A DNA stretch of 64,000 nt. It comes from Caballeronia telluris (lineage in GTDB: Bacteria; Pseudomonadota; Gammaproteobacteria; Burkholderiales; Burkholderiaceae). The DNA is taken from NCBI RefSeq assembly GCF_001544495.1, contig NZ_FCNZ02000001.1, forward strand, positions 310,001 through 374,000. Direction: 5' to 3'. A program made the position numbers and the translations under genes. A model generated the notes under the pieces. That model did no database searches. It saw only the letters and a program-made list of their open reading frames with translations, and was not told the origin of the DNA. Below are positions 1 to 64,000 of this stretch, one piece after another (positions within the stretch are counted from its first letter, which is position 1; the number at the start of each line of letters is the position of its first letter).

Positions 1-249
1 CGTGCCGACGCCGAGCAAAGGCGTCGTGCCGACCACGACGATCGAGGGCAGCGCCTCCGCCTGCACGGGTGCGGGCGCGGCCTCCGATGCCGCGACGGGC
101 GCAGAAGCCGCGGACGCCGCCGACGGCGCTTCGGCCTGTGCCCACGCGCTGACGGTGATGCTCGCGAGTGCGCCGCCGAAGCAGAGCCGCAACGCGGATC
201 GGGGTTTGAACGGATGCGCTTGCCCTATCTTGCGCGTCATGCTCTTCAT
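1..249 (-). CDS. TonB-dependent receptor, N-terminal fragment (runs off the window)
   Basis: Only the first 83 codons lie in the window. The product begins with a basic stretch and a hydrophobic segment ending in an AWA-type Sec cleavage site near residue 37, followed by an Ala/Pro-rich linker and the motif LPSIVVVGTTPLLGVGT, which looks like a TonB box leading into a plug domain. The start at 249 is preceded by GGAG at good spacing; 240 is an in-frame alternative. Outer-membrane TonB receptors next to PQQ or xox genes are often metal (lanthanide) uptake candidates. That role here is inference from the neighbouring PQQ and XoxF genes, since the barrel is outside the window. Confidence 0.7.
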   Translation of the reverse strand, partial: MKSMTRKIGQAHPFKPRSALRLCFGGALASITVSAWAQAEAPSAASAASAPVAASEAAPAPVQAEALPSIVVVGTTPLLGVGT

Positions 250-322
250 CGTCGTCTCCACACGCTTGTTTTATGTGCTTGAGCCTTTGATGTAAGCGTC
301 GCATAAGATTTCGCCAGCGCCC

Positions 323-359
323 CGGGAAGTTCTCCCGATCGCGCTGGGAAACGTTCCCA
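323..359. promoter_or_regulatory. Paired 15-bp inverted repeats between the TonB receptor and the histidine kinase
   Basis: Two operator-like palindromes lie 22 bp apart, about two helical turns: CGGGAAGTTCTCCCG at 323-337 and TGGGAAACGTTCCCA at 345-359. Both fit GGGAA-N3-(T/C)TCCC. They sit in the 145-bp divergent spacer between the receptor (minus strand) and the kinase (plus strand), so one dimeric regulator could control both. The response regulator at 1381-2088 is an obvious candidate, but nothing in the sequence proves it. Confidence 0.45.
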
Positions 360-394
360 AACGAATCCGCACGTACCCGCGCGAGGCGAGGCCC

Positions 395-1456
395 ATGCGT
401 ACAATGCCTTCCGTGATGCCACCCGACTCCCTGCCATTGCCCGCGAAACGTGCCATGCCTCGCTCGACGGTGCGGCGCGATCTCGCGTTCGTCTTCGCGC
501 TTACCGCGCTTGCCGGTGCGCTCTTTTCCGTCTTCGATTTCAGCGAGCTGGCGTATCACTGGACCCGCAGCGCCGAGCGCTTTCAACTCGACGAACTGCC
601 CGGCACGCTCGTCGTGCTCGCAAGCGGGAGCGCGTGGTTTGCGTGGCGGCGCTATCGCGAGTCCCAGCAGGAACTGGGACGCCGCCGTGCGCTGGAGGAA
701 CAAGCCGAGCGGCTGCTCGCCGACAACCGGCGCCTCGCGATGCAGGGGCTCGATGCGCAAGAGACCGAGCGGCGGCATCTGGCGCGCGAACTGCACGACG
801 AACTCGGTCAGTATCTGAATGCGATCTCGCTCGATGCCGGGCGCATCCGCGATTTGTCGGCAGAACGCGAGCCGGAGATTCACCGGCTCTCGCTCGCGCT
901 GATGCAAAGTGCAAACCACGTGTACCGCGAGATCGGTGGAATGATCCGGCGTCTTCGGCCAATCGGCCTCGACGAATTCGGCCTGCCGACCGCCATCGAG
1001 CATTGCGTCGAAAGCTGGCGCGAGCGTCTGCCGCACGCGAGCTTTGCGCTTGCCGTCGACGGCGATTTTTCCGGCCTTTCCGATGCGCTCAATATCACGC
1101 TCTATCGGCTGGTGCAGGAGGGATTGACCAACGTGTCGAAGTTCGCGCGCGATTCGCGCGTCGAGATTTACCTCGTGCGCGCACCGGGCGGCGACGCGAC
1201 TTCGGATGCGGGCGAGATCGTCGTCACGATGGCCGACGACGGGCCCGGCATGGACCTCGCCAAGCCGCGCCGCGGGCTGGGTCTGATCGGCATGCGCGAG
1301 CGCGTGGAAGCGCTCGGCGGCGAGTTCCACATCGCGAGCCAGCCCGGCGACGGCTTTCTCTTTTGCGCGCGCGTCTCAGCTCACGCAGGCGTGCCGGAGC
1401 CGAGCGGACCGAGCGAGCCGAACGAGGGCGTGCCGCCCGCGAAATCGGAAAAATGA
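395..1456 (+). CDS. Membrane sensor histidine kinase (NarX/UhpB-like, HisKA_3 + HATPase)
   Basis: A 353-residue kinase of two-component type. Two hydrophobic segments (about residues 30-48 and 70-85) would anchor it in the inner membrane, with a short periplasmic loop between them. A coiled segment leads to the HisKA_3 phosphorylation box RELHDELGQY with His134. The C-terminal HATPase domain shows the N-box region (LVQEGLTNVSKFA) and the G-boxes DDGPGMD and GLGLIGMRERVEALGG. The LuxR-type regulator encoded convergently on the other strand is its likely partner. The 3' end overlaps that gene by 76 bp. Kinase/regulator pairs beside pqq genes in other bacteria control quinoprotein alcohol oxidation; the signal sensed here is unknown. 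Confidence 0.85.
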   Translation: MRTMPSVMPPDSLPLPAKRAMPRSTVRRDLAFVFALTALAGALFSVFDFSELAYHWTRSAERFQLDELPGTLVVLASGSAWFAWRRYRESQQELGRRRALEEQAERLLADNRRLAMQGLDAQETERRHLARELHDELGQYLNAISLDAGRIRDLSAEREPEIHRLSLALMQSANHVYREIGGMIRRLRPIGLDEFGLPTAIEHCVESWRERLPHASFALAVDGDFSGLSDALNITLYRLVQEGLTNVSKFARDSRVEIYLVRAPGGDATSDAGEIVVTMADDGPGMDLAKPRRGLGLIGMRERVEALGGEFHIASQPGDGFLFCARVSAHAGVPEPSGPSEPNEGVPPAKSEK

Positions 1457-2088
1457 AGTCCGAGGCGGTTCGCCATCTGCGCGAGCTGCACACCGTTGTC
1501 GGCGCCGAATTTCTGACGGATCGTCGACTGATGGTTCGCTACCGTCTTCTGGCTCAGTCCGAGCTTCTCCGCGATGCTCGGTAACGTGTAGCCCTGCACC
1601 AAAAGACGCAGCACTTCGAATTCGCGCGCCGAAAGTTGCCGTCCGGGCGGCCCTTCCTGGAACGTCGTGCGCAAGGCGAGCGCCTGCGAGACATCCGCGC
1701 TCAGGTAGCACACGCGCCTCGCCACTGCGCGCACCCCTTCGACGAGCACATCGGGCGCGCTTGCCTTCGTCACATAGCCGCGCGCGCCGGCATCGAGTGC
1801 GCGGCGCACGAAGATCGCTTCCTCGTGGACGCTGAAGATGAGCACGTGCGCATCCGGCTCGCGCGCGAGCATGCGCCGCATCGCTTCGATACCGCTCGCG
1901 CCCGGCAGCGCTAGATCCATCACGACGACATCCGGACGCAGCGCGCAAAATCGTTGATACGCTTCGGACGCGTTGGCGGCCTCGCCCGCGACGCGCACGT
2001 CGGGGCTCAGTTCGAGCAGACGCCGGTAGCCCTCGCGCACGACCGCGTGATCGTCGACGAGCAGGACCGAGATGTCGGCGGTGATCAT
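1381..2088 (-). CDS. LuxR/NarL-family response regulator
   Basis: A 235-residue regulator. The receiver domain has the acidic pair VDDH at 11-14, the phosphoacceptor Asp58 in VVVMDLALPG and the switch Lys in YVTKA. A LuxR-type helix-turn-helix follows (LSAREFEVLRLLVQG, then SQKTVANHQSTIRQK). Its ATG overlaps the pqqE stop codon (ATGA), so it is probably translated as the last gene of the pqqBCDE operon. Phosphotransfer from the kinase at 395-1456 is likely. Regulators of this class (AgmR/ExaE-like) activate PQQ and alcohol dehydrogenase genes; assignment to that role is by context. Confidence 0.88.
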   Translation of the reverse strand: MITADISVLLVDDHAVVREGYRRLLELSPDVRVAGEAANASEAYQRFCALRPDVVVMDLALPGASGIEAMRRMLAREPDAHVLIFSVHEEAIFVRRALDAGARGYVTKASAPDVLVEGVRAVARRVCYLSADVSQALALRTTFQEGPPGRQLSAREFEVLRLLVQGYTLPSIAEKLGLSQKTVANHQSTIRQKFGADNGVQLAQMANRLGLHFSDFAGGTPSFGSLGPLGSGTPA

Positions 2089-3272
2089 GTTCGCGCTCCC
2101 TTGGGCGGATCGTCGGACGCGGCGGGCTTCGACGTGAAGCGCCGCGAATTGGCATCGTTGCGAAAGACGACGGGATGCTCGTTCGGCTCGCGCGCGGCGG
2201 CGGCACGCACGACCTTGACGACGCTCTCGTGATGCGGTGACTTGTCGCAAACCGGATCGGCATTCGCGGGGTCTTGCGTGAGCAGATACGCCTGGCAGCG
2301 GCAGCCGCCCAGATCGATGGTCTTCTCTTCGCAACTGCGGCACGGTTCCTTCATCCAGTCGAAGCCGCGAAAGCGGTTGAACGCATCGCTCTCGTACCAG
2401 ATTTCGCGCAGCGGCACGTCCTTCACGTTCGGGAAGGTGAGGCCCGGCAGCGAGCGCGCGGTGTGGCAGGGCAAGGCGGCGCCATCGGGCGCGACGCCGA
2501 GGAACACCGAGCCCCAGCCGTTCATGCAGCGCTTGGGACGCCGCTCGAAGTAATCGGGCACGACGAAGAAGATCTTGCACCGGTCGCCGATCTCGCGGCG
2601 ATAGCGCTCGACTACCGCTTCCGCTTCCTTTAGCTGCTCGGCGGTCGGCATCAGTTGCGAGCGGTTCGTGTGCGCCCAGCCGTAGTACTGCGTGTTCGCC
2701 AGTTCGAGATACTCGGCGCCCATCGCGAGCGCCATGTCGATGATCTTGTCGACGTGCGGCAGGTTGTAGCGATGCAGCACGCAGTTGAGGACCATCGGGA
2801 AGTCGTGCGCCTTGATCGCCTGCGCGACGCGGTTCTTCAGGTCGAACGTGCGCGTGCTGGAGAGGAAGTCGTTGAGTTCCTGCGTCGAGTCCTGAAACGA
2901 CAACTGGATGTGATCGAGACCCGCGTCCTTGAGCGCGTCGAGCCGCTTGTCGGTCAGGCCGACGCCCGACGTGATGAGATTCGTATAGAACCCGAGCTTG
3001 CGCGCCTCGCCGACGAGTTCTTCCAGATCGTCGCGCAGGAGCGGCTCGCCGCCGGAAAAGCCGAGCTGCGCCGCGCCGAGCGCGCGCGCTTCGCGCAGCA
3101 CGTCGATCCATTGTTGCGTCGTGAGTTCGCTGCTGTGGTCCGCGTAGTTCACGGGGTTGTAGCAGAACACGCAATGCAGCGGACAGCGGTACGTCAGTTC
3201 GGCGAGCAGCCACAGCGGCGGCGCGATTGTCGCCGGCCTGGCTTCGGTCATCGGTTGCGAGAGATCGGTCAT
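2085..3272 (-). CDS. pqqE: PqqE, radical SAM enzyme of PQQ synthesis
   Basis: Crosslinks the Glu and Tyr side chains of the PqqA peptide, the first chemical step of PQQ synthesis. The 395-residue product carries the radical-SAM cysteines Cys30, Cys34 and Cys37 in RCPLHCVFC, the GGEP motif (LGFSGGEPLLR), and the SPASM-domain cysteines near the C-terminus (CHTA, CMNGWG, then CRSCEEKTIDLGGCRC) that hold auxiliary Fe-S clusters. The start at 3272 follows the pqqD stop by a few bases. It overlaps the regulator gene downstream by 4 bp. All family hallmarks are present. Confidence 0.96.
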   Translation of the reverse strand: MTDLSQPMTEARPATIAPPLWLLAELTYRCPLHCVFCYNPVNYADHSSELTTQQWIDVLREARALGAAQLGFSGGEPLLRDDLEELVGEARKLGFYTNLITSGVGLTDKRLDALKDAGLDHIQLSFQDSTQELNDFLSSTRTFDLKNRVAQAIKAHDFPMVLNCVLHRYNLPHVDKIIDMALAMGAEYLELANTQYYGWAHTNRSQLMPTAEQLKEAEAVVERYRREIGDRCKIFFVVPDYFERRPKRCMNGWGSVFLGVAPDGAALPCHTARSLPGLTFPNVKDVPLREIWYESDAFNRFRGFDWMKEPCRSCEEKTIDLGGCRCQAYLLTQDPANADPVCDKSPHHESVVKVVRAAAAREPNEHPVVFRNDANSRRFTSKPAASDDPPKGART

Positions 3273-3276
3273 GCTC

Positions 3277-3540
3277 TTACTCCAGCCAGCCGCGCGATTG
3301 CGCGCCGGCGACGAACGCGCGCACGTCGGCATCGAGCCCGGTTGCGTTGAACGCCTGTTCGAGATCGGCGACGAGCGCGGGCAGATCGCGCGTGCCGTCG
3401 CAACGCAGAAGAATCTGCGCGGCGCTCTGGTTCAGCTTCACCATGCCTTCCGGATACAGCAGGACGTGCGCGTCCTGCGCCGGTTCCCACTGCAGGCGGA
3501 ACAGCTTCTTGAGCTTCGGGCGATGGGCTTCGTCGTTCAT
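3277..3540 (-). CDS. pqqD: PqqD, PqqA peptide chaperone
   Basis: An 87-residue protein that binds the PqqA precursor and presents it to PqqE. It has the compact RiPP-recognition-element fold signature: [20 protein letters not shown], a stretch containing [15 protein letters not shown], then a short helical tail. Its ATG overlaps the pqqC stop (ATGA) and pqqE starts 5 bp after its stop, so translation is coupled. Length is normal for a free-standing PqqD. Confidence 0.95.
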
Positions 3541-4238
3541 TGCGGGAACGCCTTTTCGATGGAATCGAGCATGGTCCAGAGGATGTCGAGCTTGAACTGC
3601 AGGATTTCCAGCGCGCGTTCCTGCTGCTCGCGGCGCGTGAAATGATCGAGCGTCACTTCGAGTCCATGTTCGACGTCGCGCTGCGCGAGCGAGATGCGCG
3701 AGCGAAAGTAGGCAAGGCCGACCGGTTCGATCCACGGATAGTGCTCGGGCCATGTTGCGAGCCGGTCCTTGTGGATTTGCGGCGCGAACATCTCCGTAAG
3801 CGACGAGCACACCGCTTCCTGCCACGGCGCACGGCGCGCGAAGTTCACATAGGCATCGACGGCGAAGCGCACGCCGGGCGTCACGTGTTCGAGCGACCAG
3901 AGTTCGTCGCGCGTGAGGCCGACTGCATCGCCGAGCCGTGCCCATGCTTCGATGCCGCCTTCGTTGTCGCCATAGCCGTCGTGATCGAGAATGCGCAGCA
4001 CCCAGCGGCGGCGCGTTTCGCGGTCGGGGCAGTTCGAAATGACGGCGCCATCCTTTAGCGGAATGTTGATCTGATAGTAGAAGCGGTTCGCGACCCAGCC
4101 GCGGATTTGTTCGCGCGAACAGCCGCCGCTATTCATCTTCACGTTGAACGGATGATGGATGTGGTACGCCGTGCCCTTCGCGCGCAACTGCGCTTCGAAT
4201 TCGTCGCGGGTCCAGGCGGCTTGTGTCTCTTTCTGCAT
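3537..4238 (-). CDS. pqqC: PqqC, pyrroloquinoline-quinone synthase
   Basis: Cofactor-free oxidase that performs the last ring closure and eight-electron oxidation giving PQQ. The 233-residue product begins with [11 protein letters not shown] and [14 protein letters not shown], the conserved N-terminal region, and includes [10 protein letters not shown] and ILDHDG. I chose the ATG at 4238 because GGAG lies seven bases before it; an ATG at 4262 overlapping the pqqB stop (ATGA) would add eight residues and is equally possible by coupling. It is the second gene of pqqBCDE. Confidence 0.95.
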
Positions 4239-4258
4239 CGATGATTCTCCATGCCTCT

Positions 4259-5179
4259 TCATAATTCGAACGACATGCCGTCGCTCGCGACCTCGATGCC
4301 GTGTTCAGCGAGGATGCGCCGTTCGGGGCCGTCCTCGACGAGTATCGGGTTCGTGTTGTTGATGTGGATCAGCACCTTGCGCGCGCCCGGCCGGTCGATC
4401 GAATCGAGCACTTCGATCATGCCGCCCGCGCCCGATTGCGCGAGGTGTCCCATGTCGGCGCCGGTCTTCTTCGAGAGACCGAGGCGGATCATTTCGTCGT
4501 CGGTCCAGAGCGTGCCGTCGACGAGGATCAGGTCCGCGTTCGACATTGCCTCGTACACGTGCGGCTCGATGGCGCCGAGGCCGGGCGCGTAGAACACGCG
4601 CCGGTCAGAGACCGTATCGGTGAAGACGAGGCCGATGTTGTCGCCGCGTTCGGGCGCTTCGCGATGCGGCGAATAGGGCGGCGCCTTGCTCGTGAGCGGC
4701 AGCGCGTCGATGCGCACGTTCGGCAGCGCCGGTACCGAGAGCGCTTGTCCGTCGAGCGCGATGCGATGGCGTTCGACGCCGCAGTAGTGCGCGAGGATCG
4801 ACGTGACCGGAAAGCCGGTCGAGAGGTCTTGCCACACGGGATCGGTCACGTAGAGCGGCAGCGGCGTGTCGCGTTCGCGCAGCATCAGGAGACCGGTGAC
4901 GTGATCGATTTGCGCGTCGATGGTGAGCACGGCGGCGATGCCCGAATCGCGCGGGCGGCGCGCGGGTTGCAGCTCAGGGTTCGCGGCGATCTGCGCGAGG
5001 ATGTCGGGAGACGCGTTCACGAGCAGCCAGTCGCGGCCGGTTTCGCTGATCGCGATGGAGGATTGGGTGCGCGGAATCGCCTTCAGCGTGCGTTTGCGAA
5101 CGCCGTCGCAGTTGCGGCAGTTGCAGTTCCACTGCGGGAAACCGCCGCCAGCCGATGAGCCGAGCACTTTGATCTTCAT
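4259..5179 (-). CDS. pqqB: PqqB, metallo-beta-lactamase-fold oxidoreductase of PQQ synthesis
   Basis: A 306-residue member of the MBL-fold PqqB family, which hydroxylates the crosslinked PqqA-derived intermediate. The N-terminus [20 protein letters not shown] is the family hallmark, with the Cys-rich [10 protein letters not shown] that can bind zinc. Other landmarks are [17 protein letters not shown] and [12 protein letters not shown]. No pqqA lies in the 56-bp spacer upstream, which is unusual because pqqA commonly precedes pqqB. The only pqqA in the window is at 15332-15406. Confidence 0.95.
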
Positions 5180-5235
5180 TCAGACATGTCCTTCGTTGGG
5201 ATGGGTTTAACACGACAACAAGTGCAACCAAAACA

Positions 5236-5814
5236 TCACGTCCACATGCGCCGCAAGAGCCCATCGCGATCGATAAAGTGATGCTTCATCGCCCCGGCAA
5301 AATGCAAAAGAATCAGCGCGATCAAGACCCAGGCAATCACGCCATGCGCGGTAAAGAACGCTTCTCGCAACTGCGGATCGTCGCGTCCCCACTGCGGCAG
5401 CGGCAACCCCCAGAACTTGGTCCCGTACTTGTTGAACGACGAACCCAGATACCCGGTCAACGGCATCGCCACCATGCCGACATATAAAAGAGCCTGCGTG
5501 GTGCTCGCGGCGGCGCGTTGCCACGCTCCCATCGGCGGCAGAGGCGGTCGACCGTAAGCCATGCGTACCATGATGCGGATCAGCACCAGCAGGAAAACCG
5601 TCATGCCCAGCGACTTGTGGAAGTTGATCACCGTCGACTTGAACGGCAGTCCCTTCGGCAAGCCCACCATATACAGTCCGACGCCAAGCATCGCGATGAT
5701 GCACAGCGCGATCAACCAGTGCAGCACGACAAGCGGACGGGCGAAGCGCTGCGTGTCAGCGCTCGTCCGTTCGTCGGGTTCGCGCGTCGCACCGGGCGAT
5801 TGCGCAGTGTTCAT
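5236..5814 (-). CDS. Cytochrome b561 (CybB-type, four-helix di-haem protein)
   Basis: A 192-residue inner-membrane protein with four hydrophobic helices. Conserved histidines are placed as in bacterial cytochrome b561: one in the first helix (VLHWLIAL), one in NFHKSLGM, one in TAHGVIAW, and MKHHF after the last helix. Family members pass electrons between quinone and a periplasmic partner. It is the first gene upstream of pqqB in the same direction with 56 bp between them, so it may be co-transcribed and serve as an electron acceptor route for a quinoprotein. That link is inference. Confidence 0.85.
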   Translation of the reverse strand: MNTAQSPGATREPDERTSADTQRFARPLVVLHWLIALCIIAMLGVGLYMVGLPKGLPFKSTVINFHKSLGMTVFLLVLIRIMVRMAYGRPPLPPMGAWQRAAASTTQALLYVGMVAMPLTGYLGSSFNKYGTKFWGLPLPQWGRDDPQLREAFFTAHGVIAWVLIALILLHFAGAMKHHFIDRDGLLRRMWT

Positions 5815-5913
5815 GTCGAGGCTCCTCGTCGAATGCCGCTGGTTTCGCCAGCGCTCGCGCGCTCGCTCGCGTCTTTATCTGACGCTCGTTCCATTCTTAT
5901 CGCGTGAGAACGA

Positions 5914-6729
5914 TTACGCGATCAGCAATTCCCCTCGTCCGTCCACCGCGAGGTCGCCGGCATGGCGCCGCGGCGGCACGCGTGGATCGAGCGCGGAGAA
6001 CGGCGCGATCTGCGCCCCAAGCGATCGCACGAACAGCGACCAGAACACCTCGAAGCCGTGGCCGCCTTCGGTGAAGGTCGGCGGGAGGCGCCCGGGGTCG
6101 CGCATCAACAGCAGCGTGCCGCGCCGCATGCCATAGCCATAGTGTGCGCCGACGCGCCCCGCGATGCAGACCGTCCCCGCGACCAGGCGCGACGCCGCGA
6201 AATCGCCCGCGTCGCCGCCCACCAGCACGAGCCCGCGACGCATCCGGTCCGCAAGACGCGCGCCAGCGTCGCCGAGGATCGTGAGCGTGCCGCCCGTCAT
6301 GCCTTCCATGTCGCCCGGCAGCGCGCCGGCGGCGAAGTCGCCCGCGCAGCCGCTGACGGTCAGCCGCCCGCCGCTCATCTCGCAGCCCGCGAAGCGGCCC
6401 GCGTCGCCCGCGATCCGCAACTCGCCGCCCGTCATGCGCAAACCCGCGTAGTCGCCCGCCGCGCCGTTCACGGAGAGCCGCCCTTCGCCCATGTTCGCGC
6501 CGAGCCGGTCGATCAGGCGCGCATCGCCTTCGATGACGAGCGCCGGCACCTCGCTTTCCTCGCGAGCTATATCGAACAAATCGCCGAGCACGCGCGTCTC
6601 ATTGCCCGCACGAAGCGCGATGCGCCCAATTTCGTCGACGGAAAGCGCGGCCAGCGCGGCAGGCAGTAAATTCGACCCGTCGATGCGCCTGTCCAGTGTA
6701 GTTTTTACGGCAAGCGTGATCGTGCTCAT
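5914..6729 (-). CDS. fhcC: FhcC, formyltransferase/hydrolase complex subunit C
   Basis: A 271-residue homologue of archaeal formylmethanofuran dehydrogenase subunit C. The central region is a beta-helix of short glycine-rich repeats (for example GGELRIAGDAGRFAG, GGRLTVSGCAGDFAAG, GGTLTILGDAGARLA), as expected of FwdC/FhcC. In methylotrophs Fhc moves the formyl group from H4MPT to methylofuran and hydrolyses it to formate. Its ATG overlaps the fhcD stop by 4 bp; it closes the fhcBADC operon. Confidence 0.94.
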   Translation of the reverse strand: MSTITLAVKTTLDRRIDGSNLLPAALAALSVDEIGRIALRAGNETRVLGDLFDIAREESEVPALVIEGDARLIDRLGANMGEGRLSVNGAAGDYAGLRMTGGELRIAGDAGRFAGCEMSGGRLTVSGCAGDFAAGALPGDMEGMTGGTLTILGDAGARLADRMRRGLVLVGGDAGDFAASRLVAGTVCIAGRVGAHYGYGMRRGTLLLMRDPGRLPPTFTEGGHGFEVFWSLFVRSLGAQIAPFSALDPRVPPRRHAGDLAVDGRGELLIA

Positions 6730-7667
6730 GCGCGCGCTCCACCGATGCCCGCCGCGAGTTCGCGCAGACGAAAGTGATAAGGCCCGAGCTTGCCGCCGTA
6801 GTTGCCCGCCGAGATGCGCAGCATGCCGTTGGCGCGTCCGAGTTCGCACGCCGCCGCGATGCCCGCCGTCATCGCGGCGCCGACGTCGGCGTCGGTCAAA
6901 CCGTCGATCACGATTTCCAGCACGCACGCGACGTCCGGCGTGAGTTCGCTCTTGCGCGACAGGCCGATCAGCGTCGGGCAGAACGCGTCGTTGGTCGAGG
7001 CGGTCGCGCCTGCGTACTTCGAGCCGATCTTCGATCCCGAGCGCACGACGCCGCCCGGAAACGGCGTGATGACGTTCGGCAGCCGGTGCATCGCGGTCAC
7101 GGCTGCTTCGGCGGCGGCGAGCGCCGAGTCGATGTCGCGCGCGAGAAAAAGCAGGTTGCCGCCGCCGACCGCCTTCACCGTGACCGTGCTTTCCTCGCAG
7201 ACGAACTCGCCGTCCATCACCGGCACGCGCCAGTAACGTGTTCCGTCGAGCATCTTGGAGATCTGCCAGCCGTCGCCGAAAAAACGCAGGCCGCTGCCGA
7301 GCGGCGCGTTGTCGGAGAGCGGCGCGCGGCTGGTCGCCGGGTCGATGCCGCTGTAGACGGCCGTCGTCGGGCAGGTGAGCACGCACTGGCCGACGCGCCG
7401 TCCGATCTGCTTCGCCAGTTCCTTCGACGACACCGCGAACATCAGCACCGAAATCCCCGGCCGGCCGTCGGGCGTCTCGCTCGCGGCGAGGTCGCGTTCG
7501 ATACCCGCCTCGCAGCCGCAGTCGATCACCGAGGTCGCGAAGCCCGTCAGCGAGAGCGCCGCGTTGCGCGCCCACGCGCTCGTATGCGCCGTGATGATGA
7601 GGCGCGTCGCCTTCATCGGGAAGGCTTCCGCGAAGGTGTCGTCGATGAGCGTGTCGTTGATCTGCAT
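6726..7667 (-). CDS. fhcD: FhcD, formylmethanofuran:H4MPT formyltransferase subunit
   Basis: A 313-residue homologue of archaeal Ftr. It transfers the formyl group between H4MPT and methylofuran. Visible family features are the N-terminus INDTLIDDTFAEAFPMKATR, VLTCPTTAVYSG, FFGDGWQISK, and a conserved C-terminal stretch (GGKLGPYHFRLRE). The start at 7667 lies 5 bp beyond the fhcA stop; an upstream ATG at 7691 would overlap fhcA and gives no recognisable family sequence. It overlaps fhcC by 4 bp. Confidence 0.95.
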   Translation of the reverse strand: MQINDTLIDDTFAEAFPMKATRLIITAHTSAWARNAALSLTGFATSVIDCGCEAGIERDLAASETPDGRPGISVLMFAVSSKELAKQIGRRVGQCVLTCPTTAVYSGIDPATSRAPLSDNAPLGSGLRFFGDGWQISKMLDGTRYWRVPVMDGEFVCEESTVTVKAVGGGNLLFLARDIDSALAAAEAAVTAMHRLPNVITPFPGGVVRSGSKIGSKYAGATASTNDAFCPTLIGLSRKSELTPDVACVLEIVIDGLTDADVGAAMTAGIAAACELGRANGMLRISAGNYGGKLGPYHFRLRELAAGIGGARA

Positions 7668-7672
7668 GGCGC

Positions 7673-9349
7673 TCACGCGGGGTCGAAGCACGCGACCGGC
7701 AACAGGCGCCCGCCGCGGCAGCAGGCGCAGATTTCGTCGTCGCTGATGGCGGCGTGCGCGAAGTTGCCCGCGAGATTCGCTTCGCTGAACGCGCGTAGCG
7801 TCTTTTCGATGCCGCGGTCGAACTCGGGCGACACGAAGTGGATGCCGCCCGTCGGCGCGGCCACCAGCGAGCCGTTCTCCGCGACGAGTTGCCCGTCCTT
7901 GAACACGTAAGCCGGCGACGTGAACATGCGCTCGCGATCCGGCTCGTCGCGATAGACAGCGATATCGGCCGCCGCGCCCGCGCCGAGATGCCCGCGATCT
8001 TTCAACCCGAGCAAACGCGCCGGACCCGCGCGCGTGATGATCGCGATCTCGTACAGCGAGAACTCGCGCTTGAGTTCTGCAAGCGCGCTCGCGACCTTCG
8101 CTTCAGGATGCAAGCGGTCGAGCTGTTCATCGCGGAAGGTCTTGTCCATCAGCAACCGGATCAGATGCGGATAGCTCGTGAACGGGCCGCCGTTCGGATG
8201 ATCGGTGGTCATCGAGACGCGCCACGGGTCGTCGATGAGCAGGAAAATCTCCAGCCCGATGATCCATTGCAGCGCATTCACGTAGCTCTGTTCGCGATAG
8301 CGGAACGGCACGATGCCGCAGCCCGCGTCGCATTCGATATCGCCGACGATCCACTTGCGCGGGTTCGCGAGCGGCGCGTTCCTGAACTGCATCATCGTGT
8401 CGCCGGAAGCTGTGACGGTCTGTCCGAAGATGATCTGGCCGACGTCGATCGAGACGTTCGGCCGCGCGTTCACCGCGTCCGCAATCGCCCGCGCGCCCGA
8501 CGAAAACTTGCGCGGACCTTCGGTGCCGTAGCTGTGGAACTGGATGTGCGTGAGGTGGATCGGCAGGCCGTCGGCGGCGTCCATCGTCGCGATCGTCGAG
8601 TCGATGTTGCCGGGCACGCCGAGGTTGCTCGCGTGGACGTGCAGCGGATGCGGCACGCGCAGTTCGGTCAGCGCGCGCGTGAGCGTGGCGAGGACTTCGC
8701 GCGGCGTGATGCCGTAGTGGACATGCGCCTCGTCCACGTTCAGTGAGCGCTGGTTGAACTTGAACGCCGAGATGCCGCCCGGATTCACCACCTTCACGCC
8801 GAGCGCCTTGCTCGCGTGGATCGTCCAGCCGATGTAGTCGCGCAGACGCTCGAAGTCGTCGCGCGCGGCGAGCATCTGCAGGAACAGTTCGTCGTTGCCC
8901 ATCATCACGTAGGCGCCGTGATCGATGATCGGCGTGTCGCCCATTTCGAGGTGCGTGTGACGCGCGTTCGACGGCATCATCGCCGGCTCGAAGGCTGCGG
9001 TGTAGCCCATCTCGGCATAGCGGTAGCCAGTCGCGAGCGTGCCCGGCGTGCAGACGCCGCACGACGGCAGCCGCAGGTACTTGCCGTTGGCATCCGGCGC
9101 GGCATCGGCGCGATGGTCTTCGGGCAGCAACAGGCGCGAGAGGTTCGTCTTGCCGCCGCCGATGTGCGAATGGAGATCGATGCCGCCCGCCATCACGACC
9201 ATGCCGGACGCATCGTAATCGTGATCGACGCTCGCGTTCGCCGCGGCATCGACGATCCGTCCGTCGCGGAAGTACACGTCGCGGCGCTCGCCGTTCACGC
9301 CGTTCGCGGGATCGTAGACGATGCCGCCCCTAAGCCGCGCGAGGCTCAT
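7673..9349 (-). CDS. fhcA: FhcA, amidohydrolase subunit of the Fhc complex
   Basis: A 558-residue amidohydrolase-fold protein homologous to FwdA/FmdA. It hydrolyses formyl-methylofuran to formate. The metal-binding HxH is His60/His62 in GGIDLHSHIGGG; further conserved histidines are in LHVHASNLG, HLTHIQFHSYG and MTTDHPNGGPFTSYP. The start at 9349 is chosen because the family N-terminus (LRGGIVYDPANGVNGE) begins at once. The 5' end overlaps the fhcB stop by 4 bp. Intact catalytic-type motifs suggest it is active. Confidence 0.95.
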   Translation of the reverse strand: MSLARLRGGIVYDPANGVNGERRDVYFRDGRIVDAAANASVDHDYDASGMVVMAGGIDLHSHIGGGKTNLSRLLLPEDHRADAAPDANGKYLRLPSCGVCTPGTLATGYRYAEMGYTAAFEPAMMPSNARHTHLEMGDTPIIDHGAYVMMGNDELFLQMLAARDDFERLRDYIGWTIHASKALGVKVVNPGGISAFKFNQRSLNVDEAHVHYGITPREVLATLTRALTELRVPHPLHVHASNLGVPGNIDSTIATMDAADGLPIHLTHIQFHSYGTEGPRKFSSGARAIADAVNARPNVSIDVGQIIFGQTVTASGDTMMQFRNAPLANPRKWIVGDIECDAGCGIVPFRYREQSYVNALQWIIGLEIFLLIDDPWRVSMTTDHPNGGPFTSYPHLIRLLMDKTFRDEQLDRLHPEAKVASALAELKREFSLYEIAIITRAGPARLLGLKDRGHLGAGAAADIAVYRDEPDRERMFTSPAYVFKDGQLVAENGSLVAAPTGGIHFVSPEFDRGIEKTLRAFSEANLAGNFAHAAISDDEICACCRGGRLLPVACFDPA

Positions 9350-10719
9350 GGCCGGCTCCTTTGCGCGAGCTGCTGCGCGATGGCGGCGACGGTCGGCAGC
9401 GCGGCACGGCGCGCGGGCTGAAGCGGCGCGACCACCGTCGCGTCGATGCGAAAGAGATGCCCGCTGCTGTCGATGCCGGGCGTTGCCACGGGAATGAACA
9501 CCGTCGGCGCGCTGCGCTTGCCGAGCATTCCCGCGAGCGCCGGGTGGCCGAGCACGACGGCGGGCACGTCGTCCGCGAGCGACGCGGGCAGCGGCTCCGG
9601 CCCGAAGCTCGCGATCCATAGAAGCGCGTCGGCTTCGCCGTCGGCGAGCAGCGTTTGTGTGCGATAGCGATACGGATCGTGATCGAGCGGCGCGGTCATC
9701 GAGACGTGCGTGCGCAGCGGAAAGCCCGAGAGCCACGTGATCGCCTGATTGACGGTGAGGGCGCCGTCGTCGCCGCCGAGCGCGAGGCCGCCGGCGCGCG
9801 TCGTGCGATTCACGGCCTTGACGATGCGATTGAGCGCCTCGATCAGCAGCGCCGCGTGCGGCTGCGGCAACGCGGCGGGCTCATAGACGAACACCGTGTA
9901 GCGCGCGGCCGCGACCCGGTCGGCGAGCGCGGACAACTCGCGTTCCGCGATGCCGCGTCCTTCGATCAGCGCCGACCATTGCGCGAGCAGATCGAACGGA
10001 TCGGCATCGGCGAGGATCGAGTCGGTGCTGACGTGAGGCAGCGCGGCTGCGGCCGGATCGACGGGACACGCGACGAAACACGCCGTCACGTCGCGCTCGA
10101 CACCGCCGAACGCGCGCTCGTAGAAGCGCGGATAGCGTAGCGCGGGCTCGCAGGCGAACACGACCATGAGATCGGCGCGCGATCTCACTTCGGAAAGCGT
10201 CGTGAAGAACGCGCCGCGATCCTGCAGCGCGAGCGTCGATGCGGCGAGCGCGTCGCCGTGCAGATGGTCGAGCACCGCGCCCGCGCGGGCCGCGAGTTCA
10301 TACAGTGCGCGGGCGCCGGCTACGTCGGTCGCGAGGCCGCCGAACAGCGGCCGGCGCGCGCGCGACAGGATCTCCCCGGCACGCGCGAGCGCCGACGCGG
10401 GATCGGTGGACGCGCCGTCGATCGTCGGCGTGCACGCGGCATCGGCGGCGCCGAAGCGCGCAATCGAGCGCGCAAGACGCGGGCAGTCGGTGTTCGATGC
10501 GGCGAGACTGCCGTCGCCGTGCAGGTCTAACGAGATGTCGTCGCATAGCAGCGGGCAAAACGGGCAGGTCCAGTCGCCTTGGGCCGCGCGTGTGGTCGCG
10601 CTTTTAGCCGCGCTTGTAACCGGCTCGGACTGCGCAGGCGACGATAAAGGCGACGGCGCAGGCGCGACAGCGGCGCCCGGTTGGCCGGCACTCGAAGTAG
10701 GGGGAGACGGTTCGTGCAT
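9346..10719 (-). CDS. fhcB: FhcB, subunit B of the Fhc complex
   Basis: A 457-residue homologue of the FwdB/FmdB catalytic subunit of archaea. In bacterial Fhc this subunit is thought to be structural because no molybdenum chemistry occurs. The conserved part begins at about residue 48 with DWTCPFCPLLCDD. Before it lies a low-complexity Ala/Pro/Ser linker that looks non-conserved. The ATG at 10719 has AAAGGGG before it. It is the first gene of fhcBADC. A -24/-12-like site at 10747-10732 would place a transcript start almost at this ATG, so I do not rely on it. Confidence 0.93.
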   Translation of the reverse strand: MHEPSPPTSSAGQPGAAVAPAPSPLSSPAQSEPVTSAAKSATTRAAQGDWTCPFCPLLCDDISLDLHGDGSLAASNTDCPRLARSIARFGAADAACTPTIDGASTDPASALARAGEILSRARRPLFGGLATDVAGARALYELAARAGAVLDHLHGDALAASTLALQDRGAFFTTLSEVRSRADLMVVFACEPALRYPRFYERAFGGVERDVTACFVACPVDPAAAALPHVSTDSILADADPFDLLAQWSALIEGRGIAERELSALADRVAAARYTVFVYEPAALPQPHAALLIEALNRIVKAVNRTTRAGGLALGGDDGALTVNQAITWLSGFPLRTHVSMTAPLDHDPYRYRTQTLLADGEADALLWIASFGPEPLPASLADDVPAVVLGHPALAGMLGKRSAPTVFIPVATPGIDSSGHLFRIDATVVAPLQPARRAALPTVAAIAQQLAQRSRP

Positions 10720-11023
10720 GGCGCCCCTTTGAGCAAGGTCCATGCCGGTTTTTGCACGGCGCGCTCGCGCGCTGCGTGCGTCCGCTCGGGGCTTCGACGC
10801 CCGGCATCGACGCATGCCCGGCACATCGACGGGTGCGCGCGCGGACGAATCGCCTTGGCCGAACATAATGTGCGTCCTTCTGGAACACAGTGTCACCCGC
10901 TGGACACTCGTTGCAACAGCGCCTTGCAGATGGATGACAGCCCGCCGACGCCTATGACGCGCCGCACCACATGGCACGGATATTGTGTGAGCCGTCCACA
11001 ATCGACAACCGGCATCACCTGCG
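10720..11023. promoter_or_regulatory. Divergent fhcB / mfnD control region with operator-like repeats
   Basis: This 304-bp spacer separates fhcBADC (minus) from mfnDFE (plus). It contains GGAACACAGTGTC at 10882-10894, whose part ACAC-A-GTGT is a perfect inverted repeat, and the larger inverted repeat AGTGTC-N8-GACACT at 10889-10908. Another perfect palindrome, GTTGCAAC, is at 10910-10917. These lie 55-90 bp upstream of the -24/-12-like site before mfnD, the usual position for enhancer sites of sigma-54 activators. Confidence 0.45.
10972..10986 (+). promoter_or_regulatory. Candidate sigma-54 (-24/-12) promoter for mfnD operon
   Basis: TGGCACG-GATA-TTGT matches the -24 consensus TGGCACG fully and keeps the fixed spacing, but the last -12 base is T rather than C. 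It would start a transcript about 25 bp before the mfnD ATG. Related sites occur before pqqA, mptG and xoxF. Confidence 0.4.
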
Positions 11024-12085
11024 ATGAGGTCTCTCGTTTTGACCAGAATCTTCGTTTTCGAATATCTCACCGGCGGCGGCATCGACCCGCAAGTCGCGGG
11101 CGCGGGCAGCCTCGCGGACCTGAGTGCGCTGATCGTCGAGGGCCGCGTGATGCGCGATGCGCTCGTCGCCGATCTGCGCGAGCTGGACGGCGTGCAGGTT
11201 TCCTACGCGAGTTCGCACTTCGAATCGGCCGGCGCGGACACGGACACCGTGCGCCACGTCGCCGAACCCGGCGAGCCGATGACGCGCTTCGTCGCGCGCA
11301 TCGCCCGCGAGCACGACTACGCGTGGATCGTCGCGCCGGAATGCGACGGCCTGTTGCTGCGGCTCTACGATGCGGTCGGCGCGTCGCGCTGGCTCGGCTG
11401 CTCGAAGGAGTCGATCCGCGTGACATCGAGCAAGAGCGCGACGGCGGCGTGCCTGGCCGCGCGCGGCATCGTCACGACGCCCGCGCTCGAACCGGTTGCG
11501 GCAACCGCTGTCGACGGCGGCAAGTGGGTCGTCAAGCCCGACGACGGCGCCGGCGGCCTCGACACCTACGTCTTCGACGATCTCGGCCACGCTGTCGCGG
11601 AATACGAGGCGCGCGCGGAAGCGGGCCGCAATCCGGTGCTCCAGCAATGGATCGACGGCGAGCCGCTGAGCCTGTCGCTCCTGTGCGGCGAGCGCGGCGC
11701 GACGCTTCTCTCGATCAACCGCCAGCGCATCGGCTTGCCCGACAGCGCCGCTGCGGGCCGCAACGAACGCGTCGTCGAGTTCAGCGGCGTGGATATCGAC
11801 CGCATCGACCGGCGCGGCGTGCAGGGGCGCACGCTCGATGCGCTCGCGCAACGCGTCGTCGCGGCGCTGCCGGGTTTGCGCGGCTTCGCGGGCATTGATC
11901 TGGTGTGGCATCGCGAGCGCGGACCGGTCGTGATCGAAGTGAATCCGCGCCTGACGGTCGCGTATGCGGGGCAGTCGCGGGTCCAGAAGCACAATCTCGC
12001 GCGCGACCTGCTCGCCGTGCACGGCGTCACGGGCTTCGAACCCGACGCGCAACCGCGCTTTCGCGCGTTCGGAGGACTCTCGTGA
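11024..12085 (+). CDS. mfnD: ATP-grasp ligase, MfnD-like (methylofuran synthesis)
   Basis: A 353-residue ATP-grasp protein. It starts IFVFEYLTGGG, has the nucleotide-binding lysine region GGKWVVKPDDGAGG and the metal-binding end FAGIDLVWHRERGPVVIEVNPRLT. In archaea MfnD joins glutamate to tyramine in methanofuran; methylotroph methylofuran is reported to contain tyrosine, so the acceptor here is probably tyrosine or a similar amine. The ATG at 11024 has no strong ribosome site; an in-frame TTG at 11039, preceded by AGGTC, fits the family N-terminus and may be the true start. Its stop overlaps the GTG of the next gene. Confidence 0.82.
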   Translation: MRSLVLTRIFVFEYLTGGGIDPQVAGAGSLADLSALIVEGRVMRDALVADLRELDGVQVSYASSHFESAGADTDTVRHVAEPGEPMTRFVARIAREHDYAWIVAPECDGLLLRLYDAVGASRWLGCSKESIRVTSSKSATAACLAARGIVTTPALEPVAATAVDGGKWVVKPDDGAGGLDTYVFDDLGHAVAEYEARAEAGRNPVLQQWIDGEPLSLSLLCGERGATLLSINRQRIGLPDSAAAGRNERVVEFSGVDIDRIDRRGVQGRTLDALAQRVVAALPGLRGFAGIDLVWHRERGPVVIEVNPRLTVAYAGQSRVQKHNLARDLLAVHGVTGFEPDAQPRFRAFGGLS

Positions 12086-13206
12086 GCGCCTCGGACGCAC
12101 CGGTCTTCGGCTGGGACGTCGGCGGCGCGCACGTCAAGGTGTCGATGGCGAGCCGCGCGGGCATCGTCGCCGACGTCGCGCAATGGGCGTGTCCGCTGTG
12201 GCAGGGGCTCGCGCATCTCGAGCGCGCGATCGACGCCGTGTTCGAACGCTGGCCCGCCGCGGGCGACGCCACCGCGCGCCACGCGGTCACGATGACGGGC
12301 GAAATGGTCGATCTCTTCGCGAGCCGCGCCGAAGGCGTGCGCGTGCTCGCGAGCACGCTCGCCCAGCGGCTCGGGCCGCGCACGCTGTTCTACGCGGGCG
12401 CGGCGGGCTGGCTCGCGCGTTCCGCCTGCGCGGACGGCTGGCGCAAGGTGGCGTCGGCGAACTGGCACGCGAGCGCGCAGTGGGTCTCGACGCGCGTTCC
12501 TCACGCGCTTTTCATCGACATCGGCAGCACGACGACGGACATCGTGCCGATCGTCGGCGGTCAGGTCGCGGCGCGCGGCTCGAACGATGCCGAGCGGCTC
12601 GTCACGGGCGAACTCGTCTATCAGGGCGTGGTGCGCACGCCGCTGTGCGGCATCGCGCATCGCATCGCGTTTCGCGGCGAGGCGACGAGCGTGATGAACG
12701 AATGGTTCGCGACGAGCGCGGATGTCTATCGTCTGACGGACGAGTTGTGGCCGCCGCACGACCAGCATCCGAGCGCCGACAACGGCCCGAAGACGAAGCC
12801 CGCGAGCCGTGCGCGCATGGCCCGCATGATCGGCCGCGATGCCGCCGATGCGAGCGACGCCGACTGGCGCCGTTTCGCCGGCGAGTGGCGCCGCGAGCAG
12901 TTGCGCGCGATCGAGGCGAGCCTCGCGCGTGTGTGCGCGGCGCATCCGGAGTTGGCGGCGGCGCCGATCGTCGGGGCGGGATGCGGACGCTTTCTGGCGG
13001 CGGCGCTCGCGCGCCAGGACGCGCGCAGCTACGTCGATTTCGCGATGCTGGCGGGCGCGGCACGTGGTGCCGCAGGGCAAGCCGCCGACCTCGGCGAGTG
13101 GGCCTCGACCTGCGCGCCGAGTGTGGCCGTCGGATTGCTGGCAGCTTCAGCGACCTCGACGGATCAGCCGCGCGCGGGCGGCGAGGGAGAATCGATGGCG
13201 GCGTGA
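12082..13206 (+). CDS. mfnF: MfnF-like hydantoinase/kinase-superfamily protein (H4MPT-linked C1 pathway)
   Basis: A 374-residue ASKHA-fold protein of the 'H4MPT-linked C1 transfer pathway' family. The two phosphate-binding loops are visible as GWDVGGAHVKVSMA at the N-terminus and FIDIGSTTTDIVPI near residue 145. In archaea MfnF condenses the furan diphosphate with glutamyl-tyramine to form the methanofuran core. The start is GTG at 12082, overlapping the mfnD stop (GTGA) and preceded by GGAGGA at 12071-12076. The position between mfnD and mfnE homologues supports a methylofuran role. Confidence 0.82.
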   Translation: MSASDAPVFGWDVGGAHVKVSMASRAGIVADVAQWACPLWQGLAHLERAIDAVFERWPAAGDATARHAVTMTGEMVDLFASRAEGVRVLASTLAQRLGPRTLFYAGAAGWLARSACADGWRKVASANWHASAQWVSTRVPHALFIDIGSTTTDIVPIVGGQVAARGSNDAERLVTGELVYQGVVRTPLCGIAHRIAFRGEATSVMNEWFATSADVYRLTDELWPPHDQHPSADNGPKTKPASRARMARMIGRDAADASDADWRRFAGEWRREQLRAIEASLARVCAAHPELAAAPIVGAGCGRFLAAALARQDARSYVDFAMLAGAARGAAGQAADLGEWASTCAPSVAVGLLAASATSTDQPRAGGEGESMAA

Positions 13207-13347
13207 AAACGGGAACGCTTCCCCGCGCGAATGGCCGTGCGCGCAGCGCAAAAGGCGTGCGCGAAGGCAGCGGGGAAACGACAATCGAATGGCACGACAC
13301 GCGGTGCGCGGCATCGAAGCAGTCACGACAATGCGAGGACACACGTC

Positions 13348-13938
13348 ATGTGGGTGGTGAAAATCGGCGGAAGCCTGAGCCACGACCCGGCGCTGCGCGA
13401 ATGGCTCACGCAGCTTTGGGAAATAGGAGGCGGGCGCGTCGTGATCGTGCCGGGCGGCGCCGATTTCGCGGACGCCGTTCGCCAGTACCAGCTCGACTGG
13501 CGGGTCGACGATCTGGTCGCGCACAACATGTGTTTGCTCGCGATGGCGCAGTACGCGATCCTGATGCAAGGCATCCTGCCGGAACTCGTGCTGGCGTCGA
13601 GCGAAGAGCGGATCCGCAGCGCATTGCGCGACGGTCATGTGGCGGTGTGGGTGCCGACCGGCCTGATGCGCATCACGCCGGATACGACCACCAACTGGGA
13701 CACGACCTCCGACAGCCTCGCGGCGATCCTCTCGAACTCGCTCAACGCCGAGCGCCTGATGGTCGTGAAGTCATGTCCCGTCGACGCGGGCGCGCCGCTG
13801 GAGACGCTCGCGGCGAGCGGCGTCGTGGACGCGCGTTTCGTCGGTCATGTGAAGGACGCGAACTACGTCGTCGAGATGTTCAACAAGGGCGACCTCGCGG
13901 TGATGCGCGACAGGCTGTTGAACGTGCCGGTGGTTTGA
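13348..13938 (+). CDS. mfnE: MfnE-like amino-acid-kinase-fold furan phosphate kinase
   Basis: A 196-residue amino acid kinase family protein beginning WVVKIGGSLSHDP with the glycine-rich loop VIVPGGADFADAVR and, later, TDTTSDSLAA-like residues around DTTTNWDTTSDSLA. Archaeal MfnE phosphorylates (aminomethyl)furanmethyl phosphate to the diphosphate used by MfnF. The ATG at 13348 follows GAGGAC; 141 bp separate it from mfnF. It faces mfnB convergently with only 7 bp between the stops. Confidence 0.82.
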   Translation: MWVVKIGGSLSHDPALREWLTQLWEIGGGRVVIVPGGADFADAVRQYQLDWRVDDLVAHNMCLLAMAQYAILMQGILPELVLASSEERIRSALRDGHVAVWVPTGLMRITPDTTTNWDTTSDSLAAILSNSLNAERLMVVKSCPVDAGAPLETLAASGVVDARFVGHVKDANYVVEMFNKGDLAVMRDRLLNVPVV

Positions 13939-13945
13939 AGCCGCC

Positions 13946-14653
13946 TTACGCCACGCTGGCCGCCTGCACCGGATGATGCAACGCATCGGCCAGGCGCGCG
14001 ACGCGCTTCGGGTCGAGCCTTCCCGCGCGTCCTTCCGTTTCGTCGCAGAGCGCCGTCCGGAAGCCCGCGATGTCCGGCCCGAGCGCGCGAATCTGCGCGA
14101 GCTGCGCCCAGCCGAGCGACCCCGCCACGCACGTCATCGAACCGCGCGCACCGGCCGCGCACAGGCAGCGCGAGAGCGTCGGCGCATCGACGCAATCGAA
14201 GAGCGTGCGGCCGTCCTTGCTCGCCGTATCGAAGACGATGCCCGCGAAGCCGAGGCCTCCCGCGAACGCCGCGAGTGCCTCGTCCGCGCCGTCGTCCGAG
14301 AGCAGCACCGGCACGACCGATGCGGGCAAGCTCGCGAGCAGCGTGAGACAGCGCGCCGCATCCGGTCCCGGCGTCACGCCGACCTTCACGTAGTCCACGC
14401 CCGCGTTGCTCACGTCGATCACGCGCGCGGCGATTTCGTCGAAGGCGTCGGTCGGCAGGTCGCCGATGGTCGCGCTGATCGGCTTCACGGGATAGTGCGA
14501 GCGCAGTTCGCGCACGATGCGCGCGATCTCGCCAACGGCCACGCCGCCAAGCGCGCCCGCGCCCGGTTCCTTCAGATCGATCAGCGCGGCGCCGGCATGC
14601 GCGGCATCCAACGCTTCAGCGGACGAGCGCACGCTCGCGAGCAAGGCGGTCAT
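13946..14653 (-). CDS. mfnB: MfnB-like (5-formylfuran-3-yl)methyl phosphate synthase
   Basis: A 235-residue TIM-barrel-type protein of the MfnB family, which builds the furan ring of methano/methylofuran from two glyceraldehyde 3-phosphates. Conserved pieces are ALIDLKEPGAGALGG near residue 27, SATIGDLP, DYVKVGVTP with the Schiff-base-type lysine, and GIVFDTASKDG. The ATG at 14653 has GGAG before it. It lies 11 bp after the DUF447 gene and probably shares its transcript. Confidence 0.88.
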   Translation of the reverse strand: MTALLASVRSSAEALDAAHAGAALIDLKEPGAGALGGVAVGEIARIVRELRSHYPVKPISATIGDLPTDAFDEIAARVIDVSNAGVDYVKVGVTPGPDAARCLTLLASLPASVVPVLLSDDGADEALAAFAGGLGFAGIVFDTASKDGRTLFDCVDAPTLSRCLCAAGARGSMTCVAGSLGWAQLAQIRALGPDIAGFRTALCDETEGRAGRLDPKRVARLADALHHPVQAASVA

Positions 14654-14664
14654 GGGGGTCTCCG

Positions 14665-15231
14665 TTACTGCGGGTTCGAGCTGCGATGCCGCGCGACCGC
14701 TTCCTTCAGCCAGTTCCACGCGATGCGTTCGGCCTCGCCGGCGGTCTTGTCGATGGCGATCTGAAGATAGGCCATCTCGCTGTCCACCTTGTCGGCGGGC
14801 AGCATGAAAAGCCGGCTCACGAGGATCGCGCCTTCCACGACGGCGTTCTGCGCGCGATTGAAGCCGGCAAACGGCGCGTGCGTCTCGCGATGCACGCACT
14901 TCATTCTCAGCACGGGACGCTGGTCGTCGTCGCTCACTTCGTCGAGGCGCAATTCCATGTGCGCGAGCGAGCCGAGAAGCCGCACGCTTTCGACGCGGCT
15001 CGCGGGCAGCGTCGGCCAGTCGCGCTGCGTGCCCGTTACGCAGCCCGCGAAGACGCGCACGTCGGTCGTGAGATTGATCACGGCGGCGCGCGTGGCGAGG
15101 ATGTTGTCGAGCGTCGTCGAGGGACGAAAGGGCGCAAGGATCGCGAGGTCGTCCTCGAAGCGCACGCCCATCGGCGCGATGTGAGGCCGGCCATCGCGCG
15201 CCGCGGTCGTGACGATCGTTTCGAAAATCAT
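14665..15231 (-). CDS. DUF447-family protein of the H4MPT/methylofuran gene set
   Basis: A 188-residue protein beginning MIFETIVTTAARDGRPHIAP, a split-barrel flavin-binding-like start, with INLTTDVRVFAGCVTG and a helical C-terminus. DUF447 proteins occur in archaea and in bacteria with H4MPT pathways, usually beside these genes, but their reaction is unknown to me. It lies between pqqA and mfnB in the same direction, with 100 bp to pqqA and 11 bp to mfnB. Confidence 0.8.
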   Translation of the reverse strand: MIFETIVTTAARDGRPHIAPMGVRFEDDLAILAPFRPSTTLDNILATRAAVINLTTDVRVFAGCVTGTQRDWPTLPASRVESVRLLGSLAHMELRLDEVSDDDQRPVLRMKCVHRETHAPFAGFNRAQNAVVEGAILVSRLFMLPADKVDSEMAYLQIAIDKTAGEAERIAWNWLKEAVARHRSSNPQ

Positions 15232-15293
15232 GGCGGGGAACGCTGGTCGTAGCGGCAGGCTTTGAGCCGGCAGGTTGGACTACGGATCAAACG

Positions 15294-15332
15294 ATCCCGC
15301 ACGAGAGCCGCTCATCGCGGCCAGTGCGGGAT
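15294..15332 (-). terminator. Hairpin directly after pqqA (attenuator or terminator)
   Basis: ATCCCGCAC (15294-15302) pairs perfectly with GTGCGGGAT (15324-15332), giving a 9-bp stem that begins in the pqqA stop codon. On the minus strand it is followed only by a short GTTT, so it may attenuate rather than end transcription, keeping pqqA mRNA more abundant than the DUF447-mfnB mRNA. Confidence 0.5.
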
Positions 15333-15406
15333 TAACGGGTGGCGATATACATCGTGATTTCAAAACCAAAACGCATATCGGTGAAGCTCGGGGTAGTCCA
15401 TTGCAT
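15332..15406 (-). CDS. pqqA: PqqA, PQQ precursor peptide (orphan location)
   Basis: A 24-residue peptide starting MQWTTPSFTDMRFGF and ending EITMYIATR. It contains the invariant Glu16-xxx-Tyr20 pair whose side chains become the carbon skeleton of PQQ. The ATG at 15406 is preceded by GAGGAGG, a very strong ribosome site. It lies over 10 kb from pqqBCDE, next to methylofuran genes and divergent from cbbL, with its own sigma-54-like promoter and a trailing hairpin. Too short for most gene callers. Confidence 0.93.
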   Translation of the reverse strand: MQWTTPSFTDMRFGFEITMYIATR

Positions 15407-17215
<1,809 letters not shown>

Positions 17216-17251
17216 GGCCGGTTCTGAATCCCTAACTCAAGGACGCCAGTC

Positions 17252-17677
17252 ATGCACATCACTCAAGGAACGTTTTCCTTCCTTCCGCCCCTGACGAACG
17301 AAGAAATCAGCAAGCAGATCGAATACGCGCTGAGTCAGGGCTGGGCCTGCTCGGTCGAGTTCACCGACGATCCGCATCCGCGCAACACGTACTGGGAAAT
17401 GTGGGGCCTGCCCATGTTCGACCTCCACGATGCCGCCGGCGTGCTGCAGGAGGTCAACGCCTGCCGCACGACTTATCCGCAGCACTACGTCAAGGTGAAC
17501 GCCTTCGATTCGGTGCGCGGCTTCGAGACCATGCGTCTCTCGTTCATCGTCAACCGACCCGCCGTCGAACCCGGATTCAGGCTCGAACGTCAGGAAGGCC
17601 GCGGCCGCGCGCAGCACTACGCGATGCGAACCTACGCCACCGATCGCCCCGCTGGCGAACGCTACACGGAGCGATGA
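17252..17677 (+). CDS. cbbS: RuBisCO small subunit, red-type
   Basis: A 141-residue small subunit. It begins [17 protein letters not shown], followed by [24 protein letters not shown] in two conserved pieces and the C-terminal hairpin extension ([12 protein letters not shown] onward) that distinguishes red-type small subunits and fills the central channel. It caps the large-subunit octamer. It is 36 bp after cbbL and 3 bp before cbbX, in one operon. Confidence 0.97.
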
Positions 17678-17680
17678 ACG

Positions 17681-18625
17681 ATGTCCGCCGAAGCCATCCT
17701 CGACAGGTCGGAAGAGACAGCCGCAACAGCGCCGCACGTCGATCTCGTCGCGCTCTTTCGCGACTCCGGCATCGGCGACGTCCTCGCGGAACTCGACCGC
17801 GATCTCGTCGGCCTCGTGCCCGTGAAGACGCGCATCCGCGAGATCGCCGCGCATCTGCTCGTGGAGCGCGCGCGCGACACGCTCGGCCTCGCGAGCGGCG
17901 CGCCCACGCTGCACATGTGCTTCTCAGGCAACCCCGGCACCGGCAAGACGACCGTCGCGCTGCGCATGGCCGAAGTGCTGCACCGGCTCGGCTATATCCG
18001 GCGCAATCATCTGGTCTCGGTGACGCGCGACGATCTCGTCGGCCAGTACATCGGTCATACCGCGCCGAAAACGCGCGACGTGCTCAAGCGCGCGATGGGC
18101 GGCGTGCTCTTCATCGACGAAGCGTACTACCTGTATCGCCCGGAGAACGAGCGCGACTACGGGCAGGAAGCCATCGAGATCCTGCTCCAGACAATGGAGA
18201 ACCAGCGCGAGGATCTCGTCGTGATCCTCGCTGGTTACGAAGACCGCATGGATACGTTCTTCAGGAGCAATCCCGGCTTTCGCTCGCGCATCGCGCATCA
18301 CATCACGTTCCCCGATTACGACGCCGCCGAGCTGCTGCAAATCGCAGAACGCATGCTTGGCGCCATGCACTACCGGCTCGACGACAGTTCGCGCGGCGCG
18401 TTCGAAGACTACCTCGCGCATCGTATCGCGCTGCCCAACTTCGCGAACGCGCGATCGGTGCGCAATGCGCTCGACCGCGCGCGGCTGCGTCAGGCGAACC
18501 GCCTCTTCGCGGATGCGCTGCAAGGCGGCAAGCCGACCGGCAGCGACGCGCTGACACTCATCGCCGCGAGCGACATCCTCGCAAGCCGCGTGTTCGATAC
18601 GCCGCCGCCCGACCCGATTCGATAG
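17681..18625 (+). CDS. cbbX: CbbX, red-type RuBisCO activase (AAA+)
   Basis: A 314-residue AAA+ motor that pulls the C-terminal tail of red-type CbbL to release inhibitory sugar phosphates. Walker A is GNPGTGKTT at 83-91 and Walker B is [12 protein letters not shown] near 140; sensor and arginine-finger regions follow ([20 protein letters not shown]). Its presence fits the red-type RuBisCO encoded directly upstream. The spacing to cbbS is 3 bp. Confidence 0.96.
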
Positions 18626-18643
18626 ACCTCCAAGGAGAGTGCC

Positions 18644-19723
18644 ATGCAGGACGGACGAACGACCCTTTCGAAATTCCTCATCGACACGCTCGACCGCAAG
18701 CCCGGGCCGCAATCGCAGATCGGGTTATCGGCGCTCCTGATCGACGTAGCCGCGTCGATCAAGACCATCTCGGCCGCGCTCACTAAAGGCGCGCTCGCCG
18801 GCAACTACGGATCGGCGCAAAGCGTCAACGCGCACGGCGACGAGCAGAAGAAGCTCGACCTCGCGACCAACGACATTTTCCTTCAGCACTGCGAGTGGGA
18901 CGGCCTACTCGCGGGCATGGTGTCCGAGGAAATGGAGGGCGTCTATGAGATTCCTGAAGCCTATCCGCGCGGCGAGTATCTGCTCGCTTTCGATCCGCTC
19001 GACGGGTCGTCGAATATCGACATCAACGGCGTCGTCGGTTCGATCTTCTCGGTGCTGCGTGTGAACGGCGAGTCTGGCGAAGCTGGCTTCTTGCGCCCAG
19101 GCCGTGAACAAGTGGCCGCGGGCTATGCGATCTACGGCCCCTCGACGATGCTCGTCCTCTCCGTCGGCAACGGCACGCACGGGTTCACGCTGGAGCGTGA
19201 TGTCGGCAACTTCGTACTCACGCATTCCGATATCCGCATCCCCGAGGACTCGTGCGAGTTCGCGATCAACGCATCGAACGAGCGGTTCTGGGAGCCGCCC
19301 GTGCGTCGCTACGTGCAGGAGTGCAAGGACGGCAGGAGCGGCTGCCGCGAGCGCGACTTCAACATGCGATGGATCGCTTCGATGGTGGCCGAAGTGCATC
19401 GCATCCTGATGCGCGGCGGCGTGTTCATGTATCCGCGCGACTTCAAGACTCCCGCGATGCAGGGACGCCTGCGCATGCTTTACGAGGCGAGCCCGATGAG
19501 CTTTCTCGTCGAGCAGGCGGGCGGCATGTCGATCACCGGGCGCGAACGCATCTTGGATGTGAAGCCGCGCGCGCTGCATGAACGCGTGCCGGTGATTCTC
19601 GGATCGAAGAACGAAGTGGCGCGCATCGGCCGCTATCACGGCGAATACGATCGCGGGGAGGACAAGCCCTATACGTCGCCGCTCTTTAACGAGCGGTCGC
19701 TGTTTCTGCCCGATCCGGTGTGA
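18644..19723 (+). CDS. cbbF: Fructose-1,6-bisphosphatase class I
   Basis: A 359-residue class I enzyme that removes the 1-phosphate of fructose (and possibly sedoheptulose) bisphosphate in the Calvin cycle. Metal and substrate motifs are [21 protein letters not shown] and [18 protein letters not shown], followed by [16 protein letters not shown]. The ATG follows AAGGAG. It is in the cbb operon, so this is the cycle-dedicated copy. Confidence 0.96.
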
Positions 19724-19768
19724 GCTTGCAAACGCGCAGATGGACCACTAGACAAGGGAGACAAGCGC

Positions 19769-20641
19769 ATGTCAGTCAAGCATCCGATCATCGCAGTGAC
19801 CGGTTCGAGCGGCGCCGGCACGACCACGGTCATGAAAAGCTTCACGCACATCTTCAGGCGCGAGCGCATCAACGCGCAGATCGTCGAAGGCGACGCGTTC
19901 CATCGCTACGACCGCCTCGGCATGCGCGAGGCGATGAAGCAGAGCGAGCGCGATGGCCTCGTCAACTTCAGCCATTTCGGCCCGGAAGCGAACCTGCTCG
20001 AAGAACTGGAGCAACTGTTTGCGAGCTACGGCGAAAGCGGCACCGGCAAGCTTCGCCGCTATATCCACGACGACGCCGAAGCCGCCCATTTCAGGCAGGA
20101 CGCGGGCACCTTCACGCCGTGGGAAGACATCGCGCAGGGCACCGACCTGATGTTCTACGAGGGCCTGCACGGCGCGGCCGTCACGGAAAAGGTCGATGTC
20201 GCGCGTCACGCCGATCTGCTCGTCGGCGTCGTGCCGATCATCAACCTCGAATGGATTCAGAAGCTGCATCGGGACCAGACGATGCGCGGCTATTCGCATG
20301 AGGCGGTCGTCGATACGATCCTGCGCCGCATGCCCGACTACGTGAATTACATCTGTCCGCAGTTCTCGCGCACGCATGTGAACTTCCAGCGCGTGCCGAC
20401 CGTGGACACCTCCAACCCGTTCACCGCCCGCGAGATTCCGCAGCCGGACGAGAGCTTCGTCGTGATTCGCTTTACGCGGCCGAAGGGCATCGACTTCCCG
20501 TATCTCCTCACCATGCTGCACGACTCGTTCATGTCGCGGCCGAACGTGATCGTCGTGCCGGGCGGCAAGATGGGACTCGCGATGCAGCTCATCTTCACGC
20601 CGATGATCCTGCAGTTGCGCGACCGCTGCGCACGCGCCTGA
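19769..20641 (+). CDS. cbbP: Phosphoribulokinase
   Basis: A 290-residue class I bacterial phosphoribulokinase making ribulose 1,5-bisphosphate from ribulose 5-phosphate and ATP. The P-loop is [14 protein letters not shown] at residues 12-25; [10 protein letters not shown] holds the catalytic Asp, and [19 protein letters not shown] is conserved. The start has GGGAGA upstream. Class I enzymes are often activated by NADH; that control cannot be read here. Confidence 0.96.
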
Positions 20642-20676
20642 ACCGATTTCTTCGACTCGTAGACAAGGAGGCATCC

Positions 20677-22740
20677 ATGAATGCCGTGGCTGAAACACTC
20701 GACCGGCCAGCGACGCGCGCCGACACGCGGTCGATGGCGAATGCGCTGCGCATGCTCGCCGTCGATGCGGTCCAGCAGGCGAACTCCGGGCATCCCGGCA
20801 TGCCGATGGGCATGGCCGAGATCGCGGTCGCGCTGTGGGACCGGCACCTGAAGCACAATCCGCGCAATCCCGATTGGCCCGACCGAGATCGCTTCGTGTT
20901 GTCGAACGGACATGGGTCGATGCTGCTCTACGGCCTGTTGCATCTGACGGGGTATGACCTCTCCATCGACGAACTGAAGCGCTTTCGCCAGTTGCACAGC
21001 AAGACGCCGGGACATCCGGAAGTGGGCGTGACGCCGGGCGTCGAGACGACGACCGGACCGCTCGGACAAGGCTTTGCAAATGCGGTCGGCATGGCACTCG
21101 CCGAGGCGCTCTTCGCACGCGAGTTCAACCGGCCCGGTCATGAGATCGTCGATCACCGGACTTATGCGTTCGTCGGCGACGGCTGTCTGATGGAAGGGAT
21201 TTCGCACGAAGCAGCGTCGCTCGCGGGCACCTTTGGACTCGGCAAGCTCGTCGTGCTTTACGACGACAACGGCATCTCGATCGACGGCTACGTCGCGCAA
21301 TGGTTCGCCGACGACACGCCCGCGCGCTTCGCGGCGTACGGGTGGAACGTGCTGCGCGACGTCGACGGTCACGATGTCGACGCCGTCGATCGCGCGTTGC
21401 GTGAAGCGCGCACCTCGCAGCAGCCGACGCTCATTTGCTGCAAGACGGTGATCGGTAAGGGCGCGCCGTCGATGGCGGGAACGCACGACGTGCACGGCGC
21501 GCCGCTCGGCGCGAAGGAGGCCGCCGCAACGCGCGAAGCGCTGGACTGGCCGCATGCGCCGTTCGAGATCCCTTCGTCGATACGGCATGCGTGGGATGCG
21601 CGCGAGACAGGCGCGGCAGCCGAATCCGATTGGACACAGCGCTTCGAAGCGTACCGTGCACACTATCCCGACCAGGCCGCCGAGTTCGAACGGCGCGCGC
21701 GCGGCGCGTTGCCCGCCGGATGGCGCCAGGCGGCGCGTGCGCTGGTCGGCGACGCGAACCGCGAGGCGCAATCCATCGCGACACGCAAGGCATCGCAGAA
21801 CGCGATCGAAGGACTCGCGCGCGCGTTGCCCGAGTTGCTCGGCGGATCGGCGGATCTGACGGGCTCGAACCTCACCCGCTGGAAAGATGCCATCGACCTG
21901 CAGCCGGTTGAAAGTAGTTCGCCATGCAACTATATCCACTTCGGCGTGCGGGAGTTCGGCATGAGCGCGGTGCTCAACGGAGTCGCGCTGCATCGCGGTT
22001 ATCTGCCGTTCGGCGGCACGTTCCTCACCTTCTCCGACTATTCACGCAACGCGCTGCGCATGGCGGCGCTGATGAAGACGCGCACCGCCTTCGTCTTCAC
22101 GCACGATTCGATCGGCCTTGGCGAGGACGGTCCGACGCATCAGTCCGTCGAGCATGCGGCTTCGTTAAGACTCATCCCCGGTCTCGACGTATGGCGTCCG
22201 TGCGACACGGTCGAGACCGCGCAGGCGTGGGTCAGCGCGGTGGATCGCGACCGGCCGTCGTGCTTGTTGCTCAGTCGCCAGAACCTGCCGTTCGTCGCGC
22301 GCAGCGAACAGCAGGTCGATGCGATCGAACGCGGCGGCTATGTGTTGCGCGACTGGCCGGACGCATCGGGTCCGAATGACAAATGCGTCGTGCTGATCGC
22401 GACCGGCTCCGAAGTCGCGCTCGCGCTCGGCGCCATCGAACCGCTGCGCGAAGCGGGCATCCTCGCGCGCGTGGTGTCCATGCCATCGACCAATGTCTTC
22501 GACCGGCAGTCGTTCGCATGGCGCGAACGCGTGCTGCCGCCGGGCGTGCCGCGCGTCGCGGTCGAAGCGGGGGTCACTGCGTTCTGGCGGCAATACGTGG
22601 GGCTGGAAGGCGGCGTCGTCGGCATCGATACCTTCGGCGAGTCCGCGCCCGCCTCCGCGCTCTTCGAGCATTTCGGGCTCACCATCGGCGCCGTCGTCGA
22701 TGAAGTGCAACGTGTCGTGACGTCCTCAAGGAGCCTGTGA
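20677..22740 (+). CDS. cbbT: Transketolase
   Basis: A 687-residue thiamine-diphosphate enzyme moving two-carbon units in the regenerative phase. The N-terminal signature is [18 protein letters not shown]. The ThDP-binding motif is [18 protein letters not shown] with the following DDN. Catalytic Glu and His regions are [14 protein letters not shown] and [24 protein letters not shown] precedes the ATG. Its stop overlaps the cbbA start by one base. Confidence 0.96.
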
Positions 22741-23777
22741 TGGCCTTCATCGCCCTGCGTCAATTGCTGGATCATGCGGCCGAGCACGGCTACGGCGTGC
22801 CCGCGTTCAACGTCAACAACATGGAGCAGGTGCAGGCCATCATGCAGGCTGCTCAAGCCACGAAGAGCCCGGTCATCCTGCAGGCGTCGGCGGGCGCGCG
22901 CAAGTACGCGGGCGAGCCGTATCTGCGGCATCTGGTGCTCGCGGCCATCGAGGCGCATCCGGATTTGCCCGTCGTGCTGCATCAGGATCATGGCGCGAGT
23001 CCTTCGGTGTGCCAGCAGGCGATCCGCTCGGGCTTCACGTCGGTGATGATGGACGGCTCGCTCATGCCCGACCAAAAGACGCCCGCCGCCTACGACTACA
23101 ACGTCGACGTAAGCCGCCGCGTCGTCGAGGCGGCGCATTCGGTGGGCGTGTCGGTGGAGGGCGAACTCGGCTGTCTCGGCTCGCTCGAAACGGGCGCGGC
23201 GGGCGAGGAGGACGGCGTGGGCGCGCAAGGCACGCTCTCTCGCGACGAACTGCTCACTGATCCCGAACAGGCGCAGGCCTTCGTCGAAGCAACGGGCGTC
23301 GATGCGCTCGCGATCGCCATCGGCACATCGCATGGCGCGTACAAGTTCAGCCGCCAGCCGACTGGCGACATCCTCGCGATCGACCGCATCGTCGAAATTC
23401 ACGAGCGCATTCCGAACACGCATCTCGTGATGCACGGGTCGTCGTCGGTGCCGCAGGAATGGCTCGCGACGATCCGCGAATTCGGCGGCGAGCTTTCGGA
23501 GACATACGGCGTGCCGGTCGAGGAGATCCAGCGCGGAATCCGGCACGGCGTGCGCAAGGTGAACATCGACACCGACATCCGGCTCGCCATGAATGGCGCG
23601 ATGCGGCGCGCGCTGGCGTCGGCGCGCTCGGAGTTCGATCCGCGGCACGCGCTCAAGGCGGCGACGGCGGCGGCGCGCGATCTATGCAAGGCGCGCTTCG
23701 AGGCGTTCGGTTGCGCGGGCCAGGCCGAGCGCATCAAGCCGATGCCGCTGGAGGCGATGGCGCAGCGGTATCACTGA
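22740..23777 (+). CDS. cbbA: Fructose-bisphosphate aldolase class II, CbbA type
   Basis: A 345-residue zinc aldolase condensing triose phosphates (and erythrose 4-phosphate with DHAP) in the cycle. Zinc and catalytic motifs are [29 protein letters not shown] and [10 protein letters not shown]. The ATG at 22740 lies six bases after GGAG and overlaps the cbbT stop; the GTG at 22737 is a less likely start. It is the last recognisable gene of the operon. Confidence 0.95.
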
Positions 23778-24214
23778 GGAAGCGGACGTGGCCGGATGCG
23801 TCGCCATCTATCCTTAGATGTTTGGGAGTGCAGACGCATCGCGACGCTAACCTGTCGTTTTGAGGTGTAGCGTTTTGTCGCATCGTGTAATGAAAAGCGA
23901 AGTTCGCATCGCGGGGTCCGTCGCTGGATGCCCGATGGTGCGCCGACGCACCGGATGCTCAGATTTACATAGGAGGATGCCTAATTTAAATGCCCGATTG
24001 ATTGAGATGTGTCCTATTCGTGGCTTGAGACAAGCGCGCTGAAATACGCGCCGAGCTTCAAGGGAAATTTTCCGGTGAAAAGGCCGGTTATCGCCCCGCT
24101 CGAAGTTGTACTCAACCCGACACGACCGATGCTTGATTTTTGAAGCGCGCCAAGGTGGCCGCCCAACGAAATTGCCACGCTGACCGGTCAGTCAAGATGC
24201 CAGGAATTTGGACT
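23778..24214. other. Gene-free stretch between cbbA and the adhesin
   Basis: The 437 bp hold no credible gene. The base composition looks more AT-rich than the neighbours, with runs such as TAATTTAAAT. GGGAAATTTTCC at about 24072 is a near palindrome. I see no clear terminator for the cbb operon. The 3' part must carry the adhesin promoter. Confidence 0.5.
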
Positions 24215-24301
24215 GTGAACAGAATCTACAAAACGGTATGGAACCAGGTCACGCGCACATGGACGGCGACCTCCGAGCTTGCGAAGGGCCACACGAAGTA
24301 G
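24215..24301 (+). pseudogene. Severed ESPR leader of the adhesin (in-frame TAG)
   Basis: GTG at 24215 opens a frame encoding NRIYKTVWNQVTRTWTAT and SELAKGHTK, a textbook extended signal peptide region (ESPR) of trimeric autotransporters. Codon 29 is TAG at 24299-24301. The same frame continues at once with TSGRKAVSAVMSV into the hydrophobic signal core and the adhesin, so one nonsense base splits what was a single leader. Confidence 0.85.
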
Positions 24302-24319
24302 ACGAGCGGACGCAAGGCG

Positions 24320-27300
24320 GTGTCGGCGGTCATGTCCGTGACCGCGCTCATGGCGACCATTGCCGGCGCAGGTTCGATGTTCGTTTCCCACGGCGCGTAT
24401 GCCGCGAGTCAGGCGCTCTTCAACGATGGCACGTCGAACGCGTGCACCTCGATCAACGCGGATGGCACGACATCGGCGGTAACTGGCACCGCAGCGTGTG
24501 CGACCGCACTCGGCGCGGGTACGGCTGCTGCGGCCGGCCTCGGTAGCGGTCTGAATTTCATCTCGGACGCGCATGGCGCGTTCGTGAACGGCGGCCTCGA
24601 AGTATTCGGCACGGGCGTGACGGCGGGCAGCCCGGCTGCGTATATTCACGGCGGCCTGAGTCTCTTCAGCGGCCCCGGAACGACGGGCGCGGCGAACAAG
24701 ATCGTCGGCGTGGCGGCGGGAACCCTTGGTGTGGGCAGCACCGATGCGGTGAACGGCGACCAGTTGAACACCACCAATACGAACGTCGCGGGTTTGACGA
24801 CGACGCTGAACGGCATCACGAGCGGTGGCGGAATCAAGTACTTCCGCACGAACTCGTCGTTGGCGGATGCGTCTGCCACGGGGACGGATGCAGTGGCGAT
24901 CGGCGGCGGCGCGCAAGCGAGCACGGCCGATGCGCTCGCGATGGGGAATTCGGCCGTTGCGAACGGAACGAACGCCATCGCGCTCGGTGGCCGGAGCACG
25001 AGCACCGCGGGCGCTTCCATTGCGATTGGCGAGCAGGCTTCGGCACTCGGCAGTGGTGCGGGCGCTATTGCCATAGGCAGTGCGGGCGGTAGCTATGCCG
25101 CAGCCACGGCAGTTGGCAATTCGTCGATAGCGATCGGCTCCGGTGCAGCGACCGTCGGCAATTCCTCAGCCTACCAAAACGTTGCGATCGGACCCGGTGC
25201 CATCGCGGGCAACCCGATTACGAACGGGTATAACAATACCGCGCTTGGTGCGAATGCCAATGCGGTATGGGCGGGCACGACGGCAATCGGGAACGGCGCA
25301 ACAGCCTCATCCTGGTATACAACGGCATTGGGCGGCGGGGCGACTGCCACTGCGTATGGCTCGATCGCTGTGAGCGGGAGCTGGCCCGGTAGCAACCCGA
25401 CGGTTGCGTCCGGCTCCAACAGCGTCGCCATCGGCAACAACGCCAATTCTTCCGCCTCTACATCCGTCGCGCTGGGATATTACGCCACTTCGTCGGGCAG
25501 TAGCGCTGCGGCCATCGGCCCCTATGCCACGGCATCTGCGGGCAACAGCGTCGCACTCGGCAACAAGTCGACGACCACCGCCGACCTGACCCAGGCAGGC
25601 TACAACCCGGGATCGACGGCGTTGTCTGGCGTCGCATCGACGGCGAATGGCGAAGTGTCGGTAGGTTTGGCGAACAAGGAACGCCGCATCACGAACGTGG
25701 CGCCCGGCTACGCGGCAACCGATGCCGTGAACGTGAGCCAATTGAAGTCGGAAGATGCAAAGGTCAACCAGGAAGGTGCGACCACGGCATCGGCGCTGGG
25801 CGGCGGCGCGAGCTATAACGCGACCACCGGCGCTATCTCGAACCCCAGCTACGCGGTGGGCAGCAACACGTACAACAACGTGGGTTCGGCGCTGGCGGAT
25901 CTGGCGGGCCAGGCGGCGAGCGCGGTGAAGTACGACAGTGCATCGAAGGACACGATCACGCTAGCAGGCACGTCGGGCACGACGCTGACGAACCTGAAGG
26001 CGGGCTCGATCGCCGCGGGAAGCACCGATGCGGTGACCGGTGATCAGTTGAACACGACGAATGCGAACGTGGGGGCGAATACGACGGCGATCGCGGGTCT
26101 GGACACGCGTGTGACCCAAAATACGACTGACATCGACAGCCTGAACACGACCGTCGCGTCGAACACGGCTGATCTGACGAGCGCGCAGTCGCAGTTGAGC
26201 GCACTCGATGCCGCAGCCGTGAAGTACGACGGCGCGTCGAAGGACACGATCACGTTGGCAGGCACGTCGGGCACGACGCTGACGAACCTGAAGGCCGGTT
26301 CGATCGCCGCAGGCAGTACCGACGCAGTGACGGGCGATCAGTTGAACACGACCAACACGAACGTGACGGCGAACACGACTGCAATCGCGGGTCTGGACAC
26401 GCGCGTGACGACCAACACGACGGACATCACAAGCGCGCAGTCGCAATTGAGCGCACTTGATGCCGCCGCCGTGAAGTACGACAGCGCGTCGAAGGACACG
26501 ATCACGCTGGCTGGTACATCCGGCACGACGATCACGAACCTGAAGGCCGGTTCGATCGCCGCAGGCAGCACGGATGCGGTGACGGGCGATCAGTTGAACA
26601 CGACCAACACGAACGTAACGGCGAATACGACGGCGATCGCGGGTCTCGACACGCGCGTGACCCAAAATACGACTGACATCGACAGCCTGAACACGACGGT
26701 AGCGTCGAACACGGCTGATCTGACGAGCGCGCAGTCGCAGTTGAGCGCACTCGATGCCGCAGCCGTGAAGTACGACAGCGCGTCGAAGGACACGATCACG
26801 TTGGCAGGCACGGCAGGCACGACGATCACGAACCTGAAGGCCGGTTCGATCGCAGCAGGCAGTACCGACGCAGTGACGGGCGATCAGTTGAACACGACGA
26901 ACTCGAACGTGACGGCGAACACGACTGCAATCGCAGGTCTGGACACGCGTGTGAGCGCACTCGATGCCGCAGCCGTGAAGTACGACAGCGCGTCGAAGGA
27001 CACGATCACGCTCGCAGGCACGTCAGGCACGACGCTGACGAATCTGAAGGCGGGTTCGATCGCCGCAGGCAGCACGGACGCGGTGACCGGTGATCAGTTA
27101 AACACGACGAATGCGAACGTAACGTCGAACACGACGGCGATCGCAGGTCTGGACACGCGCGTGACGACCAACACGACCGACATCGCCAGCGCCCAGTCGC
27201 AACTGAGCGCACTCGATGCCGCAGCCGTGAAGTACGACAGCGCATCGAAGGACACAATCACGCTGGCGGGCACGGCAGGCACGATCATCTCGAACGTGAA

Positions 27301-29605
27301 AGCGGGCGTCGCGGACACCGATGCAGCCAACGTCGGTCAGTTGAAGGCTTCGGGCCTCGTCGATGCGAATGGTAATCCGCTGTCGGGTGTGACATACGAC
27401 ACGAGCGCGAAGGACACGATCACGCCGGCAGGCACGGCAGGCACGACGCTGACGAACCTGAAGGCGGGTTCCATCGCCGCAGGCAGCACCGATGCGGTAA
27501 CGGGCGATCAGTTGAACACGACCAACACGAACGTGACGGCGAACACGACGGACATCGCGGGTCTGGACACGCGTGTGACGACCAACACGACGGACATCGC
27601 AAGCGCGCAGTCGCAGTTGAGCGCACTCGATGCCGCAGCGGTGAAATACGACAGTGCCTCGAAGGACACGATCACGTTGGCGGGTACATCCGGCACGACG
27701 CTGACGAACCTGAAGGCGGGTTTGATCGCCGCAGGCAGCACCGATGCAGTGACCGGCGATCAGTTGAACACGACCAACACGAACGTGACGGCGAACACGA
27801 CGGCGATCGCAGGTCTGGACACGCGTGTAACAACCAACACGACCGACATCGCCAGCGCCCAATCCCAACTGAGCGCACTCGATGCCGCGGCCGTGAAGTA
27901 CGACAACGCATCGAAGAGCACGATCACGCTCGCAGGCACGTCAGGCACGATCATCTCGAACGTGAAAGCGGGCGTCGCGGACACCGATGCAGCCAACGTC
28001 GGTCAGTTGAAGGCATCAGGCCTCGTCGATGCGAGCGGCAATGCATTGCCCGTCGTGACCTATGACGCAAGCTCGAATCATTCGACCGTGACCTTCGCAG
28101 GTGCAACCGGCACGCAGCTCAAGAACATCGCTGCTGGCACGGACAACACGGACGCAGTGAACCTCGCCCAGTTGAAAGCCACCGGCGTCGTCGATGCGAA
28201 CGGCAATGCACTCGATGCCCTGACATACGACGCCGGCTCCAGCAAGGACGCCATCACGCTGAAAGGCACGAACGGTACGCTCATCACCAACGTGAAGGCC
28301 GGTCGTCTGGCGGCCGACAGCACCGATGCCGTCAATGGCGCGCAACTCTACGCGCTCGCTGGCAACACGAGCGACGCGTATGTGGCGAACAACGGAAGCG
28401 GCGTGACCTACTCGCGGACCAACGACAGTGGCCTTCCTCCCGACGATGCACATGCTCAAGGCATCGGATCGACGGCTGTCGGTTACTCGGCGACGGCTTC
28501 CGCGAATGACGCACTCGCGCTCGGACGCGGCGCGCAGGCGAACTTTGCGAACAGCGTCGCGCTGGGCGCGGGTTCTGCAACGACCGTCGGCGCGCAGGTG
28601 AATTACGCGGCATTCGGTCTTGCTGCACCGCAATCGTCGGCGGGCGAGGTGAACGTCGGCAACCGCCAGATCACCGGCGTGGCCGCAGGCTCGGCCGATC
28701 AGGACGCGGTGAACGTCGCGCAGTTGAAGAGCGTCTCCTCGAAGGTCGACGGCCTGAGCGCCACGGTTGCTCAAGCCGACAACAACGCGATCAAGTACGA
28801 CGACGCGTCGCAAGGCAAGGTCACGCTCGGCGGCACCGACGCGTCGCACGCACCGGTGACGATCGCCAACGTCGGCGACGGAACGATCTCAGCCGACAGC
28901 ACGGAAGCCGTCAACGGTTCGCAGCTCTACAATCTGCAAAGCCAGATCGAGAGCACCGTGGCGAATGCAGCGCAGGCCGGTGACATTGTCGCGGCGGCCG
29001 GCGCTACGGCGGGCGAAGCGGCGCAGGCCTCCGGCACGCATGCGGTCGCTGTCGGCGCGAACGCGTCGGCGTCAGGCGACAACAGCGTGGCGCTCGGTGC
29101 GCACGCGACGGCCAGTGCAAGCAACAGCACGGCCATCGGCTCGGGCGCAACGGCGAGCCACGACAACGCGGTCGCGATCGGTGCCAATTCGACGACGGAC
29201 CGGCCGAATTCGGTCTCGGTCGGCGCGGTCGGCAACGAACGTCAGATCACGAACGTCGCCGCGGGCACGCAACCCACCGACGCGGTCAACTTTGCGCAGA
29301 TGCAGGGCGCGGTGGCGGGCGGCGTCGCGACAGCGGACGCCTACACGGATTCGCGCATCAACGCTGTGCAGCGTGACAGCTACGCCGGCACGGCAGCGGC
29401 GATGGCGATCGCAGGCTTGCCGCAGGCGACGCTGCCGGGTCGCGGCATGATGGCGGTGGCGGGCAGCTCGTACCACGGGCAATCCGCGGTCGCACTGGGT
29501 GTGTCGGCGCTGTCGGAGAGCGGCCGGGTCGCCATCAAGGTAACCGGTTCGACCACCGCTCACGGTGATTACGGCGTGTCGGCGGGCGCAGGCTACCACT
29601 GGTAA
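24320..29605 (+). CDS. Trimeric autotransporter adhesin (YadA/Hia family), leader interrupted
   Basis: The 1761-codon frame encodes an outer-membrane trimeric adhesin. After a hydrophobic signal core ending AYAAS, the head has many collagen-like AIG/ALG repeats (for example AIGGGAQAS, ALGNKSTTT) to about residue 480, then neck and stalk modules with KAG..ADSTDAVNGAQL/QLNTT motifs, a second AIG head near residue 1570-1650, and a C-terminal YadA anchor ending AGAGYHW. The upstream ESPR in the same frame is cut off by TAG, so this protein would have to start at GTG 24320 or ATG 24332. Those give a short leader without its basic N-region. It may therefore be non-functional, read through, or a sequencing error. 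It stands alone between C1 operons and is followed by a strong terminator. Confidence 0.85.
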   Translation: MSAVMSVTALMATIAGAGSMFVSHGAYAASQALFNDGTSNACTSINADGTTSAVTGTAACATALGAGTAAAAGLGSGLNFISDAHGAFVNGGLEVFGTGVTAGSPAAYIHGGLSLFSGPGTTGAANKIVGVAAGTLGVGSTDAVNGDQLNTTNTNVAGLTTTLNGITSGGGIKYFRTNSSLADASATGTDAVAIGGGAQASTADALAMGNSAVANGTNAIALGGRSTSTAGASIAIGEQASALGSGAGAIAIGSAGGSYAAATAVGNSSIAIGSGAATVGNSSAYQNVAIGPGAIAGNPITNGYNNTALGANANAVWAGTTAIGNGATASSWYTTALGGGATATAYGSIAVSGSWPGSNPTVASGSNSVAIGNNANSSASTSVALGYYATSSGSSAAAIGPYATASAGNSVALGNKSTTTADLTQAGYNPGSTALSGVASTANGEVSVGLANKERRITNVAPGYAATDAVNVSQLKSEDAKVNQEGATTASALGGGASYNATTGAISNPSYAVGSNTYNNVGSALADLAGQAASAVKYDSASKDTITLAGTSGTTLTNLKAGSIAAGSTDAVTGDQLNTTNANVGANTTAIAGLDTRVTQNTTDIDSLNTTVASNTADLTSAQSQLSALDAAAVKYDGASKDTITLAGTSGTTLTNLKAGSIAAGSTDAVTGDQLNTTNTNVTANTTAIAGLDTRVTTNTTDITSAQSQLSALDAAAVKYDSASKDTITLAGTSGTTITNLKAGSIAAGSTDAVTGDQLNTTNTNVTANTTAIAGLDTRVTQNTTDIDSLNTTVASNTADLTSAQSQLSALDAAAVKYDSASKDTITLAGTAGTTITNLKAGSIAAGSTDAVTGDQLNTTNSNVTANTTAIAGLDTRVSALDAAAVKYDSASKDTITLAGTSGTTLTNLKAGSIAAGSTDAVTGDQLNTTNANVTSNTTAIAGLDTRVTTNTTDIASAQSQLSALDAAAVKYDSASKDTITLAGTAGTIISNVKAGVADTDAANVGQLKASGLVDANGNPLSGVTYDTSAKDTITPAGTAGTTLTNLKAGSIAAGSTDAVTGDQLNTTNTNVTANTTDIAGLDTRVTTNTTDIASAQSQLSALDAAAVKYDSASKDTITLAGTSGTTLTNLKAGLIAAGSTDAVTGDQLNTTNTNVTANTTAIAGLDTRVTTNTTDIASAQSQLSALDAAAVKYDNASKSTITLAGTSGTIISNVKAGVADTDAANVGQLKASGLVDASGNALPVVTYDASSNHSTVTFAGATGTQLKNIAAGTDNTDAVNLAQLKATGVVDANGNALDALTYDAGSSKDAITLKGTNGTLITNVKAGRLAADSTDAVNGAQLYALAGNTSDAYVANNGSGVTYSRTNDSGLPPDDAHAQGIGSTAVGYSATASANDALALGRGAQANFANSVALGAGSATTVGAQVNYAAFGLAAPQSSAGEVNVGNRQITGVAAGSADQDAVNVAQLKSVSSKVDGLSATVAQADNNAIKYDDASQGKVTLGGTDASHAPVTIANVGDGTISADSTEAVNGSQLYNLQSQIESTVANAAQAGDIVAAAGATAGEAAQASGTHAVAVGANASASGDNSVALGAHATASASNSTAIGSGATASHDNAVAIGANSTTDRPNSVSVGAVGNERQITNVAAGTQPTDAVNFAQMQGAVAGGVATADAYTDSRINAVQRDSYAGTAAAMAIAGLPQATLPGRGMMAVAGSSYHGQSAVALGVSALSESGRVAIKVTGSTTAHGDYGVSAGAGYHW
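25921..27990 (+). repeat. Tandem coding repeats in the adhesin stalk
   Basis: About nine near-identical modules encode KYDSASKDTITLAG, TLTNLKAGSIAAGSTDAV, TGDQLNTTNTNV, TANTTAIAGLDTRV and TTNTTDIASAQSQLSALD. Copies begin near 25927, 26218, 26467, 26764, 26974, 27226, 27397 (divergent), 27640 and 27892; unit lengths vary (about 210, 252 and 297 bp). High DNA identity between copies implies recent duplication and likely length variation between strains. Confidence 0.9.
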
Positions 29606-29657
29606 TCGCACGGCAGTCGTGCCGCGGAGCGCAAGCTTCGCGGTGCCGAAAGCAGAC

Positions 29658-29694
29658 AGCCCCTTGTGGACGAAAGTCCGCAAGGGGCTTTTTC
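29658..29694 (+). terminator. Rho-independent terminator of the adhesin gene
   Basis: AGCCCCTTGTGGAC pairs with GTCCGCAAGGGGCT around a GAAA loop, with a single T/G mismatch, followed by a run of T. It lies 52 bp after the adhesin stop. Confidence 0.9.
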
Positions 29695-29705
29695 ATGTCG
29701 ATCGA

Positions 29706-31088
29706 TCAACCTTTCTTTTTCGTCGCCCCGGGCGCATGCCACGCCATCAGATCCTCTTCGACGCGGTCCACTTCGCATCCCCAGTCGAGCGGCTGATCCT
29801 GATCGAAGCGCTTGCCCAGCTGCCACGCGATCTCCGCGCGCGCGAGTTGCACGCCGAGATAGAACGCATGCCCGCCGTCGTTCCCTACATTCAGCGATGG
29901 GTAAAGCTCGAACGGATCATTCGCCGTCTGATGACCGTCGCGGTTATAGACATGGATGCCATCGTTAGCCACTTGCACGCGGAAATTCGGATCGCGGACC
30001 GCAGCCGCTAACTCGTCGATTTCCGCCGCGCTATAAGGAAACGGCCGCTTCGCATGCAGCGCAGACAGATCGCCCGAGATGCCTTTCGGCAGCACCTGCG
30101 CCTCGCGCGCCGCATGCATGACGCGGCGGGCGACGTCGGCTTCGCGTACCGCACGCCGCGCGTGCAGGCTCACCGACGTCGTCAACACCGCCGCGACGCG
30201 CAACTCCGCCGCCATCCCGAGCAGCACCGCGTTGATGCCGCTCGTGTCCGCCTCGGTCAGCTCGGTGACGTTGCCGATGCCCATCATGATCGCGACATCG
30301 GGATAACGCTCGCGCAGCGCGACATAGCGTGCGATCGACGCCGCGAGGCCGAACGGAACGGGATCTAGGATCGGGTCGGCGAGAAAGGCGCGCGAGCGCT
30401 TCGTCATGGCGTCGATGGCCGCATCGAGCGAAGCCGGATCGCCCGGTTCGCGCGCGACGAGTATCGGCGTCGATGCCACTTCGTCCGCGACCCACAACGT
30501 ATCGACGTTCAGGCTCATCAGATAATCCGCGCCCGCGCGGCCGCCGCGCACGAGTTCGTCGGTAAGCATCGAATCGACGCTCACGCGATAACCCTGTTCC
30601 TTCAGCATGCGCACCGCGTCTTCGAGATGCGCAAAGGGCGTCTCCGGAAGACAGCCGATGTCGATCACGTCCGCGCCTTGCCGCGCATACTCGCGCGCGC
30701 GCGCGGCGATGCCATCGAGATCGAGACGCGGCGCATCGACGATCTCCGCGAAAATCTCGGTCTCGTAGCGCGACAGGTCGAAGTGCTTCGCTTCGCGGCC
30801 GAAGAACTGCGGCAGGTCCTTCACTTCTTCGGGTCCGCGTTCGACGCTCACGCCATAGTGCTGCGCGAGCGCATCGAGATCGCCGCGGCATCGGCCGGGC
30901 ACGATGATGCGGTTCGCCTCGACAGGCGCGGCGACGCGTCGCCGGATCATGTCGGCCGTCATGAGCCCCGCGACCTGCAAACCGATCTCGCGCACTTCCC
31001 ACGAGAACGGCGTCGGCTGCATGCCTTCGAGCACCTGATACAGACTTTTTTCGGCGAGACGGCCAGTCAGGAAGACGATGTGTTCCAT
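29706..31088 (-). CDS. Dihydropteroate-synthase-like protein of H4MPT synthesis (DUF6513-type)
   Basis: A 460-residue protein with an N-terminal domain starting HIVFLTGRLAEKSLYQVL and a pterin-binding TIM-barrel half (GADVIDIGCLPETPF, YRVSVDSMLTDEL, ILDPVPFGLAASIARY, MMGIGNVTELTEADTSG). It resembles the archaeal dihydropteroate-synthase-like proteins conserved with H4MPT genes. The likely role is joining the pterin to the ribofuranosylaniline part made by MptG, but this is inference. The start at 31088 overlaps the dmrB gene by 22 bp. The last residues are Lys-rich. Confidence 0.8.
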   Translation of the reverse strand: MEHIVFLTGRLAEKSLYQVLEGMQPTPFSWEVREIGLQVAGLMTADMIRRRVAAPVEANRIIVPGRCRGDLDALAQHYGVSVERGPEEVKDLPQFFGREAKHFDLSRYETEIFAEIVDAPRLDLDGIAARAREYARQGADVIDIGCLPETPFAHLEDAVRMLKEQGYRVSVDSMLTDELVRGGRAGADYLMSLNVDTLWVADEVASTPILVAREPGDPASLDAAIDAMTKRSRAFLADPILDPVPFGLAASIARYVALRERYPDVAIMMGIGNVTELTEADTSGINAVLLGMAAELRVAAVLTTSVSLHARRAVREADVARRVMHAAREAQVLPKGISGDLSALHAKRPFPYSAAEIDELAAAVRDPNFRVQVANDGIHVYNRDGHQTANDPFELYPSLNVGNDGGHAFYLGVQLARAEIAWQLGKRFDQDQPLDWGCEVDRVEEDLMAWHAPGATKKKG

Positions 31089-31666
31089 GCGAGCCCGAGG
31101 TTCGAGAGCCGTTGATCGAGCGCCGCCTTCAGGTCGTCGAGTGAGCGCGCGACGGTCGTGTGCTCGATCCGGGCGAGCCGCTCGACGTTCTCGAATTCGA
31201 TCGCGCGCGGCCGCACCTCGACCCACTCGTGCGGACTCTGCGTGATGACGCTCGGCGCGGTATCGCATGCGAAAACGATGCCCGGCACGCATTGCTTGCC
31301 GGCTTGCGCATAGAGGTTGGTCGGCAGCGTATCGGAGATGCCGAGCGCGCACTTCGCGACCGTGTTGCTCGTCGCGGGTGCGATCACGACCGTGTGATAG
31401 TCGCCCTGATACAGCATGCCGACGGGCACGCTGCTCGCGCTGTTGTCGCGGAACACGCGGAAATGCTCGCGCAACTTCGGCACGGGCCAGCCGTAGAGCG
31501 GCAGCACTTCCTCGCCCGCCGACGACAAGAAGAGATCGACGCCCGGCAGTTTCAGCGCGAGGTCGATGGACTCCTCGATCATGTGACCGGACCCGGTCAC
31601 GCACCATGCGAAGCGCGCGTCGGGCTTGAACTCGTCGAGCCTTCGGGCGGGCGTGTGTTCGCTCAT
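31067..31666 (-). CDS. dmrB: DmrB-like flavoprotein, dihydromethanopterin reductase
   Basis: A 199-residue flavoprotein of the archaeal type. It shows FAWCVTGSGHMIEESIDLAL at the N-terminus and the FMN-region motif VVIAPATSNTVAKCALGISD. An archaea-like flavoprotein from Burkholderia xenovorans was shown to reduce dihydromethanopterin to H4MPT (DmrB); this sequence and setting fit that protein. It overlaps the activator gene upstream by 4 bp and the dihydropteroate-like gene downstream by 22 bp, so all three are translationally coupled. Confidence 0.85.
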   Translation of the reverse strand: MSEHTPARRLDEFKPDARFAWCVTGSGHMIEESIDLALKLPGVDLFLSSAGEEVLPLYGWPVPKLREHFRVFRDNSASSVPVGMLYQGDYHTVVIAPATSNTVAKCALGISDTLPTNLYAQAGKQCVPGIVFACDTAPSVITQSPHEWVEVRPRAIEFENVERLARIEHTTVARSLDDLKAALDQRLSNLGLAWNTSSS

Positions 31667-33702
31667 GCGTCGGACGCGGTCGATGGTCCGTCGTGCGACA
31701 GCCGGATATGCAGCCTGTGCATCTTCCGGTACAGCGTGTTGCGGCTGATGCCGAGCACCTTCGCGACGTTGCTCACGTTCCAGCGATGCTCGTCGAGCAG
31801 CGAGAGCACCGTCTCGCGCTCACGCACCTGGATCGCGTTCAGCGCCGAGGTGTCGGCGTCGTCGGCGAGATGCGGCGCCGATTGCGGCGGGACGGGAGCC
31901 GCCGGCATGCGCTGCGGCGCGTTGCCGTTCACGATATCGGCAGGCAGGTGCATGCACCTGATCTCGGGCCCGTCGCACAGCGCAATCGCCATCTGCAACA
32001 CATGGCGCAACTGGCGGATGTTGCCCGGCCACGCGTAATTGAGCAGCACGTGCCGCGCTTCGGCACTGAGCGTCGGCGGGTCTTCGGTTTCGCTTTCGAG
32101 GATGTGATTGATGAGCGCGAGCGCATCGGCGCGTTCGCGCAGCGGCGGCAGATTGATTTCGATGCCGTTCAGCCGGTAGTACAAGTCCTCGCGGAACACG
32201 CCGGTCTGCACCAGTTCGAGCAGGTTGCGGTGGCTCGCGCTGATGAGCTGGAAATCCACCTTGACCGTGGTTTCCGCGCCGAGCGGCGTGACCTCGTGCT
32301 CTTCCAGCACGCGCAAGAGGCGCGCTTGCAGCGCCATCGGCATGTCGCCGATTTCATCGAGGAACAGTGTGCCGTTGTTCGCCTGCACGATCTTGCCGCG
32401 CCTTCCTTCGCGTTGCGCGCCGGTGAAGGCGCCCGCGCGATAGCCGAACAGTTCGCTTTCGATCAGGTTCTCCGGCAGCGACGCGCAATTCACCGCGACG
32501 AACGTTCCGCCGCTGTTCGGGCTGATGCTGTGCAGCGCGTTGGCGAACACTTCCTTGCCGGTGCCGGTCTGGCCGCGCAGGATGATCGGAATCTTGCGCT
32601 GGATCACGCGCGCCGCGAGCTGGATCTGCGAGGCCATGCGCGGATCGCCGAATTCGAGGTGTGAGAGCTTGTCTAGACGTCCGGTCGTCTCGCGCGCGTC
32701 CTTCTTGACCGCCTTCGCGCGCGACGCAGCGGAAACCGGATCGCTGAGCAGGATGCGCGTCGAGCTCTTGGCGGCGTCGCGCGGCGTCTGCGCGGTCAGG
32801 AAGAAGCGACTGTTCGCCTTCGCGCTGTACACCGTCACCGGGTGGAACGAGCCACGAATGCTGCGCGCGATCATGTCTTCGAGCGACGCGTTGAACGCTT
32901 CCTCGATGCGCTTGCCGCACAACTCGGCGGGCGAACGGAAGTCGAGCTGGAAGAGCGCGCTGCGGCTCGCGGCGAGCACGACGCCGTCGTCGCTGACGGC
33001 GAGCTTGCCCGCGTGCAGCGTGCCGACGAACTCGGGCCGGCTGTGAAAGTGGATCATGTTCGCGTGACGGTAGCGCGCGTCGATCAGGCGGTTTTCGATC
33101 ATCTGCCGCGACATGCCGACGAGCACGAGCGAATGCTGCTGCAAGAGCTTCGAGCGGCTCGTGACGTCGAGCACGCCGACGATCGTGCCGCGATCGTCGA
33201 AGATCGGCGCGGCCGAGCAGGTGAGCGACGTGTAGCGCGGATAGAAATGTTCGTGCTGGCACACCGCGATGCAGTCGCGTTCCATGAGGCAGGTGCCCAT
33301 GCCGTTGGTGCCGGCTTCGCGCTCGCTCCAGAGCGCGCCGACGCGCAGCCCGTCGGCCGCGACCGCCTCGCCGAACGGCACCGACGACACCTGATGCACG
33401 ATCACGCCGTCCGCATCGACGAGGACGACCGCGAGTTCCGGGTCCGCGAGTTGCTGGTACAGCGTGGTCATTTCGAGCCTGGAGCACGCGATCAAATCGC
33501 TCGCGGCTTCGCGGCGGTCGACGAGTTCCGGCTGCGTCAGCACGGGTGGCATCACGAAGCGCGCGGGGTCGAGTCTGAACTCGTTCAGGCAGCGGATCCA
33601 CGATTGCGCAACGGAGTCGCTCGCGGCACGCGCGGCGAGCGGGTTGTTGACGATGTTCAGTACTTCTCGGACATGTGTATCGATGTCAGCGAGCGACGAC
33701 AT
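31663..33702 (-). CDS. Sigma-54-dependent activator (GAF + AAA+ + Fis HTH, AcoR-like)
   Basis: A 679-residue enhancer-binding protein. The N-terminal part (about 77-200) is GAF-like and contains AGTNGMGTCL and QHEHFYPRYTSLTCSAAP, typical of AcoR-type activators. The AAA+ domain has Walker A RGQTGTGKEVFA, the sigma-54 contact loop GAFTGA and Walker B GTLFLDEIGDM. The C-terminus has a Fis-type helix-turn-helix (NVSNVAKVLGISRNTLYRKM). Intact GAFTGA means it should open sigma-54 promoters. It is the first gene of an operon with dmrB and a pterin-synthesis gene, so it probably controls C1 genes; the ligand is unknown. Confidence 0.9.
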   Translation of the reverse strand: MSSLADIDTHVREVLNIVNNPLAARAASDSVAQSWIRCLNEFRLDPARFVMPPVLTQPELVDRREAASDLIACSRLEMTTLYQQLADPELAVVLVDADGVIVHQVSSVPFGEAVAADGLRVGALWSEREAGTNGMGTCLMERDCIAVCQHEHFYPRYTSLTCSAAPIFDDRGTIVGVLDVTSRSKLLQQHSLVLVGMSRQMIENRLIDARYRHANMIHFHSRPEFVGTLHAGKLAVSDDGVVLAASRSALFQLDFRSPAELCGKRIEEAFNASLEDMIARSIRGSFHPVTVYSAKANSRFFLTAQTPRDAAKSSTRILLSDPVSAASRAKAVKKDARETTGRLDKLSHLEFGDPRMASQIQLAARVIQRKIPIILRGQTGTGKEVFANALHSISPNSGGTFVAVNCASLPENLIESELFGYRAGAFTGAQREGRRGKIVQANNGTLFLDEIGDMPMALQARLLRVLEEHEVTPLGAETTVKVDFQLISASHRNLLELVQTGVFREDLYYRLNGIEINLPPLRERADALALINHILESETEDPPTLSAEARHVLLNYAWPGNIRQLRHVLQMAIALCDGPEIRCMHLPADIVNGNAPQRMPAAPVPPQSAPHLADDADTSALNAIQVRERETVLSLLDEHRWNVSNVAKVLGISRNTLYRKMHRLHIRLSHDGPSTASDA

Positions 33703-34040
33703 GGGGGCCTGTCTCCCTGGCGTCCGAAGCGTGCCGCATGGTCCGCGGATTTCATTCGGCGCCTAGTATGTTGTGATTCCCCTTGCGCTGCGTTTCTATC
33801 ACGACTAATGAAGAGCTGAACGCATGCACACCGCGCGGCGCGGGCTGACAATGCCGCCAGCCGGACCGGCCACCGCGAAACTATCGCAAAACTGTACATC
33901 CGATGGCGCGCTTGTTCAATAAGTAGTCGCGCAGACCAACGTGATCTTGCCCGCTTTTTGCTTGCGCTTCACCGGACTTGCACCGGAACCTCGGGCAAAC
34001 ACCAACCCTTCGAGCCGCGCGCGCGGCGGAGCATATCGAC
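33703..34040. other. Divergent spacer between the activator and the aldolase gene
   Basis: The 338 bp hold no credible gene. Promoters for both directions must lie here. TGGCGCG-CTTG-TTCA near 33904 keeps a -24-like block but lacks the -12 GC, so I do not call it a sigma-54 promoter. No strong palindrome was found. Confidence 0.4.
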
Positions 34041-34532
34041 ATGGACCGTTTCGACGCGATTGCCCATTCCCGTTTCCCCGATGCGCCGGCCTTCGATGCC
34101 GCGACGCAACATGATCGCGAGCACACGCCGATGGACATCGTCTATATCGAGGGGCTGACGGGAAGCACGGTGATCGGCATCGACAGCAGCGAGCTGCACG
34201 AACCGCAGCCGGTGCGGCTGAGTCTTGCTATCGGCGTGCCGGCGATCCGCGCATGCAGGACGGATCGCATCGAGGACACGATCAACTACGCCGCCGTGCG
34301 CGAGGCGCTGCACGCGCTCTTTGCTTCGCACGGCGTGCGTCTGCTGGAGGCGCTCGCGGAACGGATCGCGCAGTTGCTGATCGCGGATTTCGGTGCGCAC
34401 TGGGTGCGCGTGTCGCTGGCGAAGCCCGCCAAGTTCGACGACGTCGATGCCGTCGGTGTGCTGATCGAGCGGCGCCGTCCGCGCGGAGCGGCGACTTACG
34501 CATCGCTCGGCGAGGGGCTGATTCCGAACTAG
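34041..34532 (+). CDS. Dihydroneopterin aldolase (FolB-like), probably for H4MPT
   Basis: A 163-residue protein whose conserved part starts at about residue 31 with DIVYIEGLTGSTVIGID and includes the FolB signature TDRIEDTINYAAVREAL and a C-terminal strand VRVSLAKPAKFDDVDAVGV. FolB-type enzymes cut the dihydroneopterin side chain. Its place among H4MPT genes suggests it makes the pterin for H4MPT rather than folate. The ATG at 34041 has GGAG upstream; the ATG at 34131 would start right at the domain. Confidence 0.78.
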   Translation: MDRFDAIAHSRFPDAPAFDAATQHDREHTPMDIVYIEGLTGSTVIGIDSSELHEPQPVRLSLAIGVPAIRACRTDRIEDTINYAAVREALHALFASHGVRLLEALAERIAQLLIADFGAHWVRVSLAKPAKFDDVDAVGVLIERRRPRGAATYASLGEGLIPN

Positions 34533-34542
34533 ACGCGCACGG

Positions 34543-34941
34543 TCACTTCAACGCAGCGGCCTGTCCGATACCGCAAGCCCGATACGCTTCAGCTTGCAGC
34601 GCGCGGAACTTCTTGGTCTGCGCCTTCGCGCGGTCGACGCGAAACTCCGCGCCGCCTTCGCCGCCAAGCGTCGCGTACTTCGAAAACGTCGACTGCTCGA
34701 CGAAATCGTCATAAGGAAGCTTGGCCGCGATGCGGTCGATCGCGCACGAGCATTTGTAGACGTTCACGAAGTCGTGACCGTTGTCGTCCATGCAGCCGAG
34801 CACGTACTCCACGCGACCCTGTGTCGGGTAATCGTGGCTCTGCGCCGTGGTCGTCGCCGCGGTTTTATCCGCCGCGAACGCGACCGGCGAAACGAGCGAG
34901 AGGCAGGCGAGAGCCAGCAGCGCGCGACGTCGTAATGTCAT
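34543..34941 (-). CDS. Small secreted cysteine-containing protein of unknown function
   Basis: A 132-residue protein with a clear Sec signal (RRRALLALACLSLVSPVAFA). The mature part has four cysteines, in VLGCMDD, YKCSCAID and YRACGIG, suggesting two disulfides, and is otherwise charged. I do not recognise the family. It follows fae in the same direction with a 9-bp-stem hairpin between them, and a periplasmic helper of methanol oxidation is possible but unproven. Confidence 0.7.
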   Translation of the reverse strand: MTLRRRALLALACLSLVSPVAFAADKTAATTTAQSHDYPTQGRVEYVLGCMDDNGHDFVNVYKCSCAIDRIAAKLPYDDFVEQSTFSKYATLGGEGGAEFRVDRAKAQTKKFRALQAEAYRACGIGQAAALK

Positions 34942-34973
34942 GCGAAAAACCTCGGATCGTTGATCGTCGGAAT

Positions 34974-35003
34974 CGCGCGGCCAGGAACGCGCCCGGCCGC
35001 GCG
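34974..35003 (-). terminator. Strong hairpin after fae
   Basis: CGCGCGGCC (34974-34982) pairs perfectly with GGCCGCGCG (34995-35003) around a 12-base loop. There is no T run, so it may stabilise or attenuate the fae transcript before the small secreted protein gene. Confidence 0.5.
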
Positions 35004-35018
35004 GATCACCGCCAGCAG

Positions 35019-35528
35019 TCAGTTCGGCGCGAACGGGTGGGCCGCGCTGCCTTTCTTAGCGACGACGTCCTTCGCGCTCGGCTCGCCGGCCACGGCGCGC
35101 TGCAGCGCTTCGCGCGTCGCCTTATAGTTGTACTCCTGAATCTTCTTATCGTCTTCCGCCTGCCAGTGGATGAAAACGCCGACGCAGATGAACAGGTCGT
35201 CCGCTTCGTCCGCCGGGATCGTGCCGTCCTCGACGCTGTCCGCCACCGCGAGCGCCACCGCATGCTGCGCCGGGCCGAACATCTGCACCGCCTGCTTCGC
35301 GCCCTTGATCGTCACCTTGTTGAAGAGGATCGTGTTCGGCTTCGTGAGCAGATTCGGCGCGACGACGGCGAGCAGCGACGTGAAGCCGTCCTTGTTGTTG
35401 GTGAGCGCGTTGCAGAACGCGGTCTCGGCAGCGGAACCTCGCGGTCCGATAATCAAGTCGATGTGGGCGACCTCGTTGCCGTCGCCGATGAGCGACTCTC
35501 CTACCATGACACGATTGATCTTGGCCAT
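35019..35528 (-). CDS. fae: Formaldehyde-activating enzyme
   Basis: A 169-residue Fae that condenses formaldehyde with H4MPT to methylene-H4MPT, the entry to the oxidation pathway. The N-terminus contains [18 protein letters not shown] with His22, the residue proposed as catalytic, and [30 protein letters not shown] is also typical. GGAGGA precedes the ATG at 35528. It stands between the ligase/mch operon (106 bp upstream) and a small secreted protein, probably with its own promoter and very high expression. Confidence 0.96.
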
Positions 35529-35634
35529 GCTGTTCCTCCAGTGAATAGGTCTCGGATATTCGATTTGCAGACAACTCGCGACGCCCGTGTTCCGGCCGCG
35601 CAAGACTCAAGGTGGGCAGAACGTGGTGTACCTA

Positions 35635-36525
35635 TCATGATCCGTGCCAATCGCATCCGCGCGCCGCGCCGACGCCGGTGCGCGCCGGGTCGAGGCATCC
35701 CGCGACGAAGAGCGTCGCGACCGTCAGATCGGCGCTCGTGCCCGGATTGATGCCGCGCGCCTTGAGCTGTGCGTCCCACGACGCAAGCTCGCGCGCGTCC
35801 GCCGCCGTGCGCCATCGCGCACGATGACGCTCCGCTTCTCCCGTGACACTTTGCGCCACCGTCACACCCTGCTTGCGCACAATGTGCGAATCCGGCCAGC
35901 CGGCAAGAAAGCTCAGGAACACGTCCAGCGTGATCGCTTGCGGGGAATTGGCCGGCGCAGTCGCGACCGCCACGAGCCCCGTCTCGAAGACGTCGCGAAA
36001 GCCGTTCGCATACTGACGCGCGATGCTGTCGCGACCGGCGGCGAGCGCCATCGCCGCGCGCAGATCGACGCTCGGTTCGGCGTGGACCGACTGTTCGGGC
36101 GCATCGCCGAGGCCGCCCGGGTTCGCCAGCGCAATCGCGCGATAGGCGGCGCGGGCGTCGTCTAGGGTGAGGCGCGCGAGCACGCGTTCCGTCGCGTCTT
36201 GCCATGCGCGCTCGGATAGCGGCGGCGCGAGGTCGTCGAGCGCGGCCGCGAGCGGCGCGACGAGCAGCACGATGCCGAGATTCGTGTTGCAGCCGGCGAC
36301 GTCCAGCGTGCGCGTCATGGCGTCGAGAATGCGCGTGCCGACGCGCGCGCCGGGCACGAACAGCGCGCCGGCCGCCGCCTGCGCGCTCGCGATGAACTGC
36401 GCGGCGCTCATGCCGTGTCCCGCGCTCGCGATGCTCACGTTGCCGGGCTTCGGCGTCTCGACGTCCAGTTCGCACGCGCGCAAGAACGCATCGCGCGCGG
36501 CGGTTTCAGCGGGGCGCATCGCCAC
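35635..36525 (-). CDS. Triphosphoribosyl-dephospho-CoA synthase-like protein (CitG family)
   Basis: A 296-residue CitG/MdcB-family protein (ACELDVETPKPGNVSIAS, CNTNLGIVLLVAPLAAAL, ALANPGGLG, NPGTSADLTVATLFVA). CitG makes a triphosphoribosyl nucleotide in other pathways. Homologues are conserved in methylotroph H4MPT clusters, where a ribosyl-phosphate step is plausible, but the reaction is not established. It overlaps the ligase gene upstream by 20 bp. Confidence 0.8.
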   Translation of the reverse strand: MAMRPAETAARDAFLRACELDVETPKPGNVSIASAGHGMSAAQFIASAQAAAGALFVPGARVGTRILDAMTRTLDVAGCNTNLGIVLLVAPLAAALDDLAPPLSERAWQDATERVLARLTLDDARAAYRAIALANPGGLGDAPEQSVHAEPSVDLRAAMALAAGRDSIARQYANGFRDVFETGLVAVATAPANSPQAITLDVFLSFLAGWPDSHIVRKQGVTVAQSVTGEAERHRARWRTAADARELASWDAQLKARGINPGTSADLTVATLFVAGCLDPARTGVGAARGCDWHGS

Positions 36526-37468
36526 TCGCGAGCGCGACGGGCGCGCGCGAATCCGCGAGCTTGCGATCCAGCAGGTCGTCGACGAGCGCGGCGGCGATGT
36601 CGAGTTTCGTCACCGATTGCAGCCCGCGCCATGCCGCGACGCCGTTCACTTCGAGCACCAGCGGGCTCGCCGGATCGTCGTGCGCGGGAATCAGGTCGAC
36701 GCCCGCGTAGTCGAGGCCGAGCGCTTCGGTCGCGCGGATGGCGGTCGCGGCGAGCGCGTCGGTCAGGAGCGCCGGCTCGCACGCGGCGCCCTGCGCGAAG
36801 TTGTGAATCCAGCCTTGGCCGCCGACCCGCCGCATCGCCGCGACCGCCCGTCCGCCGACGACCAGCACGCGCCAGTCGAAGCCGGGCTGGCCGCCTTCGA
36901 CATAGCGCTGCAAGTACGCGACTTCGCTGAATGCCCGCAGCGACGGCAACGGCGCGAGCCGGCCGCGCGCGTTCGCGCCGAGCCGCCGCAAGCCCTTGCC
37001 CTGCGAACCGAAGAGCGGTTTCATCACGACCTTGCGTCCGGCCGCCGCCTCGCGCATCAGCACGCGCTGCGCGAACGCGGCCGATTCGCCGGCCCACGTG
37101 GCGGGCGTCGGCACGCCGTGGCGATGGAGGAGAAGGCTCGTCATCGACTTGTCGACGCTGCGCTCGATCGCGCGCGCGTCGTTGTAGACCGGCACGCCGC
37201 ATTCGCGCAGCGCGTGCAGGATGCCGAGCCGCATCGTCACCTGCTCGAACGTGCCGCCCGCGATGCCGCGCACGAACACCGCGTCGGGCAGCGCGTGGCC
37301 GAAGCCGGGGATCGCGAGGCCGTGCGGCGCCCAGGTCGTGTCGATGCGGCAGTCGGCCAGATCGACGCAGCGCGCCTCGGCGCCGCGCGCGCGAAACGCT
37401 TTCTTCAGGCGCGACGTGTGCCAGCCGGTTTCGTCGGTCATGATCGCGATGCGCAAAGCCCCGCTCAT
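36506..37468 (-). CDS. RimK-type ATP-grasp ligase (MptN-like glutamate ligase)
   Basis: A 320-residue ATP-grasp protein of the RimK/MptN type. It shows IAIMTDETGWHTSRLKKAF at the start, YNDARAIERSVDKSMTS, the nucleotide-binding KVVMKPLFGSQGKGL and the metal-binding DYAGVDLIPAHD and VLEVNGVAAWRGLQ. MptN adds glutamate to H4MPT in archaea; the same reaction is the best guess here. The start at 37468 overlaps the mch stop (4 bp). Confidence 0.78.
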   Translation of the reverse strand: MSGALRIAIMTDETGWHTSRLKKAFRARGAEARCVDLADCRIDTTWAPHGLAIPGFGHALPDAVFVRGIAGGTFEQVTMRLGILHALRECGVPVYNDARAIERSVDKSMTSLLLHRHGVPTPATWAGESAAFAQRVLMREAAAGRKVVMKPLFGSQGKGLRRLGANARGRLAPLPSLRAFSEVAYLQRYVEGGQPGFDWRVLVVGGRAVAAMRRVGGQGWIHNFAQGAACEPALLTDALAATAIRATEALGLDYAGVDLIPAHDDPASPLVLEVNGVAAWRGLQSVTKLDIAAALVDDLLDRKLADSRAPVALASGDAPR

Positions 37469-38469
37469 GGTTTTCCCCACTGCGCGCGCAGGAGCGCTTC
37501 GTCGATGCGTCCGCCGTGCCACGTCGCGCCGCTTTCGAGGCTGCTCACCCACACTTCGGCGGGCGCGAAGAGCGCGGCGTCGATCTGATAGAAGTCGTAG
37601 TTGAACGACGTGAAGATGTCCGCGAACGGCCGTCCGTAGTCGCGCGCATTCTTCGACGGCAGCTCGGCGGCGAGCCGCTCGGCCACCGCGTCGTGCTTCA
37701 CGGTCAGATGCACGCGGCCGCCGTAGAGGATCGCGTCGTTGGTGCGGCCCATCGCCTGAATGCCGTCGGGCGAGGGCGGCGGCAGCGGCGCGGTCCCGCT
37801 CCCTTCGACGACTTCCGCGAGATCGACGCCGAGCACGTGCGTCTTGTGCAGCGCAACCTCGACGACGCGCGCCACGACCTGCACCGTGCCCGCGACAGAG
37901 TGTGTCGGCGTGACCACGATCGTCAGGTTTTCCGGCGCGAGCGCGCAGTCGCGCAGCACTTTGTCAATCACGATCTGCGGCGGCAGGCGGTCCACTTCCA
38001 TGACCAGCGCGCCGCGGTCGTGGCGGTCGCGGTAGCCGAGTTCGTCGAAGAGCGGTTCCTTCACGGCGAGCGCGCGCGCCGGCCCCGAGCCGAGCGAGAA
38101 GAACTTCTTGCCGCCCGTCTCCTCCTTGCTCGCGGAAAGGCTCCAGCCCGCGTACTGGCTACCGAGGCAGGCGAGCACCGGCGTCGAGGTATGGACTTCG
38201 ACGAGGCTCGGCCAGAACGGCTCGGCGTCGTCGCTCATGCGCCGCTCGACGCGTCCCAGCCCGCCCATGCAGATGCGCGCGATCAGGAGGCCCGCTTCGA
38301 CGCCGCCGGGCGCATCGACGCCCGCATCGACGATCGTCGAGCCGCCTTCGGTACGCGTGACCGTCACGCCGAAGCGCGCGGCTTCATCGACGAGACGCGC
38401 GACGAGGCGCTCGGCGAGCGCGTTCACGCTCAAGGGCCGCGCGGGATCAATGGGTTGGCATGACGTCAT
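37465..38469 (-). CDS. mch: Methenyl-H4MPT cyclohydrolase
   Basis: A 334-residue Mch converting methenyl-H4MPT to 5-formyl-H4MPT. Conserved stretches include TRTEGGSTIVDAGV, GGLEAGLL-like GGVEAGLLIARICMGGLG, HTSTPVLACLGSQYAGW, FSLGSGPARALAV and GRTNDAILYGGRVHLTV. The start MTSCQPIDPARPLSVN at 38469 overlaps the ATP-grasp gene upstream by 23 bp. It lies between MtdB-type dehydrogenase and ligase genes, as in other methylotrophs. Confidence 0.95.
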   Translation of the reverse strand: MTSCQPIDPARPLSVNALAERLVARLVDEAARFGVTVTRTEGGSTIVDAGVDAPGGVEAGLLIARICMGGLGRVERRMSDDAEPFWPSLVEVHTSTPVLACLGSQYAGWSLSASKEETGGKKFFSLGSGPARALAVKEPLFDELGYRDRHDRGALVMEVDRLPPQIVIDKVLRDCALAPENLTIVVTPTHSVAGTVQVVARVVEVALHKTHVLGVDLAEVVEGSGTAPLPPPSPDGIQAMGRTNDAILYGGRVHLTVKHDAVAERLAAELPSKNARDYGRPFADIFTSFNYDFYQIDAALFAPAEVWVSSLESGATWHGGRIDEALLRAQWGKP

Positions 38470-39634
38470 GGGGAAACTCGTGGCAGGTTTCGATGCGTTG
38501 CAGGAGAAGCGCGTGCTGGCGTTCGATGTCGCGGCGCACGGCATCGACGGAGGGCGCCGTCACGACGAGCGTGCAGACCGGCTGCCCCGCTTCGATGCGC
38601 GTGCCGGCGTGCGGCACGTCGTGGCAGGCGGGATCGCCGAGACAGGCGTCGCTGAAAGCCGGCGACACGACGAAGCCGCGCGGCGCGAAGACCACGCGCT
38701 GGCCCGCCCGGCGCGGCGGCGCGGGCGGTTCGGCGGGCAAGAGGCCGTCGAGGCACGCGTCGATGTGGCAGCCGATCAGGCCGCGCGGCCAGACGGTGGG
38801 CCATGCGGCGTCGTAGAGCGTCATCGTCGACGAGGGGCGCGCGTTGATTTCGAGCACGCGGATCGCGTCGCCGTCGAGCAGGAAGTCGATGCTGTTCAGC
38901 CCCGCGAGGCAGGTGCGCCAGACGATGGCGCGGATCGCTTCTTCCAGCCTGTGCGCCGTTTCGCGCGGCAGGTCGACGGGACCGAGCGAACCGGCATGCA
39001 CGAACGGCAGCGCGCCCGCCTCGACGCTCAGTTGCTCCGCGAAGCCGATCAGCGTCGCCTCGCGGCGCGCGCCGACGAACAGCGCGGACATCGACCGGCC
39101 GGGCGCGAGGCGCTGGAAATATCCATCGCCGGCGCTCGAAGTCGCGGCTTCGATATGCACGCCGCCGCAGCCATCGGCATGCTTCACGATCCAGCCTTCT
39201 GGATTCGCGGGCCGCGAAAAAGCAACCTCTGGATGCGCGATTCCCAACTCGTCCAGCAGCGCGAAAAACCGTCGCGGATCGCGCACGGCCGCCGTCGCTT
39301 CGGCGCCATTACCGATCAATCTCGGCAAGCGCGCGCCATGCCGCAAGAGCGCGTCCAGATGCGGCTCGATGCCGCTCGTCACGATGAAGCCGAGCATGCG
39401 CGGCAGGCGCGTCGCGCGTTCGAGCGCTTCGAGCAGGCGCGCGCGGTCGATCGAAAGCCCCTCGCCGCCGATGTCGAACCACGCGCTCGCGTGCTCGCGC
39501 GTGTCGCGGTCGCCGAACAGATCGAGCGCGACCGGGTTCAGCCCCGCGCGCGCCGCCGCCTGCGCGAGCATCCGCGCCGACAGCCCCGCGACCGCGACGC
39601 ACGGCGCGCGCGAGAAAGGCGTGCTCGCGTGCAT
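38447..39634 (-). CDS. ATP-grasp domain protein of the H4MPT cluster
   Basis: A 395-residue protein with an N-terminal nucleotide-binding start (VAVAGLSARMLAQAAARAG), then an ATP-grasp region (EGWIVKHADGCGGVHIEAA) and a metal-site end (GLNSIDFLLDGDAIRVLEINARPSS in pieces). It is the third ATP-grasp protein of the island besides the MfnD-like and MptN-like ones. Homologues are found as uncharacterised genes in methylotroph H4MPT clusters; an amide-forming step of H4MPT or methylofuran is likely. It overlaps both neighbours. Confidence 0.78.
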   Translation of the reverse strand: MHASTPFSRAPCVAVAGLSARMLAQAAARAGLNPVALDLFGDRDTREHASAWFDIGGEGLSIDRARLLEALERATRLPRMLGFIVTSGIEPHLDALLRHGARLPRLIGNGAEATAAVRDPRRFFALLDELGIAHPEVAFSRPANPEGWIVKHADGCGGVHIEAATSSAGDGYFQRLAPGRSMSALFVGARREATLIGFAEQLSVEAGALPFVHAGSLGPVDLPRETAHRLEEAIRAIVWRTCLAGLNSIDFLLDGDAIRVLEINARPSSTMTLYDAAWPTVWPRGLIGCHIDACLDGLLPAEPPAPPRRAGQRVVFAPRGFVVSPAFSDACLGDPACHDVPHAGTRIEAGQPVCTLVVTAPSVDAVRRDIERQHALLLQRIETCHEFPHDVMPTH

Positions 39635-40569
39635 CAGCCGAGGCCGGCGGCGATCGCGCGGGCTTCGTCGAACGCTTCGGGGAAGCCGAGATACACCGGC
39701 TTGTTGCTCGTGCGCATCCGCACAAAGAGCCGGTGCTCCACCTGATACTTGACGTTGCCGATCGCGAGCGCGCCGATGCCGATCGCGTCGGAACGCGCCG
39801 CGCCCGCGAGCGGCTTGCCGTCGTCCATCACGTTCACGCCGGCGATGCCTTCGGGCGGCACCGCGTTGACGTCGGCGGCGACCAGCAGGTTTTTCGCGAA
39901 CGCGAGATCGGCGGCGCTCATCACCTGGACGCCCGCCACGGCCGTCGCGAACACGACTTCCGCGCGCGCCAGTTCGCGGTGCAGTTGCTCGGGGTTGCCG
40001 GTCGCGACGCCCGAGGTCGCGATGTCGAAGCGGCGGTTGATCTCGTCGCTGACCTGCGTCGCGCGCGACTGGCTCGAATGACTCGCGATCGCGACGTCCG
40101 CGCCGAGCGAGGCCGCCATCGCCGCCGCCACGCGCCCGACCGCGCCCGTGCCGCCGAGGATCAGCACGCGCCGGCCGCCCAGTTCGACGTTGTGCTCCGC
40201 CTTCAGATGCCGCTCGACCAGCGCGACGAGCGCCGCCGCCGTGGTGTACGAGCCGCTCGGGTCGGCGAACACGGAGACTTCAAACGGCGGCACCATCGCC
40301 TGGCGCGCGCGGTCGAGCATGTCGGCGGCGAGCATCACGTCGCGCCCGCCGATGAAGATGCCCGTGCGCGAGACGCCTTTCGGCCCGCGCGAGAAGATCG
40401 CGTCCTGCGTCAACTGCACGACGCTGTCCTCGTCGACGTTGCAGTACGGAACGACGATCTGATAACCGGCGTCGGCGGCCATGTTGACGTCGAACGGGCT
40501 CATCTGCGGCGTGGCCGTGAACATGTGCAGGATGAAGGGCCTTGGAATGCTTTCGTTGGCTTCGGGCAT
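39634..40569 (-). CDS. mtdB: Methylene-H4MPT dehydrogenase, NAD(P)-dependent
   Basis: A 311-residue MtdB oxidising methylene-H4MPT to methenyl-H4MPT. It has ILHMFTATPQMSPFDVNMA at the N-terminus, the Rossmann motif VLILGGTGAVGRVAAAMA, and VVFATAVAGVQVMSA plus VAADVNAVPPEGIAGV. The start at 40569 is where family similarity begins. Its stop overlaps the next ATG (TGATG pattern), and mptG ends 71 bp upstream. Confidence 0.95.
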   Translation of the reverse strand: MPEANESIPRPFILHMFTATPQMSPFDVNMAADAGYQIVVPYCNVDEDSVVQLTQDAIFSRGPKGVSRTGIFIGGRDVMLAADMLDRARQAMVPPFEVSVFADPSGSYTTAAALVALVERHLKAEHNVELGGRRVLILGGTGAVGRVAAAMAASLGADVAIASHSSQSRATQVSDEINRRFDIATSGVATGNPEQLHRELARAEVVFATAVAGVQVMSAADLAFAKNLLVAADVNAVPPEGIAGVNVMDDGKPLAGAARSDAIGIGALAIGNVKYQVEHRLFVRMRTSNKPVYLGFPEAFDEARAIAAGLG

Positions 40570-40640
40570 GGAGTCAGCTCGCTTGGGTTTTTGCGGCGGC
40601 AGGACGGGCAGCGCGGCACGCCCGGGCACGCCCTCTCACG

Positions 40641-41675
40641 TCACGCGGCGTCGATGCCGCATTTCTCTTGATTGGCCGCCCGCCAGTTCGCGCCGCGATT
40701 GCGGCCGGTGGCGATCGAGCACGCAATGGACGGCAGCGCGCGGCTCGCCTCGCGCGCGACGGCGAGCGCGCGCTCGGCCTGGCGTTCGCCGTGCAGGAAG
40801 GCGAAGCCGGTCGGTCCCCACGAGGTCTGTCCGATGCCCGCTGTTTCGACCGCGGCAACCGCGCCGAGCACGCTTTCGACGGCGGGACTGGAGAACACGC
40901 CGCCCTGCACGGGCGCGAAGTACGCGCCGATCGTCTGCTGCAATTCGCCGATGCCTTTCGCGAAGGCGTCGAAGTCGCTCTCGGCGATGCCCGGCAGGAT
41001 GCGCATCAGCACGAGATGGCTCAGATGCGCCGCGAGCGCGCGCGGAAAGGCGCCGAGGGCGGCAAGGCCGCGCCGCTCTTCGTCGCCGTGCAGGCCTTCG
41101 CGGGACGTGTCGTCGACGAGCAGCACGCGCCAGGCGTCGGGAAACGGCTGGCGAAACAGGAGCGGTGGCACGCGCGCGCTGCCTGCCGCGAAGTTCGCGT
41201 CGTGTCCGCCATCGACCATCAGCCCGCCGTGGTCGAAGCCGTGAATGCCGATGCCCGAGCGCGCGCCGCGTTCGAGCAGGCGCGCGATCTGCGCGGTAGT
41301 CGCGCCGCGACCCGCGAGCCGCACGTAGGCCGTGCCGACCGCCAGCGCGAGCTGCGTGCCGGAGCCGAGACCCGTATGCGCGCGCGGCGCTTCGTTCACT
41401 TCCACCGCCACCGGCGAGCCGCCAAACGCCGAGCGCAGTTGCTCCAGATACCGTTCGATGCGCGCGCGCTGCGCTTCGCTCGCGGCGCCTTCGACGCGCA
41501 TCGTGTCCGCATGCCGTGCGGTGATGCGCGTGCCGTGGGTGTCGATCGTGAGGCCGATGCTGCCGAACGCGCGTCCGAGCGAGGCGTTCGGATCGATGAA
41601 GCCGAGATGCAGGCGCGCGGCGGCATCGACCGTCACGGCCGATGGCGGCGAAAGGCGACCGGAAGGCATCTGCAT
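40641..41675 (-). CDS. mptG: Beta-ribofuranosylaminobenzene 5'-phosphate synthase
   Basis: A 344-residue GHMP-kinase-fold enzyme making the first committed H4MPT intermediate from p-aminobenzoate (or 4-hydroxybenzoate) and PRPP. Family motifs are ARLHLGFIDPNASLGRAFG and the glycine-rich HTGLGSGTQLALAVGTAY, with GIGIHGFDHGGLMVDGG and QTSWGPTGFAFL. The ATG at 41675 gives MQMPSGR; a second ATG at 41669 is possible. It is the first gene of the mptG-mtdB-ligase-mch-mptN-citG operon and has a good sigma-54-like site upstream. Confidence 0.92.
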   Translation of the reverse strand: MQMPSGRLSPPSAVTVDAAARLHLGFIDPNASLGRAFGSIGLTIDTHGTRITARHADTMRVEGAASEAQRARIERYLEQLRSAFGGSPVAVEVNEAPRAHTGLGSGTQLALAVGTAYVRLAGRGATTAQIARLLERGARSGIGIHGFDHGGLMVDGGHDANFAAGSARVPPLLFRQPFPDAWRVLLVDDTSREGLHGDEERRGLAALGAFPRALAAHLSHLVLMRILPGIAESDFDAFAKGIGELQQTIGAYFAPVQGGVFSSPAVESVLGAVAAVETAGIGQTSWGPTGFAFLHGERQAERALAVAREASRALPSIACSIATGRNRGANWRAANQEKCGIDAA

Positions 41676-41761
41676 CGCGAGTGTCCCAAGTTGAGGTCGG
41701 CGTTCCAGACGGCGCTGGCTGGGCGCGTCGCGCATGGCAGCCGCGCGGGCCGAGCATCTGA

Positions 41762-41777
41762 GGCAAGAGCCGTACCA
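41762..41777 (-). promoter_or_regulatory. Candidate sigma-54 promoter for the mptG operon
   Basis: On the minus strand TGGTACG-GCTC-TTGC fits the -24/-12 consensus with one change in the -24 block and correct spacing. It predicts a leader of about 76 bases. TGACACAGT on the minus strand (41834-41826), the same 9-mer found in the xoxF palindrome, lies about 50 bp upstream of it. Confidence 0.5.
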
Positions 41778-41874
41778 GCCGGAGCCGGGCAGGCCTGGGC
41801 GCCCGCGCGCGCAGGGACGGCGCGCACTGTGTCACGCCTGCGCCATACTGTTCAACCGGACTTCAGCAAAGTGC

Positions 41875-42261
41875 TCAGGACTTCGCCGCGTCGTACTTGA
41901 TATAGCGAAAGCGCTGGTCGTCGGCGGGAGTGCCTTCGAGCGGACCGTCTTCCTTGCCCGGCTGCCACTGAACGACATCCTCGATTTTCGTGGCGAGGGC
42001 GAGGTCCTTGTCCGTGATGCCCTTCGCCGTGTGTGTGATCAGCTTCACGATGACGAACGCATACGAGACCGTCAGGTCCGGGTGATGCCACGCCGCTTCC
42101 GCGAGATGGCCCACGGTGTTGACCACCATCAGCGTGCCCTTCCAGCCCTCCGTCTTGTACTTGCGCCTGAGCCAGCCGTCTTCCAGATACCAGTGCTGCA
42201 ACGCGCCGGTGAGCCGCTCCTTGATTTCTGCTTCGGTGTAGACCTTCTCGGCTTGAGTCAT
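41875..42261 (-). CDS. Pterin-4a-carbinolamine dehydratase family protein
   Basis: A 128-residue protein with the PCD signature GHLAEAAWHHPDLTVSYAFV and ITDKDLALATKIEDVV. PCD proteins dehydrate 4a-hydroxypterins. Homologues are common in methylotroph H4MPT clusters, where they may protect or recycle the pterin. GGAGG precedes the ATG at 42261. It is divergent from xoxF and shares its 417-bp upstream region. Confidence 0.88.
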   Translation of the reverse strand: MTQAEKVYTEAEIKERLTGALQHWYLEDGWLRRKYKTEGWKGTLMVVNTVGHLAEAAWHHPDLTVSYAFVIVKLITHTAKGITDKDLALATKIEDVVQWQPGKEDGPLEGTPADDQRFRYIKYDAAKS

Positions 42262-42523
42262 GGCGATGGCCTCCAGAGGCGATGTCGATGAACACGAAGT
42301 GCGTGCATCCAGTATGCGCCATCGAGGAAAAGGCGCTTGGGTGCTGCATCGCGTCATGTGCGGACGGCGCCTGAAGTGTGGCGTGCGGCGCGCTTCGTAT
42401 CGCGAATTTGACACAGTATGTGTCGCAAGCCCCGTCGCGGCGATGCCCGGCGCTCGCGGCCCACCCGCGCGCAGGCCACGTGCAGCCCGCGTGCGGCAGC
42501 ACTGGAGCGGGCAGCGCGCTTTC

Positions 42524-42539
42524 CGGCATGGAATATGCA
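42524..42539 (+). promoter_or_regulatory. Candidate sigma-54 promoter for xoxF
   Basis: CGGCATG-GAAT-ATGCA has three deviations from TGGCACG-N4-TTGCA but keeps the invariant GG and GC at the right distance. It is the weakest of the four -24/-12 candidates except for its good operator context. Confidence 0.35.
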
Positions 42540-42559
42540 ATTGCCCCCGATACGCAATC

Positions 42560-42580
42560 AGCCCGGCAATGAACCGGGCT
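42560..42580 (+). promoter_or_regulatory. Leader hairpin upstream of xoxF
   Basis: AGCCCGG pairs perfectly with CCGGGCT around a 7-base loop, about 100 bp before the xoxF ATG. There is no T run. It may stabilise the mRNA or regulate; no known riboswitch class is recognised. Confidence 0.4.
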
Positions 42581-42678
42581 TGGGCGTTGCTCGTTACCTG
42601 CATTCGAGAAGGCGCGCGGGAATGCAAGCGGTAGCGTGGTCATCCCTGGTCGGACGGCATCACCATTCTGGAGGAGAC

Positions 42679-44490
42679 ATGAACTTACGCACCCTGGTTC
42701 TTGGACTGGCGGTGGTCGCGACGACGAGTCTGAATTCATATGTCGCTCAAGCAGACTCGCAGCTCGACACACTGATCAAGAACCCATCGAACTGGGCGGC
42801 ACAGGCGGGCGATTATTCGAATCACCGCTACAGCCCGCTCAAGCAGGTCAATGAGCAGAATGTCGGCAAGCTACAAGTGGCCTGGACCATGTCGACCGGC
42901 GTGTTGCGCGGTCACGAAGGTTCGCCGCTCGTCATCGGCGACACGATGTACATCCATTCGCCGTTTCCCAACAAGGTCATCGCGATCAACCTGAAAGACC
43001 AGACCTTCATCTGGCAATACGAACCGAAGCAGGACACGCAGGTCATCTCGGTGATGTGCTGCGACACGGTCAACCGTGGCCTCGCCTATGGCGACGGCAT
43101 GATCTTCTTGCAGCAGGCCGACACGAAACTCGTCGCGCTCGACGCGAAGACGGGCGAAGTGAAGTGGACCGCGCAGAACGGCGATCCGAAAGCGGGTGAA
43201 ACCAACACCAACGCGCCGCACGTCTTCGGCGACAAGGTGCTCACCGGCATCTCGGGCGGCGAGTTCGGCGTGCGCGGCCGGCTGATCGCATACGACATGA
43301 AGACCGGCAAGGAAGTCTGGAAGGCCTACAGCACGGGCCCCGACAGCGAAATGCTGCTCGACCCGCAGCAGACGATGACCTGGGTCGACGGCAAGATGAC
43401 GCCGGTCGGTGCGGATTCGTCGCTCAAGAGCTGGAAGGGCGACCAGTGGAAGACCGGGGGCGGCACGACCTGGGGCTGGTATGCATGGGACCCCAAGCTC
43501 AACCTTGTGTACTACGGCACGGGCAATCCGGGCACATGGAACCCCACGCAGCGTCCCGGCGACAACAAATGGTCGATGTCCATCTTCGCCCGCGACCTGA
43601 ACACGGGTAAAGCGAAGTGGGTCTACCAGATGACGCCGCACGACGAATGGGACTATGACGGCGTGAACGAGATGATCCTCGCGGACCTGCCGATGGGCGG
43701 CAAGAAGGTTCCGGCGATCGTCCACTTCGACCGCAACGGCTTCGGCTACACGCTGAACCGCGAGACGGGCGAACTGCTCGTCGCGCAGAAGTACGACCCG
43801 GCGGTGAACTGGGCCGACAGCGTCGACGTGAAGAGCGGCCTGCCGGTGCGCAACGTGAAGTACTCGACGCAGGCAGCCGGTCCCGACAAGAACGTGAAGG
43901 GCATCTGCCCGGCGGCGCTCGGCTCGAAGGACCAGCAGCCCGCATCGTTCGACCCGAACTCGGGGCTCTTCCTCGTGCCGACGAATCACGTCTGCATGGA
44001 CTATGAGCCGTTCGAAGTCGAGTACGTGTCGGGCCAGCCGTTCGTCGGCGCGACGCTCTCGATGTTCCCGGGCCCGAACGAGAAGGGCGCGATGGGCAAC
44101 TTCATCGCGTGGGATGCGAGCAAGGGCAAGATCGCGTGGTCCAAGCCGGAGAAGTTCTCGGTGTGGTCGGGCGCGCTCACGACGGCCGGCGGCATCGCCT
44201 TCTACGGCACGCTCGAAGGCTATATCAAGGCAGTGCGCATCAAGGACGGCAAGGAGCTGTGGAAGTTCAAGACCCCGTCGGGGATCATCGGCAACGTGTT
44301 CACCTATCAGTTCAACGGAAAGCAGTACGTCGGCGTGTATTCGGGTATTGGCGGCTGGGCGGGCATCGGCATGGCAGCCGGCTTGCAGAAGTCGACCGAA
44401 GGCCTGGGCGCGGTCGGCGGCTATCGCGAACTGGCGAAGTACACGGCGCTCGGCGGCACGCTCTTCGTGTTCGCCATCCCGGGCGGCTGA
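42679..44490 (+). CDS. xoxF: Lanthanide-dependent methanol dehydrogenase XoxF
   Basis: A 603-residue periplasmic PQQ dehydrogenase oxidising methanol with a lanthanide in the active site. A Sec signal ends near residue 26 (VAQA). Metal and cofactor residues are Glu195 (GGEFG), Asn283 (GTGNPGTWN), catalytic Asp325 and the extra Asp327 in EWDYDGVNE, which marks XoxF; calcium-type MxaF has Ala there. The adjacent cysteines Cys127-Cys128 form the usual ring disulfide over PQQ. GGAGGAGAC precedes the ATG. No mxaF or mxaI is in the window. Confidence 0.96.
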
Positions 44491-44543
44491 TTCGTTCCTG
44501 CCCGATCTCTGAGTCACATCAAGCGTCAAACGCACGTCACGCC

Positions 44544-44564
44544 CCGCCTCGAAACATGAGGCGG
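44544..44564 (+). other. Hairpin between xoxF and xoxG
   Basis: CCGCCTC pairs with GAGGCGG around GAAACAT, 53 bp after the xoxF stop. Lacking a T run, it probably protects the xoxF mRNA end or tunes expression of xoxG rather than terminating. Confidence 0.45.
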
Positions 44565-44696
44565 CGGCTGGCGGCGTCCCGAAAGCAGCAGAAGTTCGTG
44601 TTTCACCCCGGCGCGAATGCCGGAAGAACCGCAACCCTTGCATGCGGTCCGGGTCAGGCGCCAAGGCGCCGGCTTCGGCCGACAGGAGACAGACAG

Positions 44697-45110
44697 ATGA
44701 AAGGCCGAGCACTCTTGCCGCTGGCGATAGCACTCTTTGCGTTGCCCCCTTCCTATGCCCAGACCGATGCCGGGCAAATGAAGCCGGTGGCGTACAAGGT
44801 CGTCGACGGCAACAAGGTCGACAGCAACACCCTGCAAGGCTGGAAGACGTGGCGGGCGCTCGCGTGCGAACGCTGTCACGGGGCGAAGCAGGAAGGCATG
44901 GTCGGCCCGTCGCTGATCGAGGCATTCAAGACGCTCGACACGAAGGAGTTTCACCGCACGGTATTCGGCGGTCGGATCGACAAGGGCATGCCCGACTTCA
45001 GTTCGAGCCAGATGATGCAGAAGAACTGGGAAAACCTGTACGCGTATCTGAAGGGGCGCTCCGACGGCAAGATCAACCCGGGCGACTTGCAGGCCATCGA
45101 TGCCAAATGA
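44697..45110 (+). CDS. xoxG: XoxG-type cytochrome c, electron acceptor of XoxF
   Basis: A 137-residue periplasmic single-haem cytochrome c. After a Sec signal ending SYAQ, the haem site is CERCH (Cys57, Cys60, His61) and the axial methionine is probably Met98 in DKGMPDF. CAGGAGAC precedes the ATG. It lies directly after xoxF and before xoxJ, the usual xoxFGJ order, so it should take electrons from reduced PQQ. It is shorter than many XoxG proteins. Confidence 0.9.
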   Translation: MKGRALLPLAIALFALPPSYAQTDAGQMKPVAYKVVDGNKVDSNTLQGWKTWRALACERCHGAKQEGMVGPSLIEAFKTLDTKEFHRTVFGGRIDKGMPDFSSSQMMQKNWENLYAYLKGRSDGKINPGDLQAIDAK

Positions 45111-45168
45111 CGTGCTTGCGTGCTACGTTGTGTCAAACGTGTGCCCGAAGTCATAACCGGAGGTGTCG

Positions 45169-46044
45169 ATGTCTGATTGCAAGGTAAGGCGTGTGTTCGT
45201 TGCGGCGCTGCTCTCGGCGTGCGCCGCGCAAGGCGCATTCGCCCAGGATGCCGCGTTGCCCAACAACGACGGCGCCGATGGCGTGCTGCGTGTCTGTGCC
45301 GACCCGAACAACATGCCGCTGTCGAACAACAAGGGCGAGGGTTACGAGAACAAGATCGCGGACCAGATAGCGAGCGACTTCGGCTACAAGATCGAGTACA
45401 CGTATTTTCCGCAGCGCATGGGCTTCATCCGCAATACGCTGCGCGCCAAGGTGCCCGACACCGAGCGCTTCAAGTGCGATCTCGTGATCGGCTTGCCGAA
45501 GGGCTACGACCTCGCGGCCACGACGCGCCCCTACCTGCATTCCACCTACGCGATGGTGTTCCCGAACCGGCCCGAGTTCGCGAGCATCCAGACGCCTTCC
45601 GACCTGCTGAAGCTGCCGCCCGATCAACTGAAGAAGCTGCGGCTCGGCATCTTCTCGCAGACGCCCGCCGTCGACTGGCTGCTCGGCAATAACCTGATCG
45701 AACAGGCCGTGTCGTACAAAGTGCAAAGCGGCGACCCGCAGGCATTCCCGGGCGAAATGATCGAGCACGACCTGACGAAGGGCACGGTCGACGTCGTGTT
45801 CCTGTGGGGACCGATTGCCGGCTACTTCACGAAACGCGCAGGCGATTCGGTGCGGCTCGTGCCGTTCCCGCCGACGCCCGGCATCCGCTTCGACTACGAG
45901 ATCTCGATGGGCGTGCGCTACGGCGAGAAGGCATGGAAGGACAAGATCGACAACTGGATCGCCGCGAATCAGCCGAAGATCGACCAGATCCTGACGGGCT
46001 ACCAAGTGCCGCTCCTGCCGTTGCAACCGGTATCCGCGCAATGA
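45169..46044 (+). CDS. xoxJ: XoxJ, periplasmic solute-binding-fold partner of XoxF
   Basis: A 291-residue MxaJ/XoxJ-family protein. A Sec signal ends near ACAAQGAFAQ. The binding-protein fold starts LRVCADPNNMPLSNNKGEGY and continues with YFPQRMGFIRNTLRA and CDLVIGLPKGYDLAATTRPY. It is thought to help mature or activate XoxF. The ATG at 45169 has GGAGG five bases before; GTG at 45163 is less likely. Its stop overlaps the start of the next gene. Confidence 0.92.
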   Translation: MSDCKVRRVFVAALLSACAAQGAFAQDAALPNNDGADGVLRVCADPNNMPLSNNKGEGYENKIADQIASDFGYKIEYTYFPQRMGFIRNTLRAKVPDTERFKCDLVIGLPKGYDLAATTRPYLHSTYAMVFPNRPEFASIQTPSDLLKLPPDQLKKLRLGIFSQTPAVDWLLGNNLIEQAVSYKVQSGDPQAFPGEMIEHDLTKGTVDVVFLWGPIAGYFTKRAGDSVRLVPFPPTPGIRFDYEISMGVRYGEKAWKDKIDNWIAANQPKIDQILTGYQVPLLPLQPVSAQ

Positions 46045-46781
46045 GGGGCTTGCCTGTGATGAAGGTCGCAGCAGGCCTCTTTGCAGCCGCGCTCGCAATG
46101 CAGGCGAACGCCGCCGACAAGCCCGGCGACGCCATCGCGCCGGCCGAACAGCTGCTCTTCATGTCGCCGCACATGAAGAGCATCGGTGCCGAGACCGAGC
46201 TGGACTATGTGATGGAGATGTCGGGCCCGCCCGCGAAGGTCAACGATACGGTGCGCGTGCTCGTCGTGAGCGCGGGCAACGCGAACGGCGATGCGCGCGT
46301 GTCCGATCGCACGGGGCCGGTGGACGTGCCGGGCAACCTGCCGTGCAATCCGGTGATCCTGTACTTTCTCGAACACGACATCGCCGAGATGGAGCAGATG
46401 ACGGGCGGCAAGCGGCGTTATTTCCAGCAGCGCGTGCGGCTTGCGCTCGCGGCCGGGCCGCCGATCACGCAGATCGTGAGCGACGCGGGCGGCAAGAAGG
46501 TGAAGGCGCAGAAGATCGTGATCCAGCCGTATCTCGACGACCCGAACGCCTCGCGCTTTCCGCAGTACACGGGCAAGCGCTACACATTCATCGTCGCCGA
46601 CGACGTGCCGGGCCACGTGATGACGATCCGCACCGAAGTGCCCGGCCAGAACAACGATTTCGATCATCCGCTGCAAACGGAGACGCTGAATTTCCAGAGC
46701 GCGCAGCATGCGCTCGTGCCGGCGAAGCCCGGCAACCCCGTTCCCCAGAAGCCGGCGAACGCACCGCGCGCGAGCCGTTGA
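46041..46781 (+). CDS. Secreted protein of unknown function in the xox operon
   Basis: A 246-residue protein with a Sec signal (KVAAGLFAAALAMQANA) and a mature part rich in beta-type sequence, including LLFMSPHMKSI, DYVMEMSGPP, RVLVVSAGNANGDARVSD and DVPGNLPCNPVILYFLEHDI. I do not recognise the family. The ATG at 46041 overlaps the xoxJ stop (ATGA); an ATG at 46059 would remove six residues and still leave a full signal. Coupling to xoxJ suggests a periplasmic role in methanol dehydrogenase function. The C-terminus is Pro/Ala-rich. Confidence 0.75.
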   Translation: MRGLPVMKVAAGLFAAALAMQANAADKPGDAIAPAEQLLFMSPHMKSIGAETELDYVMEMSGPPAKVNDTVRVLVVSAGNANGDARVSDRTGPVDVPGNLPCNPVILYFLEHDIAEMEQMTGGKRRYFQQRVRLALAAGPPITQIVSDAGGKKVKAQKIVIQPYLDDPNASRFPQYTGKRYTFIVADDVPGHVMTIRTEVPGQNNDFDHPLQTETLNFQSAQHALVPAKPGNPVPQKPANAPRASR

Positions 46782-46836
46782 TTGTGGTTGGAGCCGGGCG
46801 CGTCGTCCGGCTTTTCTCGACGCATGGCCGCCCATC

Positions 46837-47850
46837 GTGAACTTCATCCGCTCGCTGACGTTGCGCCAGTTGCAGATCTTCGTGATTGCGTGCCGCTGCC
46901 CGAGCTTCGCGCGCGCGGCCGAGGAACTGCATCTCACGCAGCCCGCGGTGTCGATGCAGATCCGGCAGCTCGAAGAGGCGATCGGACTGCCGCTCTTCGA
47001 GCGCGTCGCGCGCCGGCTTTCGCTGACCGAGGCGGGCGAGCGGCTCTCGCATCACGCGAGCCGCATCCTCGGCGAGATCAAGGACGCTGAGGACGCGATG
47101 ATGTCGCTCACGCAGGCCGACAGCGGTTCCATCGCGGTGAGCATCGTGAGTTCCGCGACTTACTTCGCGCCCAAGCTCCTCGCGCTTTACTCGCAGCAGT
47201 ATCCGAAGGTCGACGTGCGGTTTTCGGTCGGCAATCGCGAGACGCTGTTGCGCTGGCTCGCCGATAACGCGACCGACCTCGCGATCATGGGCCGCCCGCC
47301 GCCCGAACTCGGCACGACGGCCGAGCCGCTCGCGTATCACCCGCATGTGATCGTCGCGCCGCTGACGCATCGCTTGCGGCATGCGGAGCGGTTCGATCTG
47401 CAGGAGCTTGCGGGAGATACGTTCCTGTTGCGCGAACCGGGTTCCGGCACGCGCGCGGTCGCCGAGCACATGTTTCGTCAGCATCTGTTCGTGCCCGCGC
47501 GCAGCGTGACGCTCGGCAGCAACGAAACCATTAAGCAAGCCGTGATGGCGGGCATGGGCGTGAGTCTGATCTCGCTGCACACGCTCGCGCTCGAATTGCG
47601 CACCGGCGAGATTGCCGTGCTCGATGTGAATGGCATGCCCATTGAGCGCACTTGGCAGCTGGTGCATTCGCGTTCGAAACAGTTGTCGCCGACGTGTCTC
47701 GCGTTTCGGCGCTTTCTGCTCGAACATGCCGAGCCGTTTCTCGAAGCGGAATATGCCCCGTTCGGGGTGCGGCGCGGGAAGCGGCCGCAGGGGGAGTTGA
47801 TTGGGGGGGCTGCCTCGGCGGCGGGGGTGGGTGGGGTGAACACCGTCTGA
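46837..47850 (+). CDS. cbbR: CbbR, LysR-type regulator of the Calvin operon
   Basis: A 337-residue LysR-type regulator. The helix-turn-helix spans SLTLRQLQIFV to HLTQPAVSMQIRQLEEAIG. The effector domain includes ATYFAPKLLALYSQQYP, LAIMGRPPPEL, TFLLREPGSGTRAVAEHMF and GSNETIKQAVMAGMGVSL, all very close to what I recall of Cupriavidus CbbR. The start is GTG at 46837. It is far from cbbLSXFPTA and divergent from nothing; instead it follows the xox genes in the same direction with a 55-bp gap, so it may be transcribed with them. The last 25 residues are Gly/Ala-rich and non-conserved. Confidence 0.88.
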   Translation: MNFIRSLTLRQLQIFVIACRCPSFARAAEELHLTQPAVSMQIRQLEEAIGLPLFERVARRLSLTEAGERLSHHASRILGEIKDAEDAMMSLTQADSGSIAVSIVSSATYFAPKLLALYSQQYPKVDVRFSVGNRETLLRWLADNATDLAIMGRPPPELGTTAEPLAYHPHVIVAPLTHRLRHAERFDLQELAGDTFLLREPGSGTRAVAEHMFRQHLFVPARSVTLGSNETIKQAVMAGMGVSLISLHTLALELRTGEIAVLDVNGMPIERTWQLVHSRSKQLSPTCLAFRRFLLEHAEPFLEAEYAPFGVRRGKRPQGELIGGAASAAGVGGVNTV

Positions 47851-47867
47851 TGTTTCTGCGCTTCTAT

Positions 47868-48479
47868 GGAACTTGCTTTCTTTGTGGTCTATTAGCTCTG
47901 CCCCTGTCCGGGGCGGGACTTACTTTCTTTGCTGCTGCAAAGAAAGTAAGCAAAGAAAGCAGCTTTTTTAGGCAGCAGTTCTTGAAGCGGCAACGCCCTT
48001 GAAGTACTGAGTGGACATACCGCCTAAGTGTCGCCCTCAAAGGTCCTTAGCGGCTTGGTGCGATTAACCATTGTGTCATCGCGCAGCGAACGAATTGGTA
48101 CAGCCGTCATCCATCCGTCCTCGCTTCGCTCAGACGTCAGGTGTATTGGTTGCGCGGTTGATGTTTGCGGTTGCGGTTGCCGTTGCGGACCCATGGTTTT
48201 CGGTTATGCCTGTCGTCCGCGAAGCGCGGACGGGTGGATGACTGCCTTACCAAGTAGTTTGCTGTGCGATGACACGGTGGTTAATCGCACCAAGCCGGGT
48301 TAGTCCTTAGAGGGCGACCTTTAGGCGGTATGTCCACTCTGTATTGTGCGGGCGTTGCACTCATGAGACTGATGCCAGAAAAGCTGCTTTCTTTGCTTAC
48401 TTTCTTTGCAGCAGCAAAGAAAGTAAGTCCCGCCCCGGACAGGGGCAGAGCTAATAGACCACAAAGAAAGCAAGTTCCA
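47868..48479. repeat. Large (about 610 bp) noncoding inverted repeat
   Basis: The outer arms are almost perfect: the 100 bases from GGAACTTGCTTTCTTTGTGG at 47868 are repeated in reverse up to 48479. The inner arms (around GAGTGGACATACCGCCTAA at about 48010 and its mirror near 48330) match with scattered differences. Each arm also holds its own hairpin, CTTACTTTCTTTGC/GCAAAGAAAGTAAG. The centre has GCGGTT-type short repeats near 48160-48190. There is no transposase. From memory, related CTTTCTTTGC-type intergenic repeats are frequent in Burkholderiaceae. Confidence 0.85.
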
Positions 48480-49406
48480 CGAAAGCGCTATGGGCACCAC
48501 CTGACCCTCACACTCCTGCTGTGCACGAGCGCAGCAGCCCAGTCCGCAAAGCCACTCGCGGTGATGCAATTCGCTCCGGGCCTCTACGTGCATCGCGGCC
48601 ACGACGACGTCGCGACACGCGAGAACAAGGGTGATATCGCGAACATCGGCTTTATCGTCGGCAAGCGCTGCGTCGCGGTGATCGACACCGGCGGTACGGC
48701 CGAAGAAGGCCGCGAACTGCGCGCGGCGATCCGCGCCGTGACGCCGCTTCCCGTGTGCTACGTCATCAACACGCACATGCATCCGGATCACATCTTCGGC
48801 AACGCCGCCTTCCGCGACGACCGCCCGACGTTCGTCGGCAGCGCCACGCTTGGCGAGGCGGAGGCATCGCATGCCGAGAGCTACCAGCGCGTGCTGCGGC
48901 GCGAACTCGGCTCGCTCGCCGATGGCAGCGAAATCGTCTTGCCGACGCTCGTCGTCGAGTCGACGAAGACGCTCGATCTCGGCGATCGCAAGCTCGTGTT
49001 GCGCGCATGGAAAACAGCCCATACGAACAACGACCTGACGGTATACGATGAGAAGACCGGCACGCTCTGGCTCGCGGATCTGCTCTTCGTAAAGTGCATC
49101 CCCGTGATCGACGGCAGCGTGACGGGCTGGCTCGCCGACATCGCGCTGATTCGCCAGATGAATCCGCGGCGGGTGGTGCCCGGGCACGGTCCCATCGACA
49201 CACCGTGGCCCGCCGCGCTCGATGCCGAAGAAGCCTATCTCGCGAACCTGGCGCGCGATGTGCGTGCGGCAATCGGGCGGGGCGAGACGATGCAGCAGGC
49301 CATCGATACGATCGGCGTGAACGAGCACAACAATTGGCTCCTCTTCGACCTCTACCATCGCCGCAACGTGACGGCCGCGTATGCCGAACTCGAGTGGGAA
49401 AAGTAA
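48330..49406 (+). CDS. Quinoprotein-associated zinc metallo-hydrolase (SoxH-related 2), 5' end in repeat
   Basis: The MBL-fold protein has complete metal motifs: THMHPDH, TAHTNNDL, LADLLF and VVPGHGP. It belongs to the group found with quinoprotein dehydrogenases and a SoxYZ-like carrier. Its first 50 or so codons lie in the right arm of the large inverted repeat and give a charged, non-family sequence. A signal-like HHLTLTLLLCTSAAAQ follows with no ATG or GTG near it. Starts at 48330, 48363 or 48372 are all within the repeat, so the native start has probably been replaced by the repeat. Confidence 0.75.
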   Translation: MSTLYCAGVALMRLMPEKLLSLLTFFAAAKKVSPAPDRGRANRPQRKQVPRKRYGHHLTLTLLLCTSAAAQSAKPLAVMQFAPGLYVHRGHDDVATRENKGDIANIGFIVGKRCVAVIDTGGTAEEGRELRAAIRAVTPLPVCYVINTHMHPDHIFGNAAFRDDRPTFVGSATLGEAEASHAESYQRVLRRELGSLADGSEIVLPTLVVESTKTLDLGDRKLVLRAWKTAHTNNDLTVYDEKTGTLWLADLLFVKCIPVIDGSVTGWLADIALIRQMNPRRVVPGHGPIDTPWPAALDAEEAYLANLARDVRAAIGRGETMQQAIDTIGVNEHNNWLLFDLYHRRNVTAAYAELEWEK

Positions 49407-49466
49407 GACCGCGGTAGTGCCGCGCGACGCATTCCGTCGCGCAAGCAGAATGAACGGAGGGACATC

Positions 49467-50321
49467 ATGGTCATCTCAAGGCGCAACTCGCTGATCGCCT
49501 TATTCGCGACGCTCGCACTGAACGGCGCCTACGCCGCGCAGCCCGACGACGATCCGGGCAAGGAAGCGCACTGGCTCGACTTCAAGGAAGGCATGTTCAA
49601 GGGCCGCCCGGTCGATGCGCATGGCGACGCGGTCATCAAGCTCGAAGCGCCCGCGCGCGCCGCCGATGCCGCCGTCGTCCCGATCTCGATCACCGCGCAG
49701 TTTCCGCAGACGCCCGCGCATTTCATCAGGAAGATCTATCTCTTCATCGACGAGAATCCCGAGCCGTATGCGGGCTTCTTCGAATTCACGCCGGAATCCG
49801 GGCTCGCGAACATCGAGACGCGCGTGCGGGTGGAGGACTACACGTTCATGCGGGCCATCGCGGAGACCAATGACGGGCATCTGTATAGCGCGGTGCGCTT
49901 CATAAAGGCATCGGGCGGATGCTCGGCGCCCGCAGGCAAGGACGACGCCGCCGCCGAGGCAAGCGCGGGCCAGGTCCGGATCACGGCTGAAGGCAAGACG
50001 GTCGTTGGACAACCGCAACTCGCGCAGGTGATGGTGCGCCATCCGAACCGCACCGGCATGGCGATGAACCAGGTCACGCGCAATTATTCGAGCGCGTATT
50101 TCATCCGCAAGGTCGCGGTGACTTACGACGGCAAGCCGGTCATGACGGCCAACGTCAATTTCTCGATCAGCGAGAACCCGAATTTCCGCTTCTACTTCGT
50201 GCCGCAAGGCAGCGGCGAACTAAAGGCGCAGGCCGAGGACACGAAGAACAAGCAGTTCCAGGGCGCCGTCGCGGTGAACGCGCAAGGCGGCGTGCAACGC
50301 ACTTCATCGAACGGGCTCTGA
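49467..50321 (+). CDS. Quinoprotein-associated SoxYZ-like carrier
   Basis: A 284-residue secreted fusion of SoxY-like and SoxZ-like domains. A Sec signal ends near LNGAYAA. The SoxY part contains ITAQFPQTPAHFIRKIYLFIDENPEP; the C-terminal Z part contains MVRHPNRTGMAMN and FYFVPQGSGELKAQAEDT. Sulfur-oxidiser SoxY uses a C-terminal GGCG carrier cysteine; here a SGGCSAP site sits at about residue 152, in the middle, where the SoxY domain should end. It probably works with the flanking metallo-hydrolases. GGAGG precedes the ATG. Confidence 0.85.
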   Translation: MVISRRNSLIALFATLALNGAYAAQPDDDPGKEAHWLDFKEGMFKGRPVDAHGDAVIKLEAPARAADAAVVPISITAQFPQTPAHFIRKIYLFIDENPEPYAGFFEFTPESGLANIETRVRVEDYTFMRAIAETNDGHLYSAVRFIKASGGCSAPAGKDDAAAEASAGQVRITAEGKTVVGQPQLAQVMVRHPNRTGMAMNQVTRNYSSAYFIRKVAVTYDGKPVMTANVNFSISENPNFRFYFVPQGSGELKAQAEDTKNKQFQGAVAVNAQGGVQRTSSNGL

Positions 50322-51253
50322 TGCGCGCCTTGCAGCGGCTCCTTCTCTTGACGATGTTGCTCGCCTGCGCGGCGCTGGCGCGCGCGGCGGCGGGCGACGT
50401 GCCCGTGCCGCAGCAGATCGCGCCGGGCGTGTACGCGATGTTGGGCGACGCCGATGCGGTCGCGCCGGCCAACCGCGGCATCGTCGCGAACAACGGATTC
50501 ATCGTCGGCAAGAGCGGCGTGACGGTGGTCGATACCGGTTCGTCGTACCGCTACGGGCGCGCGATGATCGAAGCGATCCGCGCGGTCACGCCGCTGCCCG
50601 TCGAACTCGTCGTCATCACGCATCAGGCGCCGGAGTTCGTGTTCGGGGCGTCGGCGTTCCGGGACCGTGGCGTGCCGATCCTCGCGCATCGCCGCGCGGC
50701 GGAACTGATCCGCGAGCGCTGCGCGATCTGTTTGAAGAACCTGCAACGCACGCTCGGCGACGAGGAGATGAGCGGCTCGCGCGTGACCGTGCCCGATCGC
50801 ACGGTGGATGCGAGCACGCGCATCGAAAGCGGCGGACGCGAACTGCAGTTGCTGCACTTCGGTCCGGCAAGCACGCCCGGCGACCTCGCCGTGCTCGATA
50901 CCGCGACCGGCGCCGTATTCGCGGGCGGCCTCGTGAACGTCGGACGGATTCCCGAGCTTCGCAACGAACAGATTCCCGGCTGGCTCGCGGCGCTCGACCA
51001 ACTGCGCGCGATGGAGCCGCGTGTCGTGGTGCCGGGCTTCGGACCGCTCGTGAAAGACGGCGACGGATTCAGGCAGACCGCGACGTATCTTCGCGAACTC
51101 GACACTGCCGTGCGCCGCGCCTACGCCAACGGCACCGGCCTCACCGACGCGATGCATACCGTGCAACTGAAGGATTTTCGCCACTACCAGCTGTATGCAA
51201 TCGCGCAGCCGCAGAACGTGCAGCGGCTTTATCTGCAACTCGAAAAGCAGTGA
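50321..51253 (+). CDS. Quinoprotein-associated metallo-hydrolase-like protein 1, metal ligands lost
   Basis: A 310-residue secreted MBL-fold protein (signal LLLLTMLLACAALARA). It aligns in outline with the zinc enzyme two genes upstream, but each metal position is changed: THMHPDH is THQAPEF, AHTNNDL is ASTPGDL, LADLLF is GGLVNV, and PGHGP is PGFGP. It therefore looks like a non-catalytic relative. The ATG overlaps the SoxYZ-like stop (TGATG), so the two are translated together; a structural or binding role is plausible. Confidence 0.85.
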   Translation: MRALQRLLLLTMLLACAALARAAAGDVPVPQQIAPGVYAMLGDADAVAPANRGIVANNGFIVGKSGVTVVDTGSSYRYGRAMIEAIRAVTPLPVELVVITHQAPEFVFGASAFRDRGVPILAHRRAAELIRERCAICLKNLQRTLGDEEMSGSRVTVPDRTVDASTRIESGGRELQLLHFGPASTPGDLAVLDTATGAVFAGGLVNVGRIPELRNEQIPGWLAALDQLRAMEPRVVVPGFGPLVKDGDGFRQTATYLRELDTAVRRAYANGTGLTDAMHTVQLKDFRHYQLYAIAQPQNVQRLYLQLEKQ

Positions 51254-51298
51254 CCCGGCATTCAAACGTCCAACTCAGATCCACACAGGAGACACCCT

Positions 51299-51607
51299 AT
51301 GGCTACACTTTTGGCGCTCTACAAGACCCCGGCGAACCCGGCCGCCTTCGATGCGCACTACACGTCCACGCATGCGCCGCTCGCGAAGACGCTGCCGGGA
51401 CTCAAAAGTTACAGAATGAGCAAGGGGCCCGTGAACGTCGCGGCGGGTGAGTCGCCGTATTACCTCGTCGCGATCCTCGAATTCGAATCGCTCGCGGCGA
51501 TCCAGACGGCACTCGGCACGCCCGAAGGAAAGGCGACCGCCGGCGATCTCGCGAACTTCGCGCAGGCCGGCGTCGAGTTGTTGATGTTCGACACGCAAGA
51601 AGCCTGA
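51299..51607 (+). CDS. EthD-family small protein
   Basis: A 102-residue dimeric alpha+beta barrel protein of the EthD family, shown by LLALYKTPANPAAFDAHYTSTHAPLAKTLPG in two pieces and LVAILEFESLAAIQTAL with a C-terminal ELLMFD. Such proteins assist oxidation or degradation enzymes, but the substrate is unknown. ACAGGAGAC precedes the ATG. It follows the metallo-hydrolase-like gene by 45 bp and may end that operon. Confidence 0.85.
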   Translation: MATLLALYKTPANPAAFDAHYTSTHAPLAKTLPGLKSYRMSKGPVNVAAGESPYYLVAILEFESLAAIQTALGTPEGKATAGDLANFAQAGVELLMFDTQEA

Positions 51608-51638
51608 ACGCGGATTCGGTGTCACGACGCGGCGGCGC

Positions 51639-52385
51639 TTAGCGTTCGTCGCGTGCCTGTTCTTGCTGCTCTTCTTGCTCGGCGGCGTCGGGCATGTCGA
51701 GATCCGGGCGGCGATGATTGATCGCGATGAACACGCCCATCAGCGTGAGAAACGCGAGCACGAGGAGCGTCGCGTTAGCGAGGACGTGCGGATAGCCAAG
51801 CTCGCCGACATCGATGAACGGATACGGATAGAAATCCGACACGCTGCCGCGCAAGAGCGTCACGCACAGATAAGCGAGCGGATAGACGAGCCAGAGCAGG
51901 CATTGCCGCACAGTCAGGTGAAAGCGCGGCACGAAGAACACCCAGAAGAGCGCAGCGAGCACCGGCACGAACGTGTGCAGACACTCGTTGACGAGCGCGC
52001 GATAGCCTGACGGCGTCCACAGATAGCGCAGCAGCACGTTGTACGCGATGCCGACGAACACCATGTAGACGACGATGGCCGTCACGACAGTCGGCTGCCG
52101 GAAGAAGCGCGCGACGGGCGAACGCGCGCGCGTCGCGACGAAGGTAAAGCAGATCGCGCTCAGGAACACGGTGAGGTTCGTGAGGTAGCTGCTCATGCGC
52201 TCGATGCCGTCGAAGACGGTGTAGCCGCGCGATACCCAGCGGTCGATCGTGATGTCGGTCTGCGCGGCGAGCGCGAGCCACGCGATGAGCGCGATGGCCG
52301 CCGCCATCGAAAGCGATGCGACGCTCGGCGTGTGCAGCGGGAGTTCCGGTTCCTGGCCGCCGGCTGGGGGATTCGAAGTAGCCAT
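51639..52385 (-). CDS. Pr6Pr-family membrane protein
   Basis: A 248-residue membrane protein with six predicted helices (for example SMAAAIALIAWLALAAQ, YLTNLTVFLSAICFTFV, VTAIVVYMVFVGIAYNVLL). The motif DFYPYPFIDVGELGYPHVL is typical of the Pr6Pr family, of unknown function. The tail is acidic and Gln-rich. I chose the ATG at 52385 because upstream residues are not membrane-protein-like. It ends convergent with the EthD gene. Confidence 0.8.
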   Translation of the reverse strand: MATSNPPAGGQEPELPLHTPSVASLSMAAAIALIAWLALAAQTDITIDRWVSRGYTVFDGIERMSSYLTNLTVFLSAICFTFVATRARSPVARFFRQPTVVTAIVVYMVFVGIAYNVLLRYLWTPSGYRALVNECLHTFVPVLAALFWVFFVPRFHLTVRQCLLWLVYPLAYLCVTLLRGSVSDFYPYPFIDVGELGYPHVLANATLLVLAFLTLMGVFIAINHRRPDLDMPDAAEQEEQQEQARDER

Positions 52386-52447
52386 GCCGCTGATTCTATC
52401 GGCGACGCCCGGTCCGTGCAGAGCGTGCGGCGATGGCAAGCAAACGC

Positions 52448-53530
52448 CTAGCGCACGCCCAGCCTGTAACTCGTCGTCTGCCGGTAGCACTCGCCGGGCC
52501 GCAGCACGACCTTGGCCGCCTCACGGTCCATATTGACCTGATTCGGGAACGCGCCCGTTTCGAGGCAAAGACCCGCATGCTTGCGATACACCCGGCCCCC
52601 GCGCCCCACGACGCCAGCGAGGAAATTCCCCGTATAAAACTGCATGCCCGGCATGTCCGTGGCAACGGTCAGTTCGCGCCCGCTCGCGGGATCGTAGAGA
52701 ACGGCAGCGGTGCGCAACCGATCGTCTTTCGCACGCAGCACATAGCAATGATCGAATCCCCCGGCGCGCGCGAGCTGCACATCGGGCCAGTCGAGCCGCG
52801 CACCGATCGGCGCGCCCGCGCGAAAGTCGAAGGCGTTGCCCGCGACGTCGGCGCGTGCCACCGGAATCATCGTGTCGTCCACTTCGAAGAACGCATCCGC
52901 TTCGATCGCGATGACGTGGCCGCGCACGTCGGGCGCATCTCCCGACAGATTGAAGTAAGCATGATTCGTCAGGTTGACGGGCGTCGGCGCATCCGAATGC
53001 GCCTCGTAGTCGATCGTGAGCGTGCCGTCGTCGTCGAGCGAAAAGCGCACTGCGACCTTCAGCGCGCCGGGAAAGCCCGCGTCGCCCTCGGGCGATTCAT
53101 GCGTCATGACGAGCGCGCCATCCACTTCGCGCGCGCTCCACATTGCACGATGAAAACCGGTCGCGCCGCCATGCAGATGATTCGGCCCGTCATTGCGATC
53201 GAGCGAATACGTCACGCCGTCGAGCGCGAAGCGCGCGCCCGCGATGCGGTTCGCCCAGCGCCCGATCGTGCCGCCCATGAACGCGCTCGCGGCGAGATAG
53301 TCCGCGGGTGTGTCGTGGCCGAGCAGCACGTCGGCGATGCGGCCCGAGCGATCCGGCGCGTGCCACGACACCAGCGTCGCGCCCAGGTCGCTGATCGCCA
53401 CGCGCATGTCGTGCGCGTTGCGCAGCGTGAAGAGCCGTGCCGCGTCGCCGCCGGGCACGAGCCCCCAGCGCTCGACGCCGATGCGTGCGTGAGTGGTGCG
53501 GCCGGTGCTGCCGGTGTCGGCGAGATTCAT
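52448..53530 (-). CDS. galM: Aldose 1-epimerase (mutarotase)
   Basis: A 360-residue enzyme interconverting alpha and beta sugar anomers. Motifs are GGTIGRWANRIAGARF, the catalytic His region GPNHLHGGATGFHRAMW, PVNLTNHAYFNLSG with its His, and the catalytic Glu in CLETGAFPNQVN. It lies 23 bp behind xylR in the same direction and next to xylose genes, so D-xylose is the probable substrate. The start has a weak ribosome site. Confidence 0.93.
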   Translation of the reverse strand: MNLADTGSTGRTTHARIGVERWGLVPGGDAARLFTLRNAHDMRVAISDLGATLVSWHAPDRSGRIADVLLGHDTPADYLAASAFMGGTIGRWANRIAGARFALDGVTYSLDRNDGPNHLHGGATGFHRAMWSAREVDGALVMTHESPEGDAGFPGALKVAVRFSLDDDGTLTIDYEAHSDAPTPVNLTNHAYFNLSGDAPDVRGHVIAIEADAFFEVDDTMIPVARADVAGNAFDFRAGAPIGARLDWPDVQLARAGGFDHCYVLRAKDDRLRTAAVLYDPASGRELTVATDMPGMQFYTGNFLAGVVGRGGRVYRKHAGLCLETGAFPNQVNMDREAAKVVLRPGECYRQTTSYRLGVR

Positions 53531-53553
53531 GAGGACGAGTGGGATGCGTGGCG

Positions 53554-54762
53554 TCAGCCGGGTTGCGGCGCCTGCGATTTTTGCAGACGCTCCTGAAACT
53601 CGCGCGGCGTGCAGTCGAGTTCGCGACGAAAAACAGCGTACATGTACTGCACCGATGTGAAGCCGCAGCGAATCGCCACTTCGGCGCTCGACATGTCGTG
53701 ACGTGCGAGCAATTGCTTCGCGACATCGAGCTTGTGATTGAGGATTTCCTGATGCACGGTGTAGCCGAGTTCGCGCCTGAAGTGATCTTCGAGCGACGAG
53801 CGCGACACGCCCACGTAATCGGCGACCTGTTCGGTCTTGATGCCCTGACATCCATATTGCCTGACGTAATGCCGCGCGCGCATCACATGCGGGCTCGACA
53901 CGGGCTGATGGCGCGTCGATTCGAGCACGTTGATCCCGACCGGCGGCACGAGAATGCGGCGTCCGGCGAAGCGCGCGCCGCCCAGCATCTGGTGCAGCAA
54001 GTGCGCGGCGGTGCGGCCCATTTCCTCGGTGCCCTGGATCACGGATGAAAGCGGTATGCGCGTGAGCGAGCGCGTAAGCGGGTCGTTGTCGATGCCGATG
54101 ATCGCAACTTCCTCGGGCACCGCGATGCCCGAAATCAGACATGCCTGCAACAGATGCCGCGCACGCGCATCGGTCACGGCGATCACGCCGACGGGCTTCG
54201 GCAGGCTTTGCAGCCACGACGTAAGTTGCGCGCTCGCCTGGTTCCAGACGGGCGCGCTCGTCGGCAGGCCGCGATGGATGTCGGCTTCGAGTCCGTCGGC
54301 GTCGAGCAGCGCGCGGAATGCGAGTTCGCGCTCCTGCGCCCAGCGGTTCTCGAGCGACTCCGGCAAGCTGTAGAGTGCGAAGCGCTGCAAGCCCGCGCCA
54401 ATCAAATGCGTGTACGCGAGCGATACGAGCTTCGCGTTGTCGGTGGCGATGTACGGCAGATTCGCGGGATAGCACGCTGCATCCTCATACGACGAACCCA
54501 CCGCGACCACCGGCAGCGGACAATCGGCGAGCGCATCGCAGACGGCGGGATCGTCGAAGTCTGCGATGATGCCGTCGCCTTCGAAGCGCTCGATGCCGGT
54601 CAGGCGCGCGCGGAAGTCTTCCTCCAGAAAGAGGTCCCATGCGACGCGCGTCGACAGCAGATAGTTGCCAATGCCGGTGATGATCTCGCGGTCGTACACC
54701 TTGTTCGCATTGAAGAGCAGCGCGATGCGGTGCGTGCGTGGAGCGGCCTGATGTCTTGTCAT
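53554..54762 (-). CDS. xylR: XylR, xylose-responsive AraC-type regulator
   Basis: A 402-residue regulator with an N-terminal LacI/periplasmic-binding-like ligand domain ([35 protein letters not shown]) and a C-terminal AraC helix-turn-helix pair ([43 protein letters not shown]). This architecture is that of XylR, which activates xylA and xylFGH when xylose binds. It is divergent from xylA across a 248-bp control region. Confidence 0.95.
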
Positions 54763-54775
54763 CGACTGTGCTTGA

Positions 54776-54793
54776 ACGAAGCGGTCGCTTCGT
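54776..54793. promoter_or_regulatory. Inverted repeat in the xylR-xylA control region
   Basis: ACGAAGCG-GT-CGCTTCGT is a perfect 8-bp inverted repeat 13 bp before the xylR start. It could be an operator for xylR autoregulation. It also lies 218 bp from xylA, rather far for direct activation. Confidence 0.4.
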
Positions 54794-55010
54794 CGTCTCC
54801 TTATGCGGCTTGCGCCTTGTTTTAAGCGTTCAGCTTATTCTAGGCCGCAGTGCGAGCGGCCCGCCAGCGCATTATCGCCGACAACAAGAATCGACATCGG
54901 CGCTGGCGGATTTCGCAATTGCCGCGATCCCCGGCATGCTGGCAGCATGGCGTCACTTCATCGCCGTTGCGCTTCGTGCGGTGCGGCATACAACATTCAT
55001 GGAGACGCGC

Positions 55011-56327
55011 ATGTCCTACTTCGAGCACCTGCCCGCCGTTCGCTTCGAGGGCCGCGAAACGACGAATCCATTTGCCTATCGCCACTATGACCGCGACAAG
55101 CTCGTGCTAGGCAAGCGCATGGAAGATCATCTGCGCCTTGCGGTCTGCTACTGGCATACCTTCGTCTGGCCGGGCGCCGACATGTTCGGCGCGGGCACGT
55201 TCAAGCGTCCTTGGCAGCAAGCGGGCGATGCGCTCGAAATGGCGCAGCTCAAGGCGAACGCCGCGTTCGATCTGTTCGGCAAGCTCGGCACGCCGTTCTA
55301 CACCTTCCACGATACCGACGTCGCGCCCGAAGGCGACGGCATTCGCCACTATGTGAGCAACTTCAGGAAGATGAGCGACTACCTCGCGCGCAAGCAGTCC
55401 GACACGGGCGTGAGGCTTCTCTGGGGCACGGCGAACCTCTTCTCGCATCCGCGCTACGCGGCGGGCGCGGCAACGAATCCGAATCCCGATGTGTTCGCGT
55501 TCGCGGCGACGCAAGTGTTGCAGGCGCTCGAAGCGACGCAGCGTCTTGGCGGCGAGAACTACGTGCTGTGGGGCGGCCGCGAAGGCTACGAGACGCTGCT
55601 CAATACGGACCTGAAGCGCGAGCGCGAGCAGCTTGCGCGTTTCCTGTCGATGGTGGTCGAGCACAAGCACAAGATCGGTTTCAAGGGCGCACTGCTGATC
55701 GAGCCGAAGCCCCAGGAGCCGACCAAGCACCAGTACGACTACGACGTGGCGACCGTTCATGGCTTTCTCGCGCAGTTCGGCTTGCAGGACGAGATCCGCG
55801 TGAACATCGAGGCCAATCACGCGACGCTCGCGGGTCATTCCTTTCATCACGAGATTGCGACAGCGATTGCGCTCGGCGTGTTCGGCAGCATCGACGCCAA
55901 TCGCGGCGATCCGCAAAACGGCTGGGACACTGATCAGTTTCCGAACAGCGTCGAGGAACTGACGCTCGCGTTCTATGAAATCCTGCGTCACGGCGGCTTT
56001 ACGACGGGCGGCATGAATTTCGATGCCAAGGTGCGCCGCCAGAGCGTCGATGCCGAGGATCTGGTTCACGGTCACATCGGCGCGATCGACGTGATTGCGG
56101 TAGCGCTTGAACGTGCCGCCGCGCTCATCGAAGACGATCAGCTTGCAAGGCTCAAGGAAGCGCGCTATGCGAATTGGGACAGCGACTTCGGCCGCAAGGT
56201 GCTGGCGGGCGGCTATTCGCTCGACTCGCTCGCGGCCGACGCGCTCGCTCGCGAGATTGCACCGAAGCACGTCAGCGGGCAGCAAGAGCGGCTCGAAAAC
56301 ATCGTCAACCGGGCGATATATGGTTAG
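55011..56327 (+). CDS. xylA: Xylose isomerase
   Basis: A 438-residue enzyme converting D-xylose to D-xylulose. Active-site regions are [13 protein letters not shown] with the catalytic His and Asp, [38 protein letters not shown] and [17 protein letters not shown], with metal ligands at the Glu/Asp/His positions. The ATG at 55011 has GGAGACG upstream and begins with the family MSYF sequence; longer in-frame extensions are non-coding in character. Transport genes xylFGH follow. Confidence 0.96.
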
Positions 56328-56464
56328 CTTTGCAACCGGTTTGATACACCACGCATAACGACGACCGCGAACCACGATTCGCGGCGCATCAGCAGGTTCC
56401 GCCGGCGTTCCCTCTCTCTCGCATGCGGGGAACGGACCGGCCGCCAACCATATAGGAGTGAGAC

Positions 56465-57493
56465 ATGAAATCAGCCATGCGCCGCAAGGCGTTGAGTACG
56501 CTCGTCTGTACCGCGATGTTCGCCAGCCTGTCGATGGTTTCGTCGCTGGCTCATGCAAGCAAGGACAAACCCGAAATCGGCTTTTGCATCGACGACCTGC
56601 GCGTCGAGCGCTGGTCGCGCGACCGCGATTACTTCGTGGCCGCCGCCACGAAGCTCGGCGCGAAGGTGTCGGTGCAATCGGCGGATGCAAGCGAAGCGCG
56701 TCAGATCTCGCAGATCGAGAACCTGATCTCGCGCGGCGTCGATGTGATCGTGATCGTGCCGTTCAATTCGAAAACGCTCGGCAACGTGGTGGCCGAGGCG
56801 CACAAGGCGGGCATCAAGATCGTGTCGTATGACCGCCTGATCCTCGACGCCGATGTCGACGCCTACATCTCCTTCGACAACGAGAAGGTCGGCGAGATGC
56901 AGGCGCAGGGCGTATTCGGCGCGCAGCCGAAGGGCAACTATTTCCTGCTCGGCGGCGCGCCCACCGACAACAACGCGAAGATGCTGCGCGAAGGGCAGAT
57001 GAAGATCCTGAAGCCCGCGATCGATCGTGGCGACGTGAAGATCGTCGGGCAGCAGTGGGTGCCGGAGTGGAGCGCGGCGACGGCGCTGCGCATCACCGAG
57101 GACGCACTCACCGCGAACAACAACAAGATCGACGCCATCGTTGCGTCGAACGACGGTACGGCCGGCGGCGCGATCCAGGCGCTCGCCGCGCAGAAGATGG
57201 CGGGCAAGGTGCCGGTGTCGGGACAGGACGCGGACCTCGCGGCGGTGAAGCGGCTGGTGGCCGGCACGCAGACGATGACCGTCTACAAGCCGCTCAAGCT
57301 GATCGCGGGCGAGGCGGCGCAGCTTGCAGTCGATCTCGCCAAAGGCCAGACGCCGAAGTACAACGCGAAGTACGACAACGGCAAGAAGCAGGTCGATACC
57401 GTGCTGCTGCAACCGACGCTCCTCACGAAGGGCAACGTCGACGTCGTCATCAAGGACGGCTTCTATACGCAGGCTCAACTGGCTGGCAACTAG
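56465..57493 (+). CDS. xylF: XylF, D-xylose-binding periplasmic protein
   Basis: A 342-residue substrate-binding protein. The Sec signal is MSSLVSS-type, ending in SLAHA near residue 31, and the sugar-binding fold shows KPEIGFCIDDLRVERWSRD, NLISRGVDVIVIVPFNSK, DAIVASNDGTAGGAIQALA and VPVSGQDADLAAVKRL. It delivers xylose to the XylGH transporter. AGGAG precedes the ATG. A hairpin in the 63-bp gap to xylG likely keeps its mRNA more abundant. Confidence 0.95.
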   Translation: MKSAMRRKALSTLVCTAMFASLSMVSSLAHASKDKPEIGFCIDDLRVERWSRDRDYFVAAATKLGAKVSVQSADASEARQISQIENLISRGVDVIVIVPFNSKTLGNVVAEAHKAGIKIVSYDRLILDADVDAYISFDNEKVGEMQAQGVFGAQPKGNYFLLGGAPTDNNAKMLREGQMKILKPAIDRGDVKIVGQQWVPEWSAATALRITEDALTANNNKIDAIVASNDGTAGGAIQALAAQKMAGKVPVSGQDADLAAVKRLVAGTQTMTVYKPLKLIAGEAAQLAVDLAKGQTPKYNAKYDNGKKQVDTVLLQPTLLTKGNVDVVIKDGFYTQAQLAGN

Positions 57494-57501
57494 GCGGCGA
57501 G

Positions 57502-57528
57502 CGCGGGCGCACCGAGTGTGCGCCCGCG
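57502..57528 (+). other. Intergenic hairpin between xylF and xylG
   Basis: CGCGGGCGCAC pairs perfectly with GTGCGCCCGCG around CGAGT, an 11-bp GC stem without a T run. Such hairpins after binding-protein genes usually stabilise the upstream message and lower expression of the ABC genes. Confidence 0.65.
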
Positions 57529-57556
57529 TGTCTCTCAATCAGCCAGGAATCCGAGC

Positions 57557-59131
57557 ATGGCACAAGCGCTTCTGGAGATGCACGGCATCGTCAAGTCGTT
57601 TGGCGGCGTGAAGGCGCTCGACGGCATCGATCTCGTCGTCGCGCCCGGCGAATGCGTGGGGCTCTGCGGCGAGAACGGCGCGGGCAAATCGACGCTGATG
57701 AAGGTGCTCTCGGGCGTGTATCCGCACGGCACCTGGGACGGCGACATCCGCTGGGAAGGCGAACCGTTGCGCGCGACGAGCATCCGCGACACCGAGCGCG
57801 CGGGCATCGTCATCATCCATCAGGAACTGATGCTCGTGCCGCAGTTGTCGGTGGCGGAGAACATCTTTCTCGGCAACGAGATCACGCTGCCCGGCGGCCG
57901 CATGAACTACGCGGCGATGTACCGGCGCGCGGCCGAGTTGCTGCGCGAACTGAACATAGAGGGCATTAACGTTGCGCAGCCGGTGATGAACTACGGCGGC
58001 GGCCATCAGCAACTGATCGAGATCGCGAAGGCGCTCAACAAGCGCGCGAAGCTCCTGATCCTCGACGAGCCTTCGTCATCGCTGACCGCAGCCGAGACGC
58101 GCATCCTGCTCGATATCGTGCGCGACCTGAAGCGGCGCGGCGTGGCATGCGTCTACATCTCGCACAAGCTCGATGAAGTCGAAGCCGTCTGCGACACCAT
58201 CACCGTGATCCGCGACGGCAGGCACGTTGCGACGCAGCCGATGAAGGAACTGCGCACCGACCGCATCATCGCGATGATGGTCGGACGCGAGATCACGAAC
58301 CTCTTTCCGCGCGAGCCGCATGACATTGGCAAAGTGATCTTCGAGGCGCGCAACGTGACCTGTCTCGACGTGACGAACGCGAACCGCAAGCGGGTCGACA
58401 ACGTGTCGTTCACGTTGCGGCGCGGCGAGATTCTCGGCGTGGCGGGGCTCGTCGGCGCGGGGCGCACGGAACTGATGCAGGCCATCTTCGGCGCGTATCC
58501 AGGAGTGAGCGAGGCCGAAGTCTGGATGAACGGCAAGCGCGTGAAAATTGCGTCGCCCTCGGATGCCATTAGCGCGGGCATCGCGATGGTGCCGGAAGAC
58601 CGCAAGCGTCATGGCATCGTGCCGCAACTGGGCGTCGGGCAGAACATCACGCTCGCGGTGCTGGCGCGCTTCGCAAAGGGTGGCCGCATCGACGCCGCCG
58701 CCGAACTCGACACGATCCACACCGAGATGAAGCGCCTGTCGGTGCGCGCGGCGCATCCGATGCTGTCGATCGCGAGTCTTTCCGGCGGCAATCAGCAGAA
58801 GGCGGTGCTCACGCGCATGCTGCTCACCGATCCAGCCGTGCTGATTCTCGACGAGCCCACGCGCGGTGTCGATGTCGGCGCCAAGTTCGAAATCTACAAG
58901 CTCATGTTCGCGCTAGCGAAGCGCGGCGTGTCGATCATCATGGTCTCGTCGGAACTGGCAGAAGTGCTGGGCGTGAGCGATCGCGTGCTCGTGATCGGCG
59001 AGGGCGAACTGCGCGGCGACTTCGTCAACGATGGACTTACGCAGGAACACATACTGTCGGCGGCGATCGGCGCCGGCGGCAACGAAGCGATAACCGAGCG
59101 ACAACCTCAGCGAGTGCAGCATGACGCCTGA
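57557..59131 (+). CDS. xylG: XylG, xylose ABC transporter ATP-binding protein
   Basis: A 524-residue protein with two ABC domains. The first has Walker [17 protein letters not shown], signature [15 protein letters not shown] and Walker [12 protein letters not shown]. The second has [16 protein letters not shown], a degenerate Walker A, with signature [15 protein letters not shown] and [11 protein letters not shown]. This arrangement is typical of sugar importers. AGGAA precedes the ATG. It overlaps xylH by 11 bp. Confidence 0.95.
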
Positions 59132-60317
59132 TCTGACTACTTCGAGCAAGAGCGCAAAGAGCGGCCCTTCCCGTTCACCGGGACAGCGCTTCAAGCAACT
59201 GTTTGCGCGCTACAAGCTGCTTGCGCTGCTGCTCGCCGTCGCGGTCATCTGGATCTTCTTCTCGTTCCTGACTGAAGGCGCGTTCGTCACACCGCGCAAC
59301 CTGTCGAACCTGCTGCGGCAGATGTCGATCACCGGCATGCTCGCGTGCGGCATGGTGTTCGTGATCATCGCGGGGGAGATCGATCTGTCGGTCGGCTCGC
59401 TGCTCGGTCTGCTCGGCGGCGTGGCCGCGATCCTCGACGTCACGTACCACTGGCCGCTCGCGCTCACGTTGCCGGCGGTCATGCTGCTCGGCATCGCGAT
59501 CGGCTTCTTCAACGGCTGGTGGTCCACGTACTTGCGCGTGCCTTCGTTCATCGTCGGACTGGGCGGCATGCTTGCGTATCGCGGCGTGCTGCTCGGCATC
59601 ACGGGCGGTTCGACCATCGCGCCGGTCTCGGACAACCTCGTCTTCATCGGGCAAGGCTATCTGCCGCGCATCGCGGGCAATGCGCTTGCTGTGGTGCTGT
59701 TCGTGCTGCTCGCGGTGCTGACCGTGCGCCAGCGGACCAATCGTCAGCGCTATAGCCTGCCCGTCGTGCCGATGTGGCAGGACGGCGTGAAGATCGTCGC
59801 GGCGGGCGTGATCCTCCTCGCGTTCGTCGCGACGCTCAACCGTTACGGCGGCATTCCGGTGCCCGTGTTGCTGCTGCTCGCGCTGCTTGGCGTGTTCACG
59901 TACATCGCCACGCAAACCGTGTTCGGGCGCCGCATCTACGCAGTCGGATCGAACCTCGAAGCGACGCGTCTTTCCGGCGTCAACACCAATCGCGTGAAGC
60001 TCGCGATCTTCGCGCTGATGGGTCTCATGTGCGCGTTTGGCGGCCTGGTCAACACGGCGCGGCTCGCGGCGGGCTCGCCGTCGGCAGGGTCGATGGGCGA
60101 ACTCGATGCCATCGCCGCGTGCTTCATCGGCGGGACGTCGATGCGCGGCGGGTCGGGCACGGTCTACGGCGCATTGATCGGCGCGCTCGTGATGGCGAGC
60201 CTCGACAACGGCATGTCGATGCTCGATGTCGATTCGTACTGGCAGATGATCGTGAAGGGCGGCATCCTCGTGCTAGCCGTGTGGATCGATGTGGTGTCGG
60301 GCTCGAACCAGCGGTGA
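59121..60317 (+). CDS. xylH: XylH, xylose ABC transporter permease
   Basis: A 398-residue inner-membrane permease with about ten helices (for example [52 protein letters not shown]). The GSLLGLLGG and [28 protein letters not shown] regions (in pieces) are family marks. It forms the membrane channel with XylG. The coding overlap with xylG indicates coupling. Confidence 0.95.
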
Positions 60318-60326
60318 GGCGCGTGA

Positions 60327-61115
60327 TTAATTTGCGAGCTTCTCGATACAGAACGCGGCGGTTTCGTAGGGAACGGTGACTTTGCGCTTGCCCGCAAGCG
60401 ACGGCTCGCTGGCGATCAACGCGCGCAGTTCCTCATCGATCTTGACGCGCTCATCGGCCGGCAGCGCGGCGATGAAACTCGTCGACCGCACGCGGTTGAC
60501 GATCACGTCGTCGGGCGTGCCGGTGTGGCCGTGCGCAAGATGTGTCTCTTGCAACGGTCCGAAACCATCGAACGGAAACACGGCGCGCCACTCGCCGGTG
60601 TAGTAGCGCGGCGTATCGCCTTCATGACGGTTCACGATCGCATCGAGTCGCCCGATCCAGTCGATGCGCGCATCGCGCAGGTTCCAGACCAGCCCGAGCT
60701 TGCCGCCGGGCTTGAGCACGCGCAGGATGTCGGCGAGCGCTTCGCGAGTTGCGAACCAGTGGAACGACTGCGCGCAAACGACCGCATCGACCGACGCATC
60801 GGGCAGCGGGATCGAATCGGCGGTGCCGGCGAGCGCTTCGATGTGCGGCAACGTCGCCGAGAGTTTTTCGCGCATCGCCGCAACCGGCTCGACGGCGATC
60901 ACACGTGCGCCCGTTGCGATCAGGCGCGGCGTGAACTTGCCGGTGCCCGCGCCCAGATCGATCACGGTCTGGCCTTCAGCGAGACGGAGTTGGTCGCGCA
61001 ACCACTCGGCGAGCGCCGCCGGGTAGTCGGGACGGCCGCGCACGTAGGTGTCGGCGGTGTGCGTGGTGTAGCCGTCGGCGGCGGCGTGGTGGACTGTGCC
61101 GGATGCCTGGGTCAT
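60327..61115 (-). CDS. Class I SAM-dependent methyltransferase (UbiE/SmtA-like)
   Basis: A 262-residue methyltransferase-fold protein. The SAM-binding motif is TVIDLGAGTGKFTPRL, with AVEPVAAMREKL, and a later DAVVCAQSFHWF motif II. The N-terminus HHAAADGYTTHTADTYVRGRPDYP in pieces is common in small-molecule methyltransferases of Proteobacteria. The substrate cannot be read from the sequence. It converges with xylH and is 70 bp behind the TetR gene in the same direction. Confidence 0.88.
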   Translation of the reverse strand: MTQASGTVHHAAADGYTTHTADTYVRGRPDYPAALAEWLRDQLRLAEGQTVIDLGAGTGKFTPRLIATGARVIAVEPVAAMREKLSATLPHIEALAGTADSIPLPDASVDAVVCAQSFHWFATREALADILRVLKPGGKLGLVWNLRDARIDWIGRLDAIVNRHEGDTPRYYTGEWRAVFPFDGFGPLQETHLAHGHTGTPDDVIVNRVRSTSFIAALPADERVKIDEELRALIASEPSLAGKRKVTVPYETAAFCIEKLAN

Positions 61116-61185
61116 GCTGACTCTCCCGATGAACGAAGCCGCGCTTGCGGCGCGGTATCGGGAGTGTAGCGGTGGGTGCTTTCAA

Positions 61186-61827
61186 TCATGAACCGCGCGT
61201 TGGCTCGCGGAAAGGCAGCGCGGCGACGAACGCATCGATCGCGCTATAGAGTGAGGCACGCGAGGCGCCATCGTGTGCCTGAACGGAGATGCCGCACAGC
61301 ACGGTGACGCACAGCGCGGCGAGCGCTTCGGTATCGACCGAACGAGCCAGCTGGCCGTCTTCCACGGCTTTCAAAAGCCGCTTTCTGATCATCGAGATCA
61401 GCCCCTGGCGGCCCTTGCGCAACATGGCGCGCAGCGCCTCGTGCTCGCCGCCGACCTGGATCGTGCCGAGTATCAGCATGCAGCCGCGCGGCCTGCCGGG
61501 CCGCGTGAACAGTTCGATGTTGCGTCTGAACATGGCGGCGATCGCTTCACGGCCGCCCGCGTTTTCTTCGAGCGCCCTGCGCACGATCGCCCCCTCCGCG
61601 GTCCCGTAAAGCCCCAGCGCCTCGCGAAAGAGATCTTCCTTGCCACCGAACGCCGCGTAAAGGCTTGGCGAATTGATGCCCATCGCGTCGGCGAGATCGT
61701 TCACCGACGTGCGGTCGAAACCCTTCTCCCAGAACACCTCCATCGCGCGCCGCAAGGCGGCGTCGCGGTCGAAGGCGCGCGGCCGGCCGCGTGGCCGCCT
61801 TGCCGATTCCTCATTTACCGATGACAT
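61186..61827 (-). CDS. TetR-family transcriptional regulator
   Basis: A 213-residue regulator. The helix-turn-helix reads ALRRAMEVFWEKGFDRTSVNDLADAMGINSPSLYAAFGGK in pieces, preceded by a basic RRPRGRPRAFD arm. The C-terminal TetR_C domain has AIAAMFRRNIELF and CMLILGTIQ. The ATG at 61827 has CAGGAG six bases before it; the longer start at 61869 would place the coding region over likely promoter DNA. It is divergent from the small secreted protein at 61999. Confidence 0.9.
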   Translation of the reverse strand: MSSVNEESARRPRGRPRAFDRDAALRRAMEVFWEKGFDRTSVNDLADAMGINSPSLYAAFGGKEDLFREALGLYGTAEGAIVRRALEENAGGREAIAAMFRRNIELFTRPGRPRGCMLILGTIQVGGEHEALRAMLRKGRQGLISMIRKRLLKAVEDGQLARSVDTEALAALCVTVLCGISVQAHDGASRASLYSAIDAFVAALPFREPTRGS

Positions 61828-61872
61828 CTGCGCTCCTGTTCGACGGACGCCGGTTCCCGGTGTCTTCATTAT

Positions 61873-61945
61873 TTATGTATCGAGCATAACAAAAATGCTG
61901 GACACACACCAGCCGGTTCGACTAATATCTGTATCAATCGTTACA
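61873..61945. promoter_or_regulatory. Operator-like inverted repeats between tetR and the small secreted gene
   Basis: Two inverted repeats lie in the 171-bp divergent spacer: TTATG-N7-CATAA at 61873-61889 and TGTA-N8-TACA at 61930-61945. Both contain the direct element TGTATC(G/A)A. TetR proteins normally bind such sites beside their own gene, so self-control and control of the neighbour are likely. Confidence 0.55.
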
Positions 61946-61998
61946 TAAAACAGATGGGCGGCATTCGCCGCCATCGTTCCGTTTGAAGGAGTGTCGTC

Positions 61999-62280
61999 AT
62001 GAAAGCACTGATCCGCGCGGCTGTCGCCGCAATCATCATCGCCGGTCCCGCCGTTTCGTTCGCGCAGGCAACGGCCGTCGCTGTATCCACCGATTCGGCA
62101 AAGACCTTCGACGTCTTCGTCGACCAGCCCACTGGCTTCACGTTCGTGAAAATGCCCGGGGGGTGGAAGTTCGTCGGCGCGGTGAACAACGAGGAAGCGA
62201 GGCACCTGCCGGCTACTGTTTTGACGTCGGTGCTGCCGGCGCAAACGTCCCAGCAGGCGAGCGCGACAGTCCGCCAATAA
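61999..62280 (+). CDS. Small secreted protein of unknown function
   Basis: A 93-residue protein with a Sec signal (KALIRAAVAAIIIAGPAVSFA) and a short mature part containing TFDVFVDQPTGFTFVKMPG and GWKFVGAVNNEEA. GAAGGAG precedes the ATG. Small exported proteins of this type are common in Burkholderiaceae, but I know no function. It faces away from the TetR gene across operator-like repeats. Confidence 0.8.
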   Translation: MKALIRAAVAAIIIAGPAVSFAQATAVAVSTDSAKTFDVFVDQPTGFTFVKMPGGWKFVGAVNNEEARHLPATVLTSVLPAQTSQQASATVRQ

Positions 62281-62412
62281 CCCGTTTGATCCGATCGAGC
62301 ATGTTCCTGAGTCTCACCGGCATTCACGAGAAACACGGCGCCCGTTAAATTACGTCCCATTGACGGGCTCGCCATGAAACGGGCCGTCGCGAATCCTTCA
62401 GGAGATAGAGCG

Positions 62413-63441
62413 ATGAACAAGAATCGTGGACCGATGCCGGTGGCGTTCTTCGGCATTGCGGTGGGCGCGCTGGCGATGGCGAATGCGTGGCGGGTCGCGG
62501 AGAGAATCTGGCCCGTGCCGGCCGCAGTCGAACACTTGCTGACGCTCGCGGCGCTTGCTGTATGGGTCGCGGTGCTGGCCGGCTATGCGCACAAGTGGCT
62601 CGTGCATCGCGATGCAGCCATCGTCGAGATGCAGCATCCGGTGCAGTCTTCGTTTGCGGCGCTCGGGCCCGTGTCGAGCCTGCTCGCCGCGCAGGCGCTT
62701 ATCCACTATTCTCGGCCGCTGGCCTTCGCGGTCTTCGTCGTCGCGGCGGCGAGCGCGCTCGCAATCGGCGTCTACCTGCATGGACGTTTCTGGCAGGGCG
62801 GACGCAAGGCGGAACTGACCACGCCCGCCATCTACCTGCCGTCGGTCGGCACGAGCTTCGTTGCCGGGACGACGGCGGCCGCGTTCGGCTGGACCCAGCT
62901 CGGCGCGCTGTTCTTCGGCGCGGGCGTGCTGTCGTGGCTCGCGCTCGAATCGATGATCCTGCATCGCGCGGCGGTACACGAGCCGCTGCCCGACGCGCTG
63001 CGGCCGACGCTCGGCATCCAGCTTGCGCCTCCGGTCGTGGGCGGCGTCACGTACATGAGCATCACGAGCGGCACGCCCGACGTGTTCGCGATGATCCTGC
63101 TCGGCTACGGTCTCTATCAGGCGCTCCTGCTGCTGCGCCTGTTGCCGTGGATTCGCAAGCAAGCCTTCACGCCGTCGTACTGGGCGTTCAGCTTCGGCGT
63201 CGCGGCGCTGCCGACGCTCGCCATGCGCATGGTCGAGCGCGGCAGCACCGGACTCGTCGCGTGGCTTGCTCCGTCGCTCTTCATCGCGGCGAACGTGGTG
63301 ATCGGCATGCTGGTCGTGAAGACGGTCGCGCTGATATTGCGCGGCGAATTGCTGCCCGCAGTGGCCGCGCAAACCGAGCCGTCGAGCCTGCGCGAAGCCG
63401 CCGATCAGCGGATGAACGTGCCGACCCCGTCCTCGTCGTAA
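62413..63441 (+). CDS. TehA/SLAC1-family (TDT) membrane transporter
   Basis: A 342-residue protein with about ten transmembrane helices (for example LLTLAALAVWVAVLAGY, LAFAVFVVAAASALAIGVYL, GALFFGAGVLSWLALESM). The family member TehA is associated with tellurite resistance; others export C4-dicarboxylates or sulfite. The substrate is not readable here. GGAGA precedes the ATG at 62413; a longer start at 62374 would add 13 residues. Its last 37 bp overlap the serine hydrolase gene on the other strand. Confidence 0.85.
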   Translation: MNKNRGPMPVAFFGIAVGALAMANAWRVAERIWPVPAAVEHLLTLAALAVWVAVLAGYAHKWLVHRDAAIVEMQHPVQSSFAALGPVSSLLAAQALIHYSRPLAFAVFVVAAASALAIGVYLHGRFWQGGRKAELTTPAIYLPSVGTSFVAGTTAAAFGWTQLGALFFGAGVLSWLALESMILHRAAVHEPLPDALRPTLGIQLAPPVVGGVTYMSITSGTPDVFAMILLGYGLYQALLLLRLLPWIRKQAFTPSYWAFSFGVAALPTLAMRMVERGSTGLVAWLAPSLFIAANVVIGMLVVKTVALILRGELLPAVAAQTEPSSLREAADQRMNVPTPSSS

Positions 63442-64000
63442 TACTCGAGCGTCACGCGGTCGCTCAGGAACGACGCCTTCGAGATCGTGCCCGGCGCCGC
63501 GTTCTCGTTGACGAGCGTGAAGGTGAAGACATCGCCGTCCCAATGCGTGAGCGGCAGCAGCATCGGGCGCGGTCCGATCGAGAGCACGAGCGAGCCGCCC
63601 TGATCGACCACCTGGATCGGCCCGTAGTAGTCGTTGCGATAGGTTCCCGCGTAAGTGGAAAGCGCGCGGGCCGGCAGCGGCGAAGCGGGCGGCGTCATGC
63701 CGACGAGCGAACCCTCCGGCTTGCTGAGCGACGCAAACGCATCGGCGTAGAGTTTTGCCCAGTCGCGCTGAATAGAGCCGAACTGCACGAGATCGAAGAA
63801 CTGGGCGGTCAGCGTCTCGGGCACGCCAATCGGATAGCCGTTGGTGAGCGCGATGATCGCGACGCCCGTCGACGGCACGACGAGGAAGTTGGTCGCGGCG
63901 CCCACGCCGAACGCGCCGGAGTGGCTGTAGCTTGGCCGGTTCGCCGCCGTCGTGCCGACATTGAAGCCATAGCCGTAAAAGCTCGCGGGATGGCCGTCGC
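63405..64000 (-). CDS. Beta-lactamase-family serine hydrolase, C-terminal part (runs off the window)
   Basis: The visible 198 codons encode the end of a class-C-beta-lactamase-like hydrolase: GYGFNVGTT, a YSHSGAFGVG motif (the HSG/KTG-type third motif with His-Ser-Gly), and GVAIIALTNGYPIG, followed by a lipocalin-like C-terminal domain (YAGTYRNDYYGPIQVV, THWDGDVFTF). The catalytic SxxK lies outside. Family members are esterases or peptidases. It ends convergently inside the TehA gene. Confidence 0.82.
   Translation of the reverse strand, partial: DGHPASFYGYGFNVGTTAANRPSYSHSGAFGVGAATNFLVVPSTGVAIIALTNGYPIGVPETLTAQFFDLVQFGSIQRDWAKLYADAFASLSKPEGSLVGMTPPASPLPARALSTYAGTYRNDYYGPIQVVDQGGSLVLSIGPRPMLLPLTHWDGDVFTFTLVNENAAPGTISKASFLSDRVTLEYYDEDGVGTFIR

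What the first reader, a model, noticed from the sequence alone, without database searches (positions are those of the whole stretch)
24215..29605. In-frame TAG inside the extended signal peptide of a 1.8-kilo-residue adhesin
GTG 24215 starts a perfect ESPR (NRIYKTVWNQVTRTW...). Codon 29 is TAG at 24299, and the same frame then runs 1761 codons through signal core, heads, stalk and YadA anchor. The rest of the gene is intact, so the nonsense change must be recent, or suppressed, or an on/off switch, or a base-call error. Restart at 24320 or 24332 would give a leader without the ESPR, which normally slows translocation.
Basis: seen in the sequence. Interest (0 to 1): 0.75.

Follow-up and report, generated by a model that had tools for sequence, protein, structure and literature searches.

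The report
Adhesin gene stopped in its leader
A very long bacterial surface-adhesin gene carries one stop codon inside the part that codes for its export leader, which likely silenced it recently; the closest relative's copy of the same gene is broken too, so this looks like ordinary gene loss rather than a switch.

Summary
In detail: TAG at 24299-24301 is codon 29 after GTG 24215, inside a genuine ESPR, and the frame then runs 1767 codons through a YadA anchor. It is rare: 3 of 150 listed ESPR matches in 58 genomes of the genus have an in-frame stop (one is a misread frameshift), and 0 of 132 listed outside it. Best reading: recent loss of a dispensable trimeric autotransporter adhesin. Its slot holds an intact adhesin in one relative, a more decayed copy with its own lesions in the closest relative, 32 bp in another, and no adhesin match in seven. 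None of 52 tRNAs found reads amber, no repeat lies at the site, and restart leaders lack any K or R. Against simple decay: of 59 anchor-bearing ESPR adhesins with no or one in-frame stop, both lone stops (this gene and an unrelated one in G056) are TAG in the leader, and the rest of this gene is clean. That leaves a leaky-leader reading open but unlikely. A base-call error cannot be excluded without reads. A close precedent is in print: meningococcal msf, stopped in its ESPR, without detectable expression.

The parts
24197..24199 (+). in-frame upstream ATG, alternative start six codons before the GTG
   Evidence: frame shown
24215..24298 (+). ESPR coding stretch, 28 codons from GTG
   Evidence: PF13018 match 52.5 bits
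24299..24301 (+). in-frame TAG, codon 29
24302..24403 (+). rest of the leader: basic stretch, hydrophobic core and likely signal peptidase site, cut off from the start by the TAG
   Evidence: the cleavage site is by eye
24320..29605 (+). 1761-codon open frame: head, stalk and anchor of a trimeric autotransporter adhesin
25921..28077 (+). internal stalk repeats, 76-89% DNA identity to each other
   Evidence: self-comparison; periods of about 252 and 210
29420..29602 (+). YadA anchor
   Evidence: PF03895, 65 bits
22737..23777 (+). class II fructose-bisphosphate aldolase gene, left border of the slot
29706..31607 (-). DUF6513 gene, right border of the slot (ORF as listed; true start probably further inside)

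Best explanation
A single TAG at codon 29, inside the stretch that codes for the extended signal peptide, interrupts the reading frame of this trimeric autotransporter adhesin gene and likely makes it a recently silenced, dispensable gene. Translation from 24197 or 24215 would end after 34 or 28 residues, before the hydrophobic core. A restart further in would give a leader without basic residues and without the ESPR, so export is predicted to fail or be poor. The loss would be tolerated because the locus is a variable slot and the genome holds four other YadA anchor genes. Shown: the stop, the intact remainder, the slot's variation, the broken sister copy, no amber tRNA among those found. Inferred: absence of product, neutrality of the loss, and that the base is real.
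For: Slot comparison: of 12 relatives fetched, 10 had both borders in the fetched piece. Of these, G053 has an intact 705-codon ESPR adhesin there (72% identical over the last 495 residues), G001 (closest by the genes compared, fba 97% identical) has the same gene broken, G014 has 32 bp between the borders, and 7 have other sequence with no adhesin match at E 1e-3. G001's copy has its own in-frame TAG at codon 9 of the ESPR, a change of frame behind the leader and a further in-frame stop in the passenger frame, while its fba and sigma-54 activator genes have no internal stop. The TAG of the window is not shared by G001 and G001's lesions are not in the window, so the two losses are separate events. 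The downstream frame was under purifying selection over most of its history: Ka/Ks 0.18 over the last 490 codons against G001, 0.22 against G053. No amber anticodon among 52 tRNAs. Restart leaders: 0 K/R in 4 of 4 examined; of 57 intact leaders, 53 have at least one K/R in the 12 residues before the core (crude measure). Redundancy: 5 YadA anchors in the genome, this one included.
Against: The remaining 1767 codons are clean, so nothing else marks the gene as dead. Among 59 anchor-bearing ESPR adhesins that are intact (57) or have one in-frame stop (2), both lone stops are TAG in the leader; the first 55 codons are 7-8% of the nonsense target, so two of two by chance is about 0.5-0.6%, a post hoc figure from two cases. 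No second isolate of the species was seen, so whether the stop is fixed is unknown. No expression data.
Confidence: 0.78

Rival explanations
1. Base-call or assembly error: the gene is intact and the TAG is not in the cell.
For: One in-frame stop in a 5.4-kb gene is the only fault seen; draft assembly of 163 contigs; no reads available.
Against: Long contig (664 kb); the four neighbouring genes checked are open to their ends; the sister copy at the same place is independently broken, which makes a true loss the likelier reading.
Confidence: 0.08
2. Restart: ribosomes begin again after the TAG (24320, 24332 or 24350) and the protein is exported without an ESPR.
For: These start codons lie 18, 30 and 48 bases behind the stop. 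By the review PMC8151025 (passages) signal peptides longer than 50 residues with an ESPR are found in only about 10% of type 5 secreted proteins, and the C-terminal part of an extended signal peptide is usually enough for export. The database gene call starts at 24350.
Against: The restart leaders lack K and R. The same review says the ESPR is needed for export of the Vta9 passenger in E. coli and the extended peptide for assembly of EmaA. In meningococcal msf, where a restart after an ESPR deletion was also possible on paper, no expression was detected (PMC5856348, passages). In G056 the stop lies after the hydrophobic core and the next start codon is at codon 92, so restart is not expected to rescue that case.
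Confidence: 0.07
3. Leaky amber throttle: low readthrough makes trace amounts of a costly giant adhesin, and whatever residue is inserted is cut off with the signal peptide.
For: Two unrelated adhesin genes (window, G056) have a lone TAG, both in the leader, with 1767 and 1116 clean codons behind it.
Against: No amber anticodon among the tRNAs found in either genome (52 and 40). No stable structure behind the TAG (z 0.54). The third leader TAG (G001) sits in a gene with further lesions. TAG is what 226 of 329 one-step nonsense changes in this gene would give, so three TAGs mean little. Breaks of another kind do fall outside leaders: 14 of 128 loci have the anchor in another frame and 4 have several stops.
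Confidence: 0.05
4. Silent cassette or phase switch: the stopped copy is kept as a donor or off state.
For: Repeat-rich gene; badA pseudogenes beside badA are proposed to take part in reshuffling in Bartonella (PMC8859334, passages).
Against: No repeat at or near the TAG. The longest DNA matches to three other ESPR adhesin loci of the genome are 74% over 255 bases and 68% over 486, with only short pieces (34-58 bases) at 77-88%, so no trace of recent exchange with those three.
Confidence: 0.02

Closest known systems
Neisseria meningitidis msf variants SV-8/SV-13 (PMC5856348, passages read)
   Same: Trimeric autotransporter adhesin with an ESPR, stopped inside the ESPR, with a restart possible on paper; no expression detected in isolates with SV-8.
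   Different: There a 14-bp deletion shifts the frame; here a single in-frame nonsense codon. There many isolates share it; here one genome.
Brucella bmaA/bmaB autotransporter pseudogenes (PMC8111173, passages)
   Same: Adhesin genes lost in parallel in sister lineages by different lesions, one by a nonsense change near the N-terminus that removes the signal peptide.
   Different: Type Va, not trimeric; no ESPR lesion described in the passages read.
Mannheimia haemolytica trimeric autotransporter adhesin pseudogenes (PMC7424683, passages)
   Same: Trimeric adhesins that are pseudogenes or not detected in one genotype; one has a premature stop in some strains.
   Different: The stop given for adhesin G lies late (position 1446 of 1993).
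G056 ESPR adhesin (L193)
   Same: Lone TAG in the leader, 1116 clean codons behind it, anchor in frame.
   Different: Stop at codon 49, near the likely cleavage site; a different adhesin.

Membership tests
trimeric autotransporter adhesin (type Vc) | C-terminal YadA anchor | tested here: met
   PF03895, 57.5 bits and 65 bits
trimeric autotransporter adhesin (type Vc) | head and stalk repeats | tested here: met
   PF05658 (5 stretches), PF05662 (16 stretches)
trimeric autotransporter adhesin (type Vc) | signal peptide joined in one open frame to the passenger | tested here: not met
   TAG at 24299 separates them
trimeric autotransporter adhesin (type Vc) | trimer on the cell surface | not testable with these tools
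   needs protein
pseudogene | lesion expected to remove the product | tested here: met
   stop before the signal core
pseudogene | no dedicated means of reading through | tested here: met
   no amber anticodon among 52 tRNAs found; low-level misreading not testable
pseudogene | locus dispensable in relatives | tested here: met
   of 10 slots seen whole, 1 intact adhesin, 1 broken, 8 without an adhesin match
pseudogene | relaxed selection on the rest of the gene | tested here: inconclusive
   Ka/Ks 0.18-0.29 against G001 and 0.22-0.33 against G053 is a long-term average and cannot show a recent change
pseudogene | no product in the cell | not testable with these tools
   needs proteomics
phase-variable contingency gene | unstable repeat or invertible element at the switch | tested here: not met
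programmed stop-codon recoding | dedicated tRNA or stimulatory structure | tested here: not met
programmed stop-codon recoding | stop conserved at the same place in orthologues | tested here: not met
   G001 has its TAG at another codon, G053 none

The most novel reading that the evidence does not exclude
Amber codons in the cleavable leader are a recurrent throttle on giant adhesins in this genus: readthrough lets a trace of protein pass, and the inserted residue is discarded with the signal peptide, so the mature adhesin is unchanged.
Probability: 0.05. Interest if true: 0.75.

Novelty: new member of a known kind. Interest (0 to 1): 0.3.

Why it matters
It catches an adhesin gene at what looks like the first step of loss, beside a sister copy several steps further and an intact adhesin in a third species, so one slot shows stages in the turnover of surface adhesins in a genus of soil and symbiotic bacteria. 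If the leader-stop pattern held up in a larger sample, it would suggest either that stops in the body of such proteins are harmful (an exported fragment without its anchor) and so are purged, or that leader stops are used.

Tried and rejected
Amber suppression: not supported, no CTA anticodon among the tRNAs found in the window's genome (52) or in G056 (40). Phase variation: no repeats at the site. Readthrough structure: none. Gene conversion with paralogues: no close tracts to the three loci compared. A conserved, programmed stop: the sister's TAG is at another codon. A promoter and terminator scan of 23700-24350 found no site, which says little in this genus. A protein search with residues 1-500 of the downstream frame listed the best 120 of 5857; only P0005 is near-identical (3 member sequences, one contig of the window's contig length), so no other isolate was seen. 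Paper searches for amber codon, autotransporter and pseudogene together (0 papers) and for stop codon readthrough with signal peptide, bacteria and adhesin (1 paper, listing only, on E. coli protein networks) gave no precedent for the throttle; only open-licence papers are held. The DUF6513 row for G001 is invalid (a stop character upstream of the likely true start upset the alignment). In one search several minus-strand loci were printed in the wrong orientation and were not used. The 23 of 150 listed ESPR rows that I did not fetch whole, and the 29 of 179 not listed, are left out of the leader-against-body count; the 128 loci in it are 127 listed rows (the window included) and one weaker match of the window's genome (G000:C7). 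Of the 128, 51 had no anchor in reach (20 of them ran off a contig end), 14 had the first anchor in another frame and 4 had several stops; these 69 were dropped from the count of 59.

Full report
What is there. The window is G000:C1:310001-374000 of a 7.06-Mb draft genome. The gene lies between a fructose-bisphosphate aldolase gene (22737-23777) and a convergent DUF6513 gene followed by a sigma-54 activator gene. GTG 24215 opens an ESPR that Pfam recognises at 52.5 bits across the stop; TAG at 24299-24301 is codon 29. Behind it the frame is open for 1767 codons to the end of a YadA anchor at 29420-29602.

How unusual. In 58 genomes of the genus, the window's included, ESPR matches number 179, of which 150 are listed; 3 of the 150 have an in-frame stop, all TAG. 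One (G001:C384) is a frameshifted gene. The other two are the window's gene and its syntenic counterpart in G001. In a draw of 70 genomes across the family 150 rows are listed, 132 of them outside the genus; none of the 132 has a stop (my count of rows).

The slot in relatives. I fetched the region behind fba in 12 relatives; in 10 both borders were in the piece. G053 has an intact ESPR adhesin in the slot; G001 has the window's gene, broken; G014 has 32 bp; 7 have other sequence without an adhesin match. G001 is the closest relative by the genes compared (fba 97.4%, sigma-54 activator 95.8% identical). Its copy has a TAG at codon 9 of the ESPR, changes frame behind the leader, and has another stop in the passenger frame, followed by an 834-codon open stretch to the anchor. 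Its fba and activator genes have no internal stop, so bad sequence is not the obvious cause. The lesions of the two species differ, so the gene appears to be lost separately in both.

Timing. Over the last 490 codons Ka/Ks is 0.18 against G001 and 0.22 against G053; over the last 300 it is 0.29 and 0.33: the gene was under purifying selection over most of its history. The 5.3-kb frame offers 329 one-step nonsense changes; that none is seen behind the TAG bounds neutral drift at about 0.027-0.035 substitutions per site (95%, nonsense only), against a synonymous distance to G001 of 0.24-0.26 at two neighbouring genes. If the gene is dead, it died late. Of the 329 changes 226 give TAG, so the kind of stop carries little information.

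Can it still work? Infernal finds 52 tRNAs in the genome; ARAGORN, run on stretches that hold all 52, names 52 genes, none with an amber anticodon. Starts behind the stop are at 24320, 24332, 24338, 24350 and 24377; the four leaders examined (all but 24338, which lies inside the first) have no K or R, because the basic stretch of the leader lies between the TAG and the first of them. In 53 of 57 intact leaders of the genus at least one K or R stands in the 12 residues before the core. By the review PMC8151025 (passages) the C-terminal part of an extended signal peptide usually suffices for export, which speaks for a restart, but the Vta9 passenger is not exported in E. coli without its ESPR and EmaA needs the extended peptide to assemble. 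There is no tandem or inverted repeat at the site and no unusual structure behind the TAG (z 0.54). So the likely state is off.

A result against plain decay. I oriented 128 ESPR loci of the genus (127 of the 150 listed rows and one weaker match) and looked for the anchor with a profile made from 57 C-termini of these same loci. 57 loci are intact; 2 have exactly one in-frame stop before the anchor: the window (codon 29) and G056 (codon 49, with 1116 clean codons behind it). Both are TAG and both lie in the leader; no lone stop lies in a body. The first 55 codons hold 7-8% of the nonsense target, so two of two has a chance of about 0.005-0.006. This is post hoc and rests on two cases. Breaks of other kinds do fall outside leaders: 14 loci have the first anchor in another frame, some of which may be frameshifted genes and some unrelated neighbours, and 4 have several stops. 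No amber anticodon is found among the 40 tRNAs of G056 either. A plausible plain reason (inference) is that a stop in the body yields an exported fragment without its anchor, which harms the cell, while a stop in the leader is harmless.

Comparison with what is known. Loss of autotransporter adhesins by early stops is documented: msf in meningococci has a frame-breaking deletion in the ESPR and no detectable expression (PMC5856348, passages); Brucella bma genes are lost in parallel by different lesions, one near the N-terminus (PMC8111173, passages); Mannheimia trimeric adhesins are pseudogenes or not detected in one genotype (PMC7424683, passages). The present case is a further member of that kind. 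What it adds is the set of stages at one slot and the lone-leader-stop pattern.

Verdict. Observation confirmed. Most likely a recently silenced adhesin gene (0.78), with base-call error (0.08), restart (0.07), a leaky throttle (0.05) and a silent cassette or switch (0.02) behind it.

Noticed in passing
L193 (G056:C423), codon 49 of the ESPR gene: A second, unrelated ESPR adhesin with a lone TAG in its leader and 1116 clean codons behind it up to the anchor.
   Followed up: partly
window 23778-29705 and L085-L096: The slot between fba and the DUF6513 gene is variable: adhesin, 32 bp, or other sequence (by eye a thioredoxin-like protein and a toxin-antitoxin pair).
   Followed up: partly
L190/L379 (G000:C18:4173 downwards): Another ESPR adhesin of the same genome ends at codon 573 without a convincing anchor down to the contig end and looks frame-shifted.
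   Followed up: partly
L192 (G001:C384): The other ESPR match of G001 is also broken, by shifts of frame in and behind the leader; neither of G001's two ESPR matches opens an intact adhesin.
   Followed up: partly
window 29706-31607 (-): The 633-codon ORF of the DUF6513 gene probably starts some 160-170 codons further in; in G001 the upstream part has a stop (codon 160).
   Followed up: partly
G000:C7:154669-154791: A weak ESPR match (30 bits) that opens only 62 codons, in front of a frame that looks by eye like a VgrG-type protein; not an adhesin.
   Followed up: no
window 25921-28077: Stalk repeats of about 252 and 210 bases; the relatives' copies are much shorter, so repeat number probably drives length.
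   Followed up: no
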